From the IMG/VR virus record IMGVR_UViG_3300042446_001484, positions 1-64,000 of that record: a stretch of DNA of 64,000 bases; one strand, written 5' to 3'. Source of the stretch: a virus. The translations under genes were made by a program, and so were the position numbers. This document shows positions 1-64,000 of the stretch, one piece after another (position 1 is the stretch's first letter; each line of letters opens with the position of its first letter). Under the pieces are notes generated by a model, which saw only the letters and a program-made list of their open reading frames with translations, was not told the origin of the DNA and did not search any database.

Positions 1-72
1 CCTACAACATAGATATAAATTAATCCGGTCGTATTACCTTATTCGCTCGGGACTCTTCGAGTCCCTCGCTTG

Positions 73-97
73 ACCCGGTTGTATGACCGGGTTTTTT
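73..97 (+). terminator. Rho-independent terminator
   Basis: A 7-bp perfect stem (ACCCGGT/ACCGGGT) with loop TGTATG is followed directly by six T residues on the plus strand. The upstream gene it would serve lies outside the window or is one of the hairpin transcripts here. A second, incomplete copy (CCCGGTTGTATGACC) occurs at about 247-261 without the T run. Confidence 0.75.
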
Positions 98-325
98 GTT
101 TCCGGTCGAAAGAAGAACGCTTCATAAGATCCGCATCATAAAACCCAGCCGTATGACGCCGGGCGGAAGCGAGCCCCTCAGGGCGAGCAATTAATGTACT
201 ACCTGTCGACCGGCTATTACGCTCGGACCTGACGGTCCTCGCTTGACCCGGTTGTATGACCCGTATAGATGTGGATAACTTAATTTGCGCCTTTCAGAAA
301 AAATTTGTATGACTCGGGCCGCCAA

Positions 326-351
326 CGAGGTCGACCGAAAGGTCGAGCGAG
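326..351. repeat. Left arm of a 26-bp inverted repeat (hairpin-forming)
   Basis: This arm is the exact reverse complement of 600-625 over 26 bases. Each arm is itself a hairpin with a TCGACC/GGTCGA stem and a 4-nt loop (GAAA here). The two copies enclose about 250 bp of AT-rich non-coding DNA. Confidence 0.8.
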
Positions 352-599
352 TGTACTCATTTCTGGAAATTTTTAGAAAGTGGGTCGTGAGTCACGCAAG
401 GGTCAATCCCCAGAGCTTCCCACTTATTAACATTTTTTCCCACTTTTCCATTTTGTAATACAGATATATGGAAATATAGCCATTTTGTCATACAATCATA
501 CATAAAATATGAGTACGATAAAAAGGTATGGATATTAGTACTAAAAACGCAATAAAAATAGGGGTAAAATTTATCCGGTCGATATGTCATAGTAATATG

Positions 600-625
600 C
601 TCGCTCGACCTTTCGGTCGACCTCG
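600..625. repeat. Right arm of the 26-bp inverted repeat
   Basis: Exact reverse complement of 326-351. It has a TCGACC/GGTCGA stem with a TTTC loop and lies 25 nt past the stop codon of the minus-strand glycosyltransferase gene, so it may help terminate that operon, although no clear T run follows. Confidence 0.75.
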
Positions 626-650
626 CTAAGACCTGGAGTATACTAGGAAT

Positions 651-1373
651 TTAGTCCCAGTAGTTAACGTCTTTTCTATAATGGTCTGGATTATCTCTAT
701 GGATATAGTTTAGGATTACTAGTTTAAGCATACCTAGGTATCCCATTTTTTTGAATCTTCTATCGTCTTGACCTACATAGTATTTTGATATTCTAAAGTT
801 GGCGGGGTTGTAGGTTTTTGACAGGGCGTAATCTTCTGAGTGTTGAAGTGTCTCGTCGAATTTATTTCTTTTTCTGAATTCATCAGTTCTGGTCAAGAAG
901 AAAGTCCCTATTGCGAAGGGGGTTTTAGTGGAGATGATTTTGTTTAGGGGGTTGAAGATATGGAATACGAGTGAGGTTCTAATGTCCTTACCTATGGACT
1001 TTATTTTACAGGTTAGAAGATGAAGGTGTTCATGTTGCATTCTATATATGCTATTGTTTATTATATCTCTATTCAGGAGAACTACATCAGCATCTAGGAA
1101 TAGTGTGTATTTGGTAGTTACAAGATCAGAACCTTTATTTCTACCATAAGCGACTTTACCTCCATTTATTATTTCTATGTTGATAATATCCTTATAGGTA
1201 TATTTTAGTTCGTATAGTATATTCCTAGTATTATCAGTAGAGTTAGCGTCTGCTATGATTACTTTTGTACCATTTATACCATATTGTTCTACTATGGATA
1301 GTATAGTTCTCCCTATGTATTTTTCTTCATTCTTACAAGGAATCACTATAGTGAGTTTATCCTTTATATTCAT
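651..1373 (-). CDS. Family 2 glycosyltransferase
   Basis: A GT-A fold glycosyltransferase that would transfer a sugar from a nucleotide-sugar donor. The family-2 N-terminus is clear (TIVIPCKNEE, then DANSTDNT), and LFLDADVVL carries the metal- and donor-binding DxD motif. No signal peptide or strong membrane helix is evident, so it is probably cytoplasmic. I chose the ATG at 1373 because it leaves the usual short lead before the first beta strand; in-frame ATGs at 1391 and 1421 are alternatives. The start overlaps the end of the phosphatase gene by 17 bp, so the two are probably co-translated. The acceptor is unknown; the neighbouring LpxH-like gene hints at lipid or surface glycan. Confidence 0.85.
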   Translation of the reverse strand: MNIKDKLTIVIPCKNEEKYIGRTILSIVEQYGINGTKVIIADANSTDNTRNILYELKYTYKDIINIEIINGGKVAYGRNKGSDLVTTKYTLFLDADVVLLNRDIINNSIYRMQHEHLHLLTCKIKSIGKDIRTSLVFHIFNPLNKIISTKTPFAIGTFFLTRTDEFRKRNKFDETLQHSEDYALSKTYNPANFRISKYYVGQDDRRFKKMGYLGMLKLVILNYIHRDNPDHYRKDVNYWD

Positions 1374-2049
1374 GTACTTGGTATTTTCCATTGTTATAAG
1401 TGATATAGGAGTTATTTTCAATCCAATCCCCGGAATTTAGGTATCTTACTCCATCGACCATTCTATCGTCTGGATGGTGTATATGACCGCATATAACGGT
1501 ATCGCAATTATGTTTCTTTGCTTGGCGGATTAGTTCATATTCAAAGGAGGTAATGAATTTAACGGCTTCTTTAACCTTGCTCTTTAGGAATTTAGATAGA
1601 GAGCGTTTCATCCCCAGCGATTTTAGTGTACGGTCGATGGTTATGGCGAAATCATATCCGACGGAACCTAGTATACCTAACCACTTTAGTTTAACTACGC
1701 CATCATATAAATCTCCGTGGGTAATGAATGTATTGTTCCAGATATACTCATTATGCACCTCCAGATTACCAAAACTGAATTCACCATATTCCCTTAAGAA
1801 TTCGTCATGATTCCCCGGGATATATATTACCTTAGTGTTATTTTTGGAATAGGACAGTATTTTCCTGATGACATTGGTGTGAGATTGTGGCCAACGGAAC
1901 TTTCTTTTTAAGAGCCAGCCGTCGATTATATCCCCAACAAGGAATAAAGTTTGCGGTTCATACTGCTTTAATAGCGCCAGAACGCCTTCGGCGTTGGAAC
2001 CTTTGGACCCGAGGTGAACATCGGAAATGAATAATGCTTCTACTTTCAT
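1357..2049 (-). CDS. LpxH-like metallophosphoesterase (UDP-2,3-diacylglucosamine hydrolase family)
   Basis: A calcineurin-like two-metal phosphoesterase of about 230 residues. The metal-ligand motifs run in order: SDVHLGS, GDIIDGW, GNHDEF, THGDLYD and GHIHHP. Spacing and length match LpxH, which cleaves the pyrophosphate of UDP-2,3-diacylglucosamine in lipid A synthesis, and many uncharacterised LpxH-like enzymes. In-frame sequence upstream encodes 14 more residues, but the ATG at 2049 starts the first beta strand and lies 4 nt after the octamer ATATTTAT, so I use it. It is probably co-expressed with the glycosyltransferase that follows. Substrate is inferred from family only. Confidence 0.82.
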   Translation of the reverse strand: MKVEALFISDVHLGSKGSNAEGVLALLKQYEPQTLFLVGDIIDGWLLKRKFRWPQSHTNVIRKILSYSKNNTKVIYIPGNHDEFLREYGEFSFGNLEVHNEYIWNNTFITHGDLYDGVVKLKWLGILGSVGYDFAITIDRTLKSLGMKRSLSKFLKSKVKEAVKFITSFEYELIRQAKKHNCDTVICGHIHHPDDRMVDGVRYLNSGDWIENNSYITYNNGKYQVHEYKG

Positions 2050-2053
2050 TCTG

Positions 2054-2061
2054 ATAAATAT
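2054..2061 (-). promoter_or_regulatory. ATATTTAT start-proximal element (putative late promoter)
   Basis: The octamer ATATTTAT on the coding strand ends 4 nt before the ATG at 2049. The same octamer, at 4-6 nt, precedes genes at 4328, 13037, 18003, 21489 and 34500. It resembles the T4-type late -10 element TATAAATA read on the opposite strand. Confidence 0.5.
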
Positions 2062-2063
2062 GG

Positions 2064-2399
2064 CTATAACACTTCGGTTAGTATTCTCCATTCTTTCAGG
2101 AGCATACCATCAAGGGTGACTTCGACTGGAATGTCTTTTAGGTTTTCCACCCTATTAACTTTCGCTTCTTTAAGAAGTTTGGAAACGAATCTCATGGTCT
2201 CGTCGAATCCTATTGTTCTATCTTTTTCTGTCCATTTGGTATATTCGCTACGGGTAACCATCTCAGGGTCCCATGTACCTTTAAAATCACCTACACTCCA
2301 AGAACTATCACCAAGTGTGACAGATATACCAATGCATGCATCCTGATAACCTCCGTGGCCAAATCTAACTGATTGTATTTTACCTAGTTTCTTTTCCAT
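2064..2399 (-). CDS. Conserved phage hypothetical protein (111 aa)
   Basis: A soluble protein opening with GKIQSVRFGHGGYQDACIG, an N-terminus I recognise from uncharacterised phage and bacterial proteins. It has no signal peptide, membrane helix or recognisable catalytic motif. Several Trp and Gly residues in the first half suggest a compact beta fold. It is transcribed before the LpxH-like gene, whose putative promoter sits just past this stop codon. Function unknown. Confidence 0.75.
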   Translation of the reverse strand: MEKKLGKIQSVRFGHGGYQDACIGISVTLGDSSWSVGDFKGTWDPEMVTRSEYTKWTEKDRTIGFDETMRFVSKLLKEAKVNRVENLKDIPVEVTLDGMLLKEWRILTEVL

Positions 2400-2402
2400 A
2401 TA

Positions 2403-2449
2403 TTATGTTAGTATAATTTTTCTCCAAGAGTGTCCGTATCTGGTCGGAA
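2403..2449 (-). pseudogene. Remnant copy of a homing-endonuclease C-terminal tail
   Basis: Bases 2423-2449 match 2849-2875, the 3' end of the HNH gene, at 26 of 27 positions. On the minus strand the remnant reads PTRYGHSWRKIILT then a stop, against PTRYGHSWKKMVLL in the intact HNH protein. It begins one codon past the GIY-YIG stop codon and in the same frame. It therefore looks like the tail of a second NUMOD1-type endonuclease whose body was replaced by the GIY-YIG gene. Confidence 0.75.
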
Positions 2450-2450
2450 A

Positions 2451-2810
2451 TTAATGTATAAAATGATTAGGTCTGCTAATGTTATTATATGTGGGTTTAT
2501 AGTATATAATAAGGTTTTCCTCTATGAATCTAGACATTAGAGCACAACCTATTAGGTACTTTTCAAAAATATCCCATTGTATTTTTTTATTATAACAATG
2601 ACTTCGAATTCTTATATGAAGTTGTTTACTAAAGCCAATATAAACTATCTTGTCGCCTTTATAAAGAACATAAACACCTATTTCATCCATTGGTTTGTTA
2701 AACATATATCTACGCCACGCATTTTCCTCATATTCTAATCTATCACCAACTTCAAAGAGTGAATCATCTATTCCAAATATATCAGCAATCAATTCCCTAG
2801 GATGAACCAT
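2451..2810 (-). CDS. GIY-YIG nuclease-domain protein (putative homing endonuclease)
   Basis: A 119-residue protein with a GIY-YIG core: GVYVLYKG then YIGFSK about 12 residues on, an Arg in RIRSH, and the metal-binding Glu in RFIEENLIIYYKPTYN. The domain fills residues 45-115; the N-terminus (EVGDRLEYEENAWRRY) may contribute DNA binding. It lies 3' of an HNH endonuclease and is followed by a stray copy of that gene's tail, which suggests a mobile element. It is shorter than typical intron-encoded GIY-YIG enzymes and lacks a separate recognition domain. Confidence 0.82.
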   Translation of the reverse strand: MVHPRELIADIFGIDDSLFEVGDRLEYEENAWRRYMFNKPMDEIGVYVLYKGDKIVYIGFSKQLHIRIRSHCYNKKIQWDIFEKYLIGCALMSRFIEENLIIYYKPTYNNISRPNHFIH

Positions 2811-2828
2811 GATTTAAAACATTATTTT

Positions 2829-3368
2829 TTACAAAAGTACCATTTTTTTCCAAGAATGTCCGTATCTGGTCGGAAGTTTTTTATATAAGGATCGGCGAAT
2901 GGTGGCCTTTGATGCGCCTGACTGTCCGGCGGCTTTATTTAAGGTGTTATATGCTCCTAGTATAGTTCCGTTCCGGTCGAGGTGTGCAACCATTATATCT
3001 CCATTTTTGAAGCCGAGAACTTCAGAGGCGTGTTTTCTATTATCTAGAGGTCGACACCATTCTAGATTCTCTACACGGTTATCATCCTTTATCCCATTGA
3101 TATGATTTATTTGTTCATGGTTATTTGGGTTTGAAATAAACGCCATTGCCACTGCTCTATGTATCCTTAGGTTCTTTTTGATTCCTTTCTTAAAGGTTCT
3201 TAACCTTACATAACCATCAAAGGATTCGAACTTCATTATCCTAATACACCTCTTGGATTTTATTCTACCTTTGTTTGATACTAAGTATTGTTCTTCGTAC
3301 CCAATTACATCTTTCCATACTTCTCCTTTGATATCTTTAATAGAGAAGTTTAAATAGTGCTTTGTCAT
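2829..3368 (-). CDS. HNH homing endonuclease with NUMOD4 and NUMOD1 modules
   Basis: Three modules are visible. NUMOD4 at about residues 14-40 (EVWKDVIGYEEQYLVSNKGR) is a DNA-binding motif. The HNH_3 nuclease is at about 65-112 (HRAVAMAFISNP, then NHINGIKDDNRVENLEW). A NUMOD1-like helix-turn-helix follows at about 133-165 (GAYNTLNKAAGQSGAS). This layout is standard for free-standing phage homing endonucleases, which cut an allele lacking the element and spread by repair. The start overlaps the upstream stop by 4 bp (ATGA). The 3' tail is duplicated at 2403-2449. Confidence 0.92.
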   Translation of the reverse strand: MTKHYLNFSIKDIKGEVWKDVIGYEEQYLVSNKGRIKSKRCIRIMKFESFDGYVRLRTFKKGIKKNLRIHRAVAMAFISNPNNHEQINHINGIKDDNRVENLEWCRPLDNRKHASEVLGFKNGDIMVAHLDRNGTILGAYNTLNKAAGQSGASKATIRRSLYKKLPTRYGHSWKKMVLL

Positions 3369-3670
3369 GTCATTAAATTTTGAATTATATATGCTAATTT
3401 ATATCCTGCGAATGCTCCTAGTGCTGAAGGTATTGGGAATACTATTAATTTACCCAGCGAAGTTACATATTTCGGTCGGTTGACGATTCTACCCATGAAG
3501 TAGTAGTAGGAGATATACCCCGCGAGAACCATTATGTCGGTTCTGGTGGATATAAACACCACAATGGTGGCTCCTAGGAAGCCAAAGATGAAATTATCCC
3601 TGATTCCTTCGATAATCTCAGCATTTGTGGCTTCATTCCATTCTTTTACTATCTTTTTAAACCTTCTCAT
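3365..3670 (-). CDS. Small membrane protein, unknown function
   Basis: A 101-residue protein with a basic amphipathic N-terminus (MRRFKKIVKEW) and about three hydrophobic segments (roughly residues 28-43, 46-62 and 73-97), so it is probably in the inner membrane. No family is recognised. It overlaps genes on both sides by 4 bp, so it belongs to the operon into which the HNH gene has settled. Confidence 0.65.
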   Translation of the reverse strand: MRRFKKIVKEWNEATNAEIIEGIRDNFIFGFLGATIVVFISTRTDIMVLAGYISYYYFMGRIVNRPKYVTSLGKLIVFPIPSALGAFAGYKLAYIIQNLMT

Positions 3671-4014
3671 TTATAAAATAGTTGAATTAATACGATTGTG
3701 AATCCAAGACCCAGGCAAATGCCATTCTTTATGTTTAAGGGCTCTTTGAACAGGTATATGGACATCAAGGTGAATACAATTACTCCCACGCCAAATCCAA
3801 TCAACCTGGACGGCCAGATCTGACCATCAAACGCCTCAATGAAATAGTTAACCGACTTTATATATAACCAGCCAAGCGGAACGCTCGCTAAGATAACCCA
3901 CCAATAGTACTTCTCATACCAACCATACTTATACGACCCCTGCAACTGCATGAAGGTACCAATCTGTCCCAATAACCCGAATAATATCCCGAGCAATATC
4001 TTTTGTAAATGCAT
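3667..4014 (-). CDS. Four-helix membrane protein, EamA/SMR-like
   Basis: The 115 residues contain about four hydrophobic helices. The last pair (LMSIYLFKEPLNIKNGICLG and the helix after it) has the 'E-P-L-x-x-x-x-x-x-G' pattern seen in EamA/DMT and small multidrug resistance transporters. A family assignment to small-molecule transport is tentative; it could equally be an uncharacterised phage membrane protein. It is the first gene after a terminator, with the HNH and GIY-YIG genes downstream. Confidence 0.6.
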   Translation of the reverse strand: MHLQKILLGILFGLLGQIGTFMQLQGSYKYGWYEKYYWWVILASVPLGWLYIKSVNYFIEAFDGQIWPSRLIGFGVGVIVFTLMSIYLFKEPLNIKNGICLGLGFTIVLIQLFYK

Positions 4015-4040
4015 AAACTAATATAAGGAAATAATGTTGT

Positions 4041-4076
4041 AAAAAAAAATAACCCCACATTTTTGTGAGGTTATTC
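4041..4076 (-). terminator. Rho-independent terminator (minus strand)
   Basis: An inverted repeat AATAACC(T)CAC...GTG(G)GGTTATT with an A/T loop ends in a run of about nine T residues on the minus strand. The stop codon of the gene ending at 4071 is inside the stem. It closes the single-gene unit 4071-4328. Confidence 0.8.
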
Positions 4077-4328
4077 CATATCTAGTATGTTTAGTTCATA
4101 TTGGACATCGAGAATCTCCAGATATCCCATCTCCCTGAGGGCGTTGTATACCCGGTTTCGGTCGGCTCGCCTCTTTCCGGTGATAACATGGGTCATTTCA
4201 ATTTGTCTTTCCAAGTCCGCAGCATCGTAGTGAGCCATAACCGTCTTTAAATGGATATCGTTCTCACCCATCTCGCTAATGCTCTGGGCTATCTTCTTGT
4301 ATTGATCCTCGGAAATTATATACTTCAT
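4071..4328 (-). CDS. Small protein with putative capsid-targeting N-terminus
   Basis: An 85-residue charged, soluble protein. Its N-terminus MKYIISEDQYKKI matches the tag shared by the genes at 12777, 18003, 18443 and 19999, and ISE (residues 17-19) is a candidate prohead-protease cleavage site of the T4 gp21 type. The rest is helical with no known domain; RRADRNRVYNALREMGYLEI resembles a small winged-helix or helix-turn-helix segment, which is only a guess. It forms its own transcription unit: terminator, ATATTTAT element, gene, terminator. I infer an internal head protein delivered with the DNA. Confidence 0.75.
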   Translation of the reverse strand: MKYIISEDQYKKIAQSISEMGENDIHLKTVMAHYDAADLERQIEMTHVITGKRRADRNRVYNALREMGYLEILDVQYELNILDME

Positions 4329-4332
4329 GTTT

Positions 4333-4340
4333 ATAAATAT
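4333..4340 (-). promoter_or_regulatory. ATATTTAT element, putative late promoter
   Basis: ATATTTAT lies 4 nt before the ATG at 4328 and directly after the helicase terminator. Because a terminator precedes it and another follows the gene, transcription of this unit almost has to begin here, which makes this the best evidence in the window that the octamer is promoter sequence. Confidence 0.62.
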
Positions 4341-4350
4341 CCGCTCAATG

Positions 4351-4378
4351 TAAAAACCCCCGACTTTCGCCGAGGGTC
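4351..4378 (-). terminator. Rho-independent terminator for the helicase gene
   Basis: On the minus strand a 9-bp stem (ACCCTCGGC with GTCGGGGGT, two wobble pairs) is closed by a GAAA tetraloop and followed by five T residues. It lies about 25 nt past the stop codon of the helicase gene. Confidence 0.88.
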
Positions 4379-4403
4379 AAGGATTGCTCATCAAAACAAA
4401 ACC

Positions 4404-7400
4404 TTATTTCTTTTTTAATTCACTACTTAATTTCCACATCATATGTCTTGACATACCTGTTTTTTCTCTCACCTCATCTTGTGTTATTCCACTTTTAAGT
4501 AATTTTTTTGCGTAATCAATTTCTTTTTTTGAATACTTATCTTTATTGTTTATTCCACCATTACCTAACCAATCACCCCAACTTACCCATTCATTTGTTG
4601 ATTGATAATATTGTTGTGGTGCCGCAGGAATATTAGAAGGTCTTTTATTTGATGAAGAATACTCTCTCCATTCCGCCGCAGTTTTTAGCCCAACTAAATG
4701 TATAACCTTTCTTGCTTTTTTATATGGTAAGAAAGATTTATTCTTATCAGCAATCACACCCGTTCCTAAAAACACACCCCAACTTTCCCAACCATCATTC
4801 TTATAAATTAATTGTGGGTTAGATGGAATACCATCAGGTCTATTAGTTTTACTCCATACTCCCCATTCTTTTAATGATTTAAGTTTTAATTTTAATATAA
4901 TTTTATGTGCCTCTTTGTATGAAACATATGGAACTTTTTCTTTAGTACCTAAAAACTTATACCAACTAACCCATTCTTTATATATGTTTTGTGGACAAGC
5001 GGGAATGTTATCAGGTTTTTTATTTTTCTTCCAATAGTCATTCCATTCACTATTACTTTTAATATTCAATGGTTTAATATATTTAACAAGTTCATTATAA
5101 TCCATATAACCAATCCAACCTTTTTTTGTACCCAACCAATCGTACATTGAAATATATTCCTCTCCATAAACACTTTTAGGGTTTGCTGGAATATCAAATG
5201 GTCTTTCTCCTGACGATGAAAATCTTTGCCATTCATCTTGGTTTTTTAAATTCAAGGACCACACATATTTACGAGCCACATCAAATGGTTTATATTCTCC
5301 TTTCCAACCAGGTTTAGTGCCAAGAAAATCTCCCCAACTTAACCAATCGTTTTGATATACTCTATAAGCATTTGAAGGTATAAAATTTGGTTTATTTCCT
5401 GAGACACAATATTCTTCATATTCAATTAAGGTTTTTATTCCCAATCCCCTTACATATTCTCTTGCCTCTTCAAAAGGTAAAAAATGTGAATAGTCACTTG
5501 CACTTCCAATCTCATTAGTGGTTAAATCATTATAGATATTATCCCAATAATTTCTATAAGCCGCATTCATATTAACCTCTCTATCAATATCAGATGTTAT
5601 TCTTCTTCTTTGAATTGAACCAAGTATAACTTCACCTTCTTCTAATATTGTATTTCTACCGATGTTATGTGAGTTCTCACCCAATATAAAATTATTAGCG
5701 ACACGCAACATTGATGGTATAAATGTTTCACTTGGATCAATAGGAATATAAACAGATAATTCTTTATCATCAACGGGTCTTTGTCCTCTACCGATAAATT
5801 GTGTTGCAGTGATTTCACTACCCATATCATATGTCGGTACAAGAGCATCAATGTTAGGAGCGTCAATACCAGTCACCAACCAAGGACTACCAACCATAAT
5901 ACCTTTCTCTAATAAATTAAATCTTTTTGTTTCATCTAACCCATCTTGTCTCAAACCTCTAACAACAACATAGTCATTAGGTATAATACCATGTTCAATA
6001 AGTTTATTGATTAAAATAATTGCGTTCTCTGTATCAACAATTAAACTGGTGACTAATAAAGGATGTGTTTTATCTTCTTCTTTAATTGATTTTACTAAAC
6101 AAACTATCGCTCTTAACATTCTACCTCTAACAGCAGCACTTGTCTCATCACCAAATACACTTTCAATAATACCATTCACACCAATCTGTCTCATTAGTTG
6201 ATGATTTTCAGAAACCTCAATAGTTTTAAAATGTATCGGACAACTTCTTCCTTCGGTAATCGTTTCTGATGGTGTAATTTCAATCGCAACCACACCAAAA
6301 TGTTCTACATCATCATTATAAATTCTATCTTCATTTTTATCCGTTCCTCTTTGTCTTTCAGTTGCGGTAAATGATACTTGATATTCAGCAATAGGATTTA
6401 AAATAGCATCAGTTTTACTTGAACTGATGTGTCCACAAAACTCTTGTTCCTCATCAATAAACGCAAATGGTTTTTTTGTGTATCTTACTTGATTGGCAAT
6501 AGTTCTAAATGTATCATTAAACTCACCAGCACTTTTATTATTTACATAAAACGCCGTTCTTTGTTTAGACAATAACGCTTCTTTAATAATATCTTTTAAC
6601 TTTCCATCGGTAGCAGAATAGTTTTCAATACCAAAACTCGCTTGTCCTTTAACATATTTCTTTTCAGAACAAACAACATATCTATTCATTGTTCCTTGAT
6701 AGATTGTTCCGTCAGAATATTCTGCGTGTTTAACTGATAATTGTTTTGTTGCGGGTATGTTGTGGCAATAATAAACTATGATTTTATTTTTCTTTGCTTT
6801 ATCAAATTTATATACACCTCTAAATTCTAAAAATCCTTTACCATATCCACAAGGAATGATTGCTCTTACTTTCTTATGTTTATTTAATACCTCGTTGATT
6901 TGTTCGGTAACCACACCTTGACTACCCATCACACTCATATCACCTAAATCCTGTCCATCAACTTCACCTATAACTAATTGATTTGCTTTAATGAACGCTT
7001 CATTCCATTTTTGTTTTATTGTTTCTAACCACGTTTCCGATGGACCTTCATAAAACTCTGTTCCAATCTCTCTACTTACTTTATTGTGTCTTAAATTCCA
7101 ACCAATTTCAACCATATCATCCTTGAAGAAATAGTCCATTTTTTTCACTATTTCAATCGCCTGTTCTTGTGTTGTTCCTTTCTTTATGTATTTTCTATCA
7201 GCTTCATAACCCCATAACGCTAATTGATGAAATTGTCTTCCTCTTGTTGGTGAAGCTTCACCCATTGCAGTATTAACATCGTATTTAGTTATACCCGATT
7301 TACCAATAAAGGTTTTTGATTTCTTTGCGTCGGGGATAATATATTGCCAAGCATAGGTGTTAGTAAAATATTGTTCCTTTGCTGTATCAAATCCTAAACC

Positions 7401-7418
7401 ATCAACTAAATAATCCAT
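4404..7418 (-). CDS. SF2 helicase with C-terminal phage-integrase repeats
   Basis: A protein of about 1000 residues. The N-terminal half has superfamily-2 helicase motifs: PCGYGKGF (motif I), FAFIDEEQEF (a DEEQ box, motif II), SFTATERQ (motif III), and WLVTGIDAP with QFIGRGQRP (motifs V and VI). The C-terminal half carries five copies of a 60-70 residue unit with the pattern 'AR..I..L.lk...eW..y...g.rP..IP..P...Y...W.sW.dfLG', which is the phage-integrase repeat (PHINT_rpt). A short helix-turn-helix-like end (GITQDEVREKTGMSRHMMWK) follows. The repeats probably bind DNA. I prefer the ATG at 7418; one at 7439 is possible. It is a single-gene unit with a strong terminator. The role in replication, recombination or defence is not determined. 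Confidence 0.88.
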   Translation of the reverse strand: MDYLVDGLGFDTAKEQYFTNTYAWQYIIPDAKKSKTFIGKSGITKYDVNTAMGEASPTRGRQFHQLALWGYEADRKYIKKGTTQEQAIEIVKKMDYFFKDDMVEIGWNLRHNKVSREIGTEFYEGPSETWLETIKQKWNEAFIKANQLVIGEVDGQDLGDMSVMGSQGVVTEQINEVLNKHKKVRAIIPCGYGKGFLEFRGVYKFDKAKKNKIIVYYCHNIPATKQLSVKHAEYSDGTIYQGTMNRYVVCSEKKYVKGQASFGIENYSATDGKLKDIIKEALLSKQRTAFYVNNKSAGEFNDTFRTIANQVRYTKKPFAFIDEEQEFCGHISSSKTDAILNPIAEYQVSFTATERQRGTDKNEDRIYNDDVEHFGVVAIEITPSETITEGRSCPIHFKTIEVSENHQLMRQIGVNGIIESVFGDETSAAVRGRMLRAIVCLVKSIKEEDKTHPLLVTSLIVDTENAIILINKLIEHGIIPNDYVVVRGLRQDGLDETKRFNLLEKGIMVGSPWLVTGIDAPNIDALVPTYDMGSEITATQFIGRGQRPVDDKELSVYIPIDPSETFIPSMLRVANNFILGENSHNIGRNTILEEGEVILGSIQRRRITSDIDREVNMNAAYRNYWDNIYNDLTTNEIGSASDYSHFLPFEEAREYVRGLGIKTLIEYEEYCVSGNKPNFIPSNAYRVYQNDWLSWGDFLGTKPGWKGEYKPFDVARKYVWSLNLKNQDEWQRFSSSGERPFDIPANPKSVYGEEYISMYDWLGTKKGWIGYMDYNELVKYIKPLNIKSNSEWNDYWKKNKKPDNIPACPQNIYKEWVSWYKFLGTKEKVPYVSYKEAHKIILKLKLKSLKEWGVWSKTNRPDGIPSNPQLIYKNDGWESWGVFLGTGVIADKNKSFLPYKKARKVIHLVGLKTAAEWREYSSSNKRPSNIPAAPQQYYQSTNEWVSWGDWLGNGGINNKDKYSKKEIDYAKKLLKSGITQDEVREKTGMSRHMMWKLSSELKKK

Positions 7419-7463
7419 TTTGTTTAATTTAAAACACAAAACTAAAAAATATTCTTGATTTCA

Positions 7464-7471
7464 CAAAAATA
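7464..7471 (-). promoter_or_regulatory. Possible Bacteroidota -7 box (TATTTTTG)
   Basis: TATTTTTG fits the TAnnTTTG consensus and lies about 45 nt upstream of the helicase start. It is part of ATATTTTTGTGA, which recurs upstream of the gene at 9810-10460. No matching -33 TTTG box is visible. Confidence 0.35.
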
Positions 7472-7508
7472 TTTTTAAATAAAGCACAATTAATTGATTA
7501 TGAAACTA

Positions 7509-7712
7509 TTATGGTCTTTTAAATTTAACTTTGTGTAATAATACCATTGGAACCACAGCCCAGGCGATACATGCACATGGAAAAATACACGCCATAACAT
7601 CCAGCAATGAAAACTCATCATCCTGATATTTTCTATCTGGTGGGGTTTTAATAATCAAATAAACACCGGCGATGGTTGTTAGCAACCAATAGATTAAAAA
7701 TAGCGTTTTCAT
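7509..7712 (-). CDS. Two-helix small membrane protein
   Basis: The 67 residues have an N-terminal hydrophobic segment (MKTLFLIYWLLTTIAGVYLI), a polar loop (TPPDRKYQDDEF) and a second hydrophobic segment with three Cys residues, ending basic (HKVKFKRP). No family is recognised. It starts 1 nt after the stop of the HldD-like gene and so is probably in the same operon. Confidence 0.6.
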   Translation of the reverse strand: MKTLFLIYWLLTTIAGVYLIIKTPPDRKYQDDEFSLLDVMACIFPCACIAWAVVPMVLLHKVKFKRP

Positions 7713-7713
7713 A

Positions 7714-8529
7714 TTATCTTTTATTTTTTAGGTTAAAAATATAATCTTTAAGACCGTCTTCTAAATTCCATTTAGATTCCCAACCAAACATCCATTTATG
7801 TGATTTACTTTCAGTATGGAACTGATATCCATTAGGAATATCTTTTTCATCATGATATGTGTATTGTATGTTTAAATTATCTAGCACATCTTCAAAAGTT
7901 CTTGAAATACCGCTACCAACTTCATACCAATCACCAGAATTTTCTTCATAATTTTCCATAGCAAATATGTTGGCATTTATAATATCTTTTATGTAAACAA
8001 AATCTCGTTTAGGTTTAAGTGGAAATAATTTAATATCCAAACCTTCTTTTTGTTTTTGTAACATTTGATATGCAACTGACGCCATCTTTCCTTTATTATG
8101 TTCTAGTGGACCATACACATTAAAATAGCGTAAAGCAATTCCACCATTTTTAATTACTAATTGTTCCGCAACATACTTACTCCAACCATATAGGTTAGAA
8201 GGATGTACACCATTGGTTCCGTAATTAGCTGCGGATGATGAATAAATAAGTTTACTATCCATATCATTTGCCCATTCAGATAAACAACGAGTAAATTCAT
8301 AGTTTCTGGTCATCATGTAATTAACATCTGTTTCCAACGTATTGGAACAAGCACCTACGTGAAATATAACATCGGGAATAAAATCTTTTAATAAATGAAA
8401 TATTTCATCATGCCATTTAGGTAAATTAAAATAATCTTCATTTATTTCTAAAATTATATGGTTATTTATAAGTTCGTTTAATAGATTTTTACCAATAAAA
8501 CCATTTGTCCCTGTTATTAAAATTCTCAT
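7714..8529 (-). CDS. HldD-like ADP-heptose 6-epimerase (NAD-dependent epimerase)
   Basis: An extended short-chain dehydrogenase fold: NAD-binding GTNGFIGKNL at the N-terminus, Ser in YSSSAANYG, and catalytic Tyr-Lys in YGWSK. Several segments are typical of HldD/RfaD rather than GalE: IFHVGACSNTLE, YMMTRNYEF, NKGKMASVAYQ and KRDFVYIKD. HldD converts ADP-D-glycero- to ADP-L-glycero-manno-heptose, the donor for heptosyltransferases. The length (about 271 aa) is slightly short of the bacterial enzyme. The ATG at 8529 places the glycine motif at the usual position. It may supply the TibC-like transferase at 51900; that link is inference. Other nucleotide-sugar epimerase activities are possible. 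Confidence 0.85.
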   Translation of the reverse strand: MRILITGTNGFIGKNLLNELINNHIILEINEDYFNLPKWHDEIFHLLKDFIPDVIFHVGACSNTLETDVNYMMTRNYEFTRCLSEWANDMDSKLIYSSSAANYGTNGVHPSNLYGWSKYVAEQLVIKNGGIALRYFNVYGPLEHNKGKMASVAYQMLQKQKEGLDIKLFPLKPKRDFVYIKDIINANIFAMENYEENSGDWYEVGSGISRTFEDVLDNLNIQYTYHDEKDIPNGYQFHTESKSHKWMFGWESKWNLEDGLKDYIFNLKNKR

Positions 8530-8530
8530 A

Positions 8531-8638
8531 TTATTCTTCGAGGTCTCTGTGTATTGGTAACTCTTTAACAACCCAATAGATTGCTGTTAATACACAACCT
8601 GCGACCGCTACTAATGCAATTGTTGAAATAATTTTCAT
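8531..8638 (-). CDS. 35-aa single-pass membrane protein
   Basis: A short reading frame, MKIISTIALVAVAGCVLTAI followed by YWVVKELPIHRDLEE. It has one membrane helix and a charged C-terminal tail, and might be a secreted or lipoprotein-like peptide (VAGC). It stops 1 nt before the epimerase start and so probably belongs to this operon. Confidence 0.6.
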   Translation of the reverse strand: MKIISTIALVAVAGCVLTAIYWVVKELPIHRDLEE

Positions 8639-8642
8639 GTTA

Positions 8643-8852
8643 TTATCGATTTAATTGTCTGCCGGCAGCAGACGGGGTTTTTAAATAAAATTGATACTCC
8701 ATATAGCAATCGGCATTGGGTTTGGATTGATTGGTGTACTTAAATCCATTATATCCCATTTTAACCACCGTGCAATAATCCCCAGAAAAAATAAAGCTCG
8801 AGCCAATCCCTAATCGACATCTATCCTTGAACCTATTCTTAATGAAGATCAT
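8643..8852 (-). CDS. Hypothetical protein (69 aa)
   Basis: A small basic protein with a central beta-rich stretch (SSFIFSGDYCTVVKMGYNGF) and no membrane helix or recognised motif. Its ATG overlaps the stop of the 28-codon gene upstream (ATGA), which supports translation. Function unknown. Confidence 0.55.
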   Translation of the reverse strand: MIFIKNRFKDRCRLGIGSSFIFSGDYCTVVKMGYNGFKYTNQSKPNADCYMEYQFYLKTPSAAGRQLNR

Positions 8853-8935
8853 ATTTTACCTATTTGACATTTGTGACGGTTTTCCTCTGCAATTTTTAAG
8901 CCAAGCAGAAAATCCTTGAAAAATTGTTTTATCAT
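8849..8935 (-). CDS. 28-aa translationally coupled small protein
   Basis: MIKQFFKDFLLGLKIAEENR followed by HKCQIGKI. It is very short but joined by ATGA overlaps to the genes on both sides (its start with the stop of the gene at 8932, its stop with the start of the gene at 8643). Two such overlaps are unlikely by chance. Probably an amphipathic helix; function unknown. Confidence 0.55.
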   Translation of the reverse strand: MIKQFFKDFLLGLKIAEENRHKCQIGKI

Positions 8936-9177
8936 AGTTCATCTTTTTTTCTTATTGGATTAATATAATTGTTTTTTACCCATTCTTCAATATTAGATAA
9001 AACAATATCAACCTGTCTATTAATTAAATCTCTATCACCATTGTAATCACCATTGTCCCAGTTATCATAATCAGCCATTGATATGCCGATTCTTATACTG
9101 GTTTCTAGCGAAGTACTATCTCTGATCCCTTTTAAGTTTTTAAGAGTTACCTTTCTCGCTTCTTCTTTAGGTGTCAT
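8932..9177 (-). CDS. Hypothetical protein (81 aa)
   Basis: An acidic, soluble protein; the middle (ISMADYDNWDNGDYNGDRD) is rich in Asp and Gly and flanked by predicted helices. No family is recognised. It sits in a run of tightly packed small phage genes, 3 nt from the preceding gene. Confidence 0.62.
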   Translation of the reverse strand: MTPKEEARKVTLKNLKGIRDSTSLETSIRIGISMADYDNWDNGDYNGDRDLINRQVDIVLSNIEEWVKNNYINPIRKKDEL

Positions 9178-9180
9178 AGG

Positions 9181-9378
9181 TTATTTGTTTTGGTTATAGG
9201 TTTGGTTGTAGTATTCTTCGGCTTCTATATTTGTTGCACCACCAATATAATTACAGGACTTTGCCGCATCTATTATCTGCTCTTTTTCTTTTTCAAGTGC
9301 TTCTTGGAATACACCTGATGGTATTGTTTCACCACGGTCAATATATTGTTCTTTTAACCACTGTACTGCTGTTTTCAT
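9181..9378 (-). CDS. Conserved small phage protein (MKTAV-type, 65 aa)
   Basis: MKTAVQWLKEQYIDRGETIP, a helical Glu/Lys-rich middle (EALEKEKEQIIDAA) and the ending EAEEYYNQTYNQNK match a small protein I recognise as very common in Bacteroidota phages and prophages. Its function is unknown. It is a useful pointer to the host phylum. Confidence 0.75.
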   Translation of the reverse strand: MKTAVQWLKEQYIDRGETIPSGVFQEALEKEKEQIIDAAKSCNYIGGATNIEAEEYYNQTYNQNK

Positions 9379-9384
9379 TGGTTA

Positions 9385-9807
9385 TCATTTTAATTCCCAC
9401 ATCTCTCTAAATGCTTTATTACTGAAGCGCTGGCATTCAAACTCCTTTATAGTGAATAATCTATTCTCAGTATGAAAGCATGGCATGTCCGTTTCCATAC
9501 TATATAACTTATAATTAATAGGGTCAATAGGATCACCCCAATGCTCCACATATCTTTTATATTGAATAGCTAAGTTAGTTACTTCTTCAACTACCTGTCT
9601 GTCTATTTCTTCTTGTATCTTTTTTGATAATGGTTCTATCACCGCAGCATTAAAACGCTTATCAGTTTTTCTTTGTTCGATATATTTGATACTAAGAAAG
9701 ATTGAATACCCAAACAATAATATACCTTGATAGCCGTTTCTTCTAGAAAACAAACAGTCCTTGGCTTTCTTAATACTAAAGTAAAATATCTTATTATTAA
9801 TTTCCAT
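9385..9807 (-). CDS. Hypothetical protein (140 aa)
   Basis: A mixed-charge protein with a hydrophobic stretch near residues 24-42 (YQGILLFGYSIFLSIKYI), perhaps a membrane helix, then a helical segment (KKIQEEIDRQVVEEVTNLAI) and a Trp/Phe-rich C-terminus. No family is recognised. It is packed 2 nt from the next gene. Confidence 0.6.
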   Translation of the reverse strand: MEINNKIFYFSIKKAKDCLFSRRNGYQGILLFGYSIFLSIKYIEQRKTDKRFNAAVIEPLSKKIQEEIDRQVVEEVTNLAIQYKRYVEHWGDPIDPINYKLYSMETDMPCFHTENRLFTIKEFECQRFSNKAFREMWELK

Positions 9808-9809
9808 AG

Positions 9810-10460
9810 TTATTTCTTTTGATAGTATTCAAATACTTCATCCAATTGCTTCATATCTTTAATGATATAACGATATTTGTCACCTGGAATCCATCTCCTT
9901 ATACCAGTTTCCTCAAACTCAGATGTGATATAATAATCACTATCTTGATAAAATGGTTCTTGGTCCCAATCAGATGGAAGCATCTCTCTTGTTACGTTGA
10001 TACGAAACGTTTTAGGTTCAAATGGAAACTCTTTAATGTAACCTCTACTTTTAATGCCTTCAACAGTACCACTGAAGTTGTCCCAATTGTTTCCGCTATC
10101 ACCAGGTGTATCAGCACACCATACAATTGCATCTAGATACCATACACCTTGTTCATCTTTGAATACTGCGGAGTTTCTTTTGTTCTGATATAACATTTCA
10201 CCATTACTTTGCTCAGTAACATCACACCATTCACTATCTTCACCAGTTAATGGCGCGATGGTTTGTTGTAAGCATAACTTCTTTACCGCAGAAGATAATG
10301 CTCCAGCAACATACGGCGCAGATCCACCGCTTTGCCCACTGTTACCAAACTTTTCACACAACGCCAATAGTTCATCCTTAAATTCCAATATAACAGCGTC
10401 TGGTGTGTTATCAGCTAGAATTTCTAATTCTTTTTCCGCGTGTGATTGTGTGTTAGTCAT
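9810..10460 (-). CDS. Conserved phage hypothetical protein (216 aa)
   Basis: The N-terminal half (HAEKELEILADN, ELLALCEKFGNSGQSGGSAP, LTGEDSEWCDV) is a motif series I recognise from many uncharacterised proteins of phages and phage-like islands. The C-terminal half (YIKEFPFEPKTFRINVTREM) is beta-rich. No catalytic residues are obvious. It is first in a minus-strand run, preceded by a TAnnTTTG-like box and a strong hairpin. Confidence 0.72.
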   Translation of the reverse strand: MTNTQSHAEKELEILADNTPDAVILEFKDELLALCEKFGNSGQSGGSAPYVAGALSSAVKKLCLQQTIAPLTGEDSEWCDVTEQSNGEMLYQNKRNSAVFKDEQGVWYLDAIVWCADTPGDSGNNWDNFSGTVEGIKSRGYIKEFPFEPKTFRINVTREMLPSDWDQEPFYQDSDYYITSEFEETGIRRWIPGDKYRYIIKDMKQLDEVFEYYQKK

Positions 10461-10480
10461 AATATTTACTTTTTATATCA

Positions 10481-10488
10481 CAAAAATA
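10481..10488 (-). promoter_or_regulatory. Possible Bacteroidota -7 box (TATTTTTG)
   Basis: TATTTTTG within ATATTTTTGTGA lies 20 nt upstream of the start at 10460; the same 12-mer precedes the helicase gene. No -33 TTTG is seen, because a 10-bp-stem hairpin occupies that position. Confidence 0.4.
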
Positions 10489-10506
10489 TACAAAATATTT
10501 TGAAAT

Positions 10507-10530
10507 AAATTCAGTATAAGTACTGAATTT
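10507..10530. terminator. 10-bp perfect hairpin, probable bidirectional terminator
   Basis: AAATTCAGTA and TACTGAATTT form a perfect 10-bp stem with a TAAG loop, directly after the stop codon of the gene ending at 10531. The T run on either strand is short, so it could also be an operator for the promoter just below it. Confidence 0.6.
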
Positions 10531-10815
10531 TTAATTCATATAAATAAATTCAGATTTTTTATTTTTTTTTCTATTTTGTTCGTTTTCTTCCCAATTTCTA
10601 ATAACATCTTCAGCTTGTGATTGATAATTAAAAGGGTAAGCCCCAGATACCCATATTTTATAGGGTAATGGGAAATAATTTGTACTAGCCCAAACTTTTC
10701 TTTGTGCTAAGTATTGTTTTTGTCCATTCAAATACCAAGTTTCTATTCGATACTTTGGTTTTGCCTCTAATGTTACCACTCCCAATAACATTAAAAATAT
10801 AATTAACTTTTTCAT
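10531..10815 (-). CDS. Secreted small protein (94 aa)
   Basis: The N-terminus MKKLIIFLMLLGVVTLEAKP is a typical Sec signal peptide with likely cleavage around residues 18-20. The mature part is about 75 residues, aromatic-rich (YLNGQKQYLAQRKVWAS) and with a basic C-terminus. It is likely periplasmic. No family is recognised. It may modify the host envelope during infection, but nothing shows that directly. Confidence 0.62.
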   Translation of the reverse strand: MKKLIIFLMLLGVVTLEAKPKYRIETWYLNGQKQYLAQRKVWASTNYFPLPYKIWVSGAYPFNYQSQAEDVIRNWEENEQNRKKNKKSEFIYMN

Positions 10816-10940
10816 CTTTTTTGTTTTTTCATCATTGCGATATCCATCAGCAACTGATCCATAAGTTTTATTCTATGAGAATAATTAATTGGATTAATTG
10901 GTTCTACCTTCGGTTTTTGTTTTTTTGTTTTGCTTTTCAT
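10812..10940 (-). CDS. 42-aa basic protein, translationally coupled
   Basis: It begins MKSKTKKQKPKVEPINPINY and continues as a basic helix (SHRIKLMDQLLMDIAMMKKQ). Its stop overlaps the start of the secreted protein gene (ATGA). It is highly basic and may bind nucleic acid. Function unknown. Confidence 0.55.
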   Translation of the reverse strand: MKSKTKKQKPKVEPINPINYSHRIKLMDQLLMDIAMMKKQKR

Positions 10941-10949
10941 ATAAAAGTA

Positions 10950-11171
10950 TTAACGGATGTGAGCAACTGTATGGTTATCTTCTTGAATAATCTCAACTGA
11001 ATGTGCAAACCCACGCAAAACTAAATGAGGTTGTGTTTTATTCCATTTTGTTTCGGTCGGAACAAAACATATAACGTCATCTACCTGTGTGCATTTTTTA
11101 TCAAAGTGAATACTCATACAATTACGTTGTTTAAAATAGTGAAAGAAAAATCTTTTACGCTTGGGTAACAT
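10950..11171 (-). CDS. Conserved phage hypothetical protein (73 aa)
   Basis: Starting at MLPKRKRFFFHYFKQRNCMS, the protein has a strongly basic N-terminus and a beta-rich C-terminus (QPHLVLRGFAHSVEII). The pattern is familiar from uncharacterised phage proteins. An ATG 10 codons upstream is possible, but it lies deeper inside the methyltransferase gene. The overlap with that gene is 17 bp. Confidence 0.6.
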   Translation of the reverse strand: MLPKRKRFFFHYFKQRNCMSIHFDKKCTQVDDVICFVPTETKWNKTQPHLVLRGFAHSVEIIQEDNHTVAHIR

Positions 11172-11772
11172 TTTCCACGGTTTTAACAAGTGCTGAATCA
11201 AATACGTGCTTACCTAGTTCTGGGTATACACAGTTCCTTAACACTTGACGTTTATTCGGTAACTTGTACATTGATAAATCATAACCATGATGCTTCTCTA
11301 GGTCGGGTATCTGTGCTTTTCTAATTACATCCTTCTTCATTTCAATATTTGGGATATCAAAATTACTCCAGAACAAATGTCGCTGAATAAGATTACCTTT
11401 GATAAGCGGTTCATAGTATGGTTTAACATTCTCAACAACCCATAATCCCTGTGCATGATGTTTAAGGAATATAATCTCCTCGTACAATTTCATGTCAGGG
11501 TAATGAGCTTCGGTTCCTCTAAAGCGAACACATATGTTATGGCGAAATGATGAGTGACTTTGACATGGCGGAGATGTCCAGATAAAATCAAATTCTTTAT
11601 AATGTAAACGCAAATATTCGTGAGCATCTCCAATAACCAATTCATCATTCGGAAACAAATCCTTGTAAATGTTTGCCATCAAAGGGTTTAATTCAACCGC
11701 AGTTACTTGATGTTCATCACCCCAGAGTTTTCTGTTTCCGCCGATGCCAGCATATAGGTTTAATATTTTCAT
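11155..11772 (-). CDS. C5-cytosine DNA methyltransferase
   Basis: Catalytic-domain motifs are visible: motif I KILNLYAGIGGNRKLWG (AdoMet binding), motif IV TSPPCQSHSS with the nucleophilic Cys, and motif VI WVVENVKPYY. At about 205 residues it is much shorter than cellular C5 methyltransferases and lacks an obvious target-recognition domain, as in other small phage enzymes of this kind. It would methylate cytosine in phage DNA, probably against host restriction. The ATG at 11772 precedes motif I directly and follows the upstream stop codon. Confidence 0.85.
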   Translation of the reverse strand: MKILNLYAGIGGNRKLWGDEHQVTAVELNPLMANIYKDLFPNDELVIGDAHEYLRLHYKEFDFIWTSPPCQSHSSFRHNICVRFRGTEAHYPDMKLYEEIIFLKHHAQGLWVVENVKPYYEPLIKGNLIQRHLFWSNFDIPNIEMKKDVIRKAQIPDLEKHHGYDLSMYKLPNKRQVLRNCVYPELGKHVFDSALVKTVENVTQA

Positions 11773-11773
11773 A

Positions 11774-12292
11774 TTACTTTGCCTTTGTTCTATTGATGTA
11801 ACCAATACCACCGATGGTGTTAGTTAATTTACCATATTGTTTCTCCGCTTCTTCTTTAGTGATTAACTTCGCATTCTTATGATACAAAGCAACCTTCCAA
11901 GTTTTAGCCGGCTTGTAACCAATGTTCTTCCAGTGATAATGTACTAGTTTATCGAACTTCTCTAAGCGTTGGAATTCTGATACCAACACATTTTTATCAG
12001 ATGATTCAACAAACACCATACCGCTATAGATTTTATCCATTGATGGTTTGGTATATGCTAATGTGTAACCACATTCTTTAGATAACTTTAAATCTTCTTC
12101 GGTTCGCTTGCTAACTTCTAAAATGATTTGCGAATCTCTAGGTTTAGTGATGATAAGTTTTTTATCATTAACTTCTTCTAGTTTCGCGATGTTTGTTATG
12201 CCGTATTTTTTTATTGCTTGTGATGGGGTTTCAAATAAATCTGTACAAATTTTACCATCTTTAAGATGTACTTTAATCATTTTTGTTTGCAT
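11774..12292 (-). CDS. Hypothetical protein (172 aa)
   Basis: A Lys-rich soluble protein with alternating strands and helices and no recognised domain. It ends 1 nt before the methyltransferase start, so the two are probably co-expressed; a role with that enzyme is possible but unsupported. ATGs at 12292 and 12280 are both plausible starts. Confidence 0.6.
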   Translation of the reverse strand: MQTKMIKVHLKDGKICTDLFETPSQAIKKYGITNIAKLEEVNDKKLIITKPRDSQIILEVSKRTEEDLKLSKECGYTLAYTKPSMDKIYSGMVFVESSDKNVLVSEFQRLEKFDKLVHYHWKNIGYKPAKTWKVALYHKNAKLITKEEAEKQYGKLTNTIGGIGYINRTKAK

Positions 12293-12323
12293 GCGTAATT
12301 TTACATTATACTAACTTTTATTT

Positions 12324-12722
12324 TTATCTAATCTCAATACCAACCTTGTCAAGAATTCTATCCGCCTTTGCTTTAAACGCATCATTGTTACTATACAATG
12401 AATCAAACTCAGTGATAGAATGAATCACAGTTGTGTGATCTCTACCACCAATAAAATCACCGATAGATTTTAATGAATAGTTAAACTTTGTTTTTAAAAC
12501 TTTGCAGGTTATTTTTCTTGCGTCAACAATATCGCGTTCACGACATCTGGAAACCAATTGTTCTAATGTAACTTCACATCCTTCTAATACGATGTTAACA
12601 ATTTCTTCCCTCGTAATTGTTACGACGGCTTTTTTAAGAAATGCAAACTGTTTTTTGGATAATCCGTTAAGTTTTAAACCTGGAAATACGTAGGGACTGA
12701 TAAGCACTTGTGTGTTTTGCAT
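12324..12722 (-). CDS. DnaA domain IV-like DNA-binding protein
   Basis: Residues 50-115 match the DnaA C-terminal helix-turn-helix domain: VSRCRERDIVDARKITCKVL, then YSLKSIGDFIGGRDHTTVIH, which is the DnaA signature for DnaA-box recognition. The AAA+ ATPase domain is absent; the N-terminal 45 residues (FPGLKLNGLSKKQFAFLKKA) are unrelated. It may bind DnaA boxes in the host or phage origin to start phage replication or block host initiation. It has its own promoter with both Bacteroidota boxes. Confidence 0.9.
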   Translation of the reverse strand: MQNTQVLISPYVFPGLKLNGLSKKQFAFLKKAVVTITREEIVNIVLEGCEVTLEQLVSRCRERDIVDARKITCKVLKTKFNYSLKSIGDFIGGRDHTTVIHSITEFDSLYSNNDAFKAKADRILDKVGIEIR

Positions 12723-12740
12723 ATTTTAAGTTTAGATACT

Positions 12741-12772
12741 CAAATATACATAAAAAAGCCCAGAAAAACAAA
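12741..12772 (-). promoter_or_regulatory. Bacteroidota-type promoter (TTTG - 20 nt - TATATTTG)
   Basis: On the minus strand a TTTG box (12769-12772) is separated by 20 nt from TATATTTG (12741-12748), matching the Bacteroidota consensus TTTG-N19-21-TAnnTTTG. The ATG of the DnaA-C gene is 18 nt downstream. It is the best host-sigma promoter in the window and suggests early expression. Confidence 0.72.
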
Positions 12773-12776
12773 TGGA

Positions 12777-13037
12777 TTAATAATCTCCCCTTAAAAATAC
12801 TAATAATTGTCCGAATAAATTAATTTCGAGATCATTGTATTCACCGGCCCTTAATTTAAATGAGGTTGCGTTACCTGGGACCTGCTTTGAAATAGATGCT
12901 AATACGTTCTTTTCAACCGCTTTTGGCATCTTTCTTCTATGAAATGATGCTACACGGATACTATCACCCTCGAACAAACCATTGTAGGATGATTCTTGGA
13001 TTAATGATAGTTGGGATTCTGTGATAATTAATTTCAT
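12777..13037 (-). CDS. Small protein with putative capsid-targeting N-terminus
   Basis: An 86-residue protein opening MKLIITESQLSLIQESS, the tag shared with the genes at 4071, 18003, 18443 and 19999; IQE (residues 13-15) followed by Ser is a candidate (I/L)xE prohead-protease site. The mature part has basic patches (VASFHRRKMPKAVEKN) and ends beta-rich (NLFGQLLVFLRGDY). It is preceded by ATATTTAT at 4 nt. I infer a small internal head protein; the function after delivery is unknown. Confidence 0.75.
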   Translation of the reverse strand: MKLIITESQLSLIQESSYNGLFEGDSIRVASFHRRKMPKAVEKNVLASISKQVPGNATSFKLRAGEYNDLEINLFGQLLVFLRGDY

Positions 13038-13041
13038 ACCA

Positions 13042-13049
13042 ATAAATAT
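13042..13049 (-). promoter_or_regulatory. ATATTTAT element, putative late promoter
   Basis: ATATTTAT lies 4 nt before the ATG at 13037 and just touches the stop codon of the upstream 57-codon gene. Confidence 0.55.
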
Positions 13050-13222
13050 CAGGACTCTTTGTTTGCGTACAAATAAAATATAAACCCGAATACAAATGTT
13101 AATACGTAGCGGGACACCTCAACTGGTTGGTTGAACATATACTCTTGGGTAACATATCCACCTAATGTAAACGCAGCCAAAATAGCCATAATATTGGCTA
13201 ATGGTTTGGGGAACTCTCTCAT
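13049..13222 (-). CDS. 57-aa membrane protein
   Basis: It begins MREFPKPLANIMAILAAFTL and has two hydrophobic segments (about residues 8-24 and 39-52) separated by a polar loop, ending YANKES. Its start overlaps the phosphoesterase stop (ATGA), so it is translationally coupled. Both ends are probably cytoplasmic. Function unknown. Confidence 0.6.
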   Translation of the reverse strand: MREFPKPLANIMAILAAFTLGGYVTQEYMFNQPVEVSRYVLTFVFGFIFYLYANKES

Positions 13223-13875
13223 TGTTTCTCGTGTCCTAATAAATCGATATGGTGGTCTAATGCACCTAACTCAGATCCTATCTGTAATCTCTTTAATGGA
13301 TTGATTACCTCACGATGCAAATCATATGGTCGGAACTCTAGATGACCATCTAAACCAACGTCCATTCTCCTACCATTACTTATCTTTAGATGGTTAGGTA
13401 GATGACAATGACCGTGAAGGTGTATTCTACCCTTTCTAAGCGCGTTCCAAGAACTAATTGGATAATGCATACACTCAAGTGTTTCACCTTGGTATTCGAA
13501 TTGCTCGAACCAACTAACACTAGTAAATAATTTCTTTATATCGGACCTATTTCTATCGATGTGATGGTCGTGGTTACCCAATATTAAATGAATATTCTTA
13601 CAGATTAATCTATGATAGAATTCCTCGATGTTTTCAAACCCACCAAAGGACCAATCACCTAAATGTATTAGCACATCGTCTTGACCAACAACACTATTAA
13701 TGTTGTTGACGATTGCTGCATTCATTTTATCAATGGTCTCAAATGGGCGTGTTTGTTCTTCTGGTTTTGAACCATCAGGTAATCTCCAGTTAGTTGTTCC
13801 TCTACAAATATTCTTGTGTGAATAATGCGTGTCGGATGTTATCCAAACTTTTATATCTTTATCTATCTTTATCAT
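13219..13875 (-). CDS. Phage metallophosphoesterase
   Basis: A calcineurin-like phosphoesterase with metal-ligand motifs in order: TSDTHYSHKN, HLGDWSFGG, LGNHDHH, MHYPISSW and LHGHCH. It belongs to the phage and bacterial group that opens with 'SDxHxxHxN'; members act on phosphodiesters or phosphomonoesters, but the substrate of this one cannot be read from sequence. It is distinct from the LpxH-like enzyme at 1357. A coupled 57-aa membrane protein follows. Confidence 0.85.
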   Translation of the reverse strand: MIKIDKDIKVWITSDTHYSHKNICRGTTNWRLPDGSKPEEQTRPFETIDKMNAAIVNNINSVVGQDDVLIHLGDWSFGGFENIEEFYHRLICKNIHLILGNHDHHIDRNRSDIKKLFTSVSWFEQFEYQGETLECMHYPISSWNALRKGRIHLHGHCHLPNHLKISNGRRMDVGLDGHLEFRPYDLHREVINPLKRLQIGSELGALDHHIDLLGHEKQ

Positions 13876-13893
13876 TAATCAAAAAAAATATTT

Positions 13894-14397
13894 TTAACAA
13901 AAATCTGTTGCTGATGAAACTCTTAACCCATCAATCATTAAATCATCATATTTCTCATTATCGGTCCAATAAGAACCATGACCTTTAGCCCTTTCTTTTA
14001 AACGATAAATTTCATTTACAACCCAACCATCTGGTTGACCCCATTCAAGTGCCATCGTAATGAACTCCTCAACATTTTGTTCTTCACCATATTCATCAAC
14101 AACTCTACCAGAACGAATGAACTCCAATAAACTTTCTTTATCATGATAGTGTTTATCTTTATGAAAATTCCAACAGAATTTCCAACCAGCACTTCTCTTA
14201 CCTAGATGTATATTGGTATCTTCTAAAAACATATCCCAGGGTGAAAACCATTCCCATTCTTTTCTTGGACTGATTAATTTAAACCCACCTTCAATATTCT
14301 CGGGAGATAGTTCAAGATTAGTTATAAAACCAATTAAGGTTTGTTTACGAGCTTCCATCTCCTCGTGTGTTGGTATGCGATAGTAATTAATTCCCAT
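13894..14397 (-). CDS. Conserved phage hypothetical protein (167 aa)
   Basis: Recognisable as a recurring phage protein by IHLGKRSAGWKFCWNFHKDK, the later ESLLEFIRSGRVVDEYGEE, and an acidic, aromatic-rich composition. There is no known catalytic motif. It overlaps the upstream gene by 11 bp. It is probably soluble and cytoplasmic; function unknown. Confidence 0.72.
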   Translation of the reverse strand: MGINYYRIPTHEEMEARKQTLIGFITNLELSPENIEGGFKLISPRKEWEWFSPWDMFLEDTNIHLGKRSAGWKFCWNFHKDKHYHDKESLLEFIRSGRVVDEYGEEQNVEEFITMALEWGQPDGWVVNEIYRLKERAKGHGSYWTDNEKYDDLMIDGLRVSSATDFC

Positions 14398-14623
14398 TGT
14401 TTTTTATCTTATATTCCCTTTTAGCTAAATCACTTAGTTTTGTTAAACAATAAAAATAAAGAACAACTGAACTAACTAAAACAGTTGGTCCCCAGATTGG
14501 TAGTGTAACAGTCCACCAAGATAACTCATCATAGAAATTCATTTTTATGATTGTTAAAATAATTGCGGACATTGTAAAAAATCCACAGGCACAATCAACA
14601 CCATCGTAGTTTCGCTTATTCAT
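14387..14623 (-). CDS. Two-helix membrane protein (78 aa)
   Basis: Hydrophobic segments lie at about residues 13-28 and 36-60 (TLPIWGPTVLVSSVVLYFYC), with a basic C-terminus (LAKREYKIKNN). No family is recognised. It overlaps both neighbours in a run of five tightly overlapping minus-strand genes. Confidence 0.58.
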   Translation of the reverse strand: MNKRNYDGVDCACGFFTMSAIILTIIKMNFYDELSWWTVTLPIWGPTVLVSSVVLYFYCLTKLSDLAKREYKIKNNGN

Positions 14624-14822
14624 ATTGAAATGGTTTATTTTTTTCTATACCAATATCACCCCATGGATCATTTTTTAGTGTGTCTGTGATTTCTCTTTTA
14701 AAGATATACGAACCAGCATCACATAAAATAAGTTCCCATCCTTCTCGACCCAATAAATTCATCTCGTCAATCTTGATATAATCAACGTGCTTAACTTCTT
14801 TGTATTCAAAAAATTTAGTCAT
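14616..14822 (-). CDS. DUF4177-like small protein (68 aa)
   Basis: FFEYKEVKHVDYIKIDEMNL followed by LGREGWELILCDAGSYIFKR resembles the DUF4177 fold, in which 'G.eGWEL' precedes a final beta strand. I use the ATG at 14822; an ATG two codons earlier exists. It overlaps the following gene by 8 bp. The function of the fold is unknown. Confidence 0.58.
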   Translation of the reverse strand: MTKFFEYKEVKHVDYIKIDEMNLLGREGWELILCDAGSYIFKREITDTLKNDPWGDIGIEKNKPFQYE

Positions 14823-15486
14823 TGCCAATAAAATTTAATTCGTCCTGACTTTTACCTTCCCAAGTAATTAATGGGCACGCTTTAGTATACCACGCTTTAA
14901 TCATTTCACCAATGATTTGTACGAATTTAAATCTGAGTGGATTTATAAACTTAAAAAATGTCATTAAATGTTTACCAGTTTTGTTCGCATATGTATTTGC
15001 AACCCAGATGAACCCCCATATAACGCCAACAAATACTAATATAATTAAAAGAACAACTATAATTGGTACTATACCGTGCTTTACAATTAAATTGTAACCC
15101 TGCCAAATCGCACAGGCAAATATTAATGGAACTATAACCCATCCAAATACTAACGAAAATTTATGTGATATATTATCCCATCTTTTTCTCTTTGCTAATG
15201 CTATTTTTTCTTGTTCATCAAACCACACATCCCACTCTTGTTCGGTTTTTATTTTAACCTCTCTTACTTCTTTTTTACTTTTAATGATTGTTATTTTATC
15301 AAAAAAATTAATGAGTTTATCCATAAATTTTATTGACCCTATTACAATAAGAAAAAGTGGAGATAATATGATTAAAATAACCATAGTCCAGAAATATGGA
15401 CATAAAGATTTTGGTGCGTAATCACCTACGACTGTAGAATAATACTTGTAGTGCCAACTGTTTTTGTTTAATGTTACTTGTTGCAT
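14815..15486 (-). CDS. Membrane protein with conserved phage termini (223 aa)
   Basis: The N-terminus NSWHYKYYSTVVGDYAPKSL, a Cys-Pro-Tyr-Phe motif entering the first helix, and the end ACPLITWEGKSQ are a combination I know from uncharacterised phage proteins. Three hydrophobic segments are visible (about 33-52, 108-130 and 138-162), with a charged region (60-105) between the first and second. No enzymatic motif is seen. Confidence 0.7.
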   Translation of the reverse strand: MQQVTLNKNSWHYKYYSTVVGDYAPKSLCPYFWTMVILIILSPLFLIVIGSIKFMDKLINFFDKITIIKSKKEVREVKIKTEQEWDVWFDEQEKIALAKRKRWDNISHKFSLVFGWVIVPLIFACAIWQGYNLIVKHGIVPIIVVLLIILVFVGVIWGFIWVANTYANKTGKHLMTFFKFINPLRFKFVQIIGEMIKAWYTKACPLITWEGKSQDELNFIGND

Positions 15487-15549
15487 AATTAAATTTGTTT
15501 ATGGTGTAAAATTATTATTTTTTTATTAAAAACAAAAAAAATATTATTA

Positions 15550-16221
15550 TTAATAAAATTTTCTTAGAACCTCAATAACATCCCAAGCATCTTCCAATGC
15601 ATTATGTGTCACAATGCCTTGAATATCAGCACGTTCTTTACAAGTCATTAAGTTTGGTAATGACGTATCATTCTTCCAATCAACCATTAAAATTGCTGGG
15701 TCTAATACTCTTTGACGAGTACGAATTAACTTCTGCCACCAAGGAAGTTCTTGTAAGAATAATTTATCAAAGGTTCCAAAGTTCTTACCCGCAACATTTA
15801 ATGTAATTGGTTTTGTTTTACCACCTATCGCAGGATAATCAACACCATAAATGGTGTTAACAAAATCACCAGGTCCTAATTCATACCCAAATCCATTTCC
15901 AAAAAGGAAACGATAAAATTCCGCAACCACTTCATCTTCCTTATAAAATTCATACCCAGATAATCTTCTGTATTCAGCTTGCAGTTCAGTGTGTTTGTTT
16001 GCTTCCATATACTCACTCATATAGTGAATGATTTCAGCGTTCATATCCAACGCTCTAGGTGAACCAACAATATCATTTTGAAGAACAATGGCGTTGAACT
16101 TGGGACACTCATCGAATGGTAATTTCTTTTCAGTATCTTCGATGATTGCACCGATAGATAGTACTTTGTGTTTCTCGTGGTCAAGACCTGATGTCTCGAT
16201 GTCTATTGATACGTAAATCAT
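15550..16221 (-). CDS. DEDDh 3'-5' exonuclease (DnaQ-like)
   Basis: An RNase H-like fold exonuclease with the acidic residues in order: YVSIDIETSGLD (Exo I), GKNFGTFDKLFL (Exo II) and HNALEDAWD (Exo III, the His-x4-Asp that defines the DEDDh type). At 223 residues it is free-standing. It resembles DnaQ or oligoribonuclease, with an insertion between Exo I and Exo II (KFNAIVLQNDIVGSPRALDM). It probably trims DNA or short RNA during replication or nucleotide salvage. It is followed by a small lipoprotein gene. Confidence 0.85.
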   Translation of the reverse strand: MIYVSIDIETSGLDHEKHKVLSIGAIIEDTEKKLPFDECPKFNAIVLQNDIVGSPRALDMNAEIIHYMSEYMEANKHTELQAEYRRLSGYEFYKEDEVVAEFYRFLFGNGFGYELGPGDFVNTIYGVDYPAIGGKTKPITLNVAGKNFGTFDKLFLQELPWWQKLIRTRQRVLDPAILMVDWKNDTSLPNLMTCKERADIQGIVTHNALEDAWDVIEVLRKFY

Positions 16222-16232
16222 ATTTTTTTATT

Positions 16233-16427
16233 TTAAAATTTTCTTAGTATAAACCATACTGGTGAATATCGACTTGAGCCAACATTTACTTTCTTTCTAT
16301 GTTTACTGGGTTGATATTTGTTTTGTGAAAGATTGTGATATCTCATACCACTACCAATAATATACAAACGGGGATTACAAGAAGAAAAGAATAGTGTTAT
16401 GAGAAACAAGCCAATGATTTTTTTCAT
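16233..16427 (-). CDS. Small lipoprotein (64 aa)
   Basis: MKKIIGLFLITLFFSSCNPR is a lipoprotein signal with lipobox FSSC. The short mature part is basic (KHRKKVNVGSSRYS), so it is probably membrane-anchored in the periplasm. It overlaps the methyltransferase stop by 4 bp. It is a candidate for a lysis or superinfection-exclusion lipoprotein only because of its size and place, which is weak evidence. Confidence 0.58.
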   Translation of the reverse strand: MKKIIGLFLITLFFSSCNPRLYIIGSGMRYHNLSQNKYQPSKHRKKVNVGSSRYSPVWFILRKF

Positions 16428-17452
16428 ACTGTTAATTTATCCATTTGTTGAATTACTTGAAATATATTGTATGCGATGTTAGGAACAATAGCATTACCAG
16501 ATGCCATTATTGTTTGTTTTTTCCATTTTGAAACGGCAATTCCGTCCAATTCGCTGGGAAGCCCATCATCTCCAGTACAAATCGGGGATTGAGTTGGGAA
16601 CTCTTCCCAGTTTGTGCGTAATAATCTGGGAGGGAATTGTTTTTCCCTCTGCCCGATTTCTCCAACGCTTCCAATGATCTCGCTCCCCTGAAATCTCTCG
16701 CCATTACTGTCGGTAACATTCCTCTTATCGCCATGTCCGCCAGATTCAAGCTGTGAGTTTCCCCATTGCGCGCTACTCTGCGACCCGTTGGTGATAATAT
16801 TGCGTTCGGATGTTCTATCTCCTGTGTTGTTGGCGTCGGTAGTAGCCCCAACTTCTTCATCGTCGGTTGATAACCACTCATAATCTCCTGTGCTAAGGTC
16901 CCACTGTTCCCCGAAACTGGATTGGATTTTCCGCTTGAAACTTCCCCATCCATTTTTGTTGGTGTTTTTAGAAGCCACGATCCAGATTCTATCTCTTTTG
17001 TGCGGAGCACCGACACCTGCAGCTGGAACAATAATCGGTTGTACTTGGTAACCTTCGTTTTCCAGGTCAAGACACACCTCTTCGAGGACCAATCCTTCAT
17101 TCCAACTAGTGAGGCCAAAAACATTTTCGCCCACGACGTAATCTGGGTTGATTTGTCTAATACCTTCAAGCATGAAAGGCCAGAGGTGACGATCGTCTTC
17201 CTTACCAAGTCGCTTACCCGCGATTGAATATGGTTGACATGGGAATCCTCCACTAATAACTCGGACTTTATTTCTATATTTTTCAAAATTTGCTGTTTTT
17301 ATGTTTTCAAATAATTCCGCATCCGGCCAATAATGATTTAAAACTTTTTGACAGAAGGGCTCAATTTCGCAATGAAATTTATTTTCCCACCCAACCCATT
17401 CAGCGGCTAAATCAAAGCCACCTATACCACTAAAAAACGATCCATGTGTCAT
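16424..17452 (-). CDS. Dcm-type C5-cytosine DNA methyltransferase
   Basis: A full-length C5 methyltransferase (342 aa): motif I HGSFFSGIGGFDLAAEW, motif IV GGFPCQPYSIAG with the catalytic Cys, motif VI VVGENVFGL, motif VIII HKRDRIWIVAS, and motif X GNAIVPNIAYNIF at the C-terminus. The Gly/Asn/Ser-rich middle (residues 165-270) is the variable target-recognition part. A second long frame overlaps it at 16507-17286 and also looks like real protein. The stop overlaps the lipoprotein start and the start overlaps the receiver-domain gene, so the operon is tight. It probably shields phage DNA from host nucleases. Confidence 0.92.
   Translation of the reverse strand: MTHGSFFSGIGGFDLAAEWVGWENKFHCEIEPFCQKVLNHYWPDAELFENIKTANFEKYRNKVRVISGGFPCQPYSIAGKRLGKEDDRHLWPFMLEGIRQINPDYVVGENVFGLTSWNEGLVLEEVCLDLENEGYQVQPIIVPAAGVGAPHKRDRIWIVASKNTNKNGWGSFKRKIQSSFGEQWDLSTGDYEWLSTDDEEVGATTDANNTGDRTSERNIITNGSQSSAQWGNSQLESGGHGDKRNVTDSNGERFQGSEIIGSVGEIGQREKQFPPRLLRTNWEEFPTQSPICTGDDGLPSELDGIAVSKWKKQTIMASGNAIVPNIAYNIFQVIQQMDKLTV
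16507..17286 (-). CDS. Overlapping +1-frame protein inside the Dcm gene
   Basis: A 259-codon frame lies entirely within the methyltransferase gene, shifted by one base. It is not a random shadow: SSKRCVLTWKTKVTKYNRLL, LLPTPTTQEIEHPN, LPTVMARDFRGA and LNPRFVLEMMGFPANWTELP match, from memory, a protein type repeatedly seen within or beside Dcm genes of phages and prophages ('CVLTWKLK...', 'LPTP...', 'MGFPxxWTxLPF'). The first 75 residues are less typical, so the real start may be later or expression may use frameshifting. The stretch is GC-richer than its surroundings, as expected under double constraint. Function unknown; perhaps a companion of the methyltransferase. Confidence 0.6.
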   Translation of the reverse strand: MKNIEIKSELLVEDSHVNHIQSRVSDLVRKTIVTSGLSCLKVLDKSTQITSWAKMFLASLVGMKDWSSKRCVLTWKTKVTKYNRLLFQLQVSVLRTKEIESGSWLLKTPTKMDGEVSSGKSNPVSGNSGTLAQEIMSGYQPTMKKLGLLPTPTTQEIEHPNAILSPTGRRVARNGETHSLNLADMAIRGMLPTVMARDFRGARSLEALEKSGRGKNNSLPDYYAQTGKSSQLNPRFVLEMMGFPANWTELPFQNGKNKQ

Positions 17453-17943
17453 TATTCTTCTGTTTTGGTTCTATCCCATTTTGCTTTTCTAGCTTCAGGG
17501 GATAAGTATAAGGATTCATCAACTGTGTGTGGCGTACTTGCTTGTATACATGTTTGAGGGGTTCTGCAATTCTTAAAGTAATTGTTAATATACCCCATCA
17601 TATTAGCGCTACCGATTGGATTTGCGGAGTGAACATATATTTGAGGAAGTGGTATTCCCGTTTCCATACTTTTACTCACAAGGTATTTGCAAGCATCATA
17701 TCCGGTTTTCTCCTCAATATTACTATACTCTAAAACATAATTCTTTTTTACATTGTTGTAATATTCAATCATAGCCGTCTCACCAAGATCATGATCCAAT
17801 GAGATAACTTCAATGTTATCCAATCCATGTTCATTAATGATATCAACAAATTCCTTGTAATTTCTTACAACAATCCAATTATTGGATGTAGGTGTTCGAA
17901 TATCATCCAAATAAACATATATTTTGTCTATTTTTTCTATCAT
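17452..17943 (-). CDS. Cyclic-phosphate processing receiver-domain protein (cREC)
   Basis: A receiver-like fold with the acidic pair early (YVYLDDIRTP), VRNYKEFVDIINEHGL, ISLDHDLGE in place of the phospho-acceptor strand, TGYDACKYLV, and YVHSANPIGSANMMGYI at the end. This set matches the cREC_REC family, predicted from comparative genomics to act on cyclic-phosphate ends in RNA repair and conflict systems. The C-terminal 35 residues are extra. It is co-transcribed with the Dcm gene (start and stop share one base). Confidence 0.78.
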   Translation of the reverse strand: MIEKIDKIYVYLDDIRTPTSNNWIVVRNYKEFVDIINEHGLDNIEVISLDHDLGETAMIEYYNNVKKNYVLEYSNIEEKTGYDACKYLVSKSMETGIPLPQIYVHSANPIGSANMMGYINNYFKNCRTPQTCIQASTPHTVDESLYLSPEARKAKWDRTKTEE

Positions 17944-17988
17944 TTGACTAATATATAGGAAAATACTTTAAAAAACAAAAATGTTGTG

Positions 17989-17996
17989 ATATTTAT
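17989..17996 (+). promoter_or_regulatory. ATATTTAT element, putative late promoter
   Basis: It lies 6 nt before the ATG at 18003 in a 59-bp divergent intergenic region. It is the only plus-strand signal there, and the gene stands alone on this strand, so a promoter is required in this interval. Confidence 0.58.
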
Positions 17997-18002
17997 ATTA
18001 TT

Positions 18003-18446
18003 ATGGGCAAAAAAATCATTTTAACAGAAGAGCAAGTAATGAATTTGGTGGGTAAAATTCATTTAAATGAAGCTAAATTAGCATGTCATTATACCGATTT
18101 CAACGATTTAGTTGAATATCTAGGCGGAAAATCGTCCAAGAAAATTGGACACAATACTTTTGTTGAACAAATTGATGAGTTTACAATCGGTATAAAATAC
18201 CACAGAACATATATTGTTAAGATGGACCCAACTGGTGTTTTAACTGTTAGCACTGGTGGTTGGGAAACAAGGACAACTAAAGACAGATTAAATCAATTTT
18301 TAGGTTGTCGTAATGTTTACATCTTCCAGAAAAAAGGTGATTGGTTTATTGCCGGCACTAACGAAACATTACCATATCAAGATGGTATGTTAGTACTTTC
18401 TGATGGGCACGTTTCAGCCCCAGTTAAGGGACGATTAAGTTATTAA
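18003..18446 (+). CDS. Phage protein with putative capsid-targeting N-terminus (147 aa)
   Basis: It begins MGKKIILTEEQVMNLVGKIH and reaches LNE (21-23) followed by Ala, a good match to the (L/I)xE|A sites cleaved by T4-type prohead proteases. The mature part includes GIKYHRTYIVKMDPTG followed by VLTVSTGGWETRTTKDRLNQ. The 'T.GW.TRTTK.R.N' pattern is common in uncharacterised phage proteins that act on or bind nucleotide-like ligands, though its role is unproven. It is isolated on the plus strand between minus-strand genes and overlaps the next gene's stop by 4 bp, tail to tail. Confidence 0.8.
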   Translation: MGKKIILTEEQVMNLVGKIHLNEAKLACHYTDFNDLVEYLGGKSSKKIGHNTFVEQIDEFTIGIKYHRTYIVKMDPTGVLTVSTGGWETRTTKDRLNQFLGCRNVYIFQKKGDWFIAGTNETLPYQDGMLVLSDGHVSAPVKGRLSY

Positions 18447-19999
18447 GAACGAGCAGCTAATTGCTTTATTTCATTTGTTCTTAAGTTAATCTTCCAGAAA
18501 GACCCGTCACGTTTTTTACCAATTAATATTAATTTATCTCTATCCATTGGACTATAGTTTAATGCAATGTAATCTGGTTCAACAATGAATTCGTTTTGGC
18601 TGTTAACCATTCCCCATTCACCACTTTCATCGTCAATTCTAACTAAAGCATTACCTTCACTATCAAATGTTGAGAAGTCAGAGTATTGATTTAAAAAATC
18701 AACAACATTGGTACATCTTAATATTTTCTTTCTTAATCTAGGTGTGGATAATAAATCAGCTAACTCGCTTTCCCACTTTCTAAAACCTTTATCAATTAAT
18801 GGGCAGAACTGTTGGTAAACGTTAATGAACTCCATACTAATTCTTCTAAGAATACCTTTAAACTTACTAGTGGTAGGTATTAATTCTTCAAAACCTTCAT
18901 CGGTGTTCATATAATTAATAAGACGCTCACCATATATCTTCATAAATATTTTCTTTGCCTCCTCAGTTGGTAACACGTTTTCACTAGTATCAAATGCATT
19001 AAATAATGTTTGCATTTCTACATCATATTTTGCAATAAATTCTGGGTCATATTCAGATAAACGCATTAAAGCTAACGCGATAAGGAATGTGTAGTTGTTT
19101 ATATTTAATTCACCAGAACGAATGGCTGCAATAATCTCCGGCCAAGTGTTTTCATTTTCAATATCATATTTCAATGATGGGTTACTAGCATAAACATCTC
19201 TTCTTTGTTCGTCAGTTAAATCTGCTAAATGGAAGTTATCTTGGTATCTATGAACACCACTAGAACTTAATTTGTTAACTGGATATATTGTGTTCTTTAA
19301 GAAATCAACAATGTATCTATGGTATCTTGATGATGGTTTACTATTAGCTCTCCCATGAAAATCATATAAAATACCTTGATCATAATCTATGGTCACATGT
19401 GATTCACCATTACCATTTGACGTAATCTCTCTCAATGATAATAAAACACCGTGAGAAGCTCTACCACAATGAGCCATTCTAGCTTTTTCATCTGAACATT
19501 CTCTAGTTCCTAAGTTAGCCCAATAAAAACCAATACCTCTACTATCTCTATAGTCAATAAATATTTCATTGGTTTCGTTGAAATTAATTTGAACTTCCAC
19601 GCTTAAACTATTGTGCCAATCAGTTGCACCTTCTAAAGCATTACGGTAGTTGTAGTTTCTTAAATTAACAGTGCCATTAGTACCTCTTAACCAGTCCATT
19701 ATATATCTGAAATTTGGCATCATCTCTGACCAAAATCTCTCGTTTTGTGGTGAATGTTCGTTTATCCTTCCAATAACCATTGTTCTATGTTCAGCATCAT
19801 CCATCTCAGATAGTTTTGGAACTTGTTGTAACATTTCTTTTAGATATGCGTCAGCAATCCAAACAGATACCTTGTCACTTATACGGTGAAATGCATCTGC
19901 CCATGCCTGGTTAAAACCAAGTGAACTCATTATGACACTTCTTTTGTCGGCTTCAAGGATTAACCTTTGATATTGTTGTTCTGATAGTATTAATCTCAT
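18443..19999 (-). CDS. Large tagged protein with a divergent PcfJ-like segment (518 aa)
   Basis: The N-terminus MRLILSEQQYQRLILEADKR carries the shared tag, and ILE (14-16) before Ala is a candidate prohead-protease site. In the middle (about residues 160-235) ARMAHCGRASHGVLLSLRE, SHVTIDYDQGILYDF and HGRANSKPSSRYHRYIV follow the PcfJ pattern 'HC...SLR...v...y..g....rg..N..p'. Near the C-terminus GEWGMVNSQNEFIVEPDY resembles one WG repeat. It overlaps the stop of the tagged lysin gene by 1 base, so it is co-transcribed from the promoter at 21495. I infer a protein packaged in the head; the activity is unknown. Confidence 0.75.
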   Translation of the reverse strand: MRLILSEQQYQRLILEADKRSVIMSSLGFNQAWADAFHRISDKVSVWIADAYLKEMLQQVPKLSEMDDAEHRTMVIGRINEHSPQNERFWSEMMPNFRYIMDWLRGTNGTVNLRNYNYRNALEGATDWHNSLSVEVQINFNETNEIFIDYRDSRGIGFYWANLGTRECSDEKARMAHCGRASHGVLLSLREITSNGNGESHVTIDYDQGILYDFHGRANSKPSSRYHRYIVDFLKNTIYPVNKLSSSGVHRYQDNFHLADLTDEQRRDVYASNPSLKYDIENENTWPEIIAAIRSGELNINNYTFLIALALMRLSEYDPEFIAKYDVEMQTLFNAFDTSENVLPTEEAKKIFMKIYGERLINYMNTDEGFEELIPTTSKFKGILRRISMEFINVYQQFCPLIDKGFRKWESELADLLSTPRLRKKILRCTNVVDFLNQYSDFSTFDSEGNALVRIDDESGEWGMVNSQNEFIVEPDYIALNYSPMDRDKLILIGKKRDGSFWKINLRTNEIKQLAARS

Positions 20000-21489
20000 T
20001 ATACGGCTAATTCTTTGTAAATTGATTCATTTTTCTTTCTTATGCTAGCGATTAAACTTGTAAGTGCTCTTTCGTAGCCGGCGTCCGCATATGCAGATCC
20101 TTCATCGTTTTTAAAGTCCATAATCAAATTACTAGCAGTTTTACCATTCGTCATGTATCTTCTAGCAATTAATGAATAGTAGATATCAATACCTGCTTGG
20201 TAAGTTGGTTGTGGATTACTGATTGTTTTGTTTTGACCAACGTTAAACGGATTCTTGGTTCTATGTGGTTTGTTAGTATAATCGGTAGCTAACCCACCTT
20301 CAACAGTAATTTGAGCTAACGCTAATTCTGGTGGAACATACTTTCTATATTTCTCCATAGCCATTTTTGCACCGTCAGCCATCATTGTTCCAGTGATTGG
20401 TCCTGATGGGTTTCTTGTTGCAATATAGTTATCGCATATTTTTCTATAAGCACTATAACCTTCTGGTGTTGTTAAATCTAAGTCGGTGAAAACTTCATTG
20501 CCACCAGTTACTTTTGCAGGGTCAACATGTGTTTTTAATGTTTCTCTTGTAACCAAATTCCCGGCTTGTAATTTACTAATCATGGTCTTAACCATATCAA
20601 CAGTAATTATTGCAACAGCGGCACCTCCAACAGCAGCAGATGCAACATCTACAGGTCCATCGCTAGCTTCGCCGTTGTTAGAAACGTGTAAATGGTTATA
20701 GTGATTACCACCAATATATGTCTGCCACAATACGGCTTTTTGATTACCTTTTTCTTTGTTCCAAACGTAGCCCATAGAAACCAAAGCGTCTTTTAATTTG
20801 TCACCGTCGGTTTTAAATGAACCACAATCATATTCTGGTCCCTTAGCACTACAAACTTTACCATTTAAATAACCAATATCTACCGCAATGTTTTTGGTGT
20901 GTCTACTCACATTTCCGGTTGTTGTTAAATAACTGTGACCAGTATTTGCTGTTGTTACCTTTGCAACCACATTAACACTTGATGCTGCAGTTTGAATATC
21001 ATCTAATAATGCTTGACTAAGATTGTCGCCACTAGATTTTGATGAGAATTTTAAGTTTGAATAGTTTGTTGACCCAGCGTTAATGAACCCTTCGTTCAAT
21101 GAAATGTCCGCTATATTATTATCTTCTTTGAATTTATTTACCGCTTCTGCTGTTTCTGGTCCAAATAAACCATCCACACCAAATCTAGGTAATTTATAAT
21201 CTAATAAAATTAAACCTATTTGAACCGCTTCAACACTTTCTTGAAACTTAAAACCACCGCGTTGTTGCTGGTCGATTGGTCCACTAATTGCTTCCAATTT
21301 GTTGTAATAACTATCAACATCAACATCTAATTTATCCGCTTTTTTAGGGTCATCAAATAGTTTTTCTACTTGATTTATCTTATCTTTGGTCCAAGATAGT
21401 ATTTTATCCAAAATTTCCTTACCATCATTCTCGTTTAAAGATGATTTAAGGACCTTTTTTAATTGGTTTTCTGATATTATTACTCTCAT
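19999..21489 (-). CDS. Tagged multidomain peptidoglycan hydrolase (496 aa)
   Basis: Tag MRVIISENQLKKVLKSSLNE ends in an LNE site (18-20). Next comes a peptidoglycan-binding repeat (about 90-130; VDGLFGPETAEAVNKFKEDN). An M15-like or VanY-like peptidase region follows (about 165-275), with zinc-ligand candidates in RHTKNIAVDIGYLNGK and NHYNHLHVSN. A C-terminal lysozyme or glucosaminidase-like domain (about 355-480; PPELALAQITVEGGLATDYT, HRTKNPFNVGQ) completes it. It combines wall binding with two cleavage activities. The capsid-style tag suggests it travels inside the head or is matured with it, unlike an ordinary endolysin, and could aid DNA entry or lysis. It is preceded by ATATTTAT. Confidence 0.82.
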   Translation of the reverse strand: MRVIISENQLKKVLKSSLNENDGKEILDKILSWTKDKINQVEKLFDDPKKADKLDVDVDSYYNKLEAISGPIDQQQRGGFKFQESVEAVQIGLILLDYKLPRFGVDGLFGPETAEAVNKFKEDNNIADISLNEGFINAGSTNYSNLKFSSKSSGDNLSQALLDDIQTAASSVNVVAKVTTANTGHSYLTTTGNVSRHTKNIAVDIGYLNGKVCSAKGPEYDCGSFKTDGDKLKDALVSMGYVWNKEKGNQKAVLWQTYIGGNHYNHLHVSNNGEASDGPVDVASAAVGGAAVAIITVDMVKTMISKLQAGNLVTRETLKTHVDPAKVTGGNEVFTDLDLTTPEGYSAYRKICDNYIATRNPSGPITGTMMADGAKMAMEKYRKYVPPELALAQITVEGGLATDYTNKPHRTKNPFNVGQNKTISNPQPTYQAGIDIYYSLIARRYMTNGKTASNLIMDFKNDEGSAYADAGYERALTSLIASIRKKNESIYKELAV

Positions 21490-21494
21490 AGTAT

Positions 21495-21502
21495 ATAAAT
21501 AT
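21495..21502 (-). promoter_or_regulatory. ATATTTAT element, putative late promoter
   Basis: It lies 5 nt before the ATG at 21489, in the 34-bp divergent gap shared with the plus-strand SGNH gene at 21524. It would drive the tagged lysin and the tagged 518-aa protein together. Confidence 0.55.
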
Positions 21503-21523
21503 GACCAAAGATATATATGTTAT

Positions 21524-22213
21524 ATGAAAAATCTAGTTTTTTTTGGAGATTCCCACACAGCTAGGAGTGGTTTCTTTAGTTCATTTACAAAAACAAAAAA
21601 CCATTTAGCCGGACATAGTGGTGCTGGACCATATAAAATTATGGAAGATGTTTATGATTTTATATGTGATTCGGATAAACCATTCCATACAGAAGTAAAA
21701 GATACAGTATTGGTTATCCAATATTCTTATATTTCACGTTTATATTTACCAATTGGTGAAAATAAATTGAGATTTGATGGTAACTTCCATTCACCACCTA
21801 ATGAATACTGTGAATTTGGATTGGAATTTACAGATAAAACATTGGGAGGGTTTTATCAATATTACATAATGAACATATATGATGAAGAAGTGTATCTTAA
21901 AAAATTTATGAAGGATGTTGAAATTTTTAACGCTTATATTGAGAAGAAAGGATATAAATATATAAACTATCTTTGGGATTCATTATGTGTTGAGGAAACA
22001 CTGATAAAAAGAAAAGATAATATTCTATATGATAAATTAAAAGAACTTAATTTTATCGAATTTGAACCTAGACAATTTTTATTTGGTAGAATTGCTGAAG
22101 AAAAGAAATTAAGGATTTGTGATGGCTCCGATATAAACGATCAACACTTATCGCCATATGGTAATAGTGTTCTAAAAGAATATCTAGAAAAAGAAATTGA
22201 TTTAATTACATGA
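21524..22213 (+). CDS. SGNH-hydrolase-like protein
   Basis: The N-terminus MKNLVFFGDSHTARSGFFSS contains the block I 'GDSH' nucleophile motif, and INDQHLSPYGNSVLKEYL near the end supplies the block V Asp-x-x-His. This fold includes esterases, lipases and carbohydrate O-acetyl-esterases. At 229 residues the length is normal for one domain. In-frame sequence upstream encodes 46 more residues but overlaps the lysin gene on the other strand, so the start at 21524 is preferred. Two other SGNH-like genes (57438, 62773) are in the sugar-modification cluster, suggesting action on an acyl group of a glycan. Confidence 0.8.
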   Translation: MKNLVFFGDSHTARSGFFSSFTKTKNHLAGHSGAGPYKIMEDVYDFICDSDKPFHTEVKDTVLVIQYSYISRLYLPIGENKLRFDGNFHSPPNEYCEFGLEFTDKTLGGFYQYYIMNIYDEEVYLKKFMKDVEIFNAYIEKKGYKYINYLWDSLCVEETLIKRKDNILYDKLKELNFIEFEPRQFLFGRIAEEKKLRICDGSDINDQHLSPYGNSVLKEYLEKEIDLIT

Positions 22214-22370
22214 TTTGATTCTTGTCATTATCGTCATCACCCCAATTTAAAAAATCTTCTCCCTTATAATCGGGATGGTTTTCTTTCATATAGTCAATAC
22301 CGACAACCCATCTCCAAGAGATGAACCCGACGATGATAAACATAATAGCAAATGGTAGAATATATTCCAT
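22206..22370 (-). CDS. 54-aa membrane protein
   Basis: MEYILPFAIMFIIVGFISWR begins a single membrane helix, followed by a charged cytoplasmic tail (VGIDYMKENHPDYKGEDFLN) ending in Asp/Asn-rich sequence. It overlaps the plus-strand SGNH gene tail to tail by 8 bp. No family is recognised. Confidence 0.58.
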   Translation of the reverse strand: MEYILPFAIMFIIVGFISWRWVVGIDYMKENHPDYKGEDFLNWGDDDNDKNQIM

Positions 22371-22375
22371 ATAAT

Positions 22376-22960
22376 TTAATTGTTTAAAAAGTTTAAAATT
22401 TTATCTTTAATTCCTGTTTGTTTAATTCCTTCAATACTTTTTGGTGTTAACACGAAGTTAGTTAATCCCCAGTCCATAACCATATCTCCCCAAGTATCGT
22501 GTGTTTGTGGGATACCCATATTCAGGTCATCCACAGCAACCCAATGTGTGATTTCTTTATGGTCTTGTAGGTACTGGTTAATCTCTAAGGATCTTGACTG
22601 TTCTAGGTCCCATTGACGGGACCATATGAAGTTTTGAGGAACATCGCATTCAGCTAAATTCTTAGTGAACGCTATAGGTTTCTTTTTGATTCCCTGTGAC
22701 TCATAATATTCACCCATCTCCTCAACAGTGGCCCATCTTTTCCAATCAGATGAGATAACAATTTCAGCGCTAGTTTCTTCCAATATTTCATTTAATACAT
22801 CAATAGCTTTTTTATTAAAGTTATCAAAGCGTGCATCGACAGGTAACGACTCCACCGATTGGGTTAGTTTCCTACCAACCTTTTTTTGTTTCTTGTGTCT
22901 ACCACCCCATTCGGTCGATAAACAAATCACACCATCGTGATCCAGAAATATAACTTTCAT
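22376..22960 (-). CDS. HAD-superfamily phosphatase (SAK-associated type)
   Basis: Starting at MKVIFLDHDGVICLS, residues LDHDGV form HAD motif I (nucleophile Asp), AEIVISSDWKRW carries motif II (Ser), and HWVAVDDLNMG carries the Asp pair of motif IV. The layout is that of the HAD domain associated with 'Swiss Army Knife' RNA repair proteins. A phosphate-ester substrate is likely, possibly an RNA end or nucleotide. In-frame codons upstream of 22960 run into the AdoMet-decarboxylase-like gene and contain no HAD sequence. Confidence 0.8.
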   Translation of the reverse strand: MKVIFLDHDGVICLSTEWGGRHKKQKKVGRKLTQSVESLPVDARFDNFNKKAIDVLNEILEETSAEIVISSDWKRWATVEEMGEYYESQGIKKKPIAFTKNLAECDVPQNFIWSRQWDLEQSRSLEINQYLQDHKEITHWVAVDDLNMGIPQTHDTWGDMVMDWGLTNFVLTPKSIEGIKQTGIKDKILNFLNN

Positions 22961-22980
22961 ATTTTTATTTGTTAATATGT

Positions 22981-22988
22981 CAAAGATA
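22981..22988 (-). promoter_or_regulatory. Possible Bacteroidota -7 box (TATCTTTG)
   Basis: TATCTTTG matches TAnnTTTG and lies 20 nt upstream of the HAD gene start at 22960 in a 52-bp gap. No -33 TTTG box at the expected distance is seen. Confidence 0.4.
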
Positions 22989-23012
22989 CGTAAAATACCA
23001 GACAATATAAAT

Positions 23013-23426
23013 CTATAAATCGGATGGCCCGCACACCCAAACACCTTCGTGGGTTATTGTTGGCTTTGTGTTTCTATCAATCATAACCCATTCAGCTTTA
23101 ACAATACCCCATGGTTTAAATTGGTTTAAAACATCTTCTAACGTGAAACACTTGCAACTGTAAATGTCGAACTGAGCCATTGGTAATTCATAGTGGTCCC
23201 ATATGTGAATAGATGAATGTGATGTTGCTAATGTAACTGTTCCAGTCAAACCTTCATTTCCAGGATAATCCACATAAACACTAGTTGGTCCACCGACAAC
23301 AACCATACCGACTTTGTGTACTAAATCGATAAACCATTTATTAAGAACCTCAACCTCTTTTGGTGGGTTTGTTATCCAGCATTTAAGTAACAGGTGCTGA
23401 TGATAAGGAACGAACTCTTCTTGCAT
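23013..23426 (-). CDS. S-adenosylmethionine decarboxylase homologue (SpeD/SpeH family)
   Basis: The 137 residues follow the prokaryotic AdoMetDC fold: HQHLLLKCWITNPP near the start, the processing region TGTVTLATSHSSIHIWDHYE (61-80) and FDIYSCKCFTLEDVL with the Cys used in catalysis. In the classical enzyme the self-cleaved pair forming the pyruvoyl cofactor is Glu-Ser in 'AESHISIHTWPE'. Here the residue before Ser69 is Thr68. Maturation or substrate may therefore differ; family members have been recruited as other amino-acid decarboxylases. A role in polyamine supply for DNA packaging is plausible. Confidence 0.82.
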   Translation of the reverse strand: MQEEFVPYHQHLLLKCWITNPPKEVEVLNKWFIDLVHKVGMVVVGGPTSVYVDYPGNEGLTGTVTLATSHSSIHIWDHYELPMAQFDIYSCKCFTLEDVLNQFKPWGIVKAEWVMIDRNTKPTITHEGVWVCGPSDL

Positions 23427-23472
23427 TGATATGTTTTTTCTAATACATATATATCAAGAAAATAGTATTTTT

Positions 23473-24156
23473 TTAAGATTTATTAAATAATTTAAAATTC
23501 TTCATAAACACCTTTTCGTACTGTTGAAAGCATTTTTTATCTAGTGTATTATACAATCCAGTGGACATGAATGCTTGAATTTCATCATCGATGATTTTCT
23601 TATCATCAGCATAACCCATTTTCATTAATTTCTTTCTTAATGAATCGTAATTTTTGGATTTAATTGTTTTAATAAGTTTATCAACCGACTTCTTATATTC
23701 TTTATTTGTGAAGTATAAACCATGAGCAATTTCGTGGTCTAGGGTTCTTACATCCTTACTACTTGCACCAATCAAATACCAATCACACATAGTTCCATCG
23801 TTTTTATTCTGTGAATCTATAGTACAATGAAAATAAATGTCGTTCATTATTCCATCGTATTCAGTTTCTTTGTAAAAAACGTTGTTAGCTTTTTCAACAA
23901 TATTACTGGGTATGTTGTAACCTACCCAATCATGTGGATATGTAAACACATTTTTCTTCCACGCATTTTTATAAAAACGCATATACTCCATCCACGTGAA
24001 TGGTTTACCTCTGAATTCTTTATATGGTGATTCGTAGAACTCTTGATAACGACAGAACAACATTGCTCTATCATAATTGTCATCTACTTCAACACAATAT
24101 ATTCTTGGTTTTATTTCAACAACCCTACCTTTAACTAACGGATGTTTGATTTTCAT
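23473..24156 (-). CDS. Putative zinc metalloprotease (HEIAH motif)
   Basis: LDHEIAHGLYF at residues 139-149 is an HExxH zinc motif (His141, Glu142, His145), and DDEIQAFMSTG at 190-200 offers Glu192 as the third ligand, the arrangement of a gluzincin. There is no signal peptide. The N-terminal half (KPRIYCVEVDDNYDRAMLF) is typical of a protein I recall from other large phages, also unnamed. The target is unknown; candidates are a host protein or a phage maturation substrate. It overlaps the methyltransferase gene by 26 bp. Confidence 0.72.
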   Translation of the reverse strand: MKIKHPLVKGRVVEIKPRIYCVEVDDNYDRAMLFCRYQEFYESPYKEFRGKPFTWMEYMRFYKNAWKKNVFTYPHDWVGYNIPSNIVEKANNVFYKETEYDGIMNDIYFHCTIDSQNKNDGTMCDWYLIGASSKDVRTLDHEIAHGLYFTNKEYKKSVDKLIKTIKSKNYDSLRKKLMKMGYADDKKIIDDEIQAFMSTGLYNTLDKKCFQQYEKVFMKNFKLFNKS

Positions 24157-24763
24157 ATACGAGACAACTTTTTAAAACTTCTGAACAAAGTTCGTGAGGA
24201 ATTTTACTTCTTTCATATGCACCCTTTAAACCCTGGGTTCCTGTGACAGATCCCCTAGGTGCTGCAACGTGACAAGGGTCACCATTTTTACACGCTGGTT
24301 TTGGTGCCCATATATCGCTATTAGTCCAGATGTCTGTTGGTTTCATTCTGTCATCACCATACTGACAATAAGTGACAGTATGTCTTTTGAATTGCTCCAT
24401 AATCGGCATCTTTCTTAACATACCTCTTGGGTTTTCAATAAAGAAATGTTTGGGGTTATAATGATTTATAATCTCAATGGTTTTTTTTACCAATTCAATA
24501 CCTAATCTAGCGGTGTCCGTCTTGGGTGTCTTATCGTGATTCCAATTACGACCAATAGCTGCAACACTAAATCCAGTACAAGGTGGTGACGCCCAGATAA
24601 CATCTGGCACAAATGGTATTTTAGAGTAATCAAACTCTCTGATATCTGCGACATAGTTTATACCACCAAAATCAATTAGATCACATGAAAATACTTCCAT
24701 ACCAATTTCTTCGGCAGCTTTACCTATTGATCTACTACCAGCAAATAATTCTAATACCTTCAT
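24131..24763 (-). CDS. Small C5-cytosine DNA methyltransferase (third copy)
   Basis: Motif I KVLELFAGSRSIGKAAEEIG, motif IV WASPPCTGFSVAAIG with the catalytic Cys, and motif VI HFFIENPRGMLRKMP define a compact (210 aa) phage C5 methyltransferase. The middle (DDRMKPTDIWTNSDIWAPKP) is typical of this phage subtype. It is not closely similar to the enzymes at 11155 and 16424, so it was probably acquired separately and may recognise another site. It shares a base with the upstream gene (TAATG). Confidence 0.85.
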   Translation of the reverse strand: MKVLELFAGSRSIGKAAEEIGMEVFSCDLIDFGGINYVADIREFDYSKIPFVPDVIWASPPCTGFSVAAIGRNWNHDKTPKTDTARLGIELVKKTIEIINHYNPKHFFIENPRGMLRKMPIMEQFKRHTVTYCQYGDDRMKPTDIWTNSDIWAPKPACKNGDPCHVAAPRGSVTGTQGLKGAYERSKIPHELCSEVLKSCLVYENQTSVS

Positions 24764-24951
24764 TATCTTAAGTGTTTATATTTGTAAGCCATGTTGTTAA
24801 TGTAATTCTCCTCGTGTATAGATAACATATCTCTACACTTTTTTAGATAATCTAAACTTTCCCAAAATGTTACGTCTTGAGGTTTGGGTTTTTTAGTGTC
24901 ATTACTTTCTTTAGGGTTGATTTCGATGTCATCTGGTGTAAGATCCAGCAT
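24763..24951 (-). CDS. Hypothetical protein (62 aa)
   Basis: The acidic N-terminus (MLDLTPDDIEINPKES) is followed by a Lys/Pro linker and a helical end (FWESLDYLKKCRDMLSIHEE). No family is known. It lies between the IscA gene and the methyltransferase gene, and its stop overlaps the methyltransferase start. Confidence 0.55.
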   Translation of the reverse strand: MLDLTPDDIEINPKESNDTKKPKPQDVTFWESLDYLKKCRDMLSIHEENYINNMAYKYKHLR

Positions 24952-24978
24952 AGTGATATGTTTTATTGTTAAAAAAAA

Positions 24979-25308
24979 TTAAAGAGCGAAACTTTCTCCA
25001 CATCCACAAGTTCGACTTGCCTGTGGGTTAATCCAATTAAAACCTTTTCCGTTTAATCCATCGGAATAATCTAATTCAGTACCGTAGAGATATAAAACCG
25101 ATTTTTTATCTATAATCACCTTCAACGCGTTTAAATCAACGACTTCATCCATGTCTGTGATTGTGTCATCAAAATCCATCGCATATGATAATCCACTACA
25201 ACCACCTCCTTTAACGCCAACACGAAGAAAATGGGTGTCTGGTGTCATTCCCTGTTGCATCATTAATTCAACAACGTGTTCAAGTGCTTTATCCGATACT
25301 GTAACCAT
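24979..25308 (-). CDS. iscA: IscA/SufA/HesB-type iron-sulfur carrier
   Basis: A 109-residue A-type carrier with all three invariant Cys: Cys37 in GGGCSGLSY, and Cys101 and Cys103 in TCGCGESFAL. FNWINPQASRTCGCG is the usual C-terminus. It would bind Fe or Fe-S clusters and pass them to target proteins. It stands 1 nt after the ferredoxin stop, and IscU overlaps the ferredoxin start, so the three genes form one operon in the order iscU-fdx-iscA. No cysteine desulfurase is encoded here, so sulfur must come from the host enzyme or from a gene elsewhere. Confidence 0.93.
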   Translation of the reverse strand: MVTVSDKALEHVVELMMQQGMTPDTHFLRVGVKGGGCSGLSYAMDFDDTITDMDEVVDLNALKVIIDKKSVLYLYGTELDYSDGLNGKGFNWINPQASRTCGCGESFAL

Positions 25309-25309
25309 C

Positions 25310-25618
25310 TTAATTATATTTTAAACCAAAGAATTCGTAGTTCTTATGAACATACTCTTCATCACCTGCTTTTATTGCTAAATCTTCGTCCTCATAAATA
25401 GCACTAACGGGACATTCAGGTACACATGCACCACAATTGATACATATATCTGGATTTATGTAAAGTTGTCCACCAGGGAACGCATCTTTACCTTGTTTCC
25501 CAACTTCCGAACCTGAACCCTCTATATCAATTGGTCCGTGAATACAATCAACAGGACACACATTTGCACATGCAGTATCCATACAATCAACACAAGCCCT
25601 ACCAATGATAAAACTCAT
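25310..25618 (-). CDS. 2x[4Fe-4S] ferredoxin
   Basis: Two cluster motifs are visible: CVDCMDTACANVCPVDC (residues 9-25) and CINCGACVPECPVSAI (59-74). The spacing and Pro residues are those of bacterial 7Fe/8Fe ferredoxins. The protein is 102 residues with a 30-residue insert between motifs and an acidic tail. It may supply electrons for cluster assembly in the operon or for Fe-S enzymes such as the radical SAM protein at 59822. The start overlaps the IscU stop by 4 bp. Confidence 0.92.
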   Translation of the reverse strand: MSFIIGRACVDCMDTACANVCPVDCIHGPIDIEGSGSEVGKQGKDAFPGGQLYINPDICINCGACVPECPVSAIYEDEDLAIKAGDEEYVHKNYEFFGLKYN

Positions 25619-26085
25619 AACTTATTTTTTTGTTTGTTTTCTAAAATAAACTGTTTAACACTTTCTCTTTTTTCGTCATTAAAGATATCCTCGAATTTAA
25701 TTTCTTGTAATCCTTGCTTCTTTCTATAGTCATTTATTGCGGATTTAATAGCATCTTCAGCTAATACCGAACAATGTATCTTAACTGGAGGTAACGATAG
25801 TTCCTCCACTAAATCCATGTTATCAATCGTCAACGCATCATCGATACTCTTTCCTTTCAACCATTCAGTGGCTACTGAAGAAGAGGCGATTGCTGAACCA
25901 CATCCGAAGGTTTTAAATTTTGCATCAACAATGATGTTGTCAATCACTTCTATTTGTAATCTCATGACATCACCACATTCAGGTGCACCAACCAATCCCG
26001 TACCTACATTGGATTTACTTTTATCCAAAGTTCCTACATTTCGTGGGTTATTGAAATGGTCTATTACCTTATCTCCGTATGCCAT
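25615..26085 (-). CDS. iscU: IscU/NifU-N-type iron-sulfur cluster scaffold
   Basis: A 156-residue scaffold with the three ligand Cys: Cys37 in GAPECGDVM, Cys62 in FGCGSAIASSS and Cys105 in KIHCSVLAEDAI. Asp39 and His104, which modulate the cluster, are kept, as is LPPVK (98-102), the recognition site for the HscA chaperone. It should therefore use host HscA/HscB and host IscS. The C-terminal extension (about 25 residues) is charged and not part of the core family. It is first in the Fe-S operon. Confidence 0.94.
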   Translation of the reverse strand: MAYGDKVIDHFNNPRNVGTLDKSKSNVGTGLVGAPECGDVMRLQIEVIDNIIVDAKFKTFGCGSAIASSSVATEWLKGKSIDDALTIDNMDLVEELSLPPVKIHCSVLAEDAIKSAINDYRKKQGLQEIKFEDIFNDEKRESVKQFILENKQKNKL

Positions 26086-26101
26086 AGTATTTGTTTATAT
26101 G

Positions 26102-26109
26102 ATAAATAT
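26102..26109 (-). promoter_or_regulatory. ATATTTAT element upstream of the Fe-S operon
   Basis: The octamer occurs 16 nt before the IscU start, farther than the 4-6 nt of the other six cases, so it may or may not be the same signal. It touches the stop codon of the upstream gene. Confidence 0.35.
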
Positions 26110-26354
26110 CAGTTAATTAGTTCGTCCGTATTGATGTTATGGTTATCTAATATTTCGTGTATCTTCTCATAAACCAATTCTAGGGCGTCATATTTGTCAA
26201 TTTCTTTACCTTCCATTGACCATTCTAACCCTTTTTTTGTGTTATGTACAATATCCCATAAAGCCAATGCCAAATCTAAAGATTTGACCGCTCTTAGATG
26301 TGCTAACACATCATCTGGTTCATTTAAATCATATTCTAACGTCGCTTTCGCCAT
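26109..26354 (-). CDS. Conserved phage hypothetical protein (81 aa)
   Basis: MAKATLEYDLNEPDDVLAHL followed by RAVKSLDLALALWDIV matches a small helical protein widespread in phages ('MAKATLEFDLP...E....A.k..d....LWD'). It is predicted all-helical and soluble. Function unknown. It overlaps the next small membrane gene by 19 bp. Confidence 0.75.
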   Translation of the reverse strand: MAKATLEYDLNEPDDVLAHLRAVKSLDLALALWDIVHNTKKGLEWSMEGKEIDKYDALELVYEKIHEILDNHNINTDELIN

Positions 26355-26485
26355 AAGTCACTGAGTTTTTTACCTGGTTTAGTTATTCTGTTATTTTCGT
26401 CAACCATTGGTGCCCGATAAATTTCATAGGCAAACCAAAATCCAAAAATAATAAGAAGTGTTCCAATAATTTGTTCGGTTGTCAT
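26336..26485 (-). CDS. 49-aa single-pass membrane protein
   Basis: From MTTEQIIGTLLIIFGFWFAY there is one membrane helix, then a basic cytoplasmic tail (NRITKPGKKLSDLWRKRR). The ATG at 26485 overlaps the upstream stop (ATGA), which makes it preferable to the start 12 codons earlier. Function unknown. Confidence 0.58.
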   Translation of the reverse strand: MTTEQIIGTLLIIFGFWFAYEIYRAPMVDENNRITKPGKKLSDLWRKRR

Positions 26486-26778
26486 AATTGAATGTATTTT
26501 GATTTCCAAAACTCCCACCATTTTCTTTTAACAATTGGTTTACATTCAGAGAATGGATTATCCCCAAAGGCAACCTTATTTAGATATTTAGAAGATAGGA
26601 CATTAAAAAATATTTCATGGTATTTTTTGTCTATGCTTGCAAAATCTGCAACAACATCAACATTTAATTTTACTGGACCATCTTCAGTGTATATTATAAA
26701 CTGCTCCTGTAATTTAACTAAACTACTTGTTTGTAGGTTTATGTAATTTCCATTACCAATGTGAAAATCTGTATCCAT
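26482..26778 (-). CDS. Hypothetical protein (98 aa)
   Basis: From MDTDFHIGNGNYINLQTSSL the protein has mixed alpha/beta character and ends in an aromatic, basic stretch (KRKWWEFWKSKYIQL), perhaps a membrane-surface anchor. No family is recognised. It is packed between small membrane genes, 1 nt from the upstream stop and ATGA-linked downstream. Confidence 0.56.
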   Translation of the reverse strand: MDTDFHIGNGNYINLQTSSLVKLQEQFIIYTEDGPVKLNVDVVADFASIDKKYHEIFFNVLSSKYLNKVAFGDNPFSECKPIVKRKWWEFWKSKYIQL

Positions 26779-26779
26779 A

Positions 26780-27031
26780 TTATTCTGTTTGATTATCAAT
26801 ACTATCCGCAAGAATCGGATTTATTTCGCGTAATATTTCCCAATTATATGAAAGTTCTCCATTAATCATGTGTTGAACATTTAATTCATCTCGTAAACTA
26901 TCAATTTGTGTTGACGACGATACTTTAAGTTCTTGATAAACCCTATCTTTCTCAAAATATTCAAATGTCATCATGATTAAACATAATAAGGATAAAGCGA
27001 TGCCACCTCTTAATTTAGTTTCAGTTGTCAT
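26780..27031 (-). CDS. Membrane-anchored coiled-coil phage protein (83 aa)
   Basis: One N-terminal membrane helix (GGIALSLLCLIMMTFEYF) is followed by a helical region in which QIDSLRDELNVQHMINGELS, YNWEILREINP recalls a family common in Bacteroidota phages. It is probably type II-oriented with the coiled coil outside the membrane. Spanin-like roles have been suggested for such shapes, but nothing here proves it. Confidence 0.62.
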   Translation of the reverse strand: MTTETKLRGGIALSLLCLIMMTFEYFEKDRVYQELKVSSSTQIDSLRDELNVQHMINGELSYNWEILREINPILADSIDNQTE

Positions 27032-27032
27032 T

Positions 27033-27332
27033 TTAATCTAGATTTTTTATATCAGATAATGTTTTTTCAACTTCTTGTTCTGAAAGGTAACCGAGCACAT
27101 CATTGGTAATTGGTGTTTCATAACTAATCTCACCATTTTTACCAAATACAGCTAACTCGTAAAGCCCAGATGATCCACCATATGTGTGTGGCCCTTGTAC
27201 AATACTAGCCCCATAACCATTTGAGAATTGTACTATACATTGTTTTCCGATTCCCGCTGGGTGTGCTTGGAAGTTCAACTCTTGAAACGTTGTCGCGTTT
27301 AGGTTGTTTGTTGGTCTTGTAGTTGTGTTCAT
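27033..27332 (-). CDS. Conserved phage hypothetical protein (99 aa)
   Basis: The core FSNGYGASIVQGPHTYGGSS then GLYELAVFGKNGEI and TPITNDVLGYLSEQE is a pattern I recognise from many phage genomes ('NGYG.S...G..TYG...GlyElAv....G.l.Y.TpIt.dV.G.L'). It is beta-rich and soluble. Function unknown. Confidence 0.75.
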   Translation of the reverse strand: MNTTTRPTNNLNATTFQELNFQAHPAGIGKQCIVQFSNGYGASIVQGPHTYGGSSGLYELAVFGKNGEISYETPITNDVLGYLSEQEVEKTLSDIKNLD

Positions 27333-27377
27333 ATTTAAGTTTTTGTACGAATGCTCGTGTTAAAAAGTAATTCATAA

Positions 27378-27542
27378 TTAAAAGATTTCTTCAGCAATGC
27401 CCAACACTTCGGCTAATCCGAAAAATATTGCGGCATTACCAAACTGTTCGTTAAATAAGAAATAACATGCTCCAAATCTTAATCCACTTTTGAATAAACT
27501 TATCCAAAAATGTGTGTTTGTTTTTGATTCTTTCTGTTGCAT
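27378..27542 (-). CDS. 54-aa membrane protein
   Basis: MQQKESKTNTHFWISLFKSG leads into two hydrophobic stretches (LRFGACYFLF and NAAIFFGLAEVLGIAEEIF). It shares bases with the preceding stop (TAATG). The 'FGNAAIFFGLAE.LGI.EE' end looks conserved in phage membrane proteins, as far as I recall. Confidence 0.6.
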   Translation of the reverse strand: MQQKESKTNTHFWISLFKSGLRFGACYFLFNEQFGNAAIFFGLAEVLGIAEEIF

Positions 27543-27670
27543 TATTTATAATATTTTTTTGTAATGAATAATGATAGCAAAACTAAGTAAAAGTGTTTAA
27601 TCCACCCTCGAAAAGTGTTAACTCTTTCATAATTTTTGTACTTTTCTTCTAATTTTGTTCGTGCGTCCAT
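27542..27670 (-). CDS. 42-aa basic membrane-associated protein
   Basis: MDARTKLEEKYKNYERVNTF is charged, then RGWIKHFYLVLLSLFITKKY gives one short hydrophobic helix with a basic end. It is coupled to the 54-aa gene (TAATG). Function unknown. Confidence 0.5.
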   Translation of the reverse strand: MDARTKLEEKYKNYERVNTFRGWIKHFYLVLLSLFITKKYYK

Positions 27671-27748
27671 ATGTTTGATTGGTTTCTGGGTACTAATATA
27701 CGAAACAATGATTAAAAACAAAAATATTAAGAAAAAATTATTAACATA

Positions 27749-29155
27749 TTAAATTTTTATACCATTGATGATATCGTATTTTTCCCTTTTCCAACTTAAA
27801 TCAGCGTATTTTACCACTCTATTACTTAAAATCTCCACCGGCCTTTCAAATTCGGATGGTAAATCAATGTTGGTTTTACCTCTTGCCTGGACTAATTTAC
27901 CTTTTCGGTATTGAACATTAACTCTTTTACTTCCACATGACATTGCTATGTATAGATAATGAAACCCTAAATTAAACTGACCAGCCATACAATTTTTCAT
28001 CGTCATCGCTTCAATTTTAAATTGATCCTCACTCAAAATTAACATTGGTTTATAAACATTACCATTGTAATTTATTGGTTGTTCAAGATCCATTATAACA
28101 TCATCCGGAACATTATATCTAATCTTATATCCAAGTTTTAAGTGTTTCTTTAGTAATCCCCATTTTTCTAAAAGATTAGAGGTGTCTCTGCTTGATTTTG
28201 ATTTGTACTTTAAAACATAACCCCTTTCTTCTATAAATGACCTCATAGTAAACAAATCATTTATAGATTTTAATCTACCATCTAACATTATCTCCGATTC
28301 ATCCCAGTTATTTAATGTGTTTAATAAACTTTCTTTCTCAGCATCGTTTTTACATGGGTAAACCTTCTTTACTGTTATCTTCTCTGAGCATATTTTCATC
28401 CAGTTCAAACGTTTAATATACTCTAGATAGTTTTCGCCAAACAGTTTACAAAGAAAGTTTAATGAACGTATAATGATTGGTTGTTCAGTTACCCTAAACG
28501 ATAATTCACCAACAAGGTACTTACATTTAATACCATATGAATCCAAGACAGCCGGGATAAACTTAAATTCATTATTTTTCAACCATTTAGGTTTTGGATA
28601 GTCGTAAATAATGTCATTATAAATGTCATCATGTTGTTTTATTCCCTTCTTATTTAAATGGAAATCAACTATCAAATCATATAGTGCGTTGACATAGGGT
28701 TTCGAAACGTAATCCTTATCCTGGTTATATGATGTTGACATATTAGCTTTTAATGATTTTAAAAATAAATCTAAAATCTCTGAAGTAGCTTTCTTATATT
28801 TGACACCCCAATAGTTTATTCGCTTCTCACCAAAATAAAACCCTCTTTCAGTTAATTCATTAAGATATTCAAAATTGTTTTTCTTAACCCAATTACCAGC
28901 ACGTTTTAAAACGCTAGTGTTACGGTGTTCATTATCAATACGATATGTAACAGTAAACTCACCCGTCAGTTTATTCAATGTTAAATGGTGAATAAATTTT
29001 ATTGCATTGGTTTTCCCTACCCTTACATATTCACAATGATATTCTGATGCGTAAACCAGATATTCAAAATCTTCTGCTACTTTTAATTCACAACTAGATA
29101 ACAGACCTCGATCCTTTTCTCTTTTTTCTTGATAATAATGATGCAATAATTCCAT
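27749..29155 (-). CDS. PcfJ-like protein (468 aa)
   Basis: The C-terminal 100 residues follow the PcfJ domain: LSEDQFKIEAMTMKNCMAGQ, HYLYIAMSCGSKRVNVQY, GKLVQARGKTNIDLPSEF, then a helical end. PcfJ was named from the conjugative plasmid pCF10 and is widespread in phages; its biochemical role is not established. The N-terminal 330 residues are Lys/Asn-rich and helical with no known domain. The ATG at 29155 is preferred to a GTG three codons earlier. It is adjacent to a second PcfJ-like gene, probably an old duplication. Confidence 0.75.
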   Translation of the reverse strand: MELLHHYYQEKREKDRGLLSSCELKVAEDFEYLVYASEYHCEYVRVGKTNAIKFIHHLTLNKLTGEFTVTYRIDNEHRNTSVLKRAGNWVKKNNFEYLNELTERGFYFGEKRINYWGVKYKKATSEILDLFLKSLKANMSTSYNQDKDYVSKPYVNALYDLIVDFHLNKKGIKQHDDIYNDIIYDYPKPKWLKNNEFKFIPAVLDSYGIKCKYLVGELSFRVTEQPIIIRSLNFLCKLFGENYLEYIKRLNWMKICSEKITVKKVYPCKNDAEKESLLNTLNNWDESEIMLDGRLKSINDLFTMRSFIEERGYVLKYKSKSSRDTSNLLEKWGLLKKHLKLGYKIRYNVPDDVIMDLEQPINYNGNVYKPMLILSEDQFKIEAMTMKNCMAGQFNLGFHYLYIAMSCGSKRVNVQYRKGKLVQARGKTNIDLPSEFERPVEILSNRVVKYADLSWKREKYDIINGIKI

Positions 29156-29187
29156 ATACAACACTTGTCTTTTGTGTAGTATATGGA

Positions 29188-29207
29188 ATTTATTTAATTA
29201 AATAAAT
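29188..29207. repeat. 20-bp perfect AT palindrome between the PcfJ-like genes
   Basis: ATTTATTTAA/TTAAATAAAT is a perfect 10+10 palindrome in the 55-bp gap between the two PcfJ-like genes. It could be an operator or a weak terminator; no T run follows. Confidence 0.5.
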
Positions 29208-29210
29208 GGT

Positions 29211-31121
29211 TTAGAATGGTAAAGGAATTCTCATATCCGCGTTAATATGGAAAACACCACCACCAGCAGTATGAATTGGTAAACTAGTAACCTCAACACC
29301 ATTTATCATTACTGGAACTTTCTTTATATCGGTTGAATGAAGCATCCCTAATCTAGCAAATGTCTCAACACGTTCTGATAGAATTTCTAACGCATTTAGA
29401 TATTCTTCAGGCGGTTTTGCGTTGCAATAATATCTTGATTGTAAACAAGTGCCAGTTTGTGTATCGTACTCAGACGTTACCCTATCCGTACCATTTTTAT
29501 TTCTTAACGAAATTATTATTGATCTGTTTTTATCAGCATAAGTTGCAACACAATGATGCATATGACTACCCTCTTCGATATATTCTTCCTCACGTTTTAA
29601 TATGTGTGGGTAATGTTCGATTAAATAAAAATTATCCTCAGACATTCTTGAAACTATTGTTTCTTCAACTTTTTTAACCATTTTAGGGTTGAACAGATAT
29701 TCTATAACCCAACCCTTTTTAATGGTGCTAATTATTTTAGTCAACTCACTGTGTTCAGCCCTAAAGTCATTCCAATTTTTTGCTTTAAGAGATGTCTCTG
29801 GTACATAATCTCTAACCTTTTTAATCATATTAAAATGGTCATTAATTAAATCGATAGTATCAGATATATCATCTTCTGGTTTAGTGTTTAAAAGTTTAAC
29901 TAAGTTTTCCTTTTCAATGTCAAAAAGATTAAACACTCCATAATCAAATTGAGTACTAGGTTTTACTTTTGAAATGGGTGTGTGTAAATTTCTAACCCTG
30001 TGAAGATTTGAATCCATAAAAAATTCATCAACTATGTTTGCAACGTATTTTGAAAAATCTTTACCAAATAGAAAACATAAATTAGCTAACAAATCAACGC
30101 GAATATTGGGATTTAAATGTAGAATTTTAATTGTTATTTTTGATTTTATTTTAAATAAATCAAGGACTGATGCCACTAATTTTCTATCATTCTTTTTTAA
30201 ATACTTTTCGGTCGGGTACGAAGAAATTAAAAGTTTTTGATAATCGTTTGGTACTTTTATTTTTTTAACTAACACAAATTTTTCAATGACCCTTTTAATT
30301 AAATCATCATTATTTTTTATCCAGGATTCGGGGTTCGGTGAACCTAAGTCAAGAACCTCATTAATCTTTTGGCAAAATATTTTGTTGTCAAGTTTTTGAA
30401 GAATTTCGGTTTTTGTTTTATGTTCAATCATTTTGTCATAGCTATTATGATTAGATATGAGTCCATTATCTTTTGATAAAATTGAATGTAAAGAAAAAAA
30501 ACAATTAGTTCTAAATTGTTTACTACTAATCTTTGCACTTTTTTGCATTATCAAAGTTGTAAAATTTCCGGTTCTAATATTAAAAGTTATAGAGTAAACA
30601 TAAAAACTTTTCTTAAAGTAGATGTTGTTAAACCTCCGACTTTTAATTTGATGATATATTTTTATAGTAATTTTTTCGCCGTGTAATCTAATAGAACGTT
30701 CAAACGTATGGATTACAATTTCTGAAAAAGAATTTGCAAAATGGTCAACAATGTGCCTATTTTTTGTTGTAAAAAAAGATGTATTCCCTAGTTTCCCGGC
30801 GTAGTTTATTTCTATTCTTTCTTCTAAACCAACTAAACTACTAGTGAAAAAATTGACTTTTCTTTTACCTCTTTTTTCAGGTAAATCAACAATTCGACCA
30901 ACCGTTTTACTGGGTAAAATATGACTCCATCTATCATCACCACCCCCATTAATAATTTTAGTTGCTTTACTAATTGCTGATTCAAAAACATCATCGTCTA
31001 GGGAATCTAACGAATTGTTAAAAACACCCAAATTATCTAATTTTTTATCATCTAATCGACAGTAATTGCGATATGGTATGATTTCCGCATAATTTATTCT
31101 TTGTGTTAATACGTCCTCCAT
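29211..31121 (-). CDS. PcfJ-like protein (636 aa)
   Basis: The C-terminal region matches PcfJ better than its neighbour: YIEEGSHMHHCVATYADKNR, SIIISLRNKNGTDRVTSEYD, then CLQSRYYCNAKPPEEYLNAL. His-Cys and the final Arg/Asn residues are the conserved points of the domain. About 480 residues of Lys/Asn-rich helical sequence precede it. The gene is first in the pair and has a TAnnTTTG-like box 24 nt upstream. Role unknown. Confidence 0.78.
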   Translation of the reverse strand: MEDVLTQRINYAEIIPYRNYCRLDDKKLDNLGVFNNSLDSLDDDVFESAISKATKIINGGGDDRWSHILPSKTVGRIVDLPEKRGKRKVNFFTSSLVGLEERIEINYAGKLGNTSFFTTKNRHIVDHFANSFSEIVIHTFERSIRLHGEKITIKIYHQIKSRRFNNIYFKKSFYVYSITFNIRTGNFTTLIMQKSAKISSKQFRTNCFFSLHSILSKDNGLISNHNSYDKMIEHKTKTEILQKLDNKIFCQKINEVLDLGSPNPESWIKNNDDLIKRVIEKFVLVKKIKVPNDYQKLLISSYPTEKYLKKNDRKLVASVLDLFKIKSKITIKILHLNPNIRVDLLANLCFLFGKDFSKYVANIVDEFFMDSNLHRVRNLHTPISKVKPSTQFDYGVFNLFDIEKENLVKLLNTKPEDDISDTIDLINDHFNMIKKVRDYVPETSLKAKNWNDFRAEHSELTKIISTIKKGWVIEYLFNPKMVKKVEETIVSRMSEDNFYLIEHYPHILKREEEYIEEGSHMHHCVATYADKNRSIIISLRNKNGTDRVTSEYDTQTGTCLQSRYYCNAKPPEEYLNALEILSERVETFARLGMLHSTDIKKVPVMINGVEVTSLPIHTAGGGVFHINADMRIPLPF

Positions 31122-31144
31122 ATTTGTGTTTTATGATGTTAAAA

Positions 31145-31152
31145 CAAAATTA
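31145..31152 (-). promoter_or_regulatory. Possible Bacteroidota -7 box (TAATTTTG)
   Basis: TAATTTTG fits TAnnTTTG, 23 nt upstream of the PcfJ-like start at 31121 in a divergent intergenic region. A poly-A tract occupies the -33 position. Confidence 0.4.
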
Positions 31153-31196
31153 ATGAAAAAAAAGAAAAAAAAACTATTTATTTTTAAAAATGTATT

Positions 31197-31328
31197 ATGG
31201 CAAAGGCAAAAGGTTCTTCTAGCAATTCAATAAAGATTAGTTTTGGTAAAAAGCGTAGAGGTAAAGCTAAAAAAGGTTACGGTCCAAAAGCTCAAAAACC
31301 AAAAAGATATCAAGGACAAGGTCGTTAA
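31197..31328 (+). CDS. 43-aa highly basic protein
   Basis: MAKAKGSSSNSIKISFGKKR followed by RGKAKKGYGPKAQKPKRYQG and QGR. About a third of the residues are Lys or Arg. The same Gly/Lys layout occurs, from memory, in tiny phage proteins of the same length. It stands alone on the plus strand and meets the NlpC/P60 gene tail to tail with a 4-bp overlap. A DNA- or RNA-binding role is likely from charge alone. Confidence 0.65.
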   Translation: MAKAKGSSSNSIKISFGKKRRGKAKKGYGPKAQKPKRYQGQGR

Positions 31329-31816
31329 TTAAGGCGTCCAGCGCCTTTATATGATTTAAAGTAACGGGGTTCGAATAAACTACTTATTTTGACCCCTTCA
31401 TTTCTATTTGCCGCGTGAGCAAATGTACTGTTACCTAAATACAATCCACAATGCCAACCACTTGGACTTTGGGTACTTCTAAAGAATATAATATCACCGA
31501 CAAGTAAACTGTCTTTTTCAATTCTCTTTGTTTGTTTCCATTGTTCCGCACAGTTGTTACCTAGTTTTCTACCGTATACTTCCCAATACAATTTCTTGGT
31601 AAATTGTGAACAATCAATACCACTTTTAGTGCTGCCACCTAACTTATATTTAACACCATACCAACTCATAACAAATGAAGATAGTGGTGTCAATTTAATT
31701 GGTTTCTCTTTTAAATTGTTAACGTAATCGTCAAACTGATTTTGACTAAATGCTGACACTGTTAACAATAACAGTACTATTATTAATATAATAATTTCTT
31801 TTATTTTTTCTTTCAT
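31325..31816 (-). CDS. Secreted NlpC/P60 cysteine peptidase
   Basis: A 163-residue protein with an N-terminal Sec signal (IIILIIVLLLLTVSAFSQNQ). The NlpC/P60 catalytic residues are Cys69 in GIDCSQFTKKLYW and His122 or His134 in GWHCGLYLGNSTFAHAA. Such enzymes cleave peptide bonds in peptidoglycan stems. Export suggests the protein acts in the host periplasm, for lysis or late wall remodelling. It is distinct from the tagged lysin at 19999. It overlaps the next gene by 4 bp. Confidence 0.88.
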   Translation of the reverse strand: MKEKIKEIIILIIVLLLLTVSAFSQNQFDDYVNNLKEKPIKLTPLSSFVMSWYGVKYKLGGSTKSGIDCSQFTKKLYWEVYGRKLGNNCAEQWKQTKRIEKDSLLVGDIIFFRSTQSPSGWHCGLYLGNSTFAHAANRNEGVKISSLFEPRYFKSYKGAGRLN

Positions 31817-32052
31817 GATTTTACTATGTTAATAGTGATTCCGGCAGATCCTGCACTCACTTTATATGTATTAGACCTATTATCGTTTATCCAACCATAT
31901 TGTTTAAACCTGAATATTGTAACTAGTTTACCCTCAAAGTTTGCGTATATTGCGTTATCAGCATAATCAATTGATGGCTGACTTATAAATCCTAATTTCC
32001 AGGATTCTCTAAATTCAGGTTCTAGTTCATCTGGTGTAATGTGGATAAACAT
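31813..32052 (-). CDS. Hypothetical protein (79 aa)
   Basis: A beta-rich small soluble protein (VTIFRFKQYGWINDNRSNTY) ending in SAGSAGITINIVKS. No family is recognised. It sits between ThyA and the NlpC/P60 gene and overlaps the latter's start by 4 bp, so it is co-expressed with both. Confidence 0.55.
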   Translation of the reverse strand: MFIHITPDELEPEFRESWKLGFISQPSIDYADNAIYANFEGKLVTIFRFKQYGWINDNRSNTYKVSAGSAGITINIVKS

Positions 32053-32053
32053 G

Positions 32054-33238
32054 TTAATTACTTAATGGCGCTTTTATTGACGGGTGTGATTCGTAACCCT
32101 CAATTATGAATTGATATGGCTGAGATTCTTTTATATAGGTATCAAATGTGTCCATATGATGCTCAAAATGTGCCAATTGTATTGGACTAAACTTTAATGT
32201 TGGTAAATTCTTATATGGTTCTCTACCAATTTGTTCTTTAGCTTGTTCAATGTGATTAGAATACAAATGAACATCTCCTAAGTTACCTATTAGGTCTTCT
32301 GGTGTCATATTAACTTCATTTGCAAGAATCTCTAATAACAAACCATATGATGCAATATTGAATGGTAAACCTAAGAATGTATCGACTGAACGTTGGTTCC
32401 ACATTAATGATATTGCTCGTTTAGGTATCTTATGGGATTCTAATTCCTCACTTAACCCACCACCAAATGGTACAACATCATCAACCATAGATTTAAATTT
32501 ATCTTCCCCAACTTTCTTTTTTAATAAATCCCACATCTCTTCACCTGTTAATTTTCTAGTGTATACTTGAAATCCATAATGACAAGGTGGTAAAACCATT
32601 TGGTCTAATTCACCTACATTCCAAGCAGATACTATTAATCTTCTATTATCAGGATTTGTTTTTAGTTCATTGATTAAGTTTTGAATTTGGTCTATACCTT
32701 CTTTCCATATTGAAGGGCCATCTAACCCTAAGGGAGTAGTGTACTCACCTTCTCTCCACCTTCTCCATTGTTTACCGTAGATTGGTCCTAAATCACCCCA
32801 TGTTTTTGCGAACTCATCATTTGTTTTTATTAACTCAATAAATTCTTCTTGAGTTAATGGTGTTAAATCATCAGGGTTGCTAAACATATCTTCAATATGT
32901 GATTGCATCCCCATTATATCACCGCACATATAACCATCAATAAGAACATTTACTTCTTTAGTGTAGTTCTTATAAGCATCACCATTCCAAATATAACACC
33001 CATTATCAACAAGATACTTAATGTTGGTTTCTCCTTTAAGGAACCATAACAACTCCGTTACCATTGTCTTCCACGCTATTTTCTTGGTTGTAAGTAATGG
33101 AAACCCTTGTGACATTTTATGTTTAATTTGTCTACCGAATACCGATATCGTACCAGTTCCAGTTCTATCTGTTTTAACAACTCCGTTATCTAAAATGTCC
33201 TGCAATAGGTCTTGATATTTGGAATCCAATGTATTCAT
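32054..33238 (-). CDS. thyA: Thymidylate synthase
   Basis: Converts dUMP to dTMP with methylene-tetrahydrofolate. Visible are the folate and dUMP sites DRTGTGTISVFGRQI, FPLLTTKKIAWKTM and LLWFLKGETNIKYL; GDLGPIYGKQWRRW; catalytic Cys219 in LPPCHYGFQVY; MWNQRSVDTFLGLPFNIASY; and GDVHLYSNHIEQ. At 394 residues it is longer than the usual 264-320: inserts lie at about 92-145 and 228-275, the second between the catalytic loop and the MxxRSxD motif. It supplies thymidylate for phage DNA synthesis. The ATG at 33238 is preferred; another at 33247 overlaps the preceding stop. Confidence 0.95.
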   Translation of the reverse strand: MNTLDSKYQDLLQDILDNGVVKTDRTGTGTISVFGRQIKHKMSQGFPLLTTKKIAWKTMVTELLWFLKGETNIKYLVDNGCYIWNGDAYKNYTKEVNVLIDGYMCGDIMGMQSHIEDMFSNPDDLTPLTQEEFIELIKTNDEFAKTWGDLGPIYGKQWRRWREGEYTTPLGLDGPSIWKEGIDQIQNLINELKTNPDNRRLIVSAWNVGELDQMVLPPCHYGFQVYTRKLTGEEMWDLLKKKVGEDKFKSMVDDVVPFGGGLSEELESHKIPKRAISLMWNQRSVDTFLGLPFNIASYGLLLEILANEVNMTPEDLIGNLGDVHLYSNHIEQAKEQIGREPYKNLPTLKFSPIQLAHFEHHMDTFDTYIKESQPYQFIIEGYESHPSIKAPLSN

Positions 33239-33240
33239 GT

Positions 33241-33615
33241 TTACCATTTTGGTGTTTCTAACCTTTTTATATTATCTTGTTCGTCTTGTCTGCTGAAATT
33301 TTCTTTATGGGATAAAATTCTATGAAACTCTCTATATGCCTGTGGTTGATAATTTTTTAAATGGTCAACCCCATATTCATATTCAAATAAAATTTCAGAA
33401 TATCTTTTTTCTTTATAATCAAACCCATCTGATTGCATTTTCAAATCCATTCGTAATTCGTTGACTAAATTTATTAACGAATCTTCCTTACATATGTTTG
33501 TTGTTACAACGGATGTGGGTTTATCGTTAAAATACATTAACGAAACTAACACACCAAATAGGGAAACAATTGCCCCAAATGTTAATACACTTGTATCTCT
33601 ATTTTCCATGTCCAT
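33241..33615 (-). CDS. Membrane-anchored helical phage protein (124 aa)
   Basis: One N-terminal membrane helix (LTFGAIVSLFGVLVSLMYF) precedes a charged, helical domain with RYSEILFEYEYGVDHLKNYQ and PQAYREFHRILSHKENF, a pattern that appears conserved among phage proteins of this size. It is probably N-in with the helical part in the periplasm. Function unknown. Confidence 0.62.
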   Translation of the reverse strand: MDMENRDTSVLTFGAIVSLFGVLVSLMYFNDKPTSVVTTNICKEDSLINLVNELRMDLKMQSDGFDYKEKRYSEILFEYEYGVDHLKNYQPQAYREFHRILSHKENFSRQDEQDNIKRLETPKW

Positions 33616-33805
33616 ATGTTTCTTGTATTTGAATCCCCATCATATAAGTTAACCACCTTATAGTTAAACCCCAAGATGGTGATGTAACTCCGGTTTCAAG
33701 AAATTCTGTTTTATTGTAAAAAAAAACAATTGTTGGTATAATAAACCAGTGATGCTTTTTTTTATAAATAAAAAAATCCTTTTGATATACTTTTTTATTC
33801 GTCAT
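33599..33805 (-). CDS. Hypothetical membrane-associated protein (68 aa)
   Basis: KKKHHWFIIPTIVFFYNKTE has a short hydrophobic core, and FLETGVTSPSWGLTIRWLTY another. The Trp/Pro-rich pattern looks conserved and not random. It overlaps its downstream neighbour by 17 bp and its upstream one by 11 bp. Confidence 0.55.
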   Translation of the reverse strand: MTNKKVYQKDFFIYKKKHHWFIIPTIVFFYNKTEFLETGVTSPSWGLTIRWLTYMMGIQIQETYGHGK

Positions 33806-34085
33806 AATTGCCAGTTGTTCTTCTTAATAACCTATCAACTTCATCTTCTTTTTCTTTCATTTCGATTATACGAATATAATAGCCATTAGGATTTGCATCC
33901 GAGTTTTCTGACTTTACGTTCTTATCAAACCATTTACTAAACCATTTACCTTTGTAAGCTAAAACCTGACATCTTTCAGAAAATTCTTCCGAATCTGATT
34001 GGTCTAGTAAACCTTCGCTTACTAATTTGTTCAGTACTATGTCTTTAACCTTGTTGTAATTCTCCATTTCCGCTGTTAAGTCCAT
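33795..34085 (-). CDS. Hypothetical protein (96 aa)
   Basis: An acidic helical protein: MDLTAEMENYNKVKDIVLNK, then CQVLAYKGKWFSKWFDKNVK, and a Glu/Asp/Arg-rich helix (EMKEKEDEVDRLLRRTTGN). No known domain and no membrane segment. Part of the small-gene run upstream of thyA. Confidence 0.58.
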   Translation of the reverse strand: MDLTAEMENYNKVKDIVLNKLVSEGLLDQSDSEEFSERCQVLAYKGKWFSKWFDKNVKSENSDANPNGYYIRIIEMKEKEDEVDRLLRRTTGNYDE

Positions 34086-34086
34086 G

Positions 34087-34233
34087 TTATTTATTTTTAG
34101 GTTTTCGAATATAATCTAATATAATGTTAAACGAACCCAAAGATATGGCACCATATCCAAAGTATTTAACTATATCTGGGTCAGCGCCCTTAATTCCGTA
34201 CCGCTCAATTAGAATCCCCGTTAGGATCATCAT
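34087..34233 (-). CDS. 48-aa small protein with one hydrophobic segment
   Basis: MMILTGILIERYGIKGADPD followed by IVKYFGYGAISLGSFNIILD and a basic end (YIRKPKNK). The weakly hydrophobic middle may insert in the membrane. It overlaps the 78-aa gene upstream by 29 bp and abuts the next start. Probably real given the packing, but short. Confidence 0.48.
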   Translation of the reverse strand: MMILTGILIERYGIKGADPDIVKYFGYGAISLGSFNIILDYIRKPKNK

Positions 34234-34441
34234 TACGTAAGTTACTTGTCTTATTTTCATATTTAATTGTTTCTAAACACTTGTAAATCAAATGGTTCTC
34301 AAATAATGTGAATTTATCTGTACAATTTTCCAACGCAAATTCTAACAGCTTAACAGCCATTTTTGTGTCTAAATTATCAGCTAAACCAGTTAATTGGTTT
34401 TCGTCTTTTAACTCTAATAAACCTCCAAATATTGATACCAT
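34205..34441 (-). CDS. Hypothetical protein (78 aa)
   Basis: A helical soluble protein (NLDTKMAVKLLEFALENCTD) with an Asn/Asp-rich end. No family is recognised. It is the first minus-strand gene after the divergent region that launches the plus-strand block at 34500. Confidence 0.55.
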   Translation of the reverse strand: MVSIFGGLLELKDENQLTGLADNLDTKMAVKLLEFALENCTDKFTLFENHLIYKCLETIKYENKTSNLRNDDPNGDSN

Positions 34442-34487
34442 GGGGCTAATATATGGGAAATTATTTAAAAAACAAAAAAAATACCTA

Positions 34488-34495
34488 ATATTTAT
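34488..34495 (+). promoter_or_regulatory. ATATTTAT element, putative late promoter
   Basis: The octamer lies 4 nt before the ATG at 34500, in the 58-bp divergent gap between minus-strand and plus-strand blocks. It may drive the DUF192 gene and possibly genes further downstream. Confidence 0.52.
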
Positions 34496-34499
34496 TGTT

Positions 34500-34847
34500 A
34501 TGGAATTAACTGTTAACGGTAAAACCTTTCAGGTTGAATTTTCTCAAGATATCCAACAGGGTATGATGGGTAGGGAGTCCTTGGATGGGTGTATGGGTTT
34601 TAAACTCAAAAAAGGTTTTCATTCATTTTGGATGAAGGATTGTTTGATACCATTAGATATCGTTTTTGTTACTAATGATAGGGTAACAAAGGTGTTTAAT
34701 GATTGTCAACCATGTTCTGATGAAGATTGTCAGCACTACACAGCGTCAGGTAATATGGTTTTTGAATTTCCGGCCGGTACCTGTGATGGGTGGAAACCTG
34801 GGGACTACGCAAACCTATATCTAGGTACGAAAAAAAATCCAGTTTAA
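34500..34847 (+). CDS. DUF192-like protein (115 aa)
   Basis: VEFSQDIQQGMMGRESLDGC then MGFKLKKGFHSFWMKDCLIP and LDIVFVTNDRVTKVF match DUF192, whose signature is 'GLM.R..L....GMLF.f.....h.fwMkNt.ipLDi.fi'. Two Cys pairs in the C-terminal half (DCQPCSDEDCQHY) are unusual. There is no signal peptide, although many DUF192 proteins are exported. A start at 34500 gives the standard fold; the earlier in-frame ATGs do not. The biochemical role of DUF192 is unclear. Confidence 0.82.
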   Translation: MELTVNGKTFQVEFSQDIQQGMMGRESLDGCMGFKLKKGFHSFWMKDCLIPLDIVFVTNDRVTKVFNDCQPCSDEDCQHYTASGNMVFEFPAGTCDGWKPGDYANLYLGTKKNPV

Positions 34848-34913
34848 TATTTAAAATAAAAATAAAAATCGTTATTATAGAACATAAATAAAATTATTTA
34901 AAACACAAAAAAT

Positions 34914-35066
34914 ATGGCCTGCGGATGCAAAAAAAAGAACAACCCGGTTACAACACAACAAACACCACAAGTAACTTCGGTGCCACTACCTGAAAACACA
35001 ACTTCAGATCAAGTAATTAAAATTAGCGCTGTGCTAAAAGAAATGGCAACTAAATCAGGAAATTAA
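34914..35066 (+). CDS. 50-aa Cys-containing small protein
   Basis: MACGCKKKNNPVTTQQTPQV then TSVPLPENTTSDQVIKISAV. The N-terminal 'CGCKKK' followed by a Thr/Gln/Pro-rich linker and a short helix is a layout I recall from small phage proteins. It is followed 2 nt later by a strong terminator, which supports a real gene. Confidence 0.62.
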   Translation: MACGCKKKNNPVTTQQTPQVTSVPLPENTTSDQVIKISAVLKEMATKSGN

Positions 35067-35067
35067 G

Positions 35068-35090
35068 AGGGGTTAACTCCCCTTTTTTTT
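35068..35090 (+). terminator. Rho-independent terminator (plus strand)
   Basis: AGGGG and CCCCT form a 5-bp stem with a 6-nt loop (TTAACT), followed by eight T residues, immediately after the stop codon at 35066. It separates the DUF192 unit from the next genes. Confidence 0.82.
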
Positions 35091-35122
35091 GCCATAAGGA
35101 TATATATTGATATACATATATT

Positions 35123-35320
35123 ATGAAAACAAAAACAAAACTAACTACGGTACACGTCATTGACGACTTATACAAAAAATTTAAGATTGAAGTAATTGAC
35201 GGTTCAATAAACTTACAGAAATTAGTAAATAGAGCAATGGATTTATACAATTGTGATGAGAGTTTTAGGGTTAAAGTAAACTCACATAAAATAAATCATG
35301 GGTCAGAGAAAAAGTTTTAA
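35123..35320 (+). CDS. Putative ribbon-helix-helix DNA-binding protein (65 aa)
   Basis: TTVHVIDDLYKKFKIEVIDG then SINLQKLVNRAMDLYNCDES has the strand-helix-helix pattern of MetJ/Arc-type repressors, with 'NLQKLVNRxMxLY' as the second helix. The same motif recurs in small proteins of marine T4-like phages. It lies 3 nt before the first glycosyltransferase of the sugar operon and may regulate it. Confidence 0.65.
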   Translation: MKTKTKLTTVHVIDDLYKKFKIEVIDGSINLQKLVNRAMDLYNCDESFRVKVNSHKINHGSEKKF

Positions 35321-35323
35321 TTA

Positions 35324-36673
35324 ATGAAGAAGAAGATATTATTATTATCTGATGACATTAGAATGACCTCTGGGATTTCAACAATGTCAAAAGAGATTGT
35401 ATTAGGAACCATTCATAAATTTGATTGGGTACAATTAGGAGCCGCTATATCACATCCAGAAAATGGTAAGATTATAGATTTAAATGATGACATTAGGAAA
35501 AGAACTGGTATTGAAGATGCGTGTGCAAAAATTTACACATATAATGGTTACGGTGATATTGCGATGTTGAGAAGAATTATTGAACTTGAAAAACCAGATG
35601 CAATACTACATTTTACCGATCCACATTACTGGCAATGGTTATATGATAATGAGCATGAAATTAGACAACAGGTCCCTATTTTATATTACCATGTTTGGGA
35701 TGATTTACCAGATCCTAAATATAATAAAGATTCGTATGAAAGCTGTGACTGGATTGGTTGCATTTCTAAACAAACATACGGTATTGTTAAGCGAGTTGGG
35801 GCTATCAACACTAAAGCAACACAATCACAATTCGAAGATTGGCAAGTATCATATGTTCCACACGGTATTAACCCAAACGTATTTAAGCCGTTGGATGTAA
35901 TTGATGAACAACTAACTAAAACAATTTTAGGTGGTAAGGAATATGATTTTATATTATTCTTTAATAATAGAAATATTAGAAGAAAGCAACCATCTGATGT
36001 CATATATTCATTTAATACTTTTTGTGATAAATTAACGAAAGAGGAAGCTAATAAATGTTTACTATTAATGCATACAACACCAGTAGATAACAATGGAACC
36101 GATTTATTAGCAGTGGTTGATGCGTTGTGTCCAAACTATGATGTTAGGTTCACTAACACAAAAATAGAACAGGACACATTAAATCAAATATATAATTTAT
36201 CTGATTGTACAATTAATATAGCAAATAATGAAGGTTTTGGTTTGGCAACAGCAGAAAGTATTATGGCTGGAACACCTATTATTGTTAGTGTTACCGGTGG
36301 TTTACAAGACCAATGTGGTTTTGACTATACCGCTGATGATTACATCAATATAAAAACCTTACATAAAACAAAGGATGCTGTTCCAGGTAGCTGGGTTGTT
36401 CCTGTTTGGCCGGCGGCTATTAACCTTAACGGATCACCGCTCACGCCATATATTTTTGACGACAGAGTGAATGATGATGATGTTGCTGAAGCAATTTATA
36501 CGGTATACAAACAGGGTAAAGAAAAAAGAAAAGAAGTTGGGTTAGAGGGTCGTGAGTTCGCGATACAAAACCTATCATCAAAAATAATGTGTGATGGTAT
36601 TATAGATGGTATTGAAACAACATTAAAAAAATATAAACCAAGAAAAAGATTTGAATTATATAAAGTAATATGA
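35324..36673 (+). CDS. GT-B glycosyltransferase (GT4-like)
   Basis: A two-Rossmann-domain glycosyltransferase of 449 residues. The N-terminal acceptor domain begins KKILLLSDDIRMTSGISTMS. The C-terminal donor domain has IANNEGFGLATAESIMAGTP, the 'E-x7-E' motif of GT4 that holds the nucleotide-sugar. It overlaps the next GT gene by 4 bp (ATGA), so the two are translated together. It is the first enzyme of the plus-strand sugar operon. Donor and acceptor cannot be read from sequence. Confidence 0.88.
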   Translation: MKKKILLLSDDIRMTSGISTMSKEIVLGTIHKFDWVQLGAAISHPENGKIIDLNDDIRKRTGIEDACAKIYTYNGYGDIAMLRRIIELEKPDAILHFTDPHYWQWLYDNEHEIRQQVPILYYHVWDDLPDPKYNKDSYESCDWIGCISKQTYGIVKRVGAINTKATQSQFEDWQVSYVPHGINPNVFKPLDVIDEQLTKTILGGKEYDFILFFNNRNIRRKQPSDVIYSFNTFCDKLTKEEANKCLLLMHTTPVDNNGTDLLAVVDALCPNYDVRFTNTKIEQDTLNQIYNLSDCTINIANNEGFGLATAESIMAGTPIIVSVTGGLQDQCGFDYTADDYINIKTLHKTKDAVPGSWVVPVWPAAINLNGSPLTPYIFDDRVNDDDVAEAIYTVYKQGKEKRKEVGLEGREFAIQNLSSKIMCDGIIDGIETTLKKYKPRKRFELYKVI

Positions 36674-37935
36674 GTAAACCATTTTTATTATTTAGAGGGC
36701 CGGTAAAAACCATGAGTGGTTATGGTGCTCATTCAAGAGATATTTTACAAGCATTGTACGAATTAGATTTATTTGATATTAAAATCGATAGTTGTGCTTG
36801 GGGTGTAACGCCAATGACCGCATTAAACAAAAACAAACCATTCCATATTTGGATTGAGAATAACATAATTAATTCAACCAATGCAACACCAGATGTTTAT
36901 GTTCAGGTAACAGTTCCGAATGAATTCAACCCAGTCGGCAAATACAACATAGGAATTACGGCGGGTATTGAAACAACCATAGCACCAAAAGATTGGATTG
37001 ATGGTTGCAATAGGATGGATTCAATTATTGTAACCTCTAATTTTTCTAAAGAGGTTTTAGTTTCAACCGTTTATAACGAGAACGAAAATAATACTGGTAA
37101 GTTAGTTAAACAACATAGAATCACAAAAAACATTGAGGTGCTATTTGAGGGTGTTGATACTTCGATTTATAAAAACACATTAACAAAATTAAATAAACCA
37201 TTGAAAATCAATGTAAAAGAAGATTTCTGTTACTTGTTTGTTGGGCATTGGTTAAAAGGTTCTACAGGTCAAGATAGAAAGGATGTGGGGATGTTGATAA
37301 AAGTTTTTTGTGAAACATTTAAAGGTGAACACGAAAATAAACCAGCACTAATTCTTAAAACATCATCAACAAATTTCTCAGTTAAAGCTAGAGAAGAGAT
37401 GCGTAAGAAAATCGAGGGAGTTGTTGCTGGTATTGAGAATCCACCATCGGTTTATTTAATTTTTGGCGAACTTACGGACGATGAAATGAATAATCTTTAT
37501 AACCATCCAAAAGTTAAATCAATGGTATCGTTAACGAAAGGGGAAGGGTTTGGTAGACCGTTGTTAGAGTTCTCAATGACGGGAAAGCCAATCATAGCAT
37601 CTAATTGGTCTGGTCATAGAGATTTCCTACCGATTGATAAAGCGATCTTAATCGGGGGTTCACTAACACCCGTACATCAAAGTGCAGTTGATAGTTACGT
37701 CCTTGCGGATTCAAAGTGGTTCACAGCAAATTATGACGAGTTTTCTCAAGTGATTAAAATAGTACACAAAGATTATGACACTTTCACAGAACGTTCTGAA
37801 AAATTAAGAGAACAAAACCATACCAATTTTAGTTTTGAGGCGATGAAGAATAAGTTAAAAAATATGGTTGAAAATTTGGTAAGTCAACCAAAAATGACTA
37901 AATTAGTTCTACCTAAATTAGAAAAAATCAATTGA
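36670..37935 (+). CDS. GT-B glycosyltransferase (GT4-like)
   Basis: A second GT-B enzyme (421 aa) beginning LFRGPVKTMSGYGAHSRDIL; its donor motif is SLTKGEGFGRPLLEFSMTGK. GIETTIAPKDWIDGCNRMDS and VTSNFSKEVL are typical of the linker between domains. It is probably cytoplasmic or membrane-peripheral. It is similar in plan to the N-terminal part of the fusion at 54676, suggesting related roles in the two clusters. Confidence 0.87.
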   Translation: MSKPFLLFRGPVKTMSGYGAHSRDILQALYELDLFDIKIDSCAWGVTPMTALNKNKPFHIWIENNIINSTNATPDVYVQVTVPNEFNPVGKYNIGITAGIETTIAPKDWIDGCNRMDSIIVTSNFSKEVLVSTVYNENENNTGKLVKQHRITKNIEVLFEGVDTSIYKNTLTKLNKPLKINVKEDFCYLFVGHWLKGSTGQDRKDVGMLIKVFCETFKGEHENKPALILKTSSTNFSVKAREEMRKKIEGVVAGIENPPSVYLIFGELTDDEMNNLYNHPKVKSMVSLTKGEGFGRPLLEFSMTGKPIIASNWSGHRDFLPIDKAILIGGSLTPVHQSAVDSYVLADSKWFTANYDEFSQVIKIVHKDYDTFTERSEKLREQNHTNFSFEAMKNKLKNMVENLVSQPKMTKLVLPKLEKIN

Positions 37936-38552
37936 AAATAAGTTTTGCCATAACAGTTTGTAATGAGTTAGATGAAATTAAAAGATTAGTACCTTTTCTT
38001 TTAGAGAATAAAAGAATTGAAGATGAGATTGTGATTTTATTTGATGAGAAGAATGGTTCCAAAGAAGTTTTAGATTTCTTATTACCATTTAACATTAAAC
38101 CAAATGTTCAAACCTGGAGAAGTATTGATTGGAATAATGACTTTGCCGATTGGAAAAATAAATTAAATGATTACTGTACTGGGGACTATGTGTTTCAATT
38201 AGATGCAGATGAGATGATTGATGAATATATGGTTAAAAATATTAGTACCATATTAGAAATGAATCCCAAGGTTGACCTTATATTTGTACCAAGAATTAAT
38301 ACAGTTCAAGGTTTAACTGAAGAACATATTAAACAATGGGGGTGGCGCTTAGATGAAAACAACTATGTTAACTTTCCTGATTGGCAAGGCAGAGTTTATA
38401 GAAAACATATGTCTTGGTATGGCAGAGTTCATGAGAAGATTATTGGTGGACAGAATTTTTCAACATTACCAACAAATTCTGTATATTGCATCCAACATCA
38501 CAAAACAATTTCAAAGCAAGAAAAACAAAATAAGTACTATAATTCAATATGA
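37932..38552 (+). CDS. Family 2 glycosyltransferase (TTG start)
   Basis: MKISFAITVCNELDEIKRLV opens a GT-A domain; FQLDADEMIDEYMVKNI carries the metal-binding DAD/DxD. The gene starts with TTG that overlaps the preceding stop as TTGA; no ATG is available near the domain start. RINTVQGLTEEHIKQWGWRL and QGRVYRKHMSWYGRVHEKII look like the acceptor-binding end seen in GT2 enzymes acting on lipopolysaccharide. It overlaps the next gene by 4 bp. Confidence 0.84.
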   Translation: MKISFAITVCNELDEIKRLVPFLLENKRIEDEIVILFDEKNGSKEVLDFLLPFNIKPNVQTWRSIDWNNDFADWKNKLNDYCTGDYVFQLDADEMIDEYMVKNISTILEMNPKVDLIFVPRINTVQGLTEEHIKQWGWRLDENNYVNFPDWQGRVYRKHMSWYGRVHEKIIGGQNFSTLPTNSVYCIQHHKTISKQEKQNKYYNSI

Positions 38553-39247
38553 AAAAATTTTTAGTTTTAACATCTATCACAGACGGTAAGGATAAACTAA
38601 TAGATCCACCTCAAGTTTTTGATAACTGTGATTACATAGCATTTGTTGATAAAGAATACGATGTTAAAGTTTGGGAACAAAGACCGGTTTTAAAATTCTC
38701 ATCCTTAGACAAATACATTAATAGAAGAAATGCTAAAACGTATAAAATATTATCAGCAATAATGTTCCCACAGTATGAATACATAATATGGGAAGATGGT
38801 AATCATCAATTAAAGATGAACCCACAACTTATAATTGACGAGTACGGAGATGACAATGATATTCTTTTATTTAAACATCCAGATAGGAAGTGTACCTATG
38901 AAGAAATGCAAGCTGTTGCTCAGTGGCAATTAGATTATCGTGAGTTAGTTGAGTTGCAATTTAGATATTATAAGTCGTTAGGGGTACCTGAGAAGTTGGG
39001 GTTGTACGAGATGTCGACATTTATAGTTAAAACAACTAACGCAACAAAAGAATTTCAACTAATGTGGTGGGAACAGATTTCTAAATTCTCGTCTAGGGAT
39101 CAAATCAGTTTACCATTTTGCTTATGGAAGATGGGTAATAAACTAAAAAGAAAACGATTAAAGGGATATGCCAATCTTTTCACAATGGAAGGACAGAAAA
39201 GTGGTAATGATTACTTTGACGACCAAGGAAGACATTTAAAGTATTAA
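38549..39247 (+). CDS. DUF616/TOD1-like glycosyltransferase
   Basis: FVDKEYDVKVWEQRPVLKFS, NRRNAKTYKILSAIMFPQYE and YIIWEDGNHQLKMNP follow the DUF616 (TOD1/MUCI70) pattern, whose 'sl.iDg...l' and 'H..R.c.y.E' motifs occur in putative glycosyltransferases; here HPDRKCTYEEMQAVAQW is very clear. It is 232 residues. It ends the first translationally linked run, followed by a probable terminator. Confidence 0.78.
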   Translation: MKKFLVLTSITDGKDKLIDPPQVFDNCDYIAFVDKEYDVKVWEQRPVLKFSSLDKYINRRNAKTYKILSAIMFPQYEYIIWEDGNHQLKMNPQLIIDEYGDDNDILLFKHPDRKCTYEEMQAVAQWQLDYRELVELQFRYYKSLGVPEKLGLYEMSTFIVKTTNATKEFQLMWWEQISKFSSRDQISLPFCLWKMGNKLKRKRLKGYANLFTMEGQKSGNDYFDDQGRHLKY

Positions 39248-39249
39248 AT

Positions 39250-39273
39250 GGGGGTGCATTTAAACCCCTTTAT
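39250..39273 (+). terminator. Probable weak terminator
   Basis: A GGGG/CCCC stem with a 10-nt loop and a short T/A-rich tail lies 2 nt past the stop at 39247. The long loop makes it weaker than the terminator at 35068. Confidence 0.42.
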
Positions 39274-39316
39274 AATATAAAAAAAAATAATTAAATTGTA
39301 ATAAATAAAATAGTAA

Positions 39317-40501
39317 ATGAAAAAAAGTATACCGTTATTTAAGGTTTTTATGTCAGATACCGTAACTGATAAAGTAGCCGAGGTGCTAAAAAGTGGTTTT
39401 ATCGGTCAGGGTCCAGTTGTTGATGCTTTTGAAGAAAATGTAAAACAATATTTTAGACATGATAAAATATTAACTCTAAATTCAGCAACATCTGCTGAAC
39501 ATTTAGCGTTACACTTATTAAAAAAACCCAATAAATTTTTAAAAGGCATTGATGGATACGCACAATACGAATCAAGTTGGCCTGGGATTGAACCTGGTGA
39601 TGAAATATTGACAACACCATTAACGTGCACCGCAACTAATTGGCCTATAATTGCAAATGGCTTCAATATTAAATGGGTAGACATCGATCCAAAGACATTA
39701 AATATGGATTTAGATGACTTAGCAAGAAAAATCACACCAAAAACTAAAGCGATTTTTGTTGTGCATTGGGGTGGTTATCCTATTGATTTAGATAAATTAA
39801 AAGACATACAAGAACAATCATATAGGTTATATGGATTTAAGCCAGCAATTATTGAGGACTGTGCACATGCTATGGGTAGTAAATATAAAAATAAATTTAT
39901 AGGTACTCACGGAAATATATGTACCTTTAGTTTACAAGCAATAAAGCACATTACTTCTGGTGATGGTGGTTTATTATTTTTACCACATGATGATCTTTAC
40001 AAAAGAGCAAAGTTATTAAGATGGTATGGTATTGATAGAGATGGGAACAGAAAAGATTTTAGATGTGAATCTGACATATCTGAATGGGGTTTTAAATTCC
40101 ATATGAATGACATAAATGCATCCATAGGTAATGAGAATTTTAAACACGTTGACGAAATTACATCTAAACATAAGGAGAATGCTAAATTTTACGATAAGGA
40201 ACTTAAAAATGTTAGTGGTGTTGAGTTATTAGAAAGACATAAAGACAGAGAATCTTCTTTTTGGATTTATAGTGTTCTTGTTGACAACAGAGATGATTTT
40301 CAAAGATATATGTCTGAAAAGGGTATCGCAACATCTCAGGTTCATGAAAGAAATGATGTTCATTCTTGTGTTAGAGAATATAAAAATATATTACCTAATT
40401 TAGATAACACAATTAAAAAAGTGTCATCAATACCAGTTGGTTGGTGGGTTTCTAAAGAAGAAAGAGAATATATTGTTGATTGTATAAAAAAAGGTTGGTA
40501 G
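39317..40501 (+). CDS. DegT/DnrJ/EryC1/StrS-family aminotransferase
   Basis: A PLP-dependent sugar aminotransferase (394 aa). The cofactor Lys is Lys210 in FSLQAIKHITSGDGG, the Asp pairing with the pyridine N is in IIEDCAHAMGSKY, and the N-terminus has the family's 'GFIGQGPVVDAFEE'. Such enzymes transfer an amino group to keto-sugars (for example to make dTDP-amino sugars). An insert of about 20 residues follows HLLKKPNKFL. It lies with GTs, an epimerase and a methyltransferase, so the operon probably builds an amino- and methyl-modified sugar. Confidence 0.92.
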   Translation: MKKSIPLFKVFMSDTVTDKVAEVLKSGFIGQGPVVDAFEENVKQYFRHDKILTLNSATSAEHLALHLLKKPNKFLKGIDGYAQYESSWPGIEPGDEILTTPLTCTATNWPIIANGFNIKWVDIDPKTLNMDLDDLARKITPKTKAIFVVHWGGYPIDLDKLKDIQEQSYRLYGFKPAIIEDCAHAMGSKYKNKFIGTHGNICTFSLQAIKHITSGDGGLLFLPHDDLYKRAKLLRWYGIDRDGNRKDFRCESDISEWGFKFHMNDINASIGNENFKHVDEITSKHKENAKFYDKELKNVSGVELLERHKDRESSFWIYSVLVDNRDDFQRYMSEKGIATSQVHERNDVHSCVREYKNILPNLDNTIKKVSSIPVGWWVSKEEREYIVDCIKKGW

Positions 40502-40502
40502 T

Positions 40503-41060
40503 ATGATTTATAAAAATCCTGAGGTTGAAAGTTCGTATAGTGAACATGATATCGGACAAACATTATATAATTTAGTTTTAGAATTAAAACCAAAGAAAAT
40601 AATTGAATTCGGTACGTTAAATGGTTATTCTGCAATTAGTATGGGAATGGCGTTACAAGAAATTAATAACGGTGGTAAAATAATCTGTTATGATTTGTGG
40701 GATGCCTATCCATATAAACATTCAACAATTGATAAAACAAAGGAATCGCTTAAAAAGTATTCATTACTTGATTTTATTGAATTAAAACAAATGAATATAA
40801 GTGACTGGGATGTTGAAGATTTTGATTTACTTCATTTAGACATATCAAATGATGGTAACACAATAACAGATGTTTTTAATAAGGTTAAAAATAATCTTGA
40901 GAATGGTGCAACAATGATATTTGAAGGTGGTTCTATAGAAAGAGATAATATTGAATGGATGAAAAAGTATAATAAAATACCAATAAATTCAATCAAGAAT
41001 AAAATAAACTACGAGGTTTTGAATCAAAATTTTCCATCAGTTTCAAAAATATTATTATGA
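40503..41060 (+). CDS. Class I SAM-dependent methyltransferase (185 aa)
   Basis: IIEFGTLNGYSAISMGMALQ is the AdoMet-binding motif I, followed by IICYDLWDAYPYKHST and FDLLHLDISNDGNT, which fit the Methyltransf_24 fold (O-methyltransferase type). It is short but complete. It probably methylates a hydroxyl on the sugar made by this operon; the substrate is inferred from neighbours. It starts 1 nt after the aminotransferase stop. Confidence 0.78.
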   Translation: MIYKNPEVESSYSEHDIGQTLYNLVLELKPKKIIEFGTLNGYSAISMGMALQEINNGGKIICYDLWDAYPYKHSTIDKTKESLKKYSLLDFIELKQMNISDWDVEDFDLLHLDISNDGNTITDVFNKVKNNLENGATMIFEGGSIERDNIEWMKKYNKIPINSIKNKINYEVLNQNFPSVSKILL

Positions 41061-41824
41061 AAAAAATTGCAGTAGTGTGTTCTGGGTGGCACTACCCATT
41101 ACATTTTTATGAAAGTATATCTAAACAAATACTTCCAGATGATTGGTCAATGGATATGTTTTGTGTTTCACATAGAGATCCACAATATTCTGAAATAGAA
41201 AAGAAAGATGTGGTTTTAAAAGGTGATAGAAAACATTTAGATGAAAAACTATATTCTAAAATTGCAACAATTGAAGAAATTGAAAATCTAGGTTGGACTT
41301 ATAAAGAATATCCAAACACTGTTGGTGATTGGGGATGTTCCAATCAATGGTTAGAAGAATATGATTATCAAAATTATGAGTTCATGTTATTTACACATGA
41401 CGATAATTTGATCCTTAAAGATGATTGGTTTAAAAAAGTTATTGAACACGAACTATTTGACAAATGGGAAATATGGACAAACAGTGTGGGTGCGCCAATT
41501 GGTATGTTAAGAGGTTCTTGTGAATTTTTTAAAAAATCTATGATAGAGAAAATTGGTGGTAAATTTGATTTATCTATGGTAAAATTAACAAGGGTTGGTG
41601 AGAAATTTGGTAATAGGGATGTACATCAAGTTAGTGACTGGAATAATACTGTTTACCCATTAATGAATTTTATAAATAAAAACCGTATTAAAGTTTTACA
41701 GGGTTCACCATATTATAGAGTTTCAGAATTTTGTGTTGAAGGTGAAAGAGGTTATATATCTGGCACTCAAAACTCAAACATTGATAGCGAAAATAGTGGT
41801 TTAAAAAATTTTAACTTAATCTAA
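41057..41824 (+). CDS. Putative GT-A glycosyltransferase
   Basis: IAVVCSGWHYPLHFYESISK, GDWGCSNQWLEEYDYQNYEF and MLFTHDDNLILKDDWFKKVI suggest a GT-A fold, with 'HDDN' as the DxD-like metal site. No exact family is recognised. It is 255 residues with no signal peptide. It overlaps the methyltransferase by 4 bp and precedes the epimerase by 6 nt, so it belongs to the operon. Confidence 0.66.
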   Translation: MKKIAVVCSGWHYPLHFYESISKQILPDDWSMDMFCVSHRDPQYSEIEKKDVVLKGDRKHLDEKLYSKIATIEEIENLGWTYKEYPNTVGDWGCSNQWLEEYDYQNYEFMLFTHDDNLILKDDWFKKVIEHELFDKWEIWTNSVGAPIGMLRGSCEFFKKSMIEKIGGKFDLSMVKLTRVGEKFGNRDVHQVSDWNNTVYPLMNFINKNRIKVLQGSPYYRVSEFCVEGERGYISGTQNSNIDSENSGLKNFNLI

Positions 41825-41830
41825 AAAATA

Positions 41831-42694
41831 ATGAATGTAGTTGTAACTGGTGGTGCCGGCTTTGTTGGCACTAATCTAATTAAAAGATTAATTGCTGAAG
41901 GTCACACAGTGACATCATTCGACAATTATACAACAGGTGTTAAATCAAATCATGTTGAAGGTGCTGAGTACATTGAACATGACATTAAAGAAAGCATCGG
42001 TAAGGCGTATTTTGGTGACACAATAGATGTTGTTTACCATTTAGCCGCTATCGCTAGAATTCAACCATCATTTGAAAGACCTGTAACTTATTTTAACAAT
42101 AACGCTACCGCTACATTTCTATTAGCGCATTTTTGTGGTGAGTATAATATACCATTAATTTATGCAGGTAGTAGTTCACACCATAGTGGTAAATTTAAAA
42201 ACCCTTATACCTTTAGTAAAAGTATTGGTGAAGAAATTATTGCATTGAATCAGGAACATTATAATCTTAAATCATCCATAGCTAGGTTTTATAATGTATA
42301 CGGACCACATCACCTTAAAACTGGTGGTTACACAACATTAATCGGTAGATGGGAAAACTTAACAGAAAAGAATGAACCATTAACAATTTATGGTAATGGT
42401 AAAAAGAAAAGAGATTTTACACACGTTGACGATATTGTTGATGGTTTAATTAAAATTAAAGAAAATGAATCTTGGGGGAATACCTTTGAACTTGGTCGAG
42501 GTAAAAATTACTCCATTAACCAAATTGCAGATATGTTTGGCGGTGAGAGAGTATACATGGACGATAAACCTGGTGAAGCACAAAACACACTGTGCGATAG
42601 TTCGTTAGCTAAAAAATTATTGGGGTGGAAACCACAAAAAAATATTGAAGATTACATAAATGAATATAAGTTTCGTATTAGCTGTTTACAATAA
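41831..42694 (+). CDS. NAD-dependent nucleotide-sugar epimerase/dehydratase
   Basis: An extended SDR (287 aa): NAD-binding TGGAGFVGTNLIKRL, HLAAIARIQPSFERP, Ser in YAGSSSHHSG, catalytic Tyr-Lys in YTFSKSIGEE, RFYNVYGPHH and RDFTHVDDIVDGL. The pattern is that of UDP-glucose 4-epimerase (GalE)-like enzymes, with GERVYMDDKPGEAQNTLCDS typical of the substrate domain. It is distinct from the HldD-like enzyme at 7714. It overlaps the next GT by 35 bp. Confidence 0.9.
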   Translation: MNVVVTGGAGFVGTNLIKRLIAEGHTVTSFDNYTTGVKSNHVEGAEYIEHDIKESIGKAYFGDTIDVVYHLAAIARIQPSFERPVTYFNNNATATFLLAHFCGEYNIPLIYAGSSSHHSGKFKNPYTFSKSIGEEIIALNQEHYNLKSSIARFYNVYGPHHLKTGGYTTLIGRWENLTEKNEPLTIYGNGKKKRDFTHVDDIVDGLIKIKENESWGNTFELGRGKNYSINQIADMFGGERVYMDDKPGEAQNTLCDSSLAKKLLGWKPQKNIEDYINEYKFRISCLQ

Positions 42695-43763
42695 CCTATC
42701 TATAACTAAAGAATGTTATAAATACTTAAGGGAGTTGTATCCAACAACACCATTAGTGATTAGTAGTGGTGGTTCTAATGATGGTACCAAAGAATGGTTA
42801 GAGTCGTTAATGGATGAAAATTTGTCATTTATTCACGACGATGATAAGTTACCATTCTCCGATACATATAACGCCGGAATCAAGCTGGTAGACACCGAGA
42901 AATTGGTTCTAATCCATAATGATATGGTTATTGGTAATGGTTTTTTAGAAGCATTAGAAGAAGATTTAGATGAAAAGACATTATTATGTTACACGACTGT
43001 TGAGCCCCCGATATTTAAAGGTCATATTAGGCCGGGGAAAGAAATCATGGACCTCGGCTCATCATTTCTTGATTTTAGGTACGATTTATTTAATCAATAT
43101 CTGGAACAAAGAAACCGTGAGAGCAAGATTGTTAGCGGTGGTACATTCTTTATGAGTGGATATAAAAAATTATTCGAGGATGTTGGACACTTCGATGGAT
43201 TTAGTTTTTTCCCAGCGTTTTGTGAAGATGATGATTTTATTATCAGAACCAAACTAAAGGGTTATGATTTAAAGACGACTAATAGAGCGGTTGTTTATCA
43301 TTTTGTTAGTCAAACATCTAGATTCAGCGAAGAATTTAAACACAATAGAATTCAAATCGAAATGAATTCTAATAGAAATTTTGTGAGGAAATGGGGATTA
43401 CCTATTTCGATGTTTAATGAAATTAGATATTGGGAAGATTCTGTTTTTGTATTTAAAACATTCTCAATGGGGTTAACAACTAGAAATAGAAATCGCTTAT
43501 TTGAGATAGAGCCATTCTTCGACAAAATTGATTTGGGTGAGATACCAGAAGATTATATTGAAGTTCAACAGAAGACAACTAATTATGATTTAAGAAGTAA
43601 ATTCTTGTTCGCTGAAACTGTTGATGTTATGGTATATGAAGAAGGTGAATTTACACCAGAAGATATTATGACACTTTATCGTTTAAGATTAAGTATACCA
43701 CAATATGATCCGGGTGAATATCGTACTGGTAATATGAAAATTGAGATTAAGAGAAAAGTTTAA
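42660..43763 (+). CDS. Family 2 glycosyltransferase with C-terminal extension
   Basis: ISFVLAVYNNLSITKECYKY and ISSGGSNDGTKEWLES open a GT2 domain; LIHNDMVIGNGFLEAL replaces the DxD at the usual place with 'HND', a common variant, and FCEDDDFIIRTKLKGYDLKT is the ED motif. About 120 residues beyond the domain (residues 245-367) have no match. It is last in the plus-strand operon and meets the minus-strand membrane gene tail to tail with a 4-bp overlap. Confidence 0.85.
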   Translation: MNISFVLAVYNNLSITKECYKYLRELYPTTPLVISSGGSNDGTKEWLESLMDENLSFIHDDDKLPFSDTYNAGIKLVDTEKLVLIHNDMVIGNGFLEALEEDLDEKTLLCYTTVEPPIFKGHIRPGKEIMDLGSSFLDFRYDLFNQYLEQRNRESKIVSGGTFFMSGYKKLFEDVGHFDGFSFFPAFCEDDDFIIRTKLKGYDLKTTNRAVVYHFVSQTSRFSEEFKHNRIQIEMNSNRNFVRKWGLPISMFNEIRYWEDSVFVFKTFSMGLTTRNRNRLFEIEPFFDKIDLGEIPEDYIEVQQKTTNYDLRSKFLFAETVDVMVYEEGEFTPEDIMTLYRLRLSIPQYDPGEYRTGNMKIEIKRKV

Positions 43764-44026
43764 ATACTGTTATAAATCCCAACAGCACCAACTATTAACC
43801 AGAATATGTTAAGTATGATATATGGTGTGTTGCTTCTTTCCCAGGCACAATAAGTTAATATTAACGCATCGATAGTATTCCATATCCACATCAATAAAAA
43901 CGGTGTATCCTTGTTTAATATGGATAACATACCGAATGCCATAATTCTCATTATTACACCGATAGTTTCTAGAACTACCAAAGTTTTTTCTGATTTAATA
44001 AATTTACCTTTAGTTTCTTGTTTCAT
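43760..44026 (-). CDS. Three-helix membrane protein (88 aa)
   Basis: Hydrophobic segments at about residues 17-34, 41-60 and 67-86 (PYIILNIFWLIVGAVGIYNS). The Trp/Asn/Tyr pattern resembles a small family of uncharacterised bacterial membrane proteins and, less clearly, half-transporters. No firm assignment can be made. Confidence 0.6.
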   Translation of the reverse strand: MKQETKGKFIKSEKTLVVLETIGVIMRIMAFGMLSILNKDTPFLLMWIWNTIDALILTYCAWERSNTPYIILNIFWLIVGAVGIYNSI

Positions 44027-44103
44027 TTTATATAAACTTGATAATAAATGTAAATATTTTTCTATTAAATGTAAAGTTTTAAATTAACAAGTGGTACGAG
44101 ATT

Positions 44104-44265
44104 TTATGTATCTATATTTGTTTGATGTAAGTACCTAGCACAATAATTAATTGCGTGTTGTTCTTCCATAAATGGATTACTTATAATTGTTTCACCATCT
44201 TGTAAGTATTTTACGTACCAACATTGGTTTTCTAAATAAATTTCTATGTTTGTTACTTCTCCCAT
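44104..44265 (-). CDS. Hypothetical protein (53 aa)
   Basis: MGEVTNIEIYLENQCWYVKY then LQDGETIISNPFMEEQHAIN and YCARYLHQTN. It reads as a two- or three-strand sheet plus helix. It lies 13 nt downstream of the tail-fibre-associated gene and could be co-transcribed with it. No family is recognised. Confidence 0.55.
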   Translation of the reverse strand: MGEVTNIEIYLENQCWYVKYLQDGETIISNPFMEEQHAINYCARYLHQTNIDT

Positions 44266-44278
44266 TTTAAATTTCTAA

Positions 44279-44668
44279 TTAAGGTAATGCTTGTTCTGGT
44301 AAATTATTAACATCTGCAATTGGTAAAATTTCGGTTCTCCATTGTTGGGGTTCTTCGTCCCAAATATGAACTTTACCTTCTTCTTGTTCAGGGCATTCAA
44401 TTGGTGCTTTCCAAATTTGATTAACTGTATCTAAAGACCACGATTCAAATGGTTTGGGTGGTAAAAAAATGTCTAATTCAGGTAAATACCAATACCCAAT
44501 TCCGGCATACATTTTTCTTATATTACCATTATATGATGTTTGAATCCATGTTCCACCTAATTGTAAATCACTGGATAAATAATCATTTCCTCTATGTTGT
44601 TGTTCATCGGGAACAACTAAAATATCAACAACTACGTTGTTAGAATCTATTTGTGCAAAATGTGCCAT
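44279..44668 (-). CDS. Marine-phage-type fibre-associated hypothetical protein
   Basis: MAHFAQIDSNNVVVDILVVP, GGTWIQTSYNGNIRKMYAGI, GYWYLPELDIFLPPKPFESW match a short protein repeatedly found beside tail-fibre genes of cyanophages and other marine phages ('MAHFAQID.NNVV..V.V...', 'W.QTSYN', 'G.GYTYd...d.FippkP..SW'). Its role may be a fibre tip or assembly factor; this is not established. It lies 1 nt from the glycine-rich fibre gene. Confidence 0.78.
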   Translation of the reverse strand: MAHFAQIDSNNVVVDILVVPDEQQHRGNDYLSSDLQLGGTWIQTSYNGNIRKMYAGIGYWYLPELDIFLPPKPFESWSLDTVNQIWKAPIECPEQEEGKVHIWDEEPQQWRTEILPIADVNNLPEQALP

Positions 44669-44669
44669 A

Positions 44670-46313
44670 TTATCTATATTTGTATCTTATTATAACTATT
44701 CCACTTCCACCATCTCCACCCTTATTTGTTGCATTATAGTGAGCACCACCTCCGCCGCCACCACCAGTGTTTGTTGCGCCATTTCCGCCAGGTGTGTTAG
44801 CCCATGAACAACATGCGCCTCCACCACCATCAGAACCCCACGCTAAACCATTTCTTCCACCAAGTGCGGTACCTAACGCACCACCACCACCTCCGCCAAC
44901 ACCACCATAACCACCTGTAGATAGTGAGTAACTTCCGCCACCACCACCGCCTCCGAAATAAAATGGTTTACCTAAAATTCCCGTTAATTTACCGGCACCA
45001 CCATCGGGTCTATTGTTTCCATCTGCACCTGCGGCGCCTGCACCTCCACCACCACCTGAGTAGTATGAGTTACCTTGATAACCACCTCTAAATCCTTGTC
45101 CTGAAGTACCCGCTCCTGAACCATATGCTCCAGGTGCTGCACCATCATTATTATAACCCGAAGCTCCACCACCTGAACCACCTGAATTACCAAAATGTAT
45201 ACCTAATCCTTGTGTGTTATATGAAACGCCACCCCAGCCACCACCTATAGCAGTTAAACCATTAAATGAAGAATTACCACCATTAGCACCTGTTACGGTT
45301 GGGTGTCCACCTGTGGTTCCCGCGGGCGCACCTGCGCCACCTCCACCAACAGTTATTACATATGAAGTTGGGGTTAGAATTGTTGTTCCTAATAGAACGC
45401 CTCCTCCACCTCCGCCACCACCCATATTTGTTCCACCTCCACCTCCACCAGCAGCAATAAGATATTCAACCTCTATTGAACCCGATCTAAGTGATGATAG
45501 GGTAAATGTTCCACTACTATTAAATCTATGAACTCGATACTCACCAACAGTTGTTATAACACCACCTGTTGCAACTACTTTTTGTTGTTTAAGTGCGGCA
45601 CCTTCAACTGTCACGGTTGTAGATTCTAACTTTGCTTGTCTGTTGTTTAATAAATCGGATATTGTTGGTTCTGAACCATCACATTTATCTAATCTTGGGT
45701 CAAACCATTGTAATCTGGTTGTGTTATCACCACAATAATAATGATATACTCTATGATATCCACCTGTTGTTCCCGGATACCATTTTACGTCACCGCCAAT
45801 GTTACAAAAATTAACACTACCATTTCTACCACTTGTTATGTATCTACCAGAATCAGGGTGTGTTGTTGCACCACCAGTGTAATTAGATGGAAAACAATGT
45901 CCAACAAGTAGATACCAAACGTTTTGAGTATACGCACCAGTACCACTACATTCAAAATATGGGTTACCTTCTTGTGCTCCGTTATCTATTCTAATAACAG
46001 CATTAGGACTACCGTAAAGTCCCAGATATGATGTTCCTCCAGCACTTGATGTTGTTCTTTTAACCCAAACTGACCATCTATATAATGAATATTCATCCAC
46101 ATCATAGAATCCTGTGCCCCAACCACCATCATCAGCTGCGGAACCGTTTGGTCTAGATTCCCAGACAACTGAACTATTACCAAAAGGGTCTGTGCCGATT
46201 ACTCTTTCGTTTTCATCAGTACTACCATTTTGACCAAAAGCACCAGTACCCCCTGAACCTACCGCCCAAGAGTATGGATCTAAAATGTTTGTTCTTCTAA
46301 ACTGTACTGGCAT
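44670..46313 (-). CDS. Glycine-rich tail-fibre tip/adhesin
   Basis: The N-terminal half (1-270) is a beta-rich domain with Trp/Tyr clusters (GTGFYDVDEYSLYRWSVW). From about residue 270 the protein is extremely Gly-rich: VEYLIAAGGGGGGTNMGGGG, then many Gly runs up to SGIVIIRYKYR. That end resembles distal adhesins with polyglycine segments between recognition loops, as in T-even gp38-type proteins; the match is in composition, not in sequence I can verify. It is probably a receptor-binding part of a fibre. Gly runs are typical sites of recombination. Confidence 0.8.
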   Translation of the reverse strand: MPVQFRRTNILDPYSWAVGSGGTGAFGQNGSTDENERVIGTDPFGNSSVVWESRPNGSAADDGGWGTGFYDVDEYSLYRWSVWVKRTTSSAGGTSYLGLYGSPNAVIRIDNGAQEGNPYFECSGTGAYTQNVWYLLVGHCFPSNYTGGATTHPDSGRYITSGRNGSVNFCNIGGDVKWYPGTTGGYHRVYHYYCGDNTTRLQWFDPRLDKCDGSEPTISDLLNNRQAKLESTTVTVEGAALKQQKVVATGGVITTVGEYRVHRFNSSGTFTLSSLRSGSIEVEYLIAAGGGGGGTNMGGGGGGGGVLLGTTILTPTSYVITVGGGGAGAPAGTTGGHPTVTGANGGNSSFNGLTAIGGGWGGVSYNTQGLGIHFGNSGGSGGGASGYNNDGAAPGAYGSGAGTSGQGFRGGYQGNSYYSGGGGGAGAAGADGNNRPDGGAGKLTGILGKPFYFGGGGGGGSYSLSTGGYGGVGGGGGGALGTALGGRNGLAWGSDGGGGACCSWANTPGGNGATNTGGGGGGGAHYNATNKGGDGGSGIVIIRYKYR

Positions 46314-46327
46314 ATAAATTAAATATT

Positions 46328-47155
46328 TTAAACTCCAAACCTTGCTCTTCCATTATTATAATTTTGTAAAATTTCGGATGCGGATAATGCTCTATTATAT
46401 ATTCTTACGATTGACACACCACCATTAAACCATCTTTCCGCACTTGTGCTAAATCCTCTGCCAATATTTACGTTACCCATAGTTCCCGTCCAATTTGAAA
46501 AAGTTAAACTTGATGCATTAGTCCCATTGTAATAACTTAAAAAACTACTTGCACCTGTTTTAGTAATAACGGCACAATGTATTCCAGAGGAACTCAATCC
46601 TGATGGTACAACATTAACTCCAGTATAGTTTCCCGCAGCATCTCCAACAACCCAACCTAGTGTTCCATTTGAATCTTGTTCCAATCTTGGTCCAATATTA
46701 CTATATCCACTAGCCCCTCCATTAAACACTAAAAAATTACAATCGATTGGATTTTTATAGTTAGAAACTGAATCTGATTTAAACCAAATTTCAACAGTAA
46801 ATGTTGAGAATGAACCTATATTACCAGCACTCACAAAATCAGGAGACCCACTAAAATAAATTGACCCACCTCCAACATTATATGAGATGGCCGTAGCACC
46901 GTTGAATGTTCCATCGTACCCATTACCACTCATATCTTTCCATTGAGTGTTACAATTCGTACAGCCGGGATTTGATGAGTAGTATTGACATCCATATCCA
47001 CAATCATAATAGTTGGATGTGTTAATATATGATGCATTGTTTCCACTATCTAACCATAACACCAATCCTCTGGTCACAACCGCAGGGCTTGCCGCCTCAC
47101 CGCTTGGGTTAAAATCAGTTGCATCAAATACGTTTCCGCCAATATCTATACCCAT
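46328..47155 (-). CDS. LamG/concanavalin-A-like fibre protein with Cys cluster
   Basis: GLVLWLDSGNNASYI and the pattern GFNGATAISYNVGGGSIYFS... FTVEIWFKSDS... MGNVNIGRGF... GGVSIVRIYNRALSASEILQ describe a laminin-G-like jelly-roll, the fold used by phages for glycan-binding tail proteins. An insert near the N-terminus (NYYDCGYGCQYYSSNPGCTN) has four Cys within 20 residues, unusual in this class. It is similar in plan to the next gene, and both sit between fibre and tip genes. Confidence 0.8.
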   Translation of the reverse strand: MGIDIGGNVFDATDFNPSGEAASPAVVTRGLVLWLDSGNNASYINTSNYYDCGYGCQYYSSNPGCTNCNTQWKDMSGNGYDGTFNGATAISYNVGGGSIYFSGSPDFVSAGNIGSFSTFTVEIWFKSDSVSNYKNPIDCNFLVFNGGASGYSNIGPRLEQDSNGTLGWVVGDAAGNYTGVNVVPSGLSSSGIHCAVITKTGASSFLSYYNGTNASSLTFSNWTGTMGNVNIGRGFSTSAERWFNGGVSIVRIYNRALSASEILQNYNNGRARFGV

Positions 47156-47164
47156 AAAATTATT

Positions 47165-47938
47165 TTATCTACCAAATCTAGCTCTTGTTGCTTGATAATA
47201 TTCGTTTATTTCGTAAGGATGTAAAACTCTATCATATAGTGATATCATTCCAATGTCACCCCAAGGTTGACTTGATGCATTTGGGTTATTTTGGTCTCCG
47301 TTGTTGTATGCGCCAACAGAACAAAAACCATGTTTAAATCTTGCATTTGAGCTTGAAATTGATCCTCGTATAACCCCCGCAGTTTCATTATAACTAAAGA
47401 GATGATAAGGAACTTCAGCATCGTACCATCTCCAAACTAACATATCCCAAGAAGATGTGCCATATGCTGGTAAACTTTGTTGGCTAAATCCGTTACTATT
47501 AAAACCTGTACCATTTGTGTTATCGTACATACCGATTGCCCACGCACCTGATTGAATAATCACTTGGTGGTCTGCTCCTGAACTTAAACCTCGTAATAAA
47601 GTTCTCCATTCCGCAGTACTATTTTTAACTCTAGTCCAGCAAATACATGTTGCATTACCAGACAAAGGGACATCTGAACTTGTTTTCTTTGCGCAACCAT
47701 ATGAACCATTAAAGTCCATATATTTTGGTCCAGAGGAATTGTAAGCCGATGCGTTTATAATAAAATTATAACCATTACCACTTAAATCATTCCACGCAGT
47801 TCCACTACCTGGATATGAATCAAGATCACCGGCATCTAAATGTAAAACCATCCCATCTCTCTGCACTTTAGTTTTAAAAATACCAGTACTTGTTATATCT
47901 GATGAACTGATTATATTACTATTAATATCTAAAGGCAT
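47165..47938 (-). CDS. LamG/concanavalin-A-like fibre protein
   Basis: DGMVLHLDAGDLDSYPGSGT and AWNDLSGNGYNFIINASAYN open a LamG-like jelly-roll; MISLYDRVLHPYEINEYYQA closes it, matching the 'i..iriYnRaLs..Ei..nY' end of the preceding protein. About 257 residues, one domain. It is a probable paralogue of the gene at 46328 and a candidate glycan binder on the virion. Confidence 0.82.
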   Translation of the reverse strand: MPLDINSNIISSSDITSTGIFKTKVQRDGMVLHLDAGDLDSYPGSGTAWNDLSGNGYNFIINASAYNSSGPKYMDFNGSYGCAKKTSSDVPLSGNATCICWTRVKNSTAEWRTLLRGLSSGADHQVIIQSGAWAIGMYDNTNGTGFNSNGFSQQSLPAYGTSSWDMLVWRWYDAEVPYHLFSYNETAGVIRGSISSSNARFKHGFCSVGAYNNGDQNNPNASSQPWGDIGMISLYDRVLHPYEINEYYQATRARFGR

Positions 47939-47987
47939 TGGTTTATGGTTTGTTAAAATATAATGATTATTTTTTATTTAATCAATA

Positions 47988-50900
47988 TTATTCTGGTCGC
48001 TTTGGTGTTGCATCTTCTGGTTTTACTTCTTGCAACATAAATTTATATACTTTATTTCTTTTATTATTATATAAGAACAAATCATCCTCACCCTCAACAA
48101 TTGTGTAATCACCAATACCGTTTGATAACGATAAATCCGATGTAAATAATGTGTTCCATCTTGCTCCAGATGAACCTAAGTTTAACGTACCATTACTTAA
48201 TGGTAATATACTTCCACCTGATGTGAATGTACCTGCGATTTGCATATTTCCATTTCCTACGTTTAACGCGGCAATTGGTGTTACTCCACTTTGTCCCCAA
48301 GTGAAACCTCTTGTCGAACTATTACTATCTATATTACACTTTATGGAGTAATCTGTAACAGGGCCATAATAATATTCAGATGAACTACCCATATGAATTT
48401 TATACGTGTCGGAACCTCCCCAAAATTTTAATCCGTTTCCATTACCCGTTGATACACCATAAGATGCGTTTAAATTACTAGCGTTTGGTGCACTACCCGC
48501 AGTAGTTGCGCTTGTAGCACTTGTTGCAAATGATACGGACTGAGAGCCAATGTTAGCTGTTGTAATTGCATCTGTAATTCCATATCCACTTATTGTTGTT
48601 GGTTTTGATGAAACGTTTGCAAAAGATATACCTGTGATGTAAGCACTATTATTTGTGAACTGTGAAATGTTCATTGATGTTAAAGCGCCCGCAGTGGTTG
48701 CAGTGGTTGCGTTTCCGGATAGTGCTCCTGAGAATGTTGGGGCTGTAATTGTACCTGGAAATGATGTGTTACCACTACCATCTAGTAATGTTGCAGTCCT
48801 AGTTATACTACTAAACACACCCGTGTATTGTCTAACATATATTGGTTCGGTACCATCATCGGAAGTTGCTATTTCAACATAACCGGCATTTGTTGCTGTA
48901 CCACCAACTCTTAATCTGAAATAATCGTTATCAGCAATTGATGCATACAATAAGTCACCAACGTTAGCACCTGTTAATACTGTGCTAACTGAACCACCAC
49001 CTGTAATTGTTAAACCACCAAATGTTGGTGAGTTACTTGTTCCTAAATTTTGATTTATATTAAAACTATTAGCAAAAGAAGTACCTGACGTACCAGAAGA
49101 CCCGCTAGAACCAGAACTTCCTGAAGACCCAGATGTTCCACTTGAACCAGAACTCCCCGAACTACCACTGGTTCCACTTGAACCACTAGACCCTGAAGAT
49201 CCACTTGTTCCTGAACTTCCGCTAGAACCAGAAGAACCTGAAGTTCCACTAGAACCGCTAGAACCTGATGAACCCGACGTACCACTAGATCCGTTAGAAC
49301 CCGATGTTCCACTAGATCCAGAAGAACCTGAAGACCCACTTGTTCCTGAGCTTCCTGAAGTACCCGAAGTACCACTAGAACCTGAAGACCCAGACGTTCC
49401 GCTTGACCCTGAACTACCTGAAGAACCTGATGTTCCACTAGAACCATTAGAACCTGATGTTCCCGAACTTCCACTTGTTCCGGATGAACCTGAACTACCT
49501 GAAGAACCTGAGGTCCCACTTGAACCAGAACTTCCGGATGAACCAGATGTTCCACTAGAACCTGAAGAACCTGATGTTCCACTAGAACCATTAGAACCCG
49601 ATGTTCCTGACGTGCCAGATGAACCATTAGATCCCGATGTTCCGCTAGACCCTGAAGACCCTGACGTGCCAGATGAACCATTAGATCCTGAACTACCACT
49701 TGTACCACTTGTTCCTGATGAACCTGACGTACCAGACGAACCATTAGATCCTGATGTTCCACTAGAACCCGATGTGCCAGAGGTACCACTAGTTCCAGAA
49801 GTACCTGATGAACCAGCACCAACCAGGTTGGTACCAACACCTGCCGCTAAACTTGAGATATCAATATATGCACCTCTCGCAGTTCCACCTTGTTCAAAAA
49901 ATCTTAATCTATTTTGCCAAATATCTACTGTAACTCCCTCACCAACAAGTGTTGTATTAGTTAACGCTTTCCCTAATAAAATTTCACCACCTTCATCACC
50001 ACCAGTAGCATTTACAACTAATTTATTACCACCAGTAACAATTAATGAACCAGTGATTTCTGTATTTGAATTTATCGAAACGGTTGTACCGTTGTCTGTT
50101 ATATTTGAATCATTTAAGTGGTCTCCGCCCGCTGACTTTGCAACTCTACCACTAGTTAATGTTAATTCACTACCTAGTGAACCAGAACTTCTAGGACCTG
50201 ACAATAATACACCGCCACCATAACCCGCCTCACTTGAGTTTTGATAAATCCATCTATTGTTAACAGAATCCCAAAGAATTGAACCAGTAGCAATACCAAC
50301 CGATCCTGAATCATGAACTTCTAGTCCACCAAATCTAGATCCAGGGCTAGCAGTGTTTACTGTGATAATATTGTCTTCAACTCTTAATTGAGATGATGTT
50401 ACGTATGTTATTGAGGATGAACCTAATACTGTAAAATTGTTTGTCACAATTAAGGAACCAGATATTGTTTCGTTACCAACAACGGTTAAAAGTGAACCAT
50501 CAAATCTTAAATTATTTTCCGCAGTTACGTTTGGTGAGGAACCATTAAGTGTTAGAACACCATTGTCTTGTGTTCCGCTCATTGTTACGGTTCCGCTAGA
50601 TCCACTAGATCCACTAGAACCTGAGGTTCCTGATGTCCCCGCTGTACCACTAGACCCTGAACTTCCGGATGTTCCTGAACTTCCGCTTGAACCTGATGTA
50701 CCGCTTGACCCTGAAGACCCAGATGTTCCACTAGAACCTGATGAACCTGAAGTTCCTGATGAACCAGATGTTCCGCTTGTTCCTGAAGTACCTGACGACC
50801 CGTTAGAACCTGATGTTCCTGATGAACCAGAACTACCGCTCGTTCCACTAGAACCTGATGAACCTGAAGTTCCTGATGAACCAGATGTTCCGCTTGTTCC

Positions 50901-51854
50901 TGAAGTACCTGACGACCCGTTAGAACCAGAAGATCCCGATGTACCACTTGTACCAGCGGTTCCGCTAGATCCACTAGAACCTGATGTTCCAGAACTACCA
51001 CTAGAACCTGAGGTTCCTGAAGTTCCAGCGGTTCCTGAAGAACCACTACTTCCACTAGTACCAGAACTACCACTTGAACCTGATGTTCCTGAAGAACCAG
51101 ATGTTCCTGAAGAACCGCTACTTCCACTAGTACCTGACGTACCCGAACTTCCAGATGAACCCGAAGAACCACTCGTGCCCGAACTACCATTTGATCCTGA
51201 GGTTCCACTAGTGCCTGAGGTACCGCTTGATCCCGATGTTCCACTAGAACCAGAACTTCCGGATGAACCAGATGTTCCACTTGTACCTGATGACCCAGAA
51301 CTTCCGCTGGTTCCAGACGTACCCGAACTTCCCGATGAACCTGAGGTTCCTGATGTGCCAGATGTACCTGAAGAACCACTCGTACCTGACGTTCCGCTAG
51401 AACCAGAACTTCCACTTGATCCCGATGTTCCACTTGATCCTGAACTTCCTGAGGTTCCGCTAGTTCCACTAGTACCTGATGTTCCACTTGAACCTGAAGA
51501 CCCTGAGGTTCCAGATGTACCTGAGGTTCCTGATGTACCAGATGTACCTGAGGTCGCGGCATTAAAAGATGTTCCACTTATAATTAAATCACCGGTTATA
51601 ATTAATGAACCAGTAATTTCTGAATTTGTATTAATTCTTAAACCATCTGTATTTGAAATTGATGCTGTTGATGCACCGTCAGCTATTCGTGTTAAATTAA
51701 GTCCAACAACACCACCCGCTGGGATGTTTGTGATATTAGAGCCATCACCACTAAAGGAACCACTAATTGTTCCTAAAACTTTTAAATCACCCGAAATTTC
51801 GGCTGAACTTGATACGGATAATGATCCCGATATGTGTGCGTCAAATATATTCAT
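47988..51854 (-). CDS. Long tail fibre with collagen-like Gly-(Ser/Thr)-Ser repeats (1288 aa)
   Basis: Domains in order: an N-terminal part of short beta units (ISGSLSVSSSAEISGDLKVL) typical of fibre shafts, repeats at about 99-421, a middle fibre region (ISGSLIVTNNFTVLGSSSIT), repeats at about 680-924, then a C-terminal region ending SNGIGDYTIVEGEDDLFLYN. In the repeats every third residue is Gly and the other two are Ser or Thr, with no Pro: collagen-like register without the usual stabilising residues. The gene is followed by LamG and Gly-rich fibre genes and preceded by a TibC-like glycosyltransferase, which may glycosylate the Ser/Thr positions (inference). Confidence 0.9.
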   Translation of the reverse strand: MNIFDAHISGSLSVSSSAEISGDLKVLGTISGSFSGDGSNITNIPAGGVVGLNLTRIADGASTASISNTDGLRINTNSEITGSLIITGDLIISGTSFNAATSGTSGTSGTSGTSGTSGSSGSSGTSGTSGTSGTSGSSGSSGTSGSSGSSGSSGTSGTSGSSGTSGTSGTSGSSGSSGTSGTSGSSGSSGTSGTSGSSGSSGSSGTSGSSGTSGTSGTSGSNGSSGTSGSSGSSGSSGTSGTSGSSGSSGTSGSSGTSGSSGSSGTSGSSGSSGTAGTSGTSGSSGSSGTSGSSGSSGTAGTSGTSGSSGSNGSSGTSGTSGTSGSSGTSGSSGSSGTSGSSGSSGTSGSNGSSGTSGTSGTSGSSGTSGSSGSSGTSGSSGSSGTSGSSGSSGTSGSSGSSGTAGTSGTSGSSGSSGSSGTVTMSGTQDNGVLTLNGSSPNVTAENNLRFDGSLLTVVGNETISGSLIVTNNFTVLGSSSITYVTSSQLRVEDNIITVNTASPGSRFGGLEVHDSGSVGIATGSILWDSVNNRWIYQNSSEAGYGGGVLLSGPRSSGSLGSELTLTSGRVAKSAGGDHLNDSNITDNGTTVSINSNTEITGSLIVTGGNKLVVNATGGDEGGEILLGKALTNTTLVGEGVTVDIWQNRLRFFEQGGTARGAYIDISSLAAGVGTNLVGAGSSGTSGTSGTSGTSGSSGTSGSNGSSGTSGSSGTSGTSGSSGSNGSSGTSGSSGSSGTSGSNGSSGTSGTSGSNGSSGTSGSSGSSGTSGSSGSSGSSGTSGSSGSSGSSGTSGSSGTSGSNGSSGTSGSSGSSGSSGTSGSSGSSGTSGTSGSSGTSGSSGSSGSSGTSGSNGSSGTSGSSGSSGSSGTSGSSGSSGSSGTSGSSGSSGSSGTSGSSGSSGSSGTSGSSGSSGSSGSSGTSGTSFANSFNINQNLGTSNSPTFGGLTITGGGSVSTVLTGANVGDLLYASIADNDYFRLRVGGTATNAGYVEIATSDDGTEPIYVRQYTGVFSSITRTATLLDGSGNTSFPGTITAPTFSGALSGNATTATTAGALTSMNISQFTNNSAYITGISFANVSSKPTTISGYGITDAITTANIGSQSVSFATSATSATTAGSAPNASNLNASYGVSTGNGNGLKFWGGSDTYKIHMGSSSEYYYGPVTDYSIKCNIDSNSSTRGFTWGQSGVTPIAALNVGNGNMQIAGTFTSGGSILPLSNGTLNLGSSGARWNTLFTSDLSLSNGIGDYTIVEGEDDLFLYNNKRNKVYKFMLQEVKPEDATPKRPE
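49081..49815 (-). repeat. Second Gly-(Ser/Thr)-Ser repeat block
   Basis: About 735 bp of 9-bp units encoding G-x-x triplets with Ser, Thr and occasional Asn and no Pro, in the C-terminal half of the fibre (residues ~680-924). Synonymous positions vary widely, so this is an old, selected repeat rather than a recent slip expansion. Confidence 0.88.
50590..51558 (-). repeat. First Gly-(Ser/Thr)-Ser repeat block
   Basis: About 970 bp encoding roughly 320 residues of G-(S/T)-S triplets (residues ~99-421 of the fibre), with scattered Ala and Asn substitutions. A few longer units (tens of codons) recur almost exactly, which indicates internal duplication. Confidence 0.88.
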
Positions 51855-51899
51855 CTAAATATGGTATTATACTTAGATAAATACTTGTTCGTTTGAATG

Positions 51900-54023
51900 T
51901 TAGTTAATTAATTTATCAATTTCCCCTATAACTTGTTTTGATGTTATTTGTTTAGAACATTCAAATTGTTTATCAGTATTTGAATGTACTGGGCACCACT
52001 TCCAGTTACCGGCGTCAAAATCATAATCGGACCAACAACTATTACAAACTTCTTTATTTATTACTCGGTAAATGTTTTGAAATGGTTCTGCAAATACATC
52101 TGTAAATCCGGATATTAATATTGTTGGTGTTCCACATCCCCACGCCAACCAACTCAACCCGCTACTAATCCCAATAAAGAATTCTGATTCTTGTATTGTC
52201 TTAATTACGCTGTTTAAATCACCAGCAGGTTGTTGTGTTATACCTTTTGGATGAATGTTACCCATGTAACCGTCTTCTTCTTTTGATAACAACCTAACCT
52301 CGTATCCTTTACCAATTAAGTAATCAACAACATCTTGCCAACCAGTTGGGTTATTCCAATATTTCGCTTGTGCTGTAGAATGAATTGCTATAGTTACTAA
52401 TTTCTGTTTAGTGTTACCAATTTTTGGTAACTTAGGTCTAACCTCTTTATAATCTAAACCTAAAATATCTGATGCAATTTTTAATAATGGCTCCTTTTTG
52501 GGGTCGGTCAAATGTTTATCATAATCAATCATTTTAGAATCATTATAGAACATACCGATTCGATAAAGACCGTAGATGTTATTAACAGTTGAACCAGGTG
52601 AAACAAACTCAATTTCTGGGTATTCATTTTTAAATAAATCGTTAAAGAATGTTGAACAAACAACTGAACAATTATGTTTCTTTCTAAACTCATCCACATA
52701 TGGTATAAATGCTAAACTGTCACCTAATGATTTGCTCTCAAAACTAATGAAGAATCTATTTTCATTAGGGTTAAATTTATGCTCAAAATAAAAATCGTTA
52801 TCAACACCACTCACCTTAATTAACCAATCAACATAATATTTTATTGATGCTTTCGCCCAGTGATTACTTTTAATATTTGTTTCATGTAAAACTCTTCCAC
52901 TTTTATTATCAATAAATTCAATACGATATTCTTTGGCGGTTTTTTCTAGTATCTCAATGAATGGTCCATCAACAAAATTAACATTAATGTTTTTTGATAT
53001 CTCTTTGTTTTTTCTTGTTATATTATTCTTTCGTTTAAATTCTTTAACATCATCAATAAGTAAATCAGAAAATACTTGTACGCCTTGATAATAAACTATA
53101 ACAGGTAATCCTTTAATGTATTTACCAAGTTTTTTTAAATGAAAATTACCTATGATAATTTTGTAAAACTCTTTAACATCACCATAGTTGATTTCAACCA
53201 CATAATCTTGTGTGGCCGGTTTATCATTAAAACCAGATATAAAATGGATTGACAAATCTTCATTATCATCAACACATAGATATGTTTGAAATCTAGCGCC
53301 GTTTCTATTAATACCATCCCTATTCCAAGCAGCAAAAAGATTTAACTCGTCATCATTTGCTATGTATTTTGTAACAAATATTCTTTTAGTTACAGTTTGT
53401 AATGTTTGGTAGAATGTTTTTTCTAATTGCCATTCATGTTGTTTTCGTAAAAAGAACTCCTTCTTACTATTAATCTTATTAACCAAACTTAATGCGATGT
53501 CAGTTTTAATTGAAAATATGTACGTAGCCGAAAAGGGTGATGGTTCATTAGTTGATCCTTCACTATATTCATAAACAACCGCATCGTGATGTCTGATGTA
53601 TTCAATAAACGCTTGACGATATTGAATCTCATCTGGTAGGTTATCGTACTCAAGAAAGTGTATGTATTTCTTACCCAATTGATTTGCTAGGTTAAAAGCA
53701 TTCTTCATTGTTAACCATATAGCATAATCATGGTGAAATGTAACCTTGTTACTTATTTTAAAATCGTCTGTCTCTGTCCATCTATCACTAACAACACCAT
53801 ACTCTTCAAAATCCTTTTCTTCTAAAATGTCATTGTTCTTGTCATAGATACAATAATCAACCATTTCTTGGAACTCAGGTTTAATTGGGTAGTGACCACA
53901 TAGTATTATTGGTATATTATAAACTTTAACCCTTTCAATTAAATTAGTTAGTGCTAGCTCTTTCTCTTTAGTGTCAAGCCAACAATCAATTACAAATATA
54001 TCTTCAGTGAATTGTGTGTACAT
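51900..54023 (-). CDS. TibC/BAHT-like glycosyltransferase with Cys finger (707 aa)
   Basis: The C-terminal half (about 420-707) resembles GT9-type heptosyltransferases: FFISFESKSLGDSLAFIPYV, then AIHSTAQAKYWNNPTGWQDV, and GISSGLSWLAWGCGTPTILI. At the end four Cys (660, 663, 677 and 689) fall in CNSCWSDYDFDAGNW, CPVHSN and FECSKQI. This C-x2-C...C...C finger recalls the iron-binding finger of TibC-type autotransporter O-heptosyltransferases, which glycosylate Ser of surface proteins. The N-terminal 420 residues hold a GT-A-like region. It lies 45 bp upstream of the Ser/Thr-rich fibre gene and is likely co-transcribed. The target is inferred. Confidence 0.78.
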   Translation of the reverse strand: MYTQFTEDIFVIDCWLDTKEKELALTNLIERVKVYNIPIILCGHYPIKPEFQEMVDYCIYDKNNDILEEKDFEEYGVVSDRWTETDDFKISNKVTFHHDYAIWLTMKNAFNLANQLGKKYIHFLEYDNLPDEIQYRQAFIEYIRHHDAVVYEYSEGSTNEPSPFSATYIFSIKTDIALSLVNKINSKKEFFLRKQHEWQLEKTFYQTLQTVTKRIFVTKYIANDDELNLFAAWNRDGINRNGARFQTYLCVDDNEDLSIHFISGFNDKPATQDYVVEINYGDVKEFYKIIIGNFHLKKLGKYIKGLPVIVYYQGVQVFSDLLIDDVKEFKRKNNITRKNKEISKNINVNFVDGPFIEILEKTAKEYRIEFIDNKSGRVLHETNIKSNHWAKASIKYYVDWLIKVSGVDNDFYFEHKFNPNENRFFISFESKSLGDSLAFIPYVDEFRKKHNCSVVCSTFFNDLFKNEYPEIEFVSPGSTVNNIYGLYRIGMFYNDSKMIDYDKHLTDPKKEPLLKIASDILGLDYKEVRPKLPKIGNTKQKLVTIAIHSTAQAKYWNNPTGWQDVVDYLIGKGYEVRLLSKEEDGYMGNIHPKGITQQPAGDLNSVIKTIQESEFFIGISSGLSWLAWGCGTPTILISGFTDVFAEPFQNIYRVINKEVCNSCWSDYDFDAGNWKWCPVHSNTDKQFECSKQITSKQVIGEIDKLIN

Positions 54024-54679
54024 TATCTCTTAGTTACAATAATAATTCCATTTAGGAAATTTATGGATTCAATATCCGTTCTACATGTTGGGATGCTTTT
54101 TGAATTTTCAATTAACCAATCTTCCCTTCTTGCGTGTACATTTGGTTTGTTGTGATTCATTAGTCCACGGAAGTTTAAATCATCTGATAAGGATTTAAAA
54201 TATTCTATACTTGTACTTGGTTTTAAATAACCGCCACCATATTCATCCCAGTAAGCCGTGGCACAATCTTCAACAATATAAACGCCACCTGGTTTTACTG
54301 AATCAAATAAATGCTGGAAAGAATAAGTTACATGGTCATTCATATGTGAACCATCATCTAAAATGATGTCAAATGGCCCATAATGTTCGCTGGTTCTAGA
54401 TAAGAAACCACCATCAGCTTGAGAACCAATCTCAATTGTAATTCTTTCTTCTTCGTATTTTTTACATTCAGGATTTATATCAATACCTAGAATGTGTGAA
54501 CGATAAAAATAATCCTTCCAAGTTAATAAGGATTTACCATCTAACACACCAATCTCCATCATCATTAACTTATCATAACGATTAAATGGTAGATACTTTT
54601 CATACTTAACACAGTAATTGTGTATATCAGAACTCTTATCAGTTCCGTGCATTTTTGCTAATTTATCTAGTGTACTCAT
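54023..54679 (-). CDS. SAM-dependent methyltransferase (CmcI/rhamnosyl O-MT type)
   Basis: MMMEIGVLDGKSLLTWKDYF is the AdoMet motif, and FDIILDDGSHMNDHVTYSFQ then PGGVYIVEDCATAYWDE are hallmarks of cephalosporin-hydroxylase (CmcI)/rhamnosyl O-methyltransferase enzymes; DDGSH supplies metal ligands. The N-terminus KLAKMHGTDKSSDIHNYCVK is also typical. It is 218 residues. It probably O-methylates a sugar. Its start and stop overlap the two flanking glycosyltransferase genes, so it is one operon. Confidence 0.85.
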   Translation of the reverse strand: MSTLDKLAKMHGTDKSSDIHNYCVKYEKYLPFNRYDKLMMMEIGVLDGKSLLTWKDYFYRSHILGIDINPECKKYEEERITIEIGSQADGGFLSRTSEHYGPFDIILDDGSHMNDHVTYSFQHLFDSVKPGGVYIVEDCATAYWDEYGGGYLKPSTSIEYFKSLSDDLNFRGLMNHNKPNVHARREDWLIENSKSIPTCRTDIESINFLNGIIIVTKR

Positions 54680-57396
54680 CTTGTAAAATATATCATTTGT
54701 AGTGCGTTATTGTCACCCATAAACAATGTGTAGGGGTTAAAACCTAATCTAACCATACGATTAATTAAATCTTGTCTCAATTCTTCGTCATAATCAAAGT
54801 GGCTATGGTGATATTCCATTGAAATGTTTTTAACTTTCATTAGGTTTTCATCGCTGATACCTTTGAACGCGTGATGTTCTGCTCCCTCAATGTCTACCTT
54901 TAGAAAATCTATTTTATCAACTAACCCCGTTTCAAAAAGATAATCTAGCGTATATGTTCTTACCTTATATTCTTTAGCACCTTCCTGTGTTCCAAATAAA
55001 TTAGATCCACCTATGTGTGTGCTCTCAAATAAACTTAATTCACCAATAGAATCACTTCCCGCAGCATTGAATAATACAGAACGCGGATCAGCATTTAATG
55101 AGAGAAGTTTAAAGTATCTTTTATCTGGCTCAAACGAAATAACTTTGCTAGCACCTTGACTGTACGCCCATCTATTAAAGATGCCGATATTCCCACCCAA
55201 CTCAACTACAACGTCGCCATCAAAGATTCTTCTCTCTCTATTTTTATAATAATCCAAAAGATTAAATATCTCGTGAAATATGGCAACAAACCAACCATGT
55301 TTGTTTGCTATCTCAATTGTACCCCCTTCAATATTGAAATATTGATTAAAGTTTTCCAATTTATATACGTCAGTATAAAAACAATATGACTTATAAAATG
55401 AATCATCTCTTTTCATTTTAATAAACTCAATCATCTTGTCCGATATCTCAGCATTCTTATTCCCGTGGAAATATAATATATTTGATTTATCTTCTGGTAT
55501 AAATTGATACCCAAATATTCTATTGAAGTTTTGTGGACCATCTTCATTCCAGAACTTATAAAACTGATGTAACGTTTTATCAATAAACCCTTCATCCCCA
55601 TCATATGATGATGTGTCAAAATTTGATATAGGTAAATGATTAGTAAAACCGTGGTTCCATCTTATTGCATTATCAATACCTTCATCATTCCATAAAAAAT
55701 ATCGTTTATAATCTTCAGGGCTACCTTTCATCATTGTGTCATAATATCCCAATATACCATCAAAAAATGCTCTTGAACCTTGATTGTAAATGTAGAAACA
55801 AATATGCATGTATGGTTGTTGTTTTTCAACACCCCATCTTTTAGCTAACTCTTCATTAAACAATTGCGTTTTACCGTCATCATATGTTCCAAAGAATTCT
55901 TCTTGAACATGTATATCCGACAATGGATATCTACCAACATGTTTGAAATATTTTGTAACGGTATCGATATTGTAATTAACAACAACATCACCGTCAACCC
56001 AAATATAATAATCAAAATCTTCGTTTAATGATTCCAAACAAGCCCATTGTTTCCAATACCATTTATCGTGTTCTGATATTTTGGGTGGATTGATTGTTTT
56101 TCTAATCACATTAGGATAATCAAACGGCACTTCACAATCAACACCATAAACAATTATCTTGTGTCTTGAAAACATCATTAATGATTGTACCAACTTTTCA
56201 ATAACCGGCATATATTGTAAGTTACCAGTTGTAACAAATGCAAATGACTTGAATCTAGAGTTGATTATTTTTGATGCGTTTTCAGCTATTGTTTCCCAAT
56301 TAAAGTTCTTGTGAATATCTTTAGCATCAGATCTGGATTTAATCCACATAGCTGTTTGATAATCGTACGCTTGTCTCATTTTCCATTTAAGGTCATCCCA
56401 ATCTGGTTCACAATATTCACCTGGAAATTCTTTTCTTTCTATGTTAGCAGGTCTTAATTCCTTGATACTAACCGGAACACCTTTACCTTCAGCAAATTCT
56501 AGTTGACCACCCCAATTAGAATAAATGGCCGGCGTACCGCAAGCCATCGCTTCAATAAGCGGTAGATTCCAACCTTCGCTTCTAGCACAAGAAACAAATA
56601 CATGTGCTTCTTGTAAGTATTTTACATATTCTTCTCTCGATGGAAAATTAAGAAACGTTATTTTCTCTGTATCAATTTCGTGTTTTTTAATTCGTTCCTC
56701 TGTTGACTTTAAACCATCGTTCGGGTACGGGTTCTCAACAGATGCAATTAATTCTACATCATCAACATCTTTAAAGACCTCACCAAAAGCTCTGAGTACT
56801 TCAGTCGTTCCTTTTCTATAATCCCAACGACCAAAATACACAAATCTAATCTTATCTCTTTGTGGGTATTTTTCTATTGGTTTAAATGTGTCAACATCAA
56901 CACCTTCTGGAACTATAGATATTTTTTCAGCAGGATACCCTTGCGCAACTAAACAATCAAACTGCCACTTGGTCGGCACCCAAACCTCATCAAAGTAAAA
57001 TAGTCGCTTGAAGAAATTATCTGGATATAATGTTGATTCCCAAACATTGTACGCTATTTTATAGCCATCATAATCATGATAAAAATAAATGTTGTCGGTT
57101 TCCACCAAAACAATGTGGACATCTGGAACAAAATCTTTTTTAAAGTTATAAATTGGATAATCACTAGTTGAACCATCAGCGTTAAACAAACTTTGAAGGA
57201 TTAACATATCCTTCATCTCATCAGTGATATATGATTCGCCTTCGTGTGGCTTTTCATTATAATCATTCCAACTATTACCAATGGTAAGGTTTCTAACCCT
57301 TACTTTGTGATACTTGTTTAAGGCGCAGAAAAACGACCTTGCATGATTGGCATACCCAGTGGTACCAATAAACGACGTATGTGCTAATATATTCAT
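54676..57396 (-). CDS. Three-domain fusion: GT4 + GT-A-like + FkbM methyltransferase
   Basis: A 906-residue protein with three modules. Residues 1-385: GT-B glycosyltransferase (TSFIGTTGYANHARSFFCAL, SCARSEGWNLPLIEAMACGT). About 390-640: a GT-A-like region with YYIWVDGDVVVNYNIDTV (DGD) and KWYWKQWACLESLNEDFD. About 690-905: FkbM-type methyltransferase (VVELGGNIGIFNRWAYSQ, FLKVDIEGAEHHAFKGI). A single chain that adds sugar(s) and methylates them is suggested. The order and combination in one protein are unusual. It overlaps the methyltransferase gene downstream by 4 bp. Confidence 0.88.
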   Translation of the reverse strand: MNILAHTSFIGTTGYANHARSFFCALNKYHKVRVRNLTIGNSWNDYNEKPHEGESYITDEMKDMLILQSLFNADGSTSDYPIYNFKKDFVPDVHIVLVETDNIYFYHDYDGYKIAYNVWESTLYPDNFFKRLFYFDEVWVPTKWQFDCLVAQGYPAEKISIVPEGVDVDTFKPIEKYPQRDKIRFVYFGRWDYRKGTTEVLRAFGEVFKDVDDVELIASVENPYPNDGLKSTEERIKKHEIDTEKITFLNFPSREEYVKYLQEAHVFVSCARSEGWNLPLIEAMACGTPAIYSNWGGQLEFAEGKGVPVSIKELRPANIERKEFPGEYCEPDWDDLKWKMRQAYDYQTAMWIKSRSDAKDIHKNFNWETIAENASKIINSRFKSFAFVTTGNLQYMPVIEKLVQSLMMFSRHKIIVYGVDCEVPFDYPNVIRKTINPPKISEHDKWYWKQWACLESLNEDFDYYIWVDGDVVVNYNIDTVTKYFKHVGRYPLSDIHVQEEFFGTYDDGKTQLFNEELAKRWGVEKQQPYMHICFYIYNQGSRAFFDGILGYYDTMMKGSPEDYKRYFLWNDEGIDNAIRWNHGFTNHLPISNFDTSSYDGDEGFIDKTLHQFYKFWNEDGPQNFNRIFGYQFIPEDKSNILYFHGNKNAEISDKMIEFIKMKRDDSFYKSYCFYTDVYKLENFNQYFNIEGGTIEIANKHGWFVAIFHEIFNLLDYYKNRERRIFDGDVVVELGGNIGIFNRWAYSQGASKVISFEPDKRYFKLLSLNADPRSVLFNAAGSDSIGELSLFESTHIGGSNLFGTQEGAKEYKVRTYTLDYLFETGLVDKIDFLKVDIEGAEHHAFKGISDENLMKVKNISMEYHHSHFDYDEELRQDLINRMVRLGFNPYTLFMGDNNALQMIYFTR

Positions 57397-57437
57397 TAGT
57401 ACCTAAAATAAGGAAAATTTGTAAGAAAACCAAGCCC

Positions 57438-58208
57438 CTAAGGGATATATGTTGGGAAGTTTTTCTTAATGAAGTCATATAAATTTTTGGCATATTCTTC
57501 ATTGTGTTTTCCTGTTGCATGTTTACCGTCAACGGAAAACTCTCTGAAGTTACCATAGTCACCATCAAAACGATGTTTATCTGATATAACTTCATCCATT
57601 AGAAAAGAACCATTCCAAGTATATGGGATTTTTCTTAGTGATAGGAAATTGGTTATTAATAAATGATTTTTATACCAATTAATCAAATCATTTTCATCAT
57701 GGGTTATCTTTGCGATTGCCTTGTATTCATCAACACCTTCCGAATCTTCTTTGAAATATCCCCAGGGGGTCATATGAAAGGGCTCTAAATCCCCATTAAA
57801 CTTGTAGTATTCTTTTCTTGAGGGGTATGTGTACATTAGATTAACCAGATTGGGTCTAAAGGTGTCAATTAAGGACACAATACACCTAGCAATGTAATCA
57901 TTACTTCTACCACCAAACCCAGCATTTAAATCAATACCATTAGGTATTAACCTAGAAAATATATGCGGCCAAGTTTCCCAGTCATTTACCCCCACACCTT
58001 CCGTATGTGAACAACCGACAGACAGAATTCTAAAACCATCCTTGTATATTGAATCACCTCTGAATCCTAGTTCATTATATGTGTAGGTATTGGTTTCACT
58101 ATCATCCGAACCAGAGCCATTAAATGTTTTATTACGTCTTTCTGATAAATTCCATTTATAAGTTGCAACATCGAATCCGCTTTTATTCCAAAATTTTATT
58201 GATTTCAT
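57438..58208 (-). CDS. SGNH-hydrolase-like protein
   Basis: FRILSVGCSHTEGVGVNDWE is the block I region with Ser in 'GCSHTEG', GGRSNDYIARCIVSLID contains block II/III residues, and FSVDGKHATGKHNEEYAKNL gives the C-terminal Asp/His pair. It is 256 residues with an N-terminal extension (about 60). It is a candidate carbohydrate esterase or acyltransferase-associated hydrolase in the sugar cluster. It overlaps the SDR gene by 4 bp. Confidence 0.8.
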   Translation of the reverse strand: MKSIKFWNKSGFDVATYKWNLSERRNKTFNGSGSDDSETNTYTYNELGFRGDSIYKDGFRILSVGCSHTEGVGVNDWETWPHIFSRLIPNGIDLNAGFGGRSNDYIARCIVSLIDTFRPNLVNLMYTYPSRKEYYKFNGDLEPFHMTPWGYFKEDSEGVDEYKAIAKITHDENDLINWYKNHLLITNFLSLRKIPYTWNGSFLMDEVISDKHRFDGDYGNFREFSVDGKHATGKHNEEYAKNLYDFIKKNFPTYIP

Positions 58209-58762
58209 ATTAATTTATTTGTTTTAAATTCTTTCTCCAATGTTGTACAATATATACTCATCTCTCTAATTTCTATTTCTTGTGGTTGTTTTATTAACCA
58301 ATTTATAATTTTTGCAAGATTTTCAGTATCTAATTTATTTAAACTTTCAAACCCCATATGAGTTGATAAGGTGGATGGATATAAATTTATGACCCTAACT
58401 TTTTTATTTTTATTATTTCTAATCGCATTTAAAGATACTTCTTTTAACTCTTTTTTATTATTTGCATATTCTGGCGACCAATCGGATGAATGATACACAC
58501 AACTGCTATTCATATTAATAATTGTTTTTGGTAAAAATTTCCATTTATCAAAAATTAATTCAAATAATATTGTTTGATAGTTTCCTTCGTAAGCGTTGTT
58601 TATAAAAATATCACAATCATCCAATTGTTCTATAATTTTATCCGTATTTTTAATATCAAAACCATTACTTCTACTAAATCCTATAACATCATATTCTTTT
58701 ATTAAATTTGAATAAATGTCATTTCCAATTCCGTTAGAATGTCCTGTTATTCCAATTTTCAT
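58205..58762 (-). CDS. Short-chain dehydrogenase/reductase-like protein
   Basis: MKIGITGHSNGIGNDIYSNL gives the NAD(P) motif (TGHSNGIG), IFINNAYEGNYQ the 'NNA' strand, and PEYANNKKELKEVSL the Tyr-x3-Lys pair. It is short (185 aa) against the 230-250 usual for SDRs, and the C-terminal substrate part is reduced. It probably modifies a sugar or nucleotide-sugar. It overlaps genes on both sides by 4 bp and ends in NKLI, a feature shared by neighbours. Confidence 0.75.
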   Translation of the reverse strand: MKIGITGHSNGIGNDIYSNLIKEYDVIGFSRSNGFDIKNTDKIIEQLDDCDIFINNAYEGNYQTILFELIFDKWKFLPKTIINMNSSCVYHSSDWSPEYANNKKELKEVSLNAIRNNKNKKVRVINLYPSTLSTHMGFESLNKLDTENLAKIINWLIKQPQEIEIREMSIYCTTLEKEFKTNKLI

Positions 58763-59289
58763 ATTAGTGATTTTTTAGGGAAATCTAAATTATCAATATG
58801 TAAAAATCCAATAATGCTCCACCTTTCACCCTTTATTATTTTTTTTACTTCATGTATTCTTTGACTAGGGAAAGTATATATGTTACCCGTTTCTTTTGGT
58901 AATTGTTCTTCTGGATTATATAAAACAAATTCACCTCCATCATAATCATTGTTTAAACATACCCCTACATTGTGTATTTGTGTTTTATAATATGTGTCAG
59001 CATGTTTTTCAAATTGTTGGCCGGTGTCATATTTGTGTATATATATTTTATCTAATTCTTTTTTTATCTTTATATTAGTTTTATTTATAAAATACGTTTG
59101 AATTTTATCAAATATCCATTGGGTTTTATTGTTTCTATTGATAACCCAAACAAAATATCTAATTGTTATTTTTTCTTTATTAACATTGTCATCATAACCA
59201 AATGGTTTAAGTTCATCCAACTCTTTGGATAAATTTATTATGTAATCACACTCATCTTTACTAAATGATATTTTTTCTCTTAAAATCAT
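58759..59289 (-). CDS. 2-oxoglutarate/Fe(II)-dependent oxygenase (prolyl-hydroxylase type)
   Basis: A 176-residue double-stranded beta-helix enzyme. FEKHADTYYKTQIHNVGVCL holds the His-x-Asp iron ligands, YDGGEFVLYNPEEQ the family 'GGEF' turn, and PSQRIHEVKKIIKGERWSII the distal His plus the Arg that binds 2-oxoglutarate. The family (P4HA-like) hydroxylates Pro, Lys or small molecules. The fibre collagen repeats lack Pro, so a sugar or another protein is the likelier substrate. It overlaps the next gene by 29 bp. Confidence 0.87.
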   Translation of the reverse strand: MILREKISFSKDECDYIINLSKELDELKPFGYDDNVNKEKITIRYFVWVINRNNKTQWIFDKIQTYFINKTNIKIKKELDKIYIHKYDTGQQFEKHADTYYKTQIHNVGVCLNNDYDGGEFVLYNPEEQLPKETGNIYTFPSQRIHEVKKIIKGERWSIIGFLHIDNLDFPKKSLI

Positions 59290-59821
59290 GTGTTAAAGTA
59301 TATGTGTCTTTTCTATATTTTTTATCATAATCAAGCATATCCAAATGTTTTGGGTTTTCAATGTTTAAATAACTAATAACTCTATTAACGTCTATTTTAT
59401 TAATATACATATTTTCATACGTTATTTGAAATAAATCTTTATTTTTTAATAAGGTTTTTAATTGTTCATATTTGTAAACAGTTTCTATTATTTTATTTTT
59501 ATTATCTTCAATCCACTCATTTGTTATTTCATATATGTCGTGCCACCTGCTTTTGTTATCAGCATTAATAAAACTTATGGCACTGTCAATATTATTTTCC
59601 CTACTTAAACAAATAACTTTATCAAATTTTTCAATAACTTCATTTGGTGGATTGTATTCTTCGATAACAATTTTTTTTATTATATTATTTTTAATGAAAA
59701 TTGAATTAAATGTGTTAGCATCGTAATGATCATAATCTACTTCAAAATTCAATTCTTTTGATATCCATTTACATAATGTGGTAGAACCACATCTTGTATG
59801 TGATAGTATTAAAATTCTCAT
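59261..59821 (-). CDS. Sulfotransferase-like P-loop protein
   Basis: MRILILSHTRCGSTTLCKWI is the 5'-PSB loop that binds PAPS ('RCGSTTL'); VICLSRENNIDSAISFIN resembles the 3'-phosphate-binding 'R....S.iS' region. It is 186 residues, short for a sulfotransferase but like other phage/bacterial mini-types. It probably transfers sulfate from PAPS to a glycan or lipid. Two other sulfotransferase-like genes lie nearby. Confidence 0.72.
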   Translation of the reverse strand: MRILILSHTRCGSTTLCKWISKELNFEVDYDHYDANTFNSIFIKNNIIKKIVIEEYNPPNEVIEKFDKVICLSRENNIDSAISFINADNKSRWHDIYEITNEWIEDNKNKIIETVYKYEQLKTLLKNKDLFQITYENMYINKIDVNRVISYLNIENPKHLDMLDYDKKYRKDTYTLTHDFKRKNII

Positions 59822-60871
59822 CTATATTAAAGTTTTATTTGTGTTGTCAATAAACTCATATAAATTATGAAAAAGGTTTTCATTTTTCCATACTTTATTA
59901 AACTCTTTTTTAAATAACTCATGTTCTGGATGTTCCGTATCCCATACTTGTTTTAATTTAAATTCACCTTCTGAAAATGTCCCCCAATTAGTTATCTTAC
60001 CAAAAAACACATTTACTCTTTTACCAAATATTGAGTACATTAAGTTGTAAAAAATACCCATTTCCATGTAATTGGAATCTTGAACCACAAATGATGTTTT
60101 AACTGAAATTGGTAGAGTGCTTATGAATTTTAAATTATCAATTAAATTATCCCATTTACCACCCAACCTGGTTTTATTTTCATAGGTGTCTTTTGTACCA
60201 GCGTCGATGCTAATTTCACAAGAGTGGACATATCCGTGTATGTTTGGCATACTATCCCACATTTCTTTATTCCACATAGACGCATTTGTGTGTAGGTGTA
60301 TGGAATTTAAGTTTGGGTATTTTTTAGGGTTAAAATTTCTTAGATAATTTCTGAATCCGACAGAAACAAACGGATCCCCTGATCCAGTAATATATAGGGT
60401 TTTAACATATTTCGAGTAGTGATTATCAATCTCCTCTATTGTTTTTTCTACACGTTTTATACCCTCACTATTTTCAACTATTAAATCAACTCTACATGAT
60501 GGACATTTGTAGTTACATGTTCTATCAAAATTCATCATCAAATAATCTGGTGCGTTATTTTTTACAATAGGGCTATTAACATTTGAATTTGATTTTAAAG
60601 TGACTGGCCCAGATTCCGCACCATACTTCACTAATTTACTTAAATAAGGACAAAGCTCTTGACTACAATATCTAAATGAACCATCTAATATCGAGTTTCT
60701 TATATCAATAATTGGTTCGCTATTATAAACATCTTTTAATGGAATTTCACTAAGTTCTACTTTGTTTGGTAACCAGGATGGACAGCACACAAAACAAACA
60801 TTGTTATGTATTTCTAATGATGTAAATGGCACACTACACGTATAATTTTTTAAATCAATTTTATTACCCAT
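59822..60871 (-). CDS. Radical SAM enzyme with auxiliary Cys cluster
   Basis: NFDRTCNYKCPSCRVDLI contains the CxxxCxxC motif that binds the AdoMet [4Fe-4S] cluster; TLYITGSGDPFVS and EISIDAGTKDTYENKTR are later TIM-barrel motifs. The N-terminus (YTCSVPFTSLEIHNNVCFVC followed by YCSQELCPYL) has at least six more Cys, suitable for auxiliary clusters as in SPASM-type proteins but placed before rather than after the barrel. It is 349 residues. The reaction is unknown; epimerisation, methylation or peptide modification are possible. The Fe-S operon at 24979-26085 could supply clusters. Confidence 0.88.
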   Translation of the reverse strand: MGNKIDLKNYTCSVPFTSLEIHNNVCFVCCPSWLPNKVELSEIPLKDVYNSEPIIDIRNSILDGSFRYCSQELCPYLSKLVKYGAESGPVTLKSNSNVNSPIVKNNAPDYLMMNFDRTCNYKCPSCRVDLIVENSEGIKRVEKTIEEIDNHYSKYVKTLYITGSGDPFVSVGFRNYLRNFNPKKYPNLNSIHLHTNASMWNKEMWDSMPNIHGYVHSCEISIDAGTKDTYENKTRLGGKWDNLIDNLKFISTLPISVKTSFVVQDSNYMEMGIFYNLMYSIFGKRVNVFFGKITNWGTFSEGEFKLKQVWDTEHPEHELFKKEFNKVWKNENLFHNLYEFIDNTNKTLI

Positions 60872-62041
60872 TTAAATTAATGTTTTAGGAATTGTTAAGT
60901 TTTTAACATCACAAATTTTATTTAAAAAAAACTCATTATATATTTTTTTTCTGTGTTGAAAATTAAAATATAATTCTTGGTTAAATCTACATATATCTAA
61001 TACTTTGGGGGTGTCATAGATACTAGCCAGTTCTTCAGCGCTTTTTATAACTTGTGTTATTTTATCTTTACCTAGCATCTCATCATAATCCTCATTAATC
61101 ACAGAATTAAATGTCTTGAATCCCATATCCCTTAAGGTTTTAAGATAGTGTTTAGATGGTGAATATATAACAAACGGGACACCTAAATAAATTGCTTTCC
61201 AGGTTTTTTCTGTCAGATGAATTGAATTTGGGTATAGCATTGTTTCCAATATAATATTAACTTTACTTTTATAATACCATTTGGGGTTTATGGTGTAAAG
61301 ATACTTTTCCATAACTAAATCAGCACCATACATTACATCATCTTCTAACTGAATAGGGTTAAAGTTATCAACATCTATGTTTAATTCATTAAGTAATTCT
61401 TTATTTAACAGATTTTTATTCGTGCTATTTTTTACCCAAGAAAATCTGGTGTCATTTAACAACCCCATATGATATAACCTCTCGATTAATTTATATTTTT
61501 CATAACCCATTCTTCTATTTAAACATAAGAATTTTTTATCAGGTATGGTGTTAGGGTTTAATTCAGTTACATATGACTTTAAATGCTCATAGGTAGATAA
61601 AAAGAAATTAGGAAAAAAACAGGTGTTTAATATAAAATCCCCATATTTTGTTTTACCTATACCAATTTTAGATGAATCGTTATTTACAATTATTAATCTG
61701 TTAAAATCAATTTTATTTTTTTTTAACAAATTAAAAAAATTCAAGGATAAATTATCCACCCAAAGTTCGGCTTCCCCAGAATTATTACACATAAAATAGA
61801 AATTTTCAGATTGTAACTTAATTAGTAATTCAATAAATTCACTAGAATGAGTATACGCTATGTTTGGGATATCGGAATTAGTCCATTCAGTTTCTAACAA
61901 AAAAAATAAAAAATTTAATTTTGTAACATCTACCTTATCGGTGTGGATATTTTTAAATAAGATGTCACTATCTATTTTTTCGATTGAATTTCTAATATTT
62001 GTATTTGGTAAAATATCGCTATACCAAAATTGAATTTCCAT
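60872..62041 (-). CDS. Marine-phage glycosyltransferase-like protein (389 aa)
   Basis: The C-terminal part SKVNIILETMLYPNSIHLTE and KTWKAIYLGVPFVIYSPSKH, LRDMGFKTFNSVINEDYDE fits a family seen in marine phages and related to exostosin-like or 'family 10-like' transferases: 'E..f...fv.EK..K.i..G.Pfv..g....L..Lr..GFkTF....DEsYD'. The N-terminal half is unrecognised. The enzyme activity is inferred from the C-terminal motif only. Confidence 0.68.
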   Translation of the reverse strand: MEIQFWYSDILPNTNIRNSIEKIDSDILFKNIHTDKVDVTKLNFLFFLLETEWTNSDIPNIAYTHSSEFIELLIKLQSENFYFMCNNSGEAELWVDNLSLNFFNLLKKNKIDFNRLIIVNNDSSKIGIGKTKYGDFILNTCFFPNFFLSTYEHLKSYVTELNPNTIPDKKFLCLNRRMGYEKYKLIERLYHMGLLNDTRFSWVKNSTNKNLLNKELLNELNIDVDNFNPIQLEDDVMYGADLVMEKYLYTINPKWYYKSKVNIILETMLYPNSIHLTEKTWKAIYLGVPFVIYSPSKHYLKTLRDMGFKTFNSVINEDYDEMLGKDKITQVIKSAEELASIYDTPKVLDICRFNQELYFNFQHRKKIYNEFFLNKICDVKNLTIPKTLI

Positions 62042-62772
62042 TACAATAATGTTTTAGTTGTTTTTCTTTGGTCAAATTCTTTATAAAGATTATCATATTT
62101 CTGTTTAAAATTATCATCGTTCTCCATTACTGAATTAAAATGTTTACTTGAATTTATTTTTTCCATTTTAAAATCTCTATTTAGTTTTTTTGACACCCAA
62201 TTTTCTAAATCTCTCAAACTGTTAATATCAAACCAGATAATATTTGGGTCGTTATTTGTAAGTTCAACTACTGGCATAAACAATATATCTAACATATTTT
62301 TAGTGTAAGATTCTTCTTTTGAAATTTCTAACCTAGATAAAAAATTATCAATAACTTTAATTCTATTTTCCGAATTATAAATGTCATTTGGTTTAATATT
62401 AACAAACAGATCATTAGTTGTTAATTTTGAAAAGATGTCAGCAATATCAAGTTTGTTAATTCTGTGTAATTCGTCTATGATGTGTTTCCATAAAGATAAA
62501 AATCTATCGTACTTATTTCGTTTTATTGAAATAATTTGGTTGTTCGTCCCAAATTTTTCTTGTAACATATGTAATGGTTCGTGCGCATGTACTAATCTAT
62601 CCGCCAATTCTTCATTACCCATTTTTTCCCATTCATTGATTTTAATCAACTGATTATCATGGTTTGAGTTGAAATGCTCTATTGGTATTTTGTTTTTAAC
62701 ACACCTAATCATAAATGATGTTGATGCGCATCTTGGTAAACTTATAAAAATAAATTTTTTATCGACTAACAT
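62041..62772 (-). CDS. Sulfotransferase family protein
   Basis: KFIFISLPRCASTSFMIRCV is a clear PAPS 5'-phosphosulfate loop (LPRCASTSF); IISIKRNKYDRFLSLWKHII has the 'R....R..S.w' 3'-phosphate site. HAHEPLHM resembles the His-containing motif of carbohydrate sulfotransferases. At 243 residues it is a full-length sulfotransferase, probably cytoplasmic. It is in one translationally linked run with the radical SAM and 2OG genes; sulfated glycan is the likely product. Confidence 0.82.
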   Translation of the reverse strand: MLVDKKFIFISLPRCASTSFMIRCVKNKIPIEHFNSNHDNQLIKINEWEKMGNEELADRLVHAHEPLHMLQEKFGTNNQIISIKRNKYDRFLSLWKHIIDELHRINKLDIADIFSKLTTNDLFVNIKPNDIYNSENRIKVIDNFLSRLEISKEESYTKNMLDILFMPVVELTNNDPNIIWFDINSLRDLENWVSKKLNRDFKMEKINSSKHFNSVMENDDNFKQKYDNLYKEFDQRKTTKTLL

Positions 62773-63441
62773 TTAAACTAATGAGGGTTTAATATATAAT
62801 TTTTTATATAGAAATTCGCTAAATCTTTTATGACCATTAAAACTAAAATGATAATCTTTTATATTACCCTCAGTGTGTTGACCTATTGTTTCAATTTTAC
62901 CGTCTAAAAAATCTAAAACATCCCATATTAATATTTTATCTGTTTTATTATTTAATTGTGCTTGTATAAATTCAAATCGTTTATCTTGTCTTTCTTTAAA
63001 TAATTTATTGTCGGAAAATAAAACACCATAATTTAATACCGTTTCAATTTCTAATTTATCTTCACAAAAATATCTTTCCATTTTTAAATCAATAGAAAGT
63101 TGATAAAGTCCTTCAGCATAAATTGTTTGAAACCCATCACCCGTTGATTTAGGTATATCAAATCTTTGGTAAAATGTTTTTTCAATTATCACCACATCAT
63201 TTGGTTCTATCATGTTAAAATTATCAATAATAGAATCTAAAATATAGTCATTACTTGCACCGCTTTTTCCTAGATTTTTTACGTCATATCCTAAAGTTTT
63301 ACCTAATAAATTAGGCCATATATCACTGCCTAGTTTTTTATATTCGTTATAATATCTAAAATCACCGTCTCTAATTCTTAGGTTTTCTACACACCCGTCT
63401 CCAGAAGTAAATGAATCCCCAAATGTCCAAATAGTTGCCAT
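62773..63441 (-). CDS. SGNH-hydrolase-like protein
   Basis: IWTFGDSFTSGDGCVENLRI (block I, GDS), LGKSGASNDYILDSIIDNFN (blocks II/III, Gly and Asn), and DYHFSFNGHKRFSEFLYKKL (block V Asp-x-His-like) define the fold. It is 222 residues. It resembles the gene at 57438 in its 'N-G-G/K-S-N-D-Y-I' region, suggesting paralogy within the cluster. Probably it acts on ester groups of a glycan. Confidence 0.82.
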   Translation of the reverse strand: MATIWTFGDSFTSGDGCVENLRIRDGDFRYYNEYKKLGSDIWPNLLGKTLGYDVKNLGKSGASNDYILDSIIDNFNMIEPNDVVIIEKTFYQRFDIPKSTGDGFQTIYAEGLYQLSIDLKMERYFCEDKLEIETVLNYGVLFSDNKLFKERQDKRFEFIQAQLNNKTDKILIWDVLDFLDGKIETIGQHTEGNIKDYHFSFNGHKRFSEFLYKKLYIKPSLV

Positions 63442-63442
63442 A

Positions 63443-64000
63443 TTAAATTAATTGATTTCTTTTTTCAAATATTTTTTCAAATTTTTCCCAAACAAAAGAT
63501 TTCAATTCATTATTTACTATTAATTTATTTGGTCTTTTTGTAGATACGTTTTTCTTTTCTATTATTAATTTTTCACCAAACCTATTTTCAATGAAATTGA
63601 CAAAATCGTCTAATTTTTTAATATCAAATTCATATGTGCATTTTACATTACTTTTCCAATAGCGTTCAGATATTAGAGTTATTATTATTCCATAAATTTC
63701 TTTGGGTACGTTTATAATATCTTCGGTGTTCCTTTTTAATAATTTCAAAAAACATTCTTCATTAGAGGTATGATTTAATGAGTAAAGTTTATTTACAAAT
63801 TCGCTATCAAATATCTCATAAATAACATTATTATTGATGTCCTCCCATTTACATACTGGTTCATATTCACTATATAATTCTATATAATCCCAAATAAAAT
63901 TTAATGAACTTAACCATTTTTCAAACCAATCTCTAGTGATACATATTGTTTCTTTTTTACCAAACTTAGTTAAGCACTCGTTTAGTGGTATATGCATATG
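63443..64000 (-). CDS. Partial sulfotransferase-like protein, cut by window edge
   Basis: The visible part runs from HMHIPL at the right edge of the window. A Met follows at once, but 'HxHIPL' and ICITRDWFEKWLSSLNFIWD look like the middle of a sulfotransferase (compare HAHEPL and the 'R...R.LS.W' motif in the gene at 62041), so the true start, with the PAPS loop, lies beyond 64000. About 185 residues are seen, Lys/Asn/Ile-rich. The start at 63997 should not be trusted. Confidence 0.68.
   Translation of the reverse strand, partial: HMHIPLNECLTKFGKKETICITRDWFEKWLSSLNFIWDYIELYSEYEPVCKWEDINNNVIYEIFDSEFVNKLYSLNHTSNEECFLKLLKRNTEDIINVPKEIYGIIITLISERYWKSNVKCTYEFDIKKLDDFVNFIENRFGEKLIIEKKNVSTKRPNKLIVNNELKSFVWEKFEKIFEKRNQLI

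Follow-up and report, generated by a model that had tools for sequence, protein, structure and literature searches.

A conserved single-copy intergenic locus with phased iterons and variable-stem hairpins, a candidate replication origin of large uncultured phages

Introduction

Iteron and DnaA-box origins, exemplified by bacterial oriC and the lambda ori, combine phased repeats of one orientation with DnaA boxes and an adjoining AT-rich stretch, and are present once per genome. REP/RAYT and IS200/IS605 elements comprise a hairpin with a short flanking motif and have a Y1 transposase as their partner. For the lineage of large uncultured phages considered here we know of no described origin, and literature searches returned neither a description of the block reported below nor an origin for the lineage. 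Previous work has reported the skew of bidirectional replication in ~30% of huge phage genomes (PMC7162821). Hairpins read as DNA are known from the promoters recognized by the virion RNA polymerase (vRNAP) of phage N4, in which the loop and some positions are conserved and the remaining stem bases are free if paired (PMC4496689). In addition, GNA and GNNA loops closed by G-C pairs form extra-stable single-stranded-DNA minihairpins (PMC4686876), and the GC clusters of yeast mitochondria are GC-rich intergenic palindromes in AT-rich DNA that are constrained in structure and exchanged between genomes (PMC4478555).

The locus described here occupies the beginning of a 64,000-nt stretch of viral DNA (IMG/VR record IMGVR_UViG_3300042446_001484, positions 1 to 64,000), hereafter the window. 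Like oriC and the lambda ori, it has helically phased repeats of one orientation, an AT-rich neighbour, a single copy and, in the window and some related blocks, a DnaA-box consensus; unlike them, its array is inverted as a whole from one relative to another, variable-stem cassettes surround it, and its role as an origin is put forward from sequence. Its sequence is unrelated to that of any origin known to us. It shares with N4 vRNAP promoters a hairpin apparently read as DNA, with a purine-rich stable loop and a stem that is free if paired, whereas its own hairpins occur in either orientation in a region between convergent genes, have mixed loop sizes and come with no vRNAP match in 12 contigs. 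The palindromes resemble the yeast GC clusters in composition, structural constraint and exchange, but they sit at one locus, ordered and oriented, rather than genome-wide. A short flanking motif is likewise found in REP/RAYT and IS200/IS605 elements, from which the block differs in that its hairpins are not dispersed and no Y1 transposase was found in 12 contigs.

Results

Genomic setting of the block

The first-pass annotation had described the start of the window as a 650-bp non-coding block, and this was confirmed. The block lies between two convergent genes that both run into it: a plus-strand gene encoding 294 aa, with its stop at window base 23 (ORF 3538-4422 of contig L003), and a minus-strand glycosyltransferase gene (Table 1). 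Window base 1 is the first base of its contig, and the left side was read from five near-identical contigs. The G+C content is ~45% immediately left of the block and ~33% on its right, and the first and last hairpins stand directly past the stop codons of the flanking genes. In large related phages the block was found in the equivalent position.

Table 1. Features of the block in window coordinates
Feature	Position	Strand	Basis or remark
Convergent intergenic block (whole element)	24-650	.	Left gene ends at base 23, right gene 651-1421 minus; same place in relatives
Hairpin unit 1, GCTCG-flanked	45-69	+	GAA triloop on minus strand
Intrinsic terminator of left gene	72-93	+	GTATGAC in loop
Four GTATGAC heptamers	81-87, 151-157, 254-260, 307-313 (span 81-313)	+	Sequence count
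Hairpin unit 2, inverted, short stem, weak singly	169-188	-	Flank match and shuffle test
Hairpin unit 3	221-242	+	Loop GTCA on minus strand, read from sequence
Exact DnaA-box consensus TTATCCACA	270-278	-	Sequence match
Hairpin unit 4, GAAA loop	326-351	-	Exact inverted copy of 600-625
Conserved single-copy core (model R1, E = 1.4e-21)	360-476	+	Sequence-only model
Core anchor GGGTCAATCCC	400-410	+	Block comparison
Phased iterons, CCAC at 420 and 440 with a degenerate copy between	419-448	+	10-bp array in relatives
AT-rich stretch, 22-32% G+C, possible unwinding region	424-598	.	Composition
TACGATAAAA, conserved as TACGAYAAAA downstream of iterons in most blocks	514-523	+	Block comparison
Hairpin unit 5, beyond core	599-626	+	GAAA loop on minus strand

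A 61-aa gene immediately left of the block (L003:3282-3467) was a conserved neighbour, and a search with it recovered 33 loci, most of them then followed by a convergent block. A structure prediction for its product (pLDDT 84) shows three to four strands plus one helix, with AP2 and integrase arm domains among its structural matches, all of them weak and none significant. The protein is at most a candidate binder, its predicted sheet-plus-helix arrangement resembling the DNA-binding AP2 and integrase arm domains. One relative of the protein, compared with 50,697 phage records, was without a match, and the family was not found in bacterial genomes.

On the right, the glycosyltransferase gene (family 2) adjoins a gene for a calcineurin-like phosphoesterase (together window 651-2091); the two genes are neighbours in many related contigs, and hundreds of viral contigs' proteins are related to the phosphoesterase. 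Further along, a 43-nt direct repeat (TCCAAGARTGTCCGTATCTGGTCGGAARTT; window 2410-2452 and 2836-2878, 88% identical) occupies two gaps upstream of minus-strand genes and is perhaps a promoter or regulatory site. A strong 9/27-bp repeat register marks 47988-51854, which encodes a 1288-aa protein with collagen-like and tail-fibre matches.

Hairpins with constant flanks and heptamers

The five hairpins with recurring flanks noticed in the first-pass annotation are real, with the limits given in Table 1, and they alternate in orientation. The pattern GCTCG-N8-30-CTCGC matched five times (four distinct sites, 599-626 being matched twice), all within 1-650, against 0.05 expected from shuffling, and no such flank pair was found elsewhere in the full 80.6-kb contig. 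The outer flanks of unit 4 are imperfect (AACGAG...CGAGCGAG). Two hairpins had also been reported as exact inverted copies, and units 4 and 5 indeed share a perfect 26-bp inverted pair. Taken singly, 45-69 and 599-626 exceeded shuffled sequence (p < 0.01 for both), whereas 169-188 (p = 0.34) and 221-242 (p = 0.10) were weak. When both strands were folded, a check proposed with the annotation, the 650 bp clearly outdid its shuffles (z = -6.6 and -7.5), an effect due mostly to the 26-bp inverted pair. Concerted evolution of stems within one genome was also considered and was dropped (p = 0.23). A sixth hairpin of the same family (GCGAGCCCGTCAGGGTGAGC) was detected where a 115-aa reading frame ends, 1.2 kb to the left of the window (L003:3167-3186).

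The reported fourfold recurrence of GTATGAC, once in a terminator loop, holds as well, the copy at 81 being the one in the loop, and a fifth copy lies on the minus strand at 487. Over the whole 64-kb window the heptamer was not enriched (5 found, 6.8 expected). Across related blocks its density was 3.6 per kb against 0.5 outside, with 53 copies on the plus strand and 5 on the minus strand.

Relatives retain the structure with different stems

In the closest block-bearing relative (G007, 93 kb), the flanks pick out hairpins at 14669, 14786 and 15409, and five units of the window's flank family follow the window in order and orientation (+,-,+,-,+) but differ from it in their stems: GGACCAGTA(CCA)TACTGGTCC in unit 1, GTCAGTA(TAG)TACTGAC in unit 2, GCCCAGTA(CCA)TACTGGGC in unit 3, a longer unit 4, and GCAATC(TCTC)GATTGC in unit 5. 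Other clades have different hairpin flanks, with TTAC or CGGTC on one side and TTCA or TCCCTTCA on the opposite side, and these patterns were also restricted to the block in contigs of 131 and 176 kb. Within a close group of four (L107, L109, L110 and L111), compensated changes affect 2 pairs of one hairpin and 3 of another in near-constant flanks, giving 5 compensatory cells and 0 broken ones, and the last hairpin has been replaced wholesale. Moreover, two cassettes show no difference over 34-39 nt although the blocks that carry them have diverged in their backbones (~71% identity in the case of L107 and L118), and some hairpin cassettes look to have been exchanged as units, the one sense in which the recombination hot spot suggested earlier may apply. 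The search of related phage genomes yielded relatives with changed stems, constant flanks and compensatory changes, so that the outcome named beforehand as refuting did not arise, and the selection on structure suggested earlier is supported.

The hairpins are clustered on the tree, yet they are missing from several core-bearing phages and hence cannot be essential to what the core basically does; they are accessory to it. Searches beyond this phage lineage indicated that the hairpins are confined to it, and one cassette pattern was looked for in bacterial genomes and not found. Most of the contigs compared are fragments. In the convergent block of one 310-kb relative, a 36-bp repeat (GTTGTGATTTCCTTGCGAATTAATATAAGTAACAAC and variants) additionally occurs seven times in 65-66-bp steps (L122:7217-7655), a CRISPR-like array in a phage.

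Loops of the hairpins

Among distinct non-terminator hairpins with stems of at least 6 pairs from 23 blocks, 21 of 37 had a C-GNA-G or C-GNNA-G loop on one strand, compared with 4 of 232 control hairpins from the same loci (p = 1.4e-17, an optimistic value given that the blocks are related and not independent). This is the loop and G-C closing rule of the DNA minihairpins, which are themselves a biophysical class studied on oligonucleotides and not a biological system. Loops such as GACA, GTTA, GTCA, GAA and GTA differ from the RNA-stabilizing GNRA and UNCG loops. The rule is a strong tendency and not a law: units 1-3 of G007 (loops CCA and TAG) break it. Several core-bearing phages have no GNA hairpins. 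An interpretation in terms of stable UUCG loops of RNA was discarded, as the loop is a triloop UUC that is notable only as GAA on the opposite DNA strand.

A conserved core with phased iterons

A core of ~120 bp is common to blocks with and without hairpins, and consists of GGGWCAATCCC followed by CCAC repeats phased 10 bp apart, next to AT-rich DNA. Model R1, which includes the window sequence itself, matched the window once. Of 22 related contigs, which reach 335 kb, 14 had exactly one site and none had more than one, and a search with a degenerate core, aimed at further relatives of the window's type, returned only those already known. The iterons follow exact 10-bp steps in a single orientation per phage, flipped in about half of the phages, and phased CCAC pairs numbered 33 against 0.04 in shuffles. 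Inversion of the array as a whole agrees with protein sites on double-stranded DNA and is at odds with an RNA; RNAalifold found no pairs in a consensus of the core. In the window, the AT-rich stretch adjoins the array downstream.

Exact DnaA boxes were 13-fold denser in the blocks (8 in 16 kb) than outside (10 in 262 kb; p = 3e-6, likewise optimistic for related blocks), although many blocks have none. No phage-encoded DnaA was found. The GC skew of two large contigs runs with the direction of the genes, and as such it does not discriminate between an origin and a terminus. On this sequence evidence, the core appears to be a protein-binding array on double-stranded DNA and is most like a replication origin. 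An origin was among four functions guessed at for the block before, and it fits best of the four; its basis, however, is the core, which the earlier reading had missed.

Discussion

The block is best explained as a cis-acting DNA control locus, present in single copy in a lineage of large uncultured phages and most likely serving as their replication origin, a reading to which we give about even chances. The functional steps that we infer are as follows. Host DnaA or a phage protein, as the initiator, would occupy the 10-bp-phased iterons on one face of the helix and open the adjoining AT-rich DNA. The variable-stem hairpins would work as DNA, extruded or single-stranded, with their extra-stable GNA/GNNA loops, and would be recognized by shape, loop and flank instead of stem sequence, perhaps as priming or loading sites. 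More speculatively, the locus may belong to a class of origins with modular single-stranded-DNA GNA/GNNA hairpins that are read solely by shape and flank, their stems free to be swapped like cassettes, amounting to a shape code for replication start or priming.

Against an origin stands the site itself, between convergent genes, where a terminus would be equally natural. A single-copy cis site with another job is accordingly the foremost competitor, clearly less probable than an origin: a pac packaging start, a replication terminus, or a centromere-like partition site with a ParR/TubR-type protein on the iterons would account equally well for the single copy, the phased iterons and the flanking repeats, and the core is located where gene directions and skew converge. 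Nevertheless, the DnaA-box enrichment and the AT-rich neighbour favour an origin, and no terminase or partition gene was noticed beside the core on non-systematic inspection. It is rather unlikely that the hairpins are small mobile palindromic elements in a tolerated spot beside an unrelated core, their stems kept by replication-slippage (quasipalindrome) repair and not by function. The cassettes shared between diverged backbones, the hairpin-free cores, the short direct CTCG repeats flanking the stems and the related hairpin outside the block are all consistent with mobility, whereas the confinement of hairpins to one block in the 131- and 176-kb contigs and to this lineage, the agreement of the window and G007 in order and orientation, and the lack of a Y1 transposase (PF01797 in 0 of 12 contigs, with control genomes positive) argue against it, and the loop tendency and the GTATGAC association would be left unexplained.

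RNA elements, whether a small-RNA locus, as had been suggested for the block, or 3'-end hairpins and terminators protecting convergent transcripts, are improbable. Such elements would suit the two genes that end into the block, its one true terminator and the hairpins directly after the stop codons. However, the block had no Rfam match at the gathering threshold, the core has no RNA consensus structure, the iterons flip, the hairpins occur in both orientations, and promoter-like sites were not above chance; the loops tend to obey the DNA rule and not the RNA tetraloop rules, pointing to structure at the DNA level, and the small-RNA suggestion is not supported. Least probable are hairpin promoters of the N4 type, recognized by a virion RNA polymerase, even though the early promoters of N4 form hairpins whose three-base loop has a sheared G:A and whose non-conserved stem bases may vary if paired (PMC4496689). 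The loops of the block fit partly, but triloops and tetraloops are mixed, and the hairpins, being in both orientations, do not stand as stable-purine-loop hairpins upstream of transcribed genes, the convergent genes leaving nothing obvious to transcribe; a search of 12 contigs, run without a positive control, matched no N4 vRNAP-like protein.

With a replication origin as the preferred reading, the recognizable single-copy core would allow candidate origins to be placed in many metagenomic phage genomes and compared directly with read coverage. Should the hairpins prove functional, they would offer a natural example in which selection acts on DNA shape and leaves the stem sequence free, which would parallel the N4 promoters in another setting.
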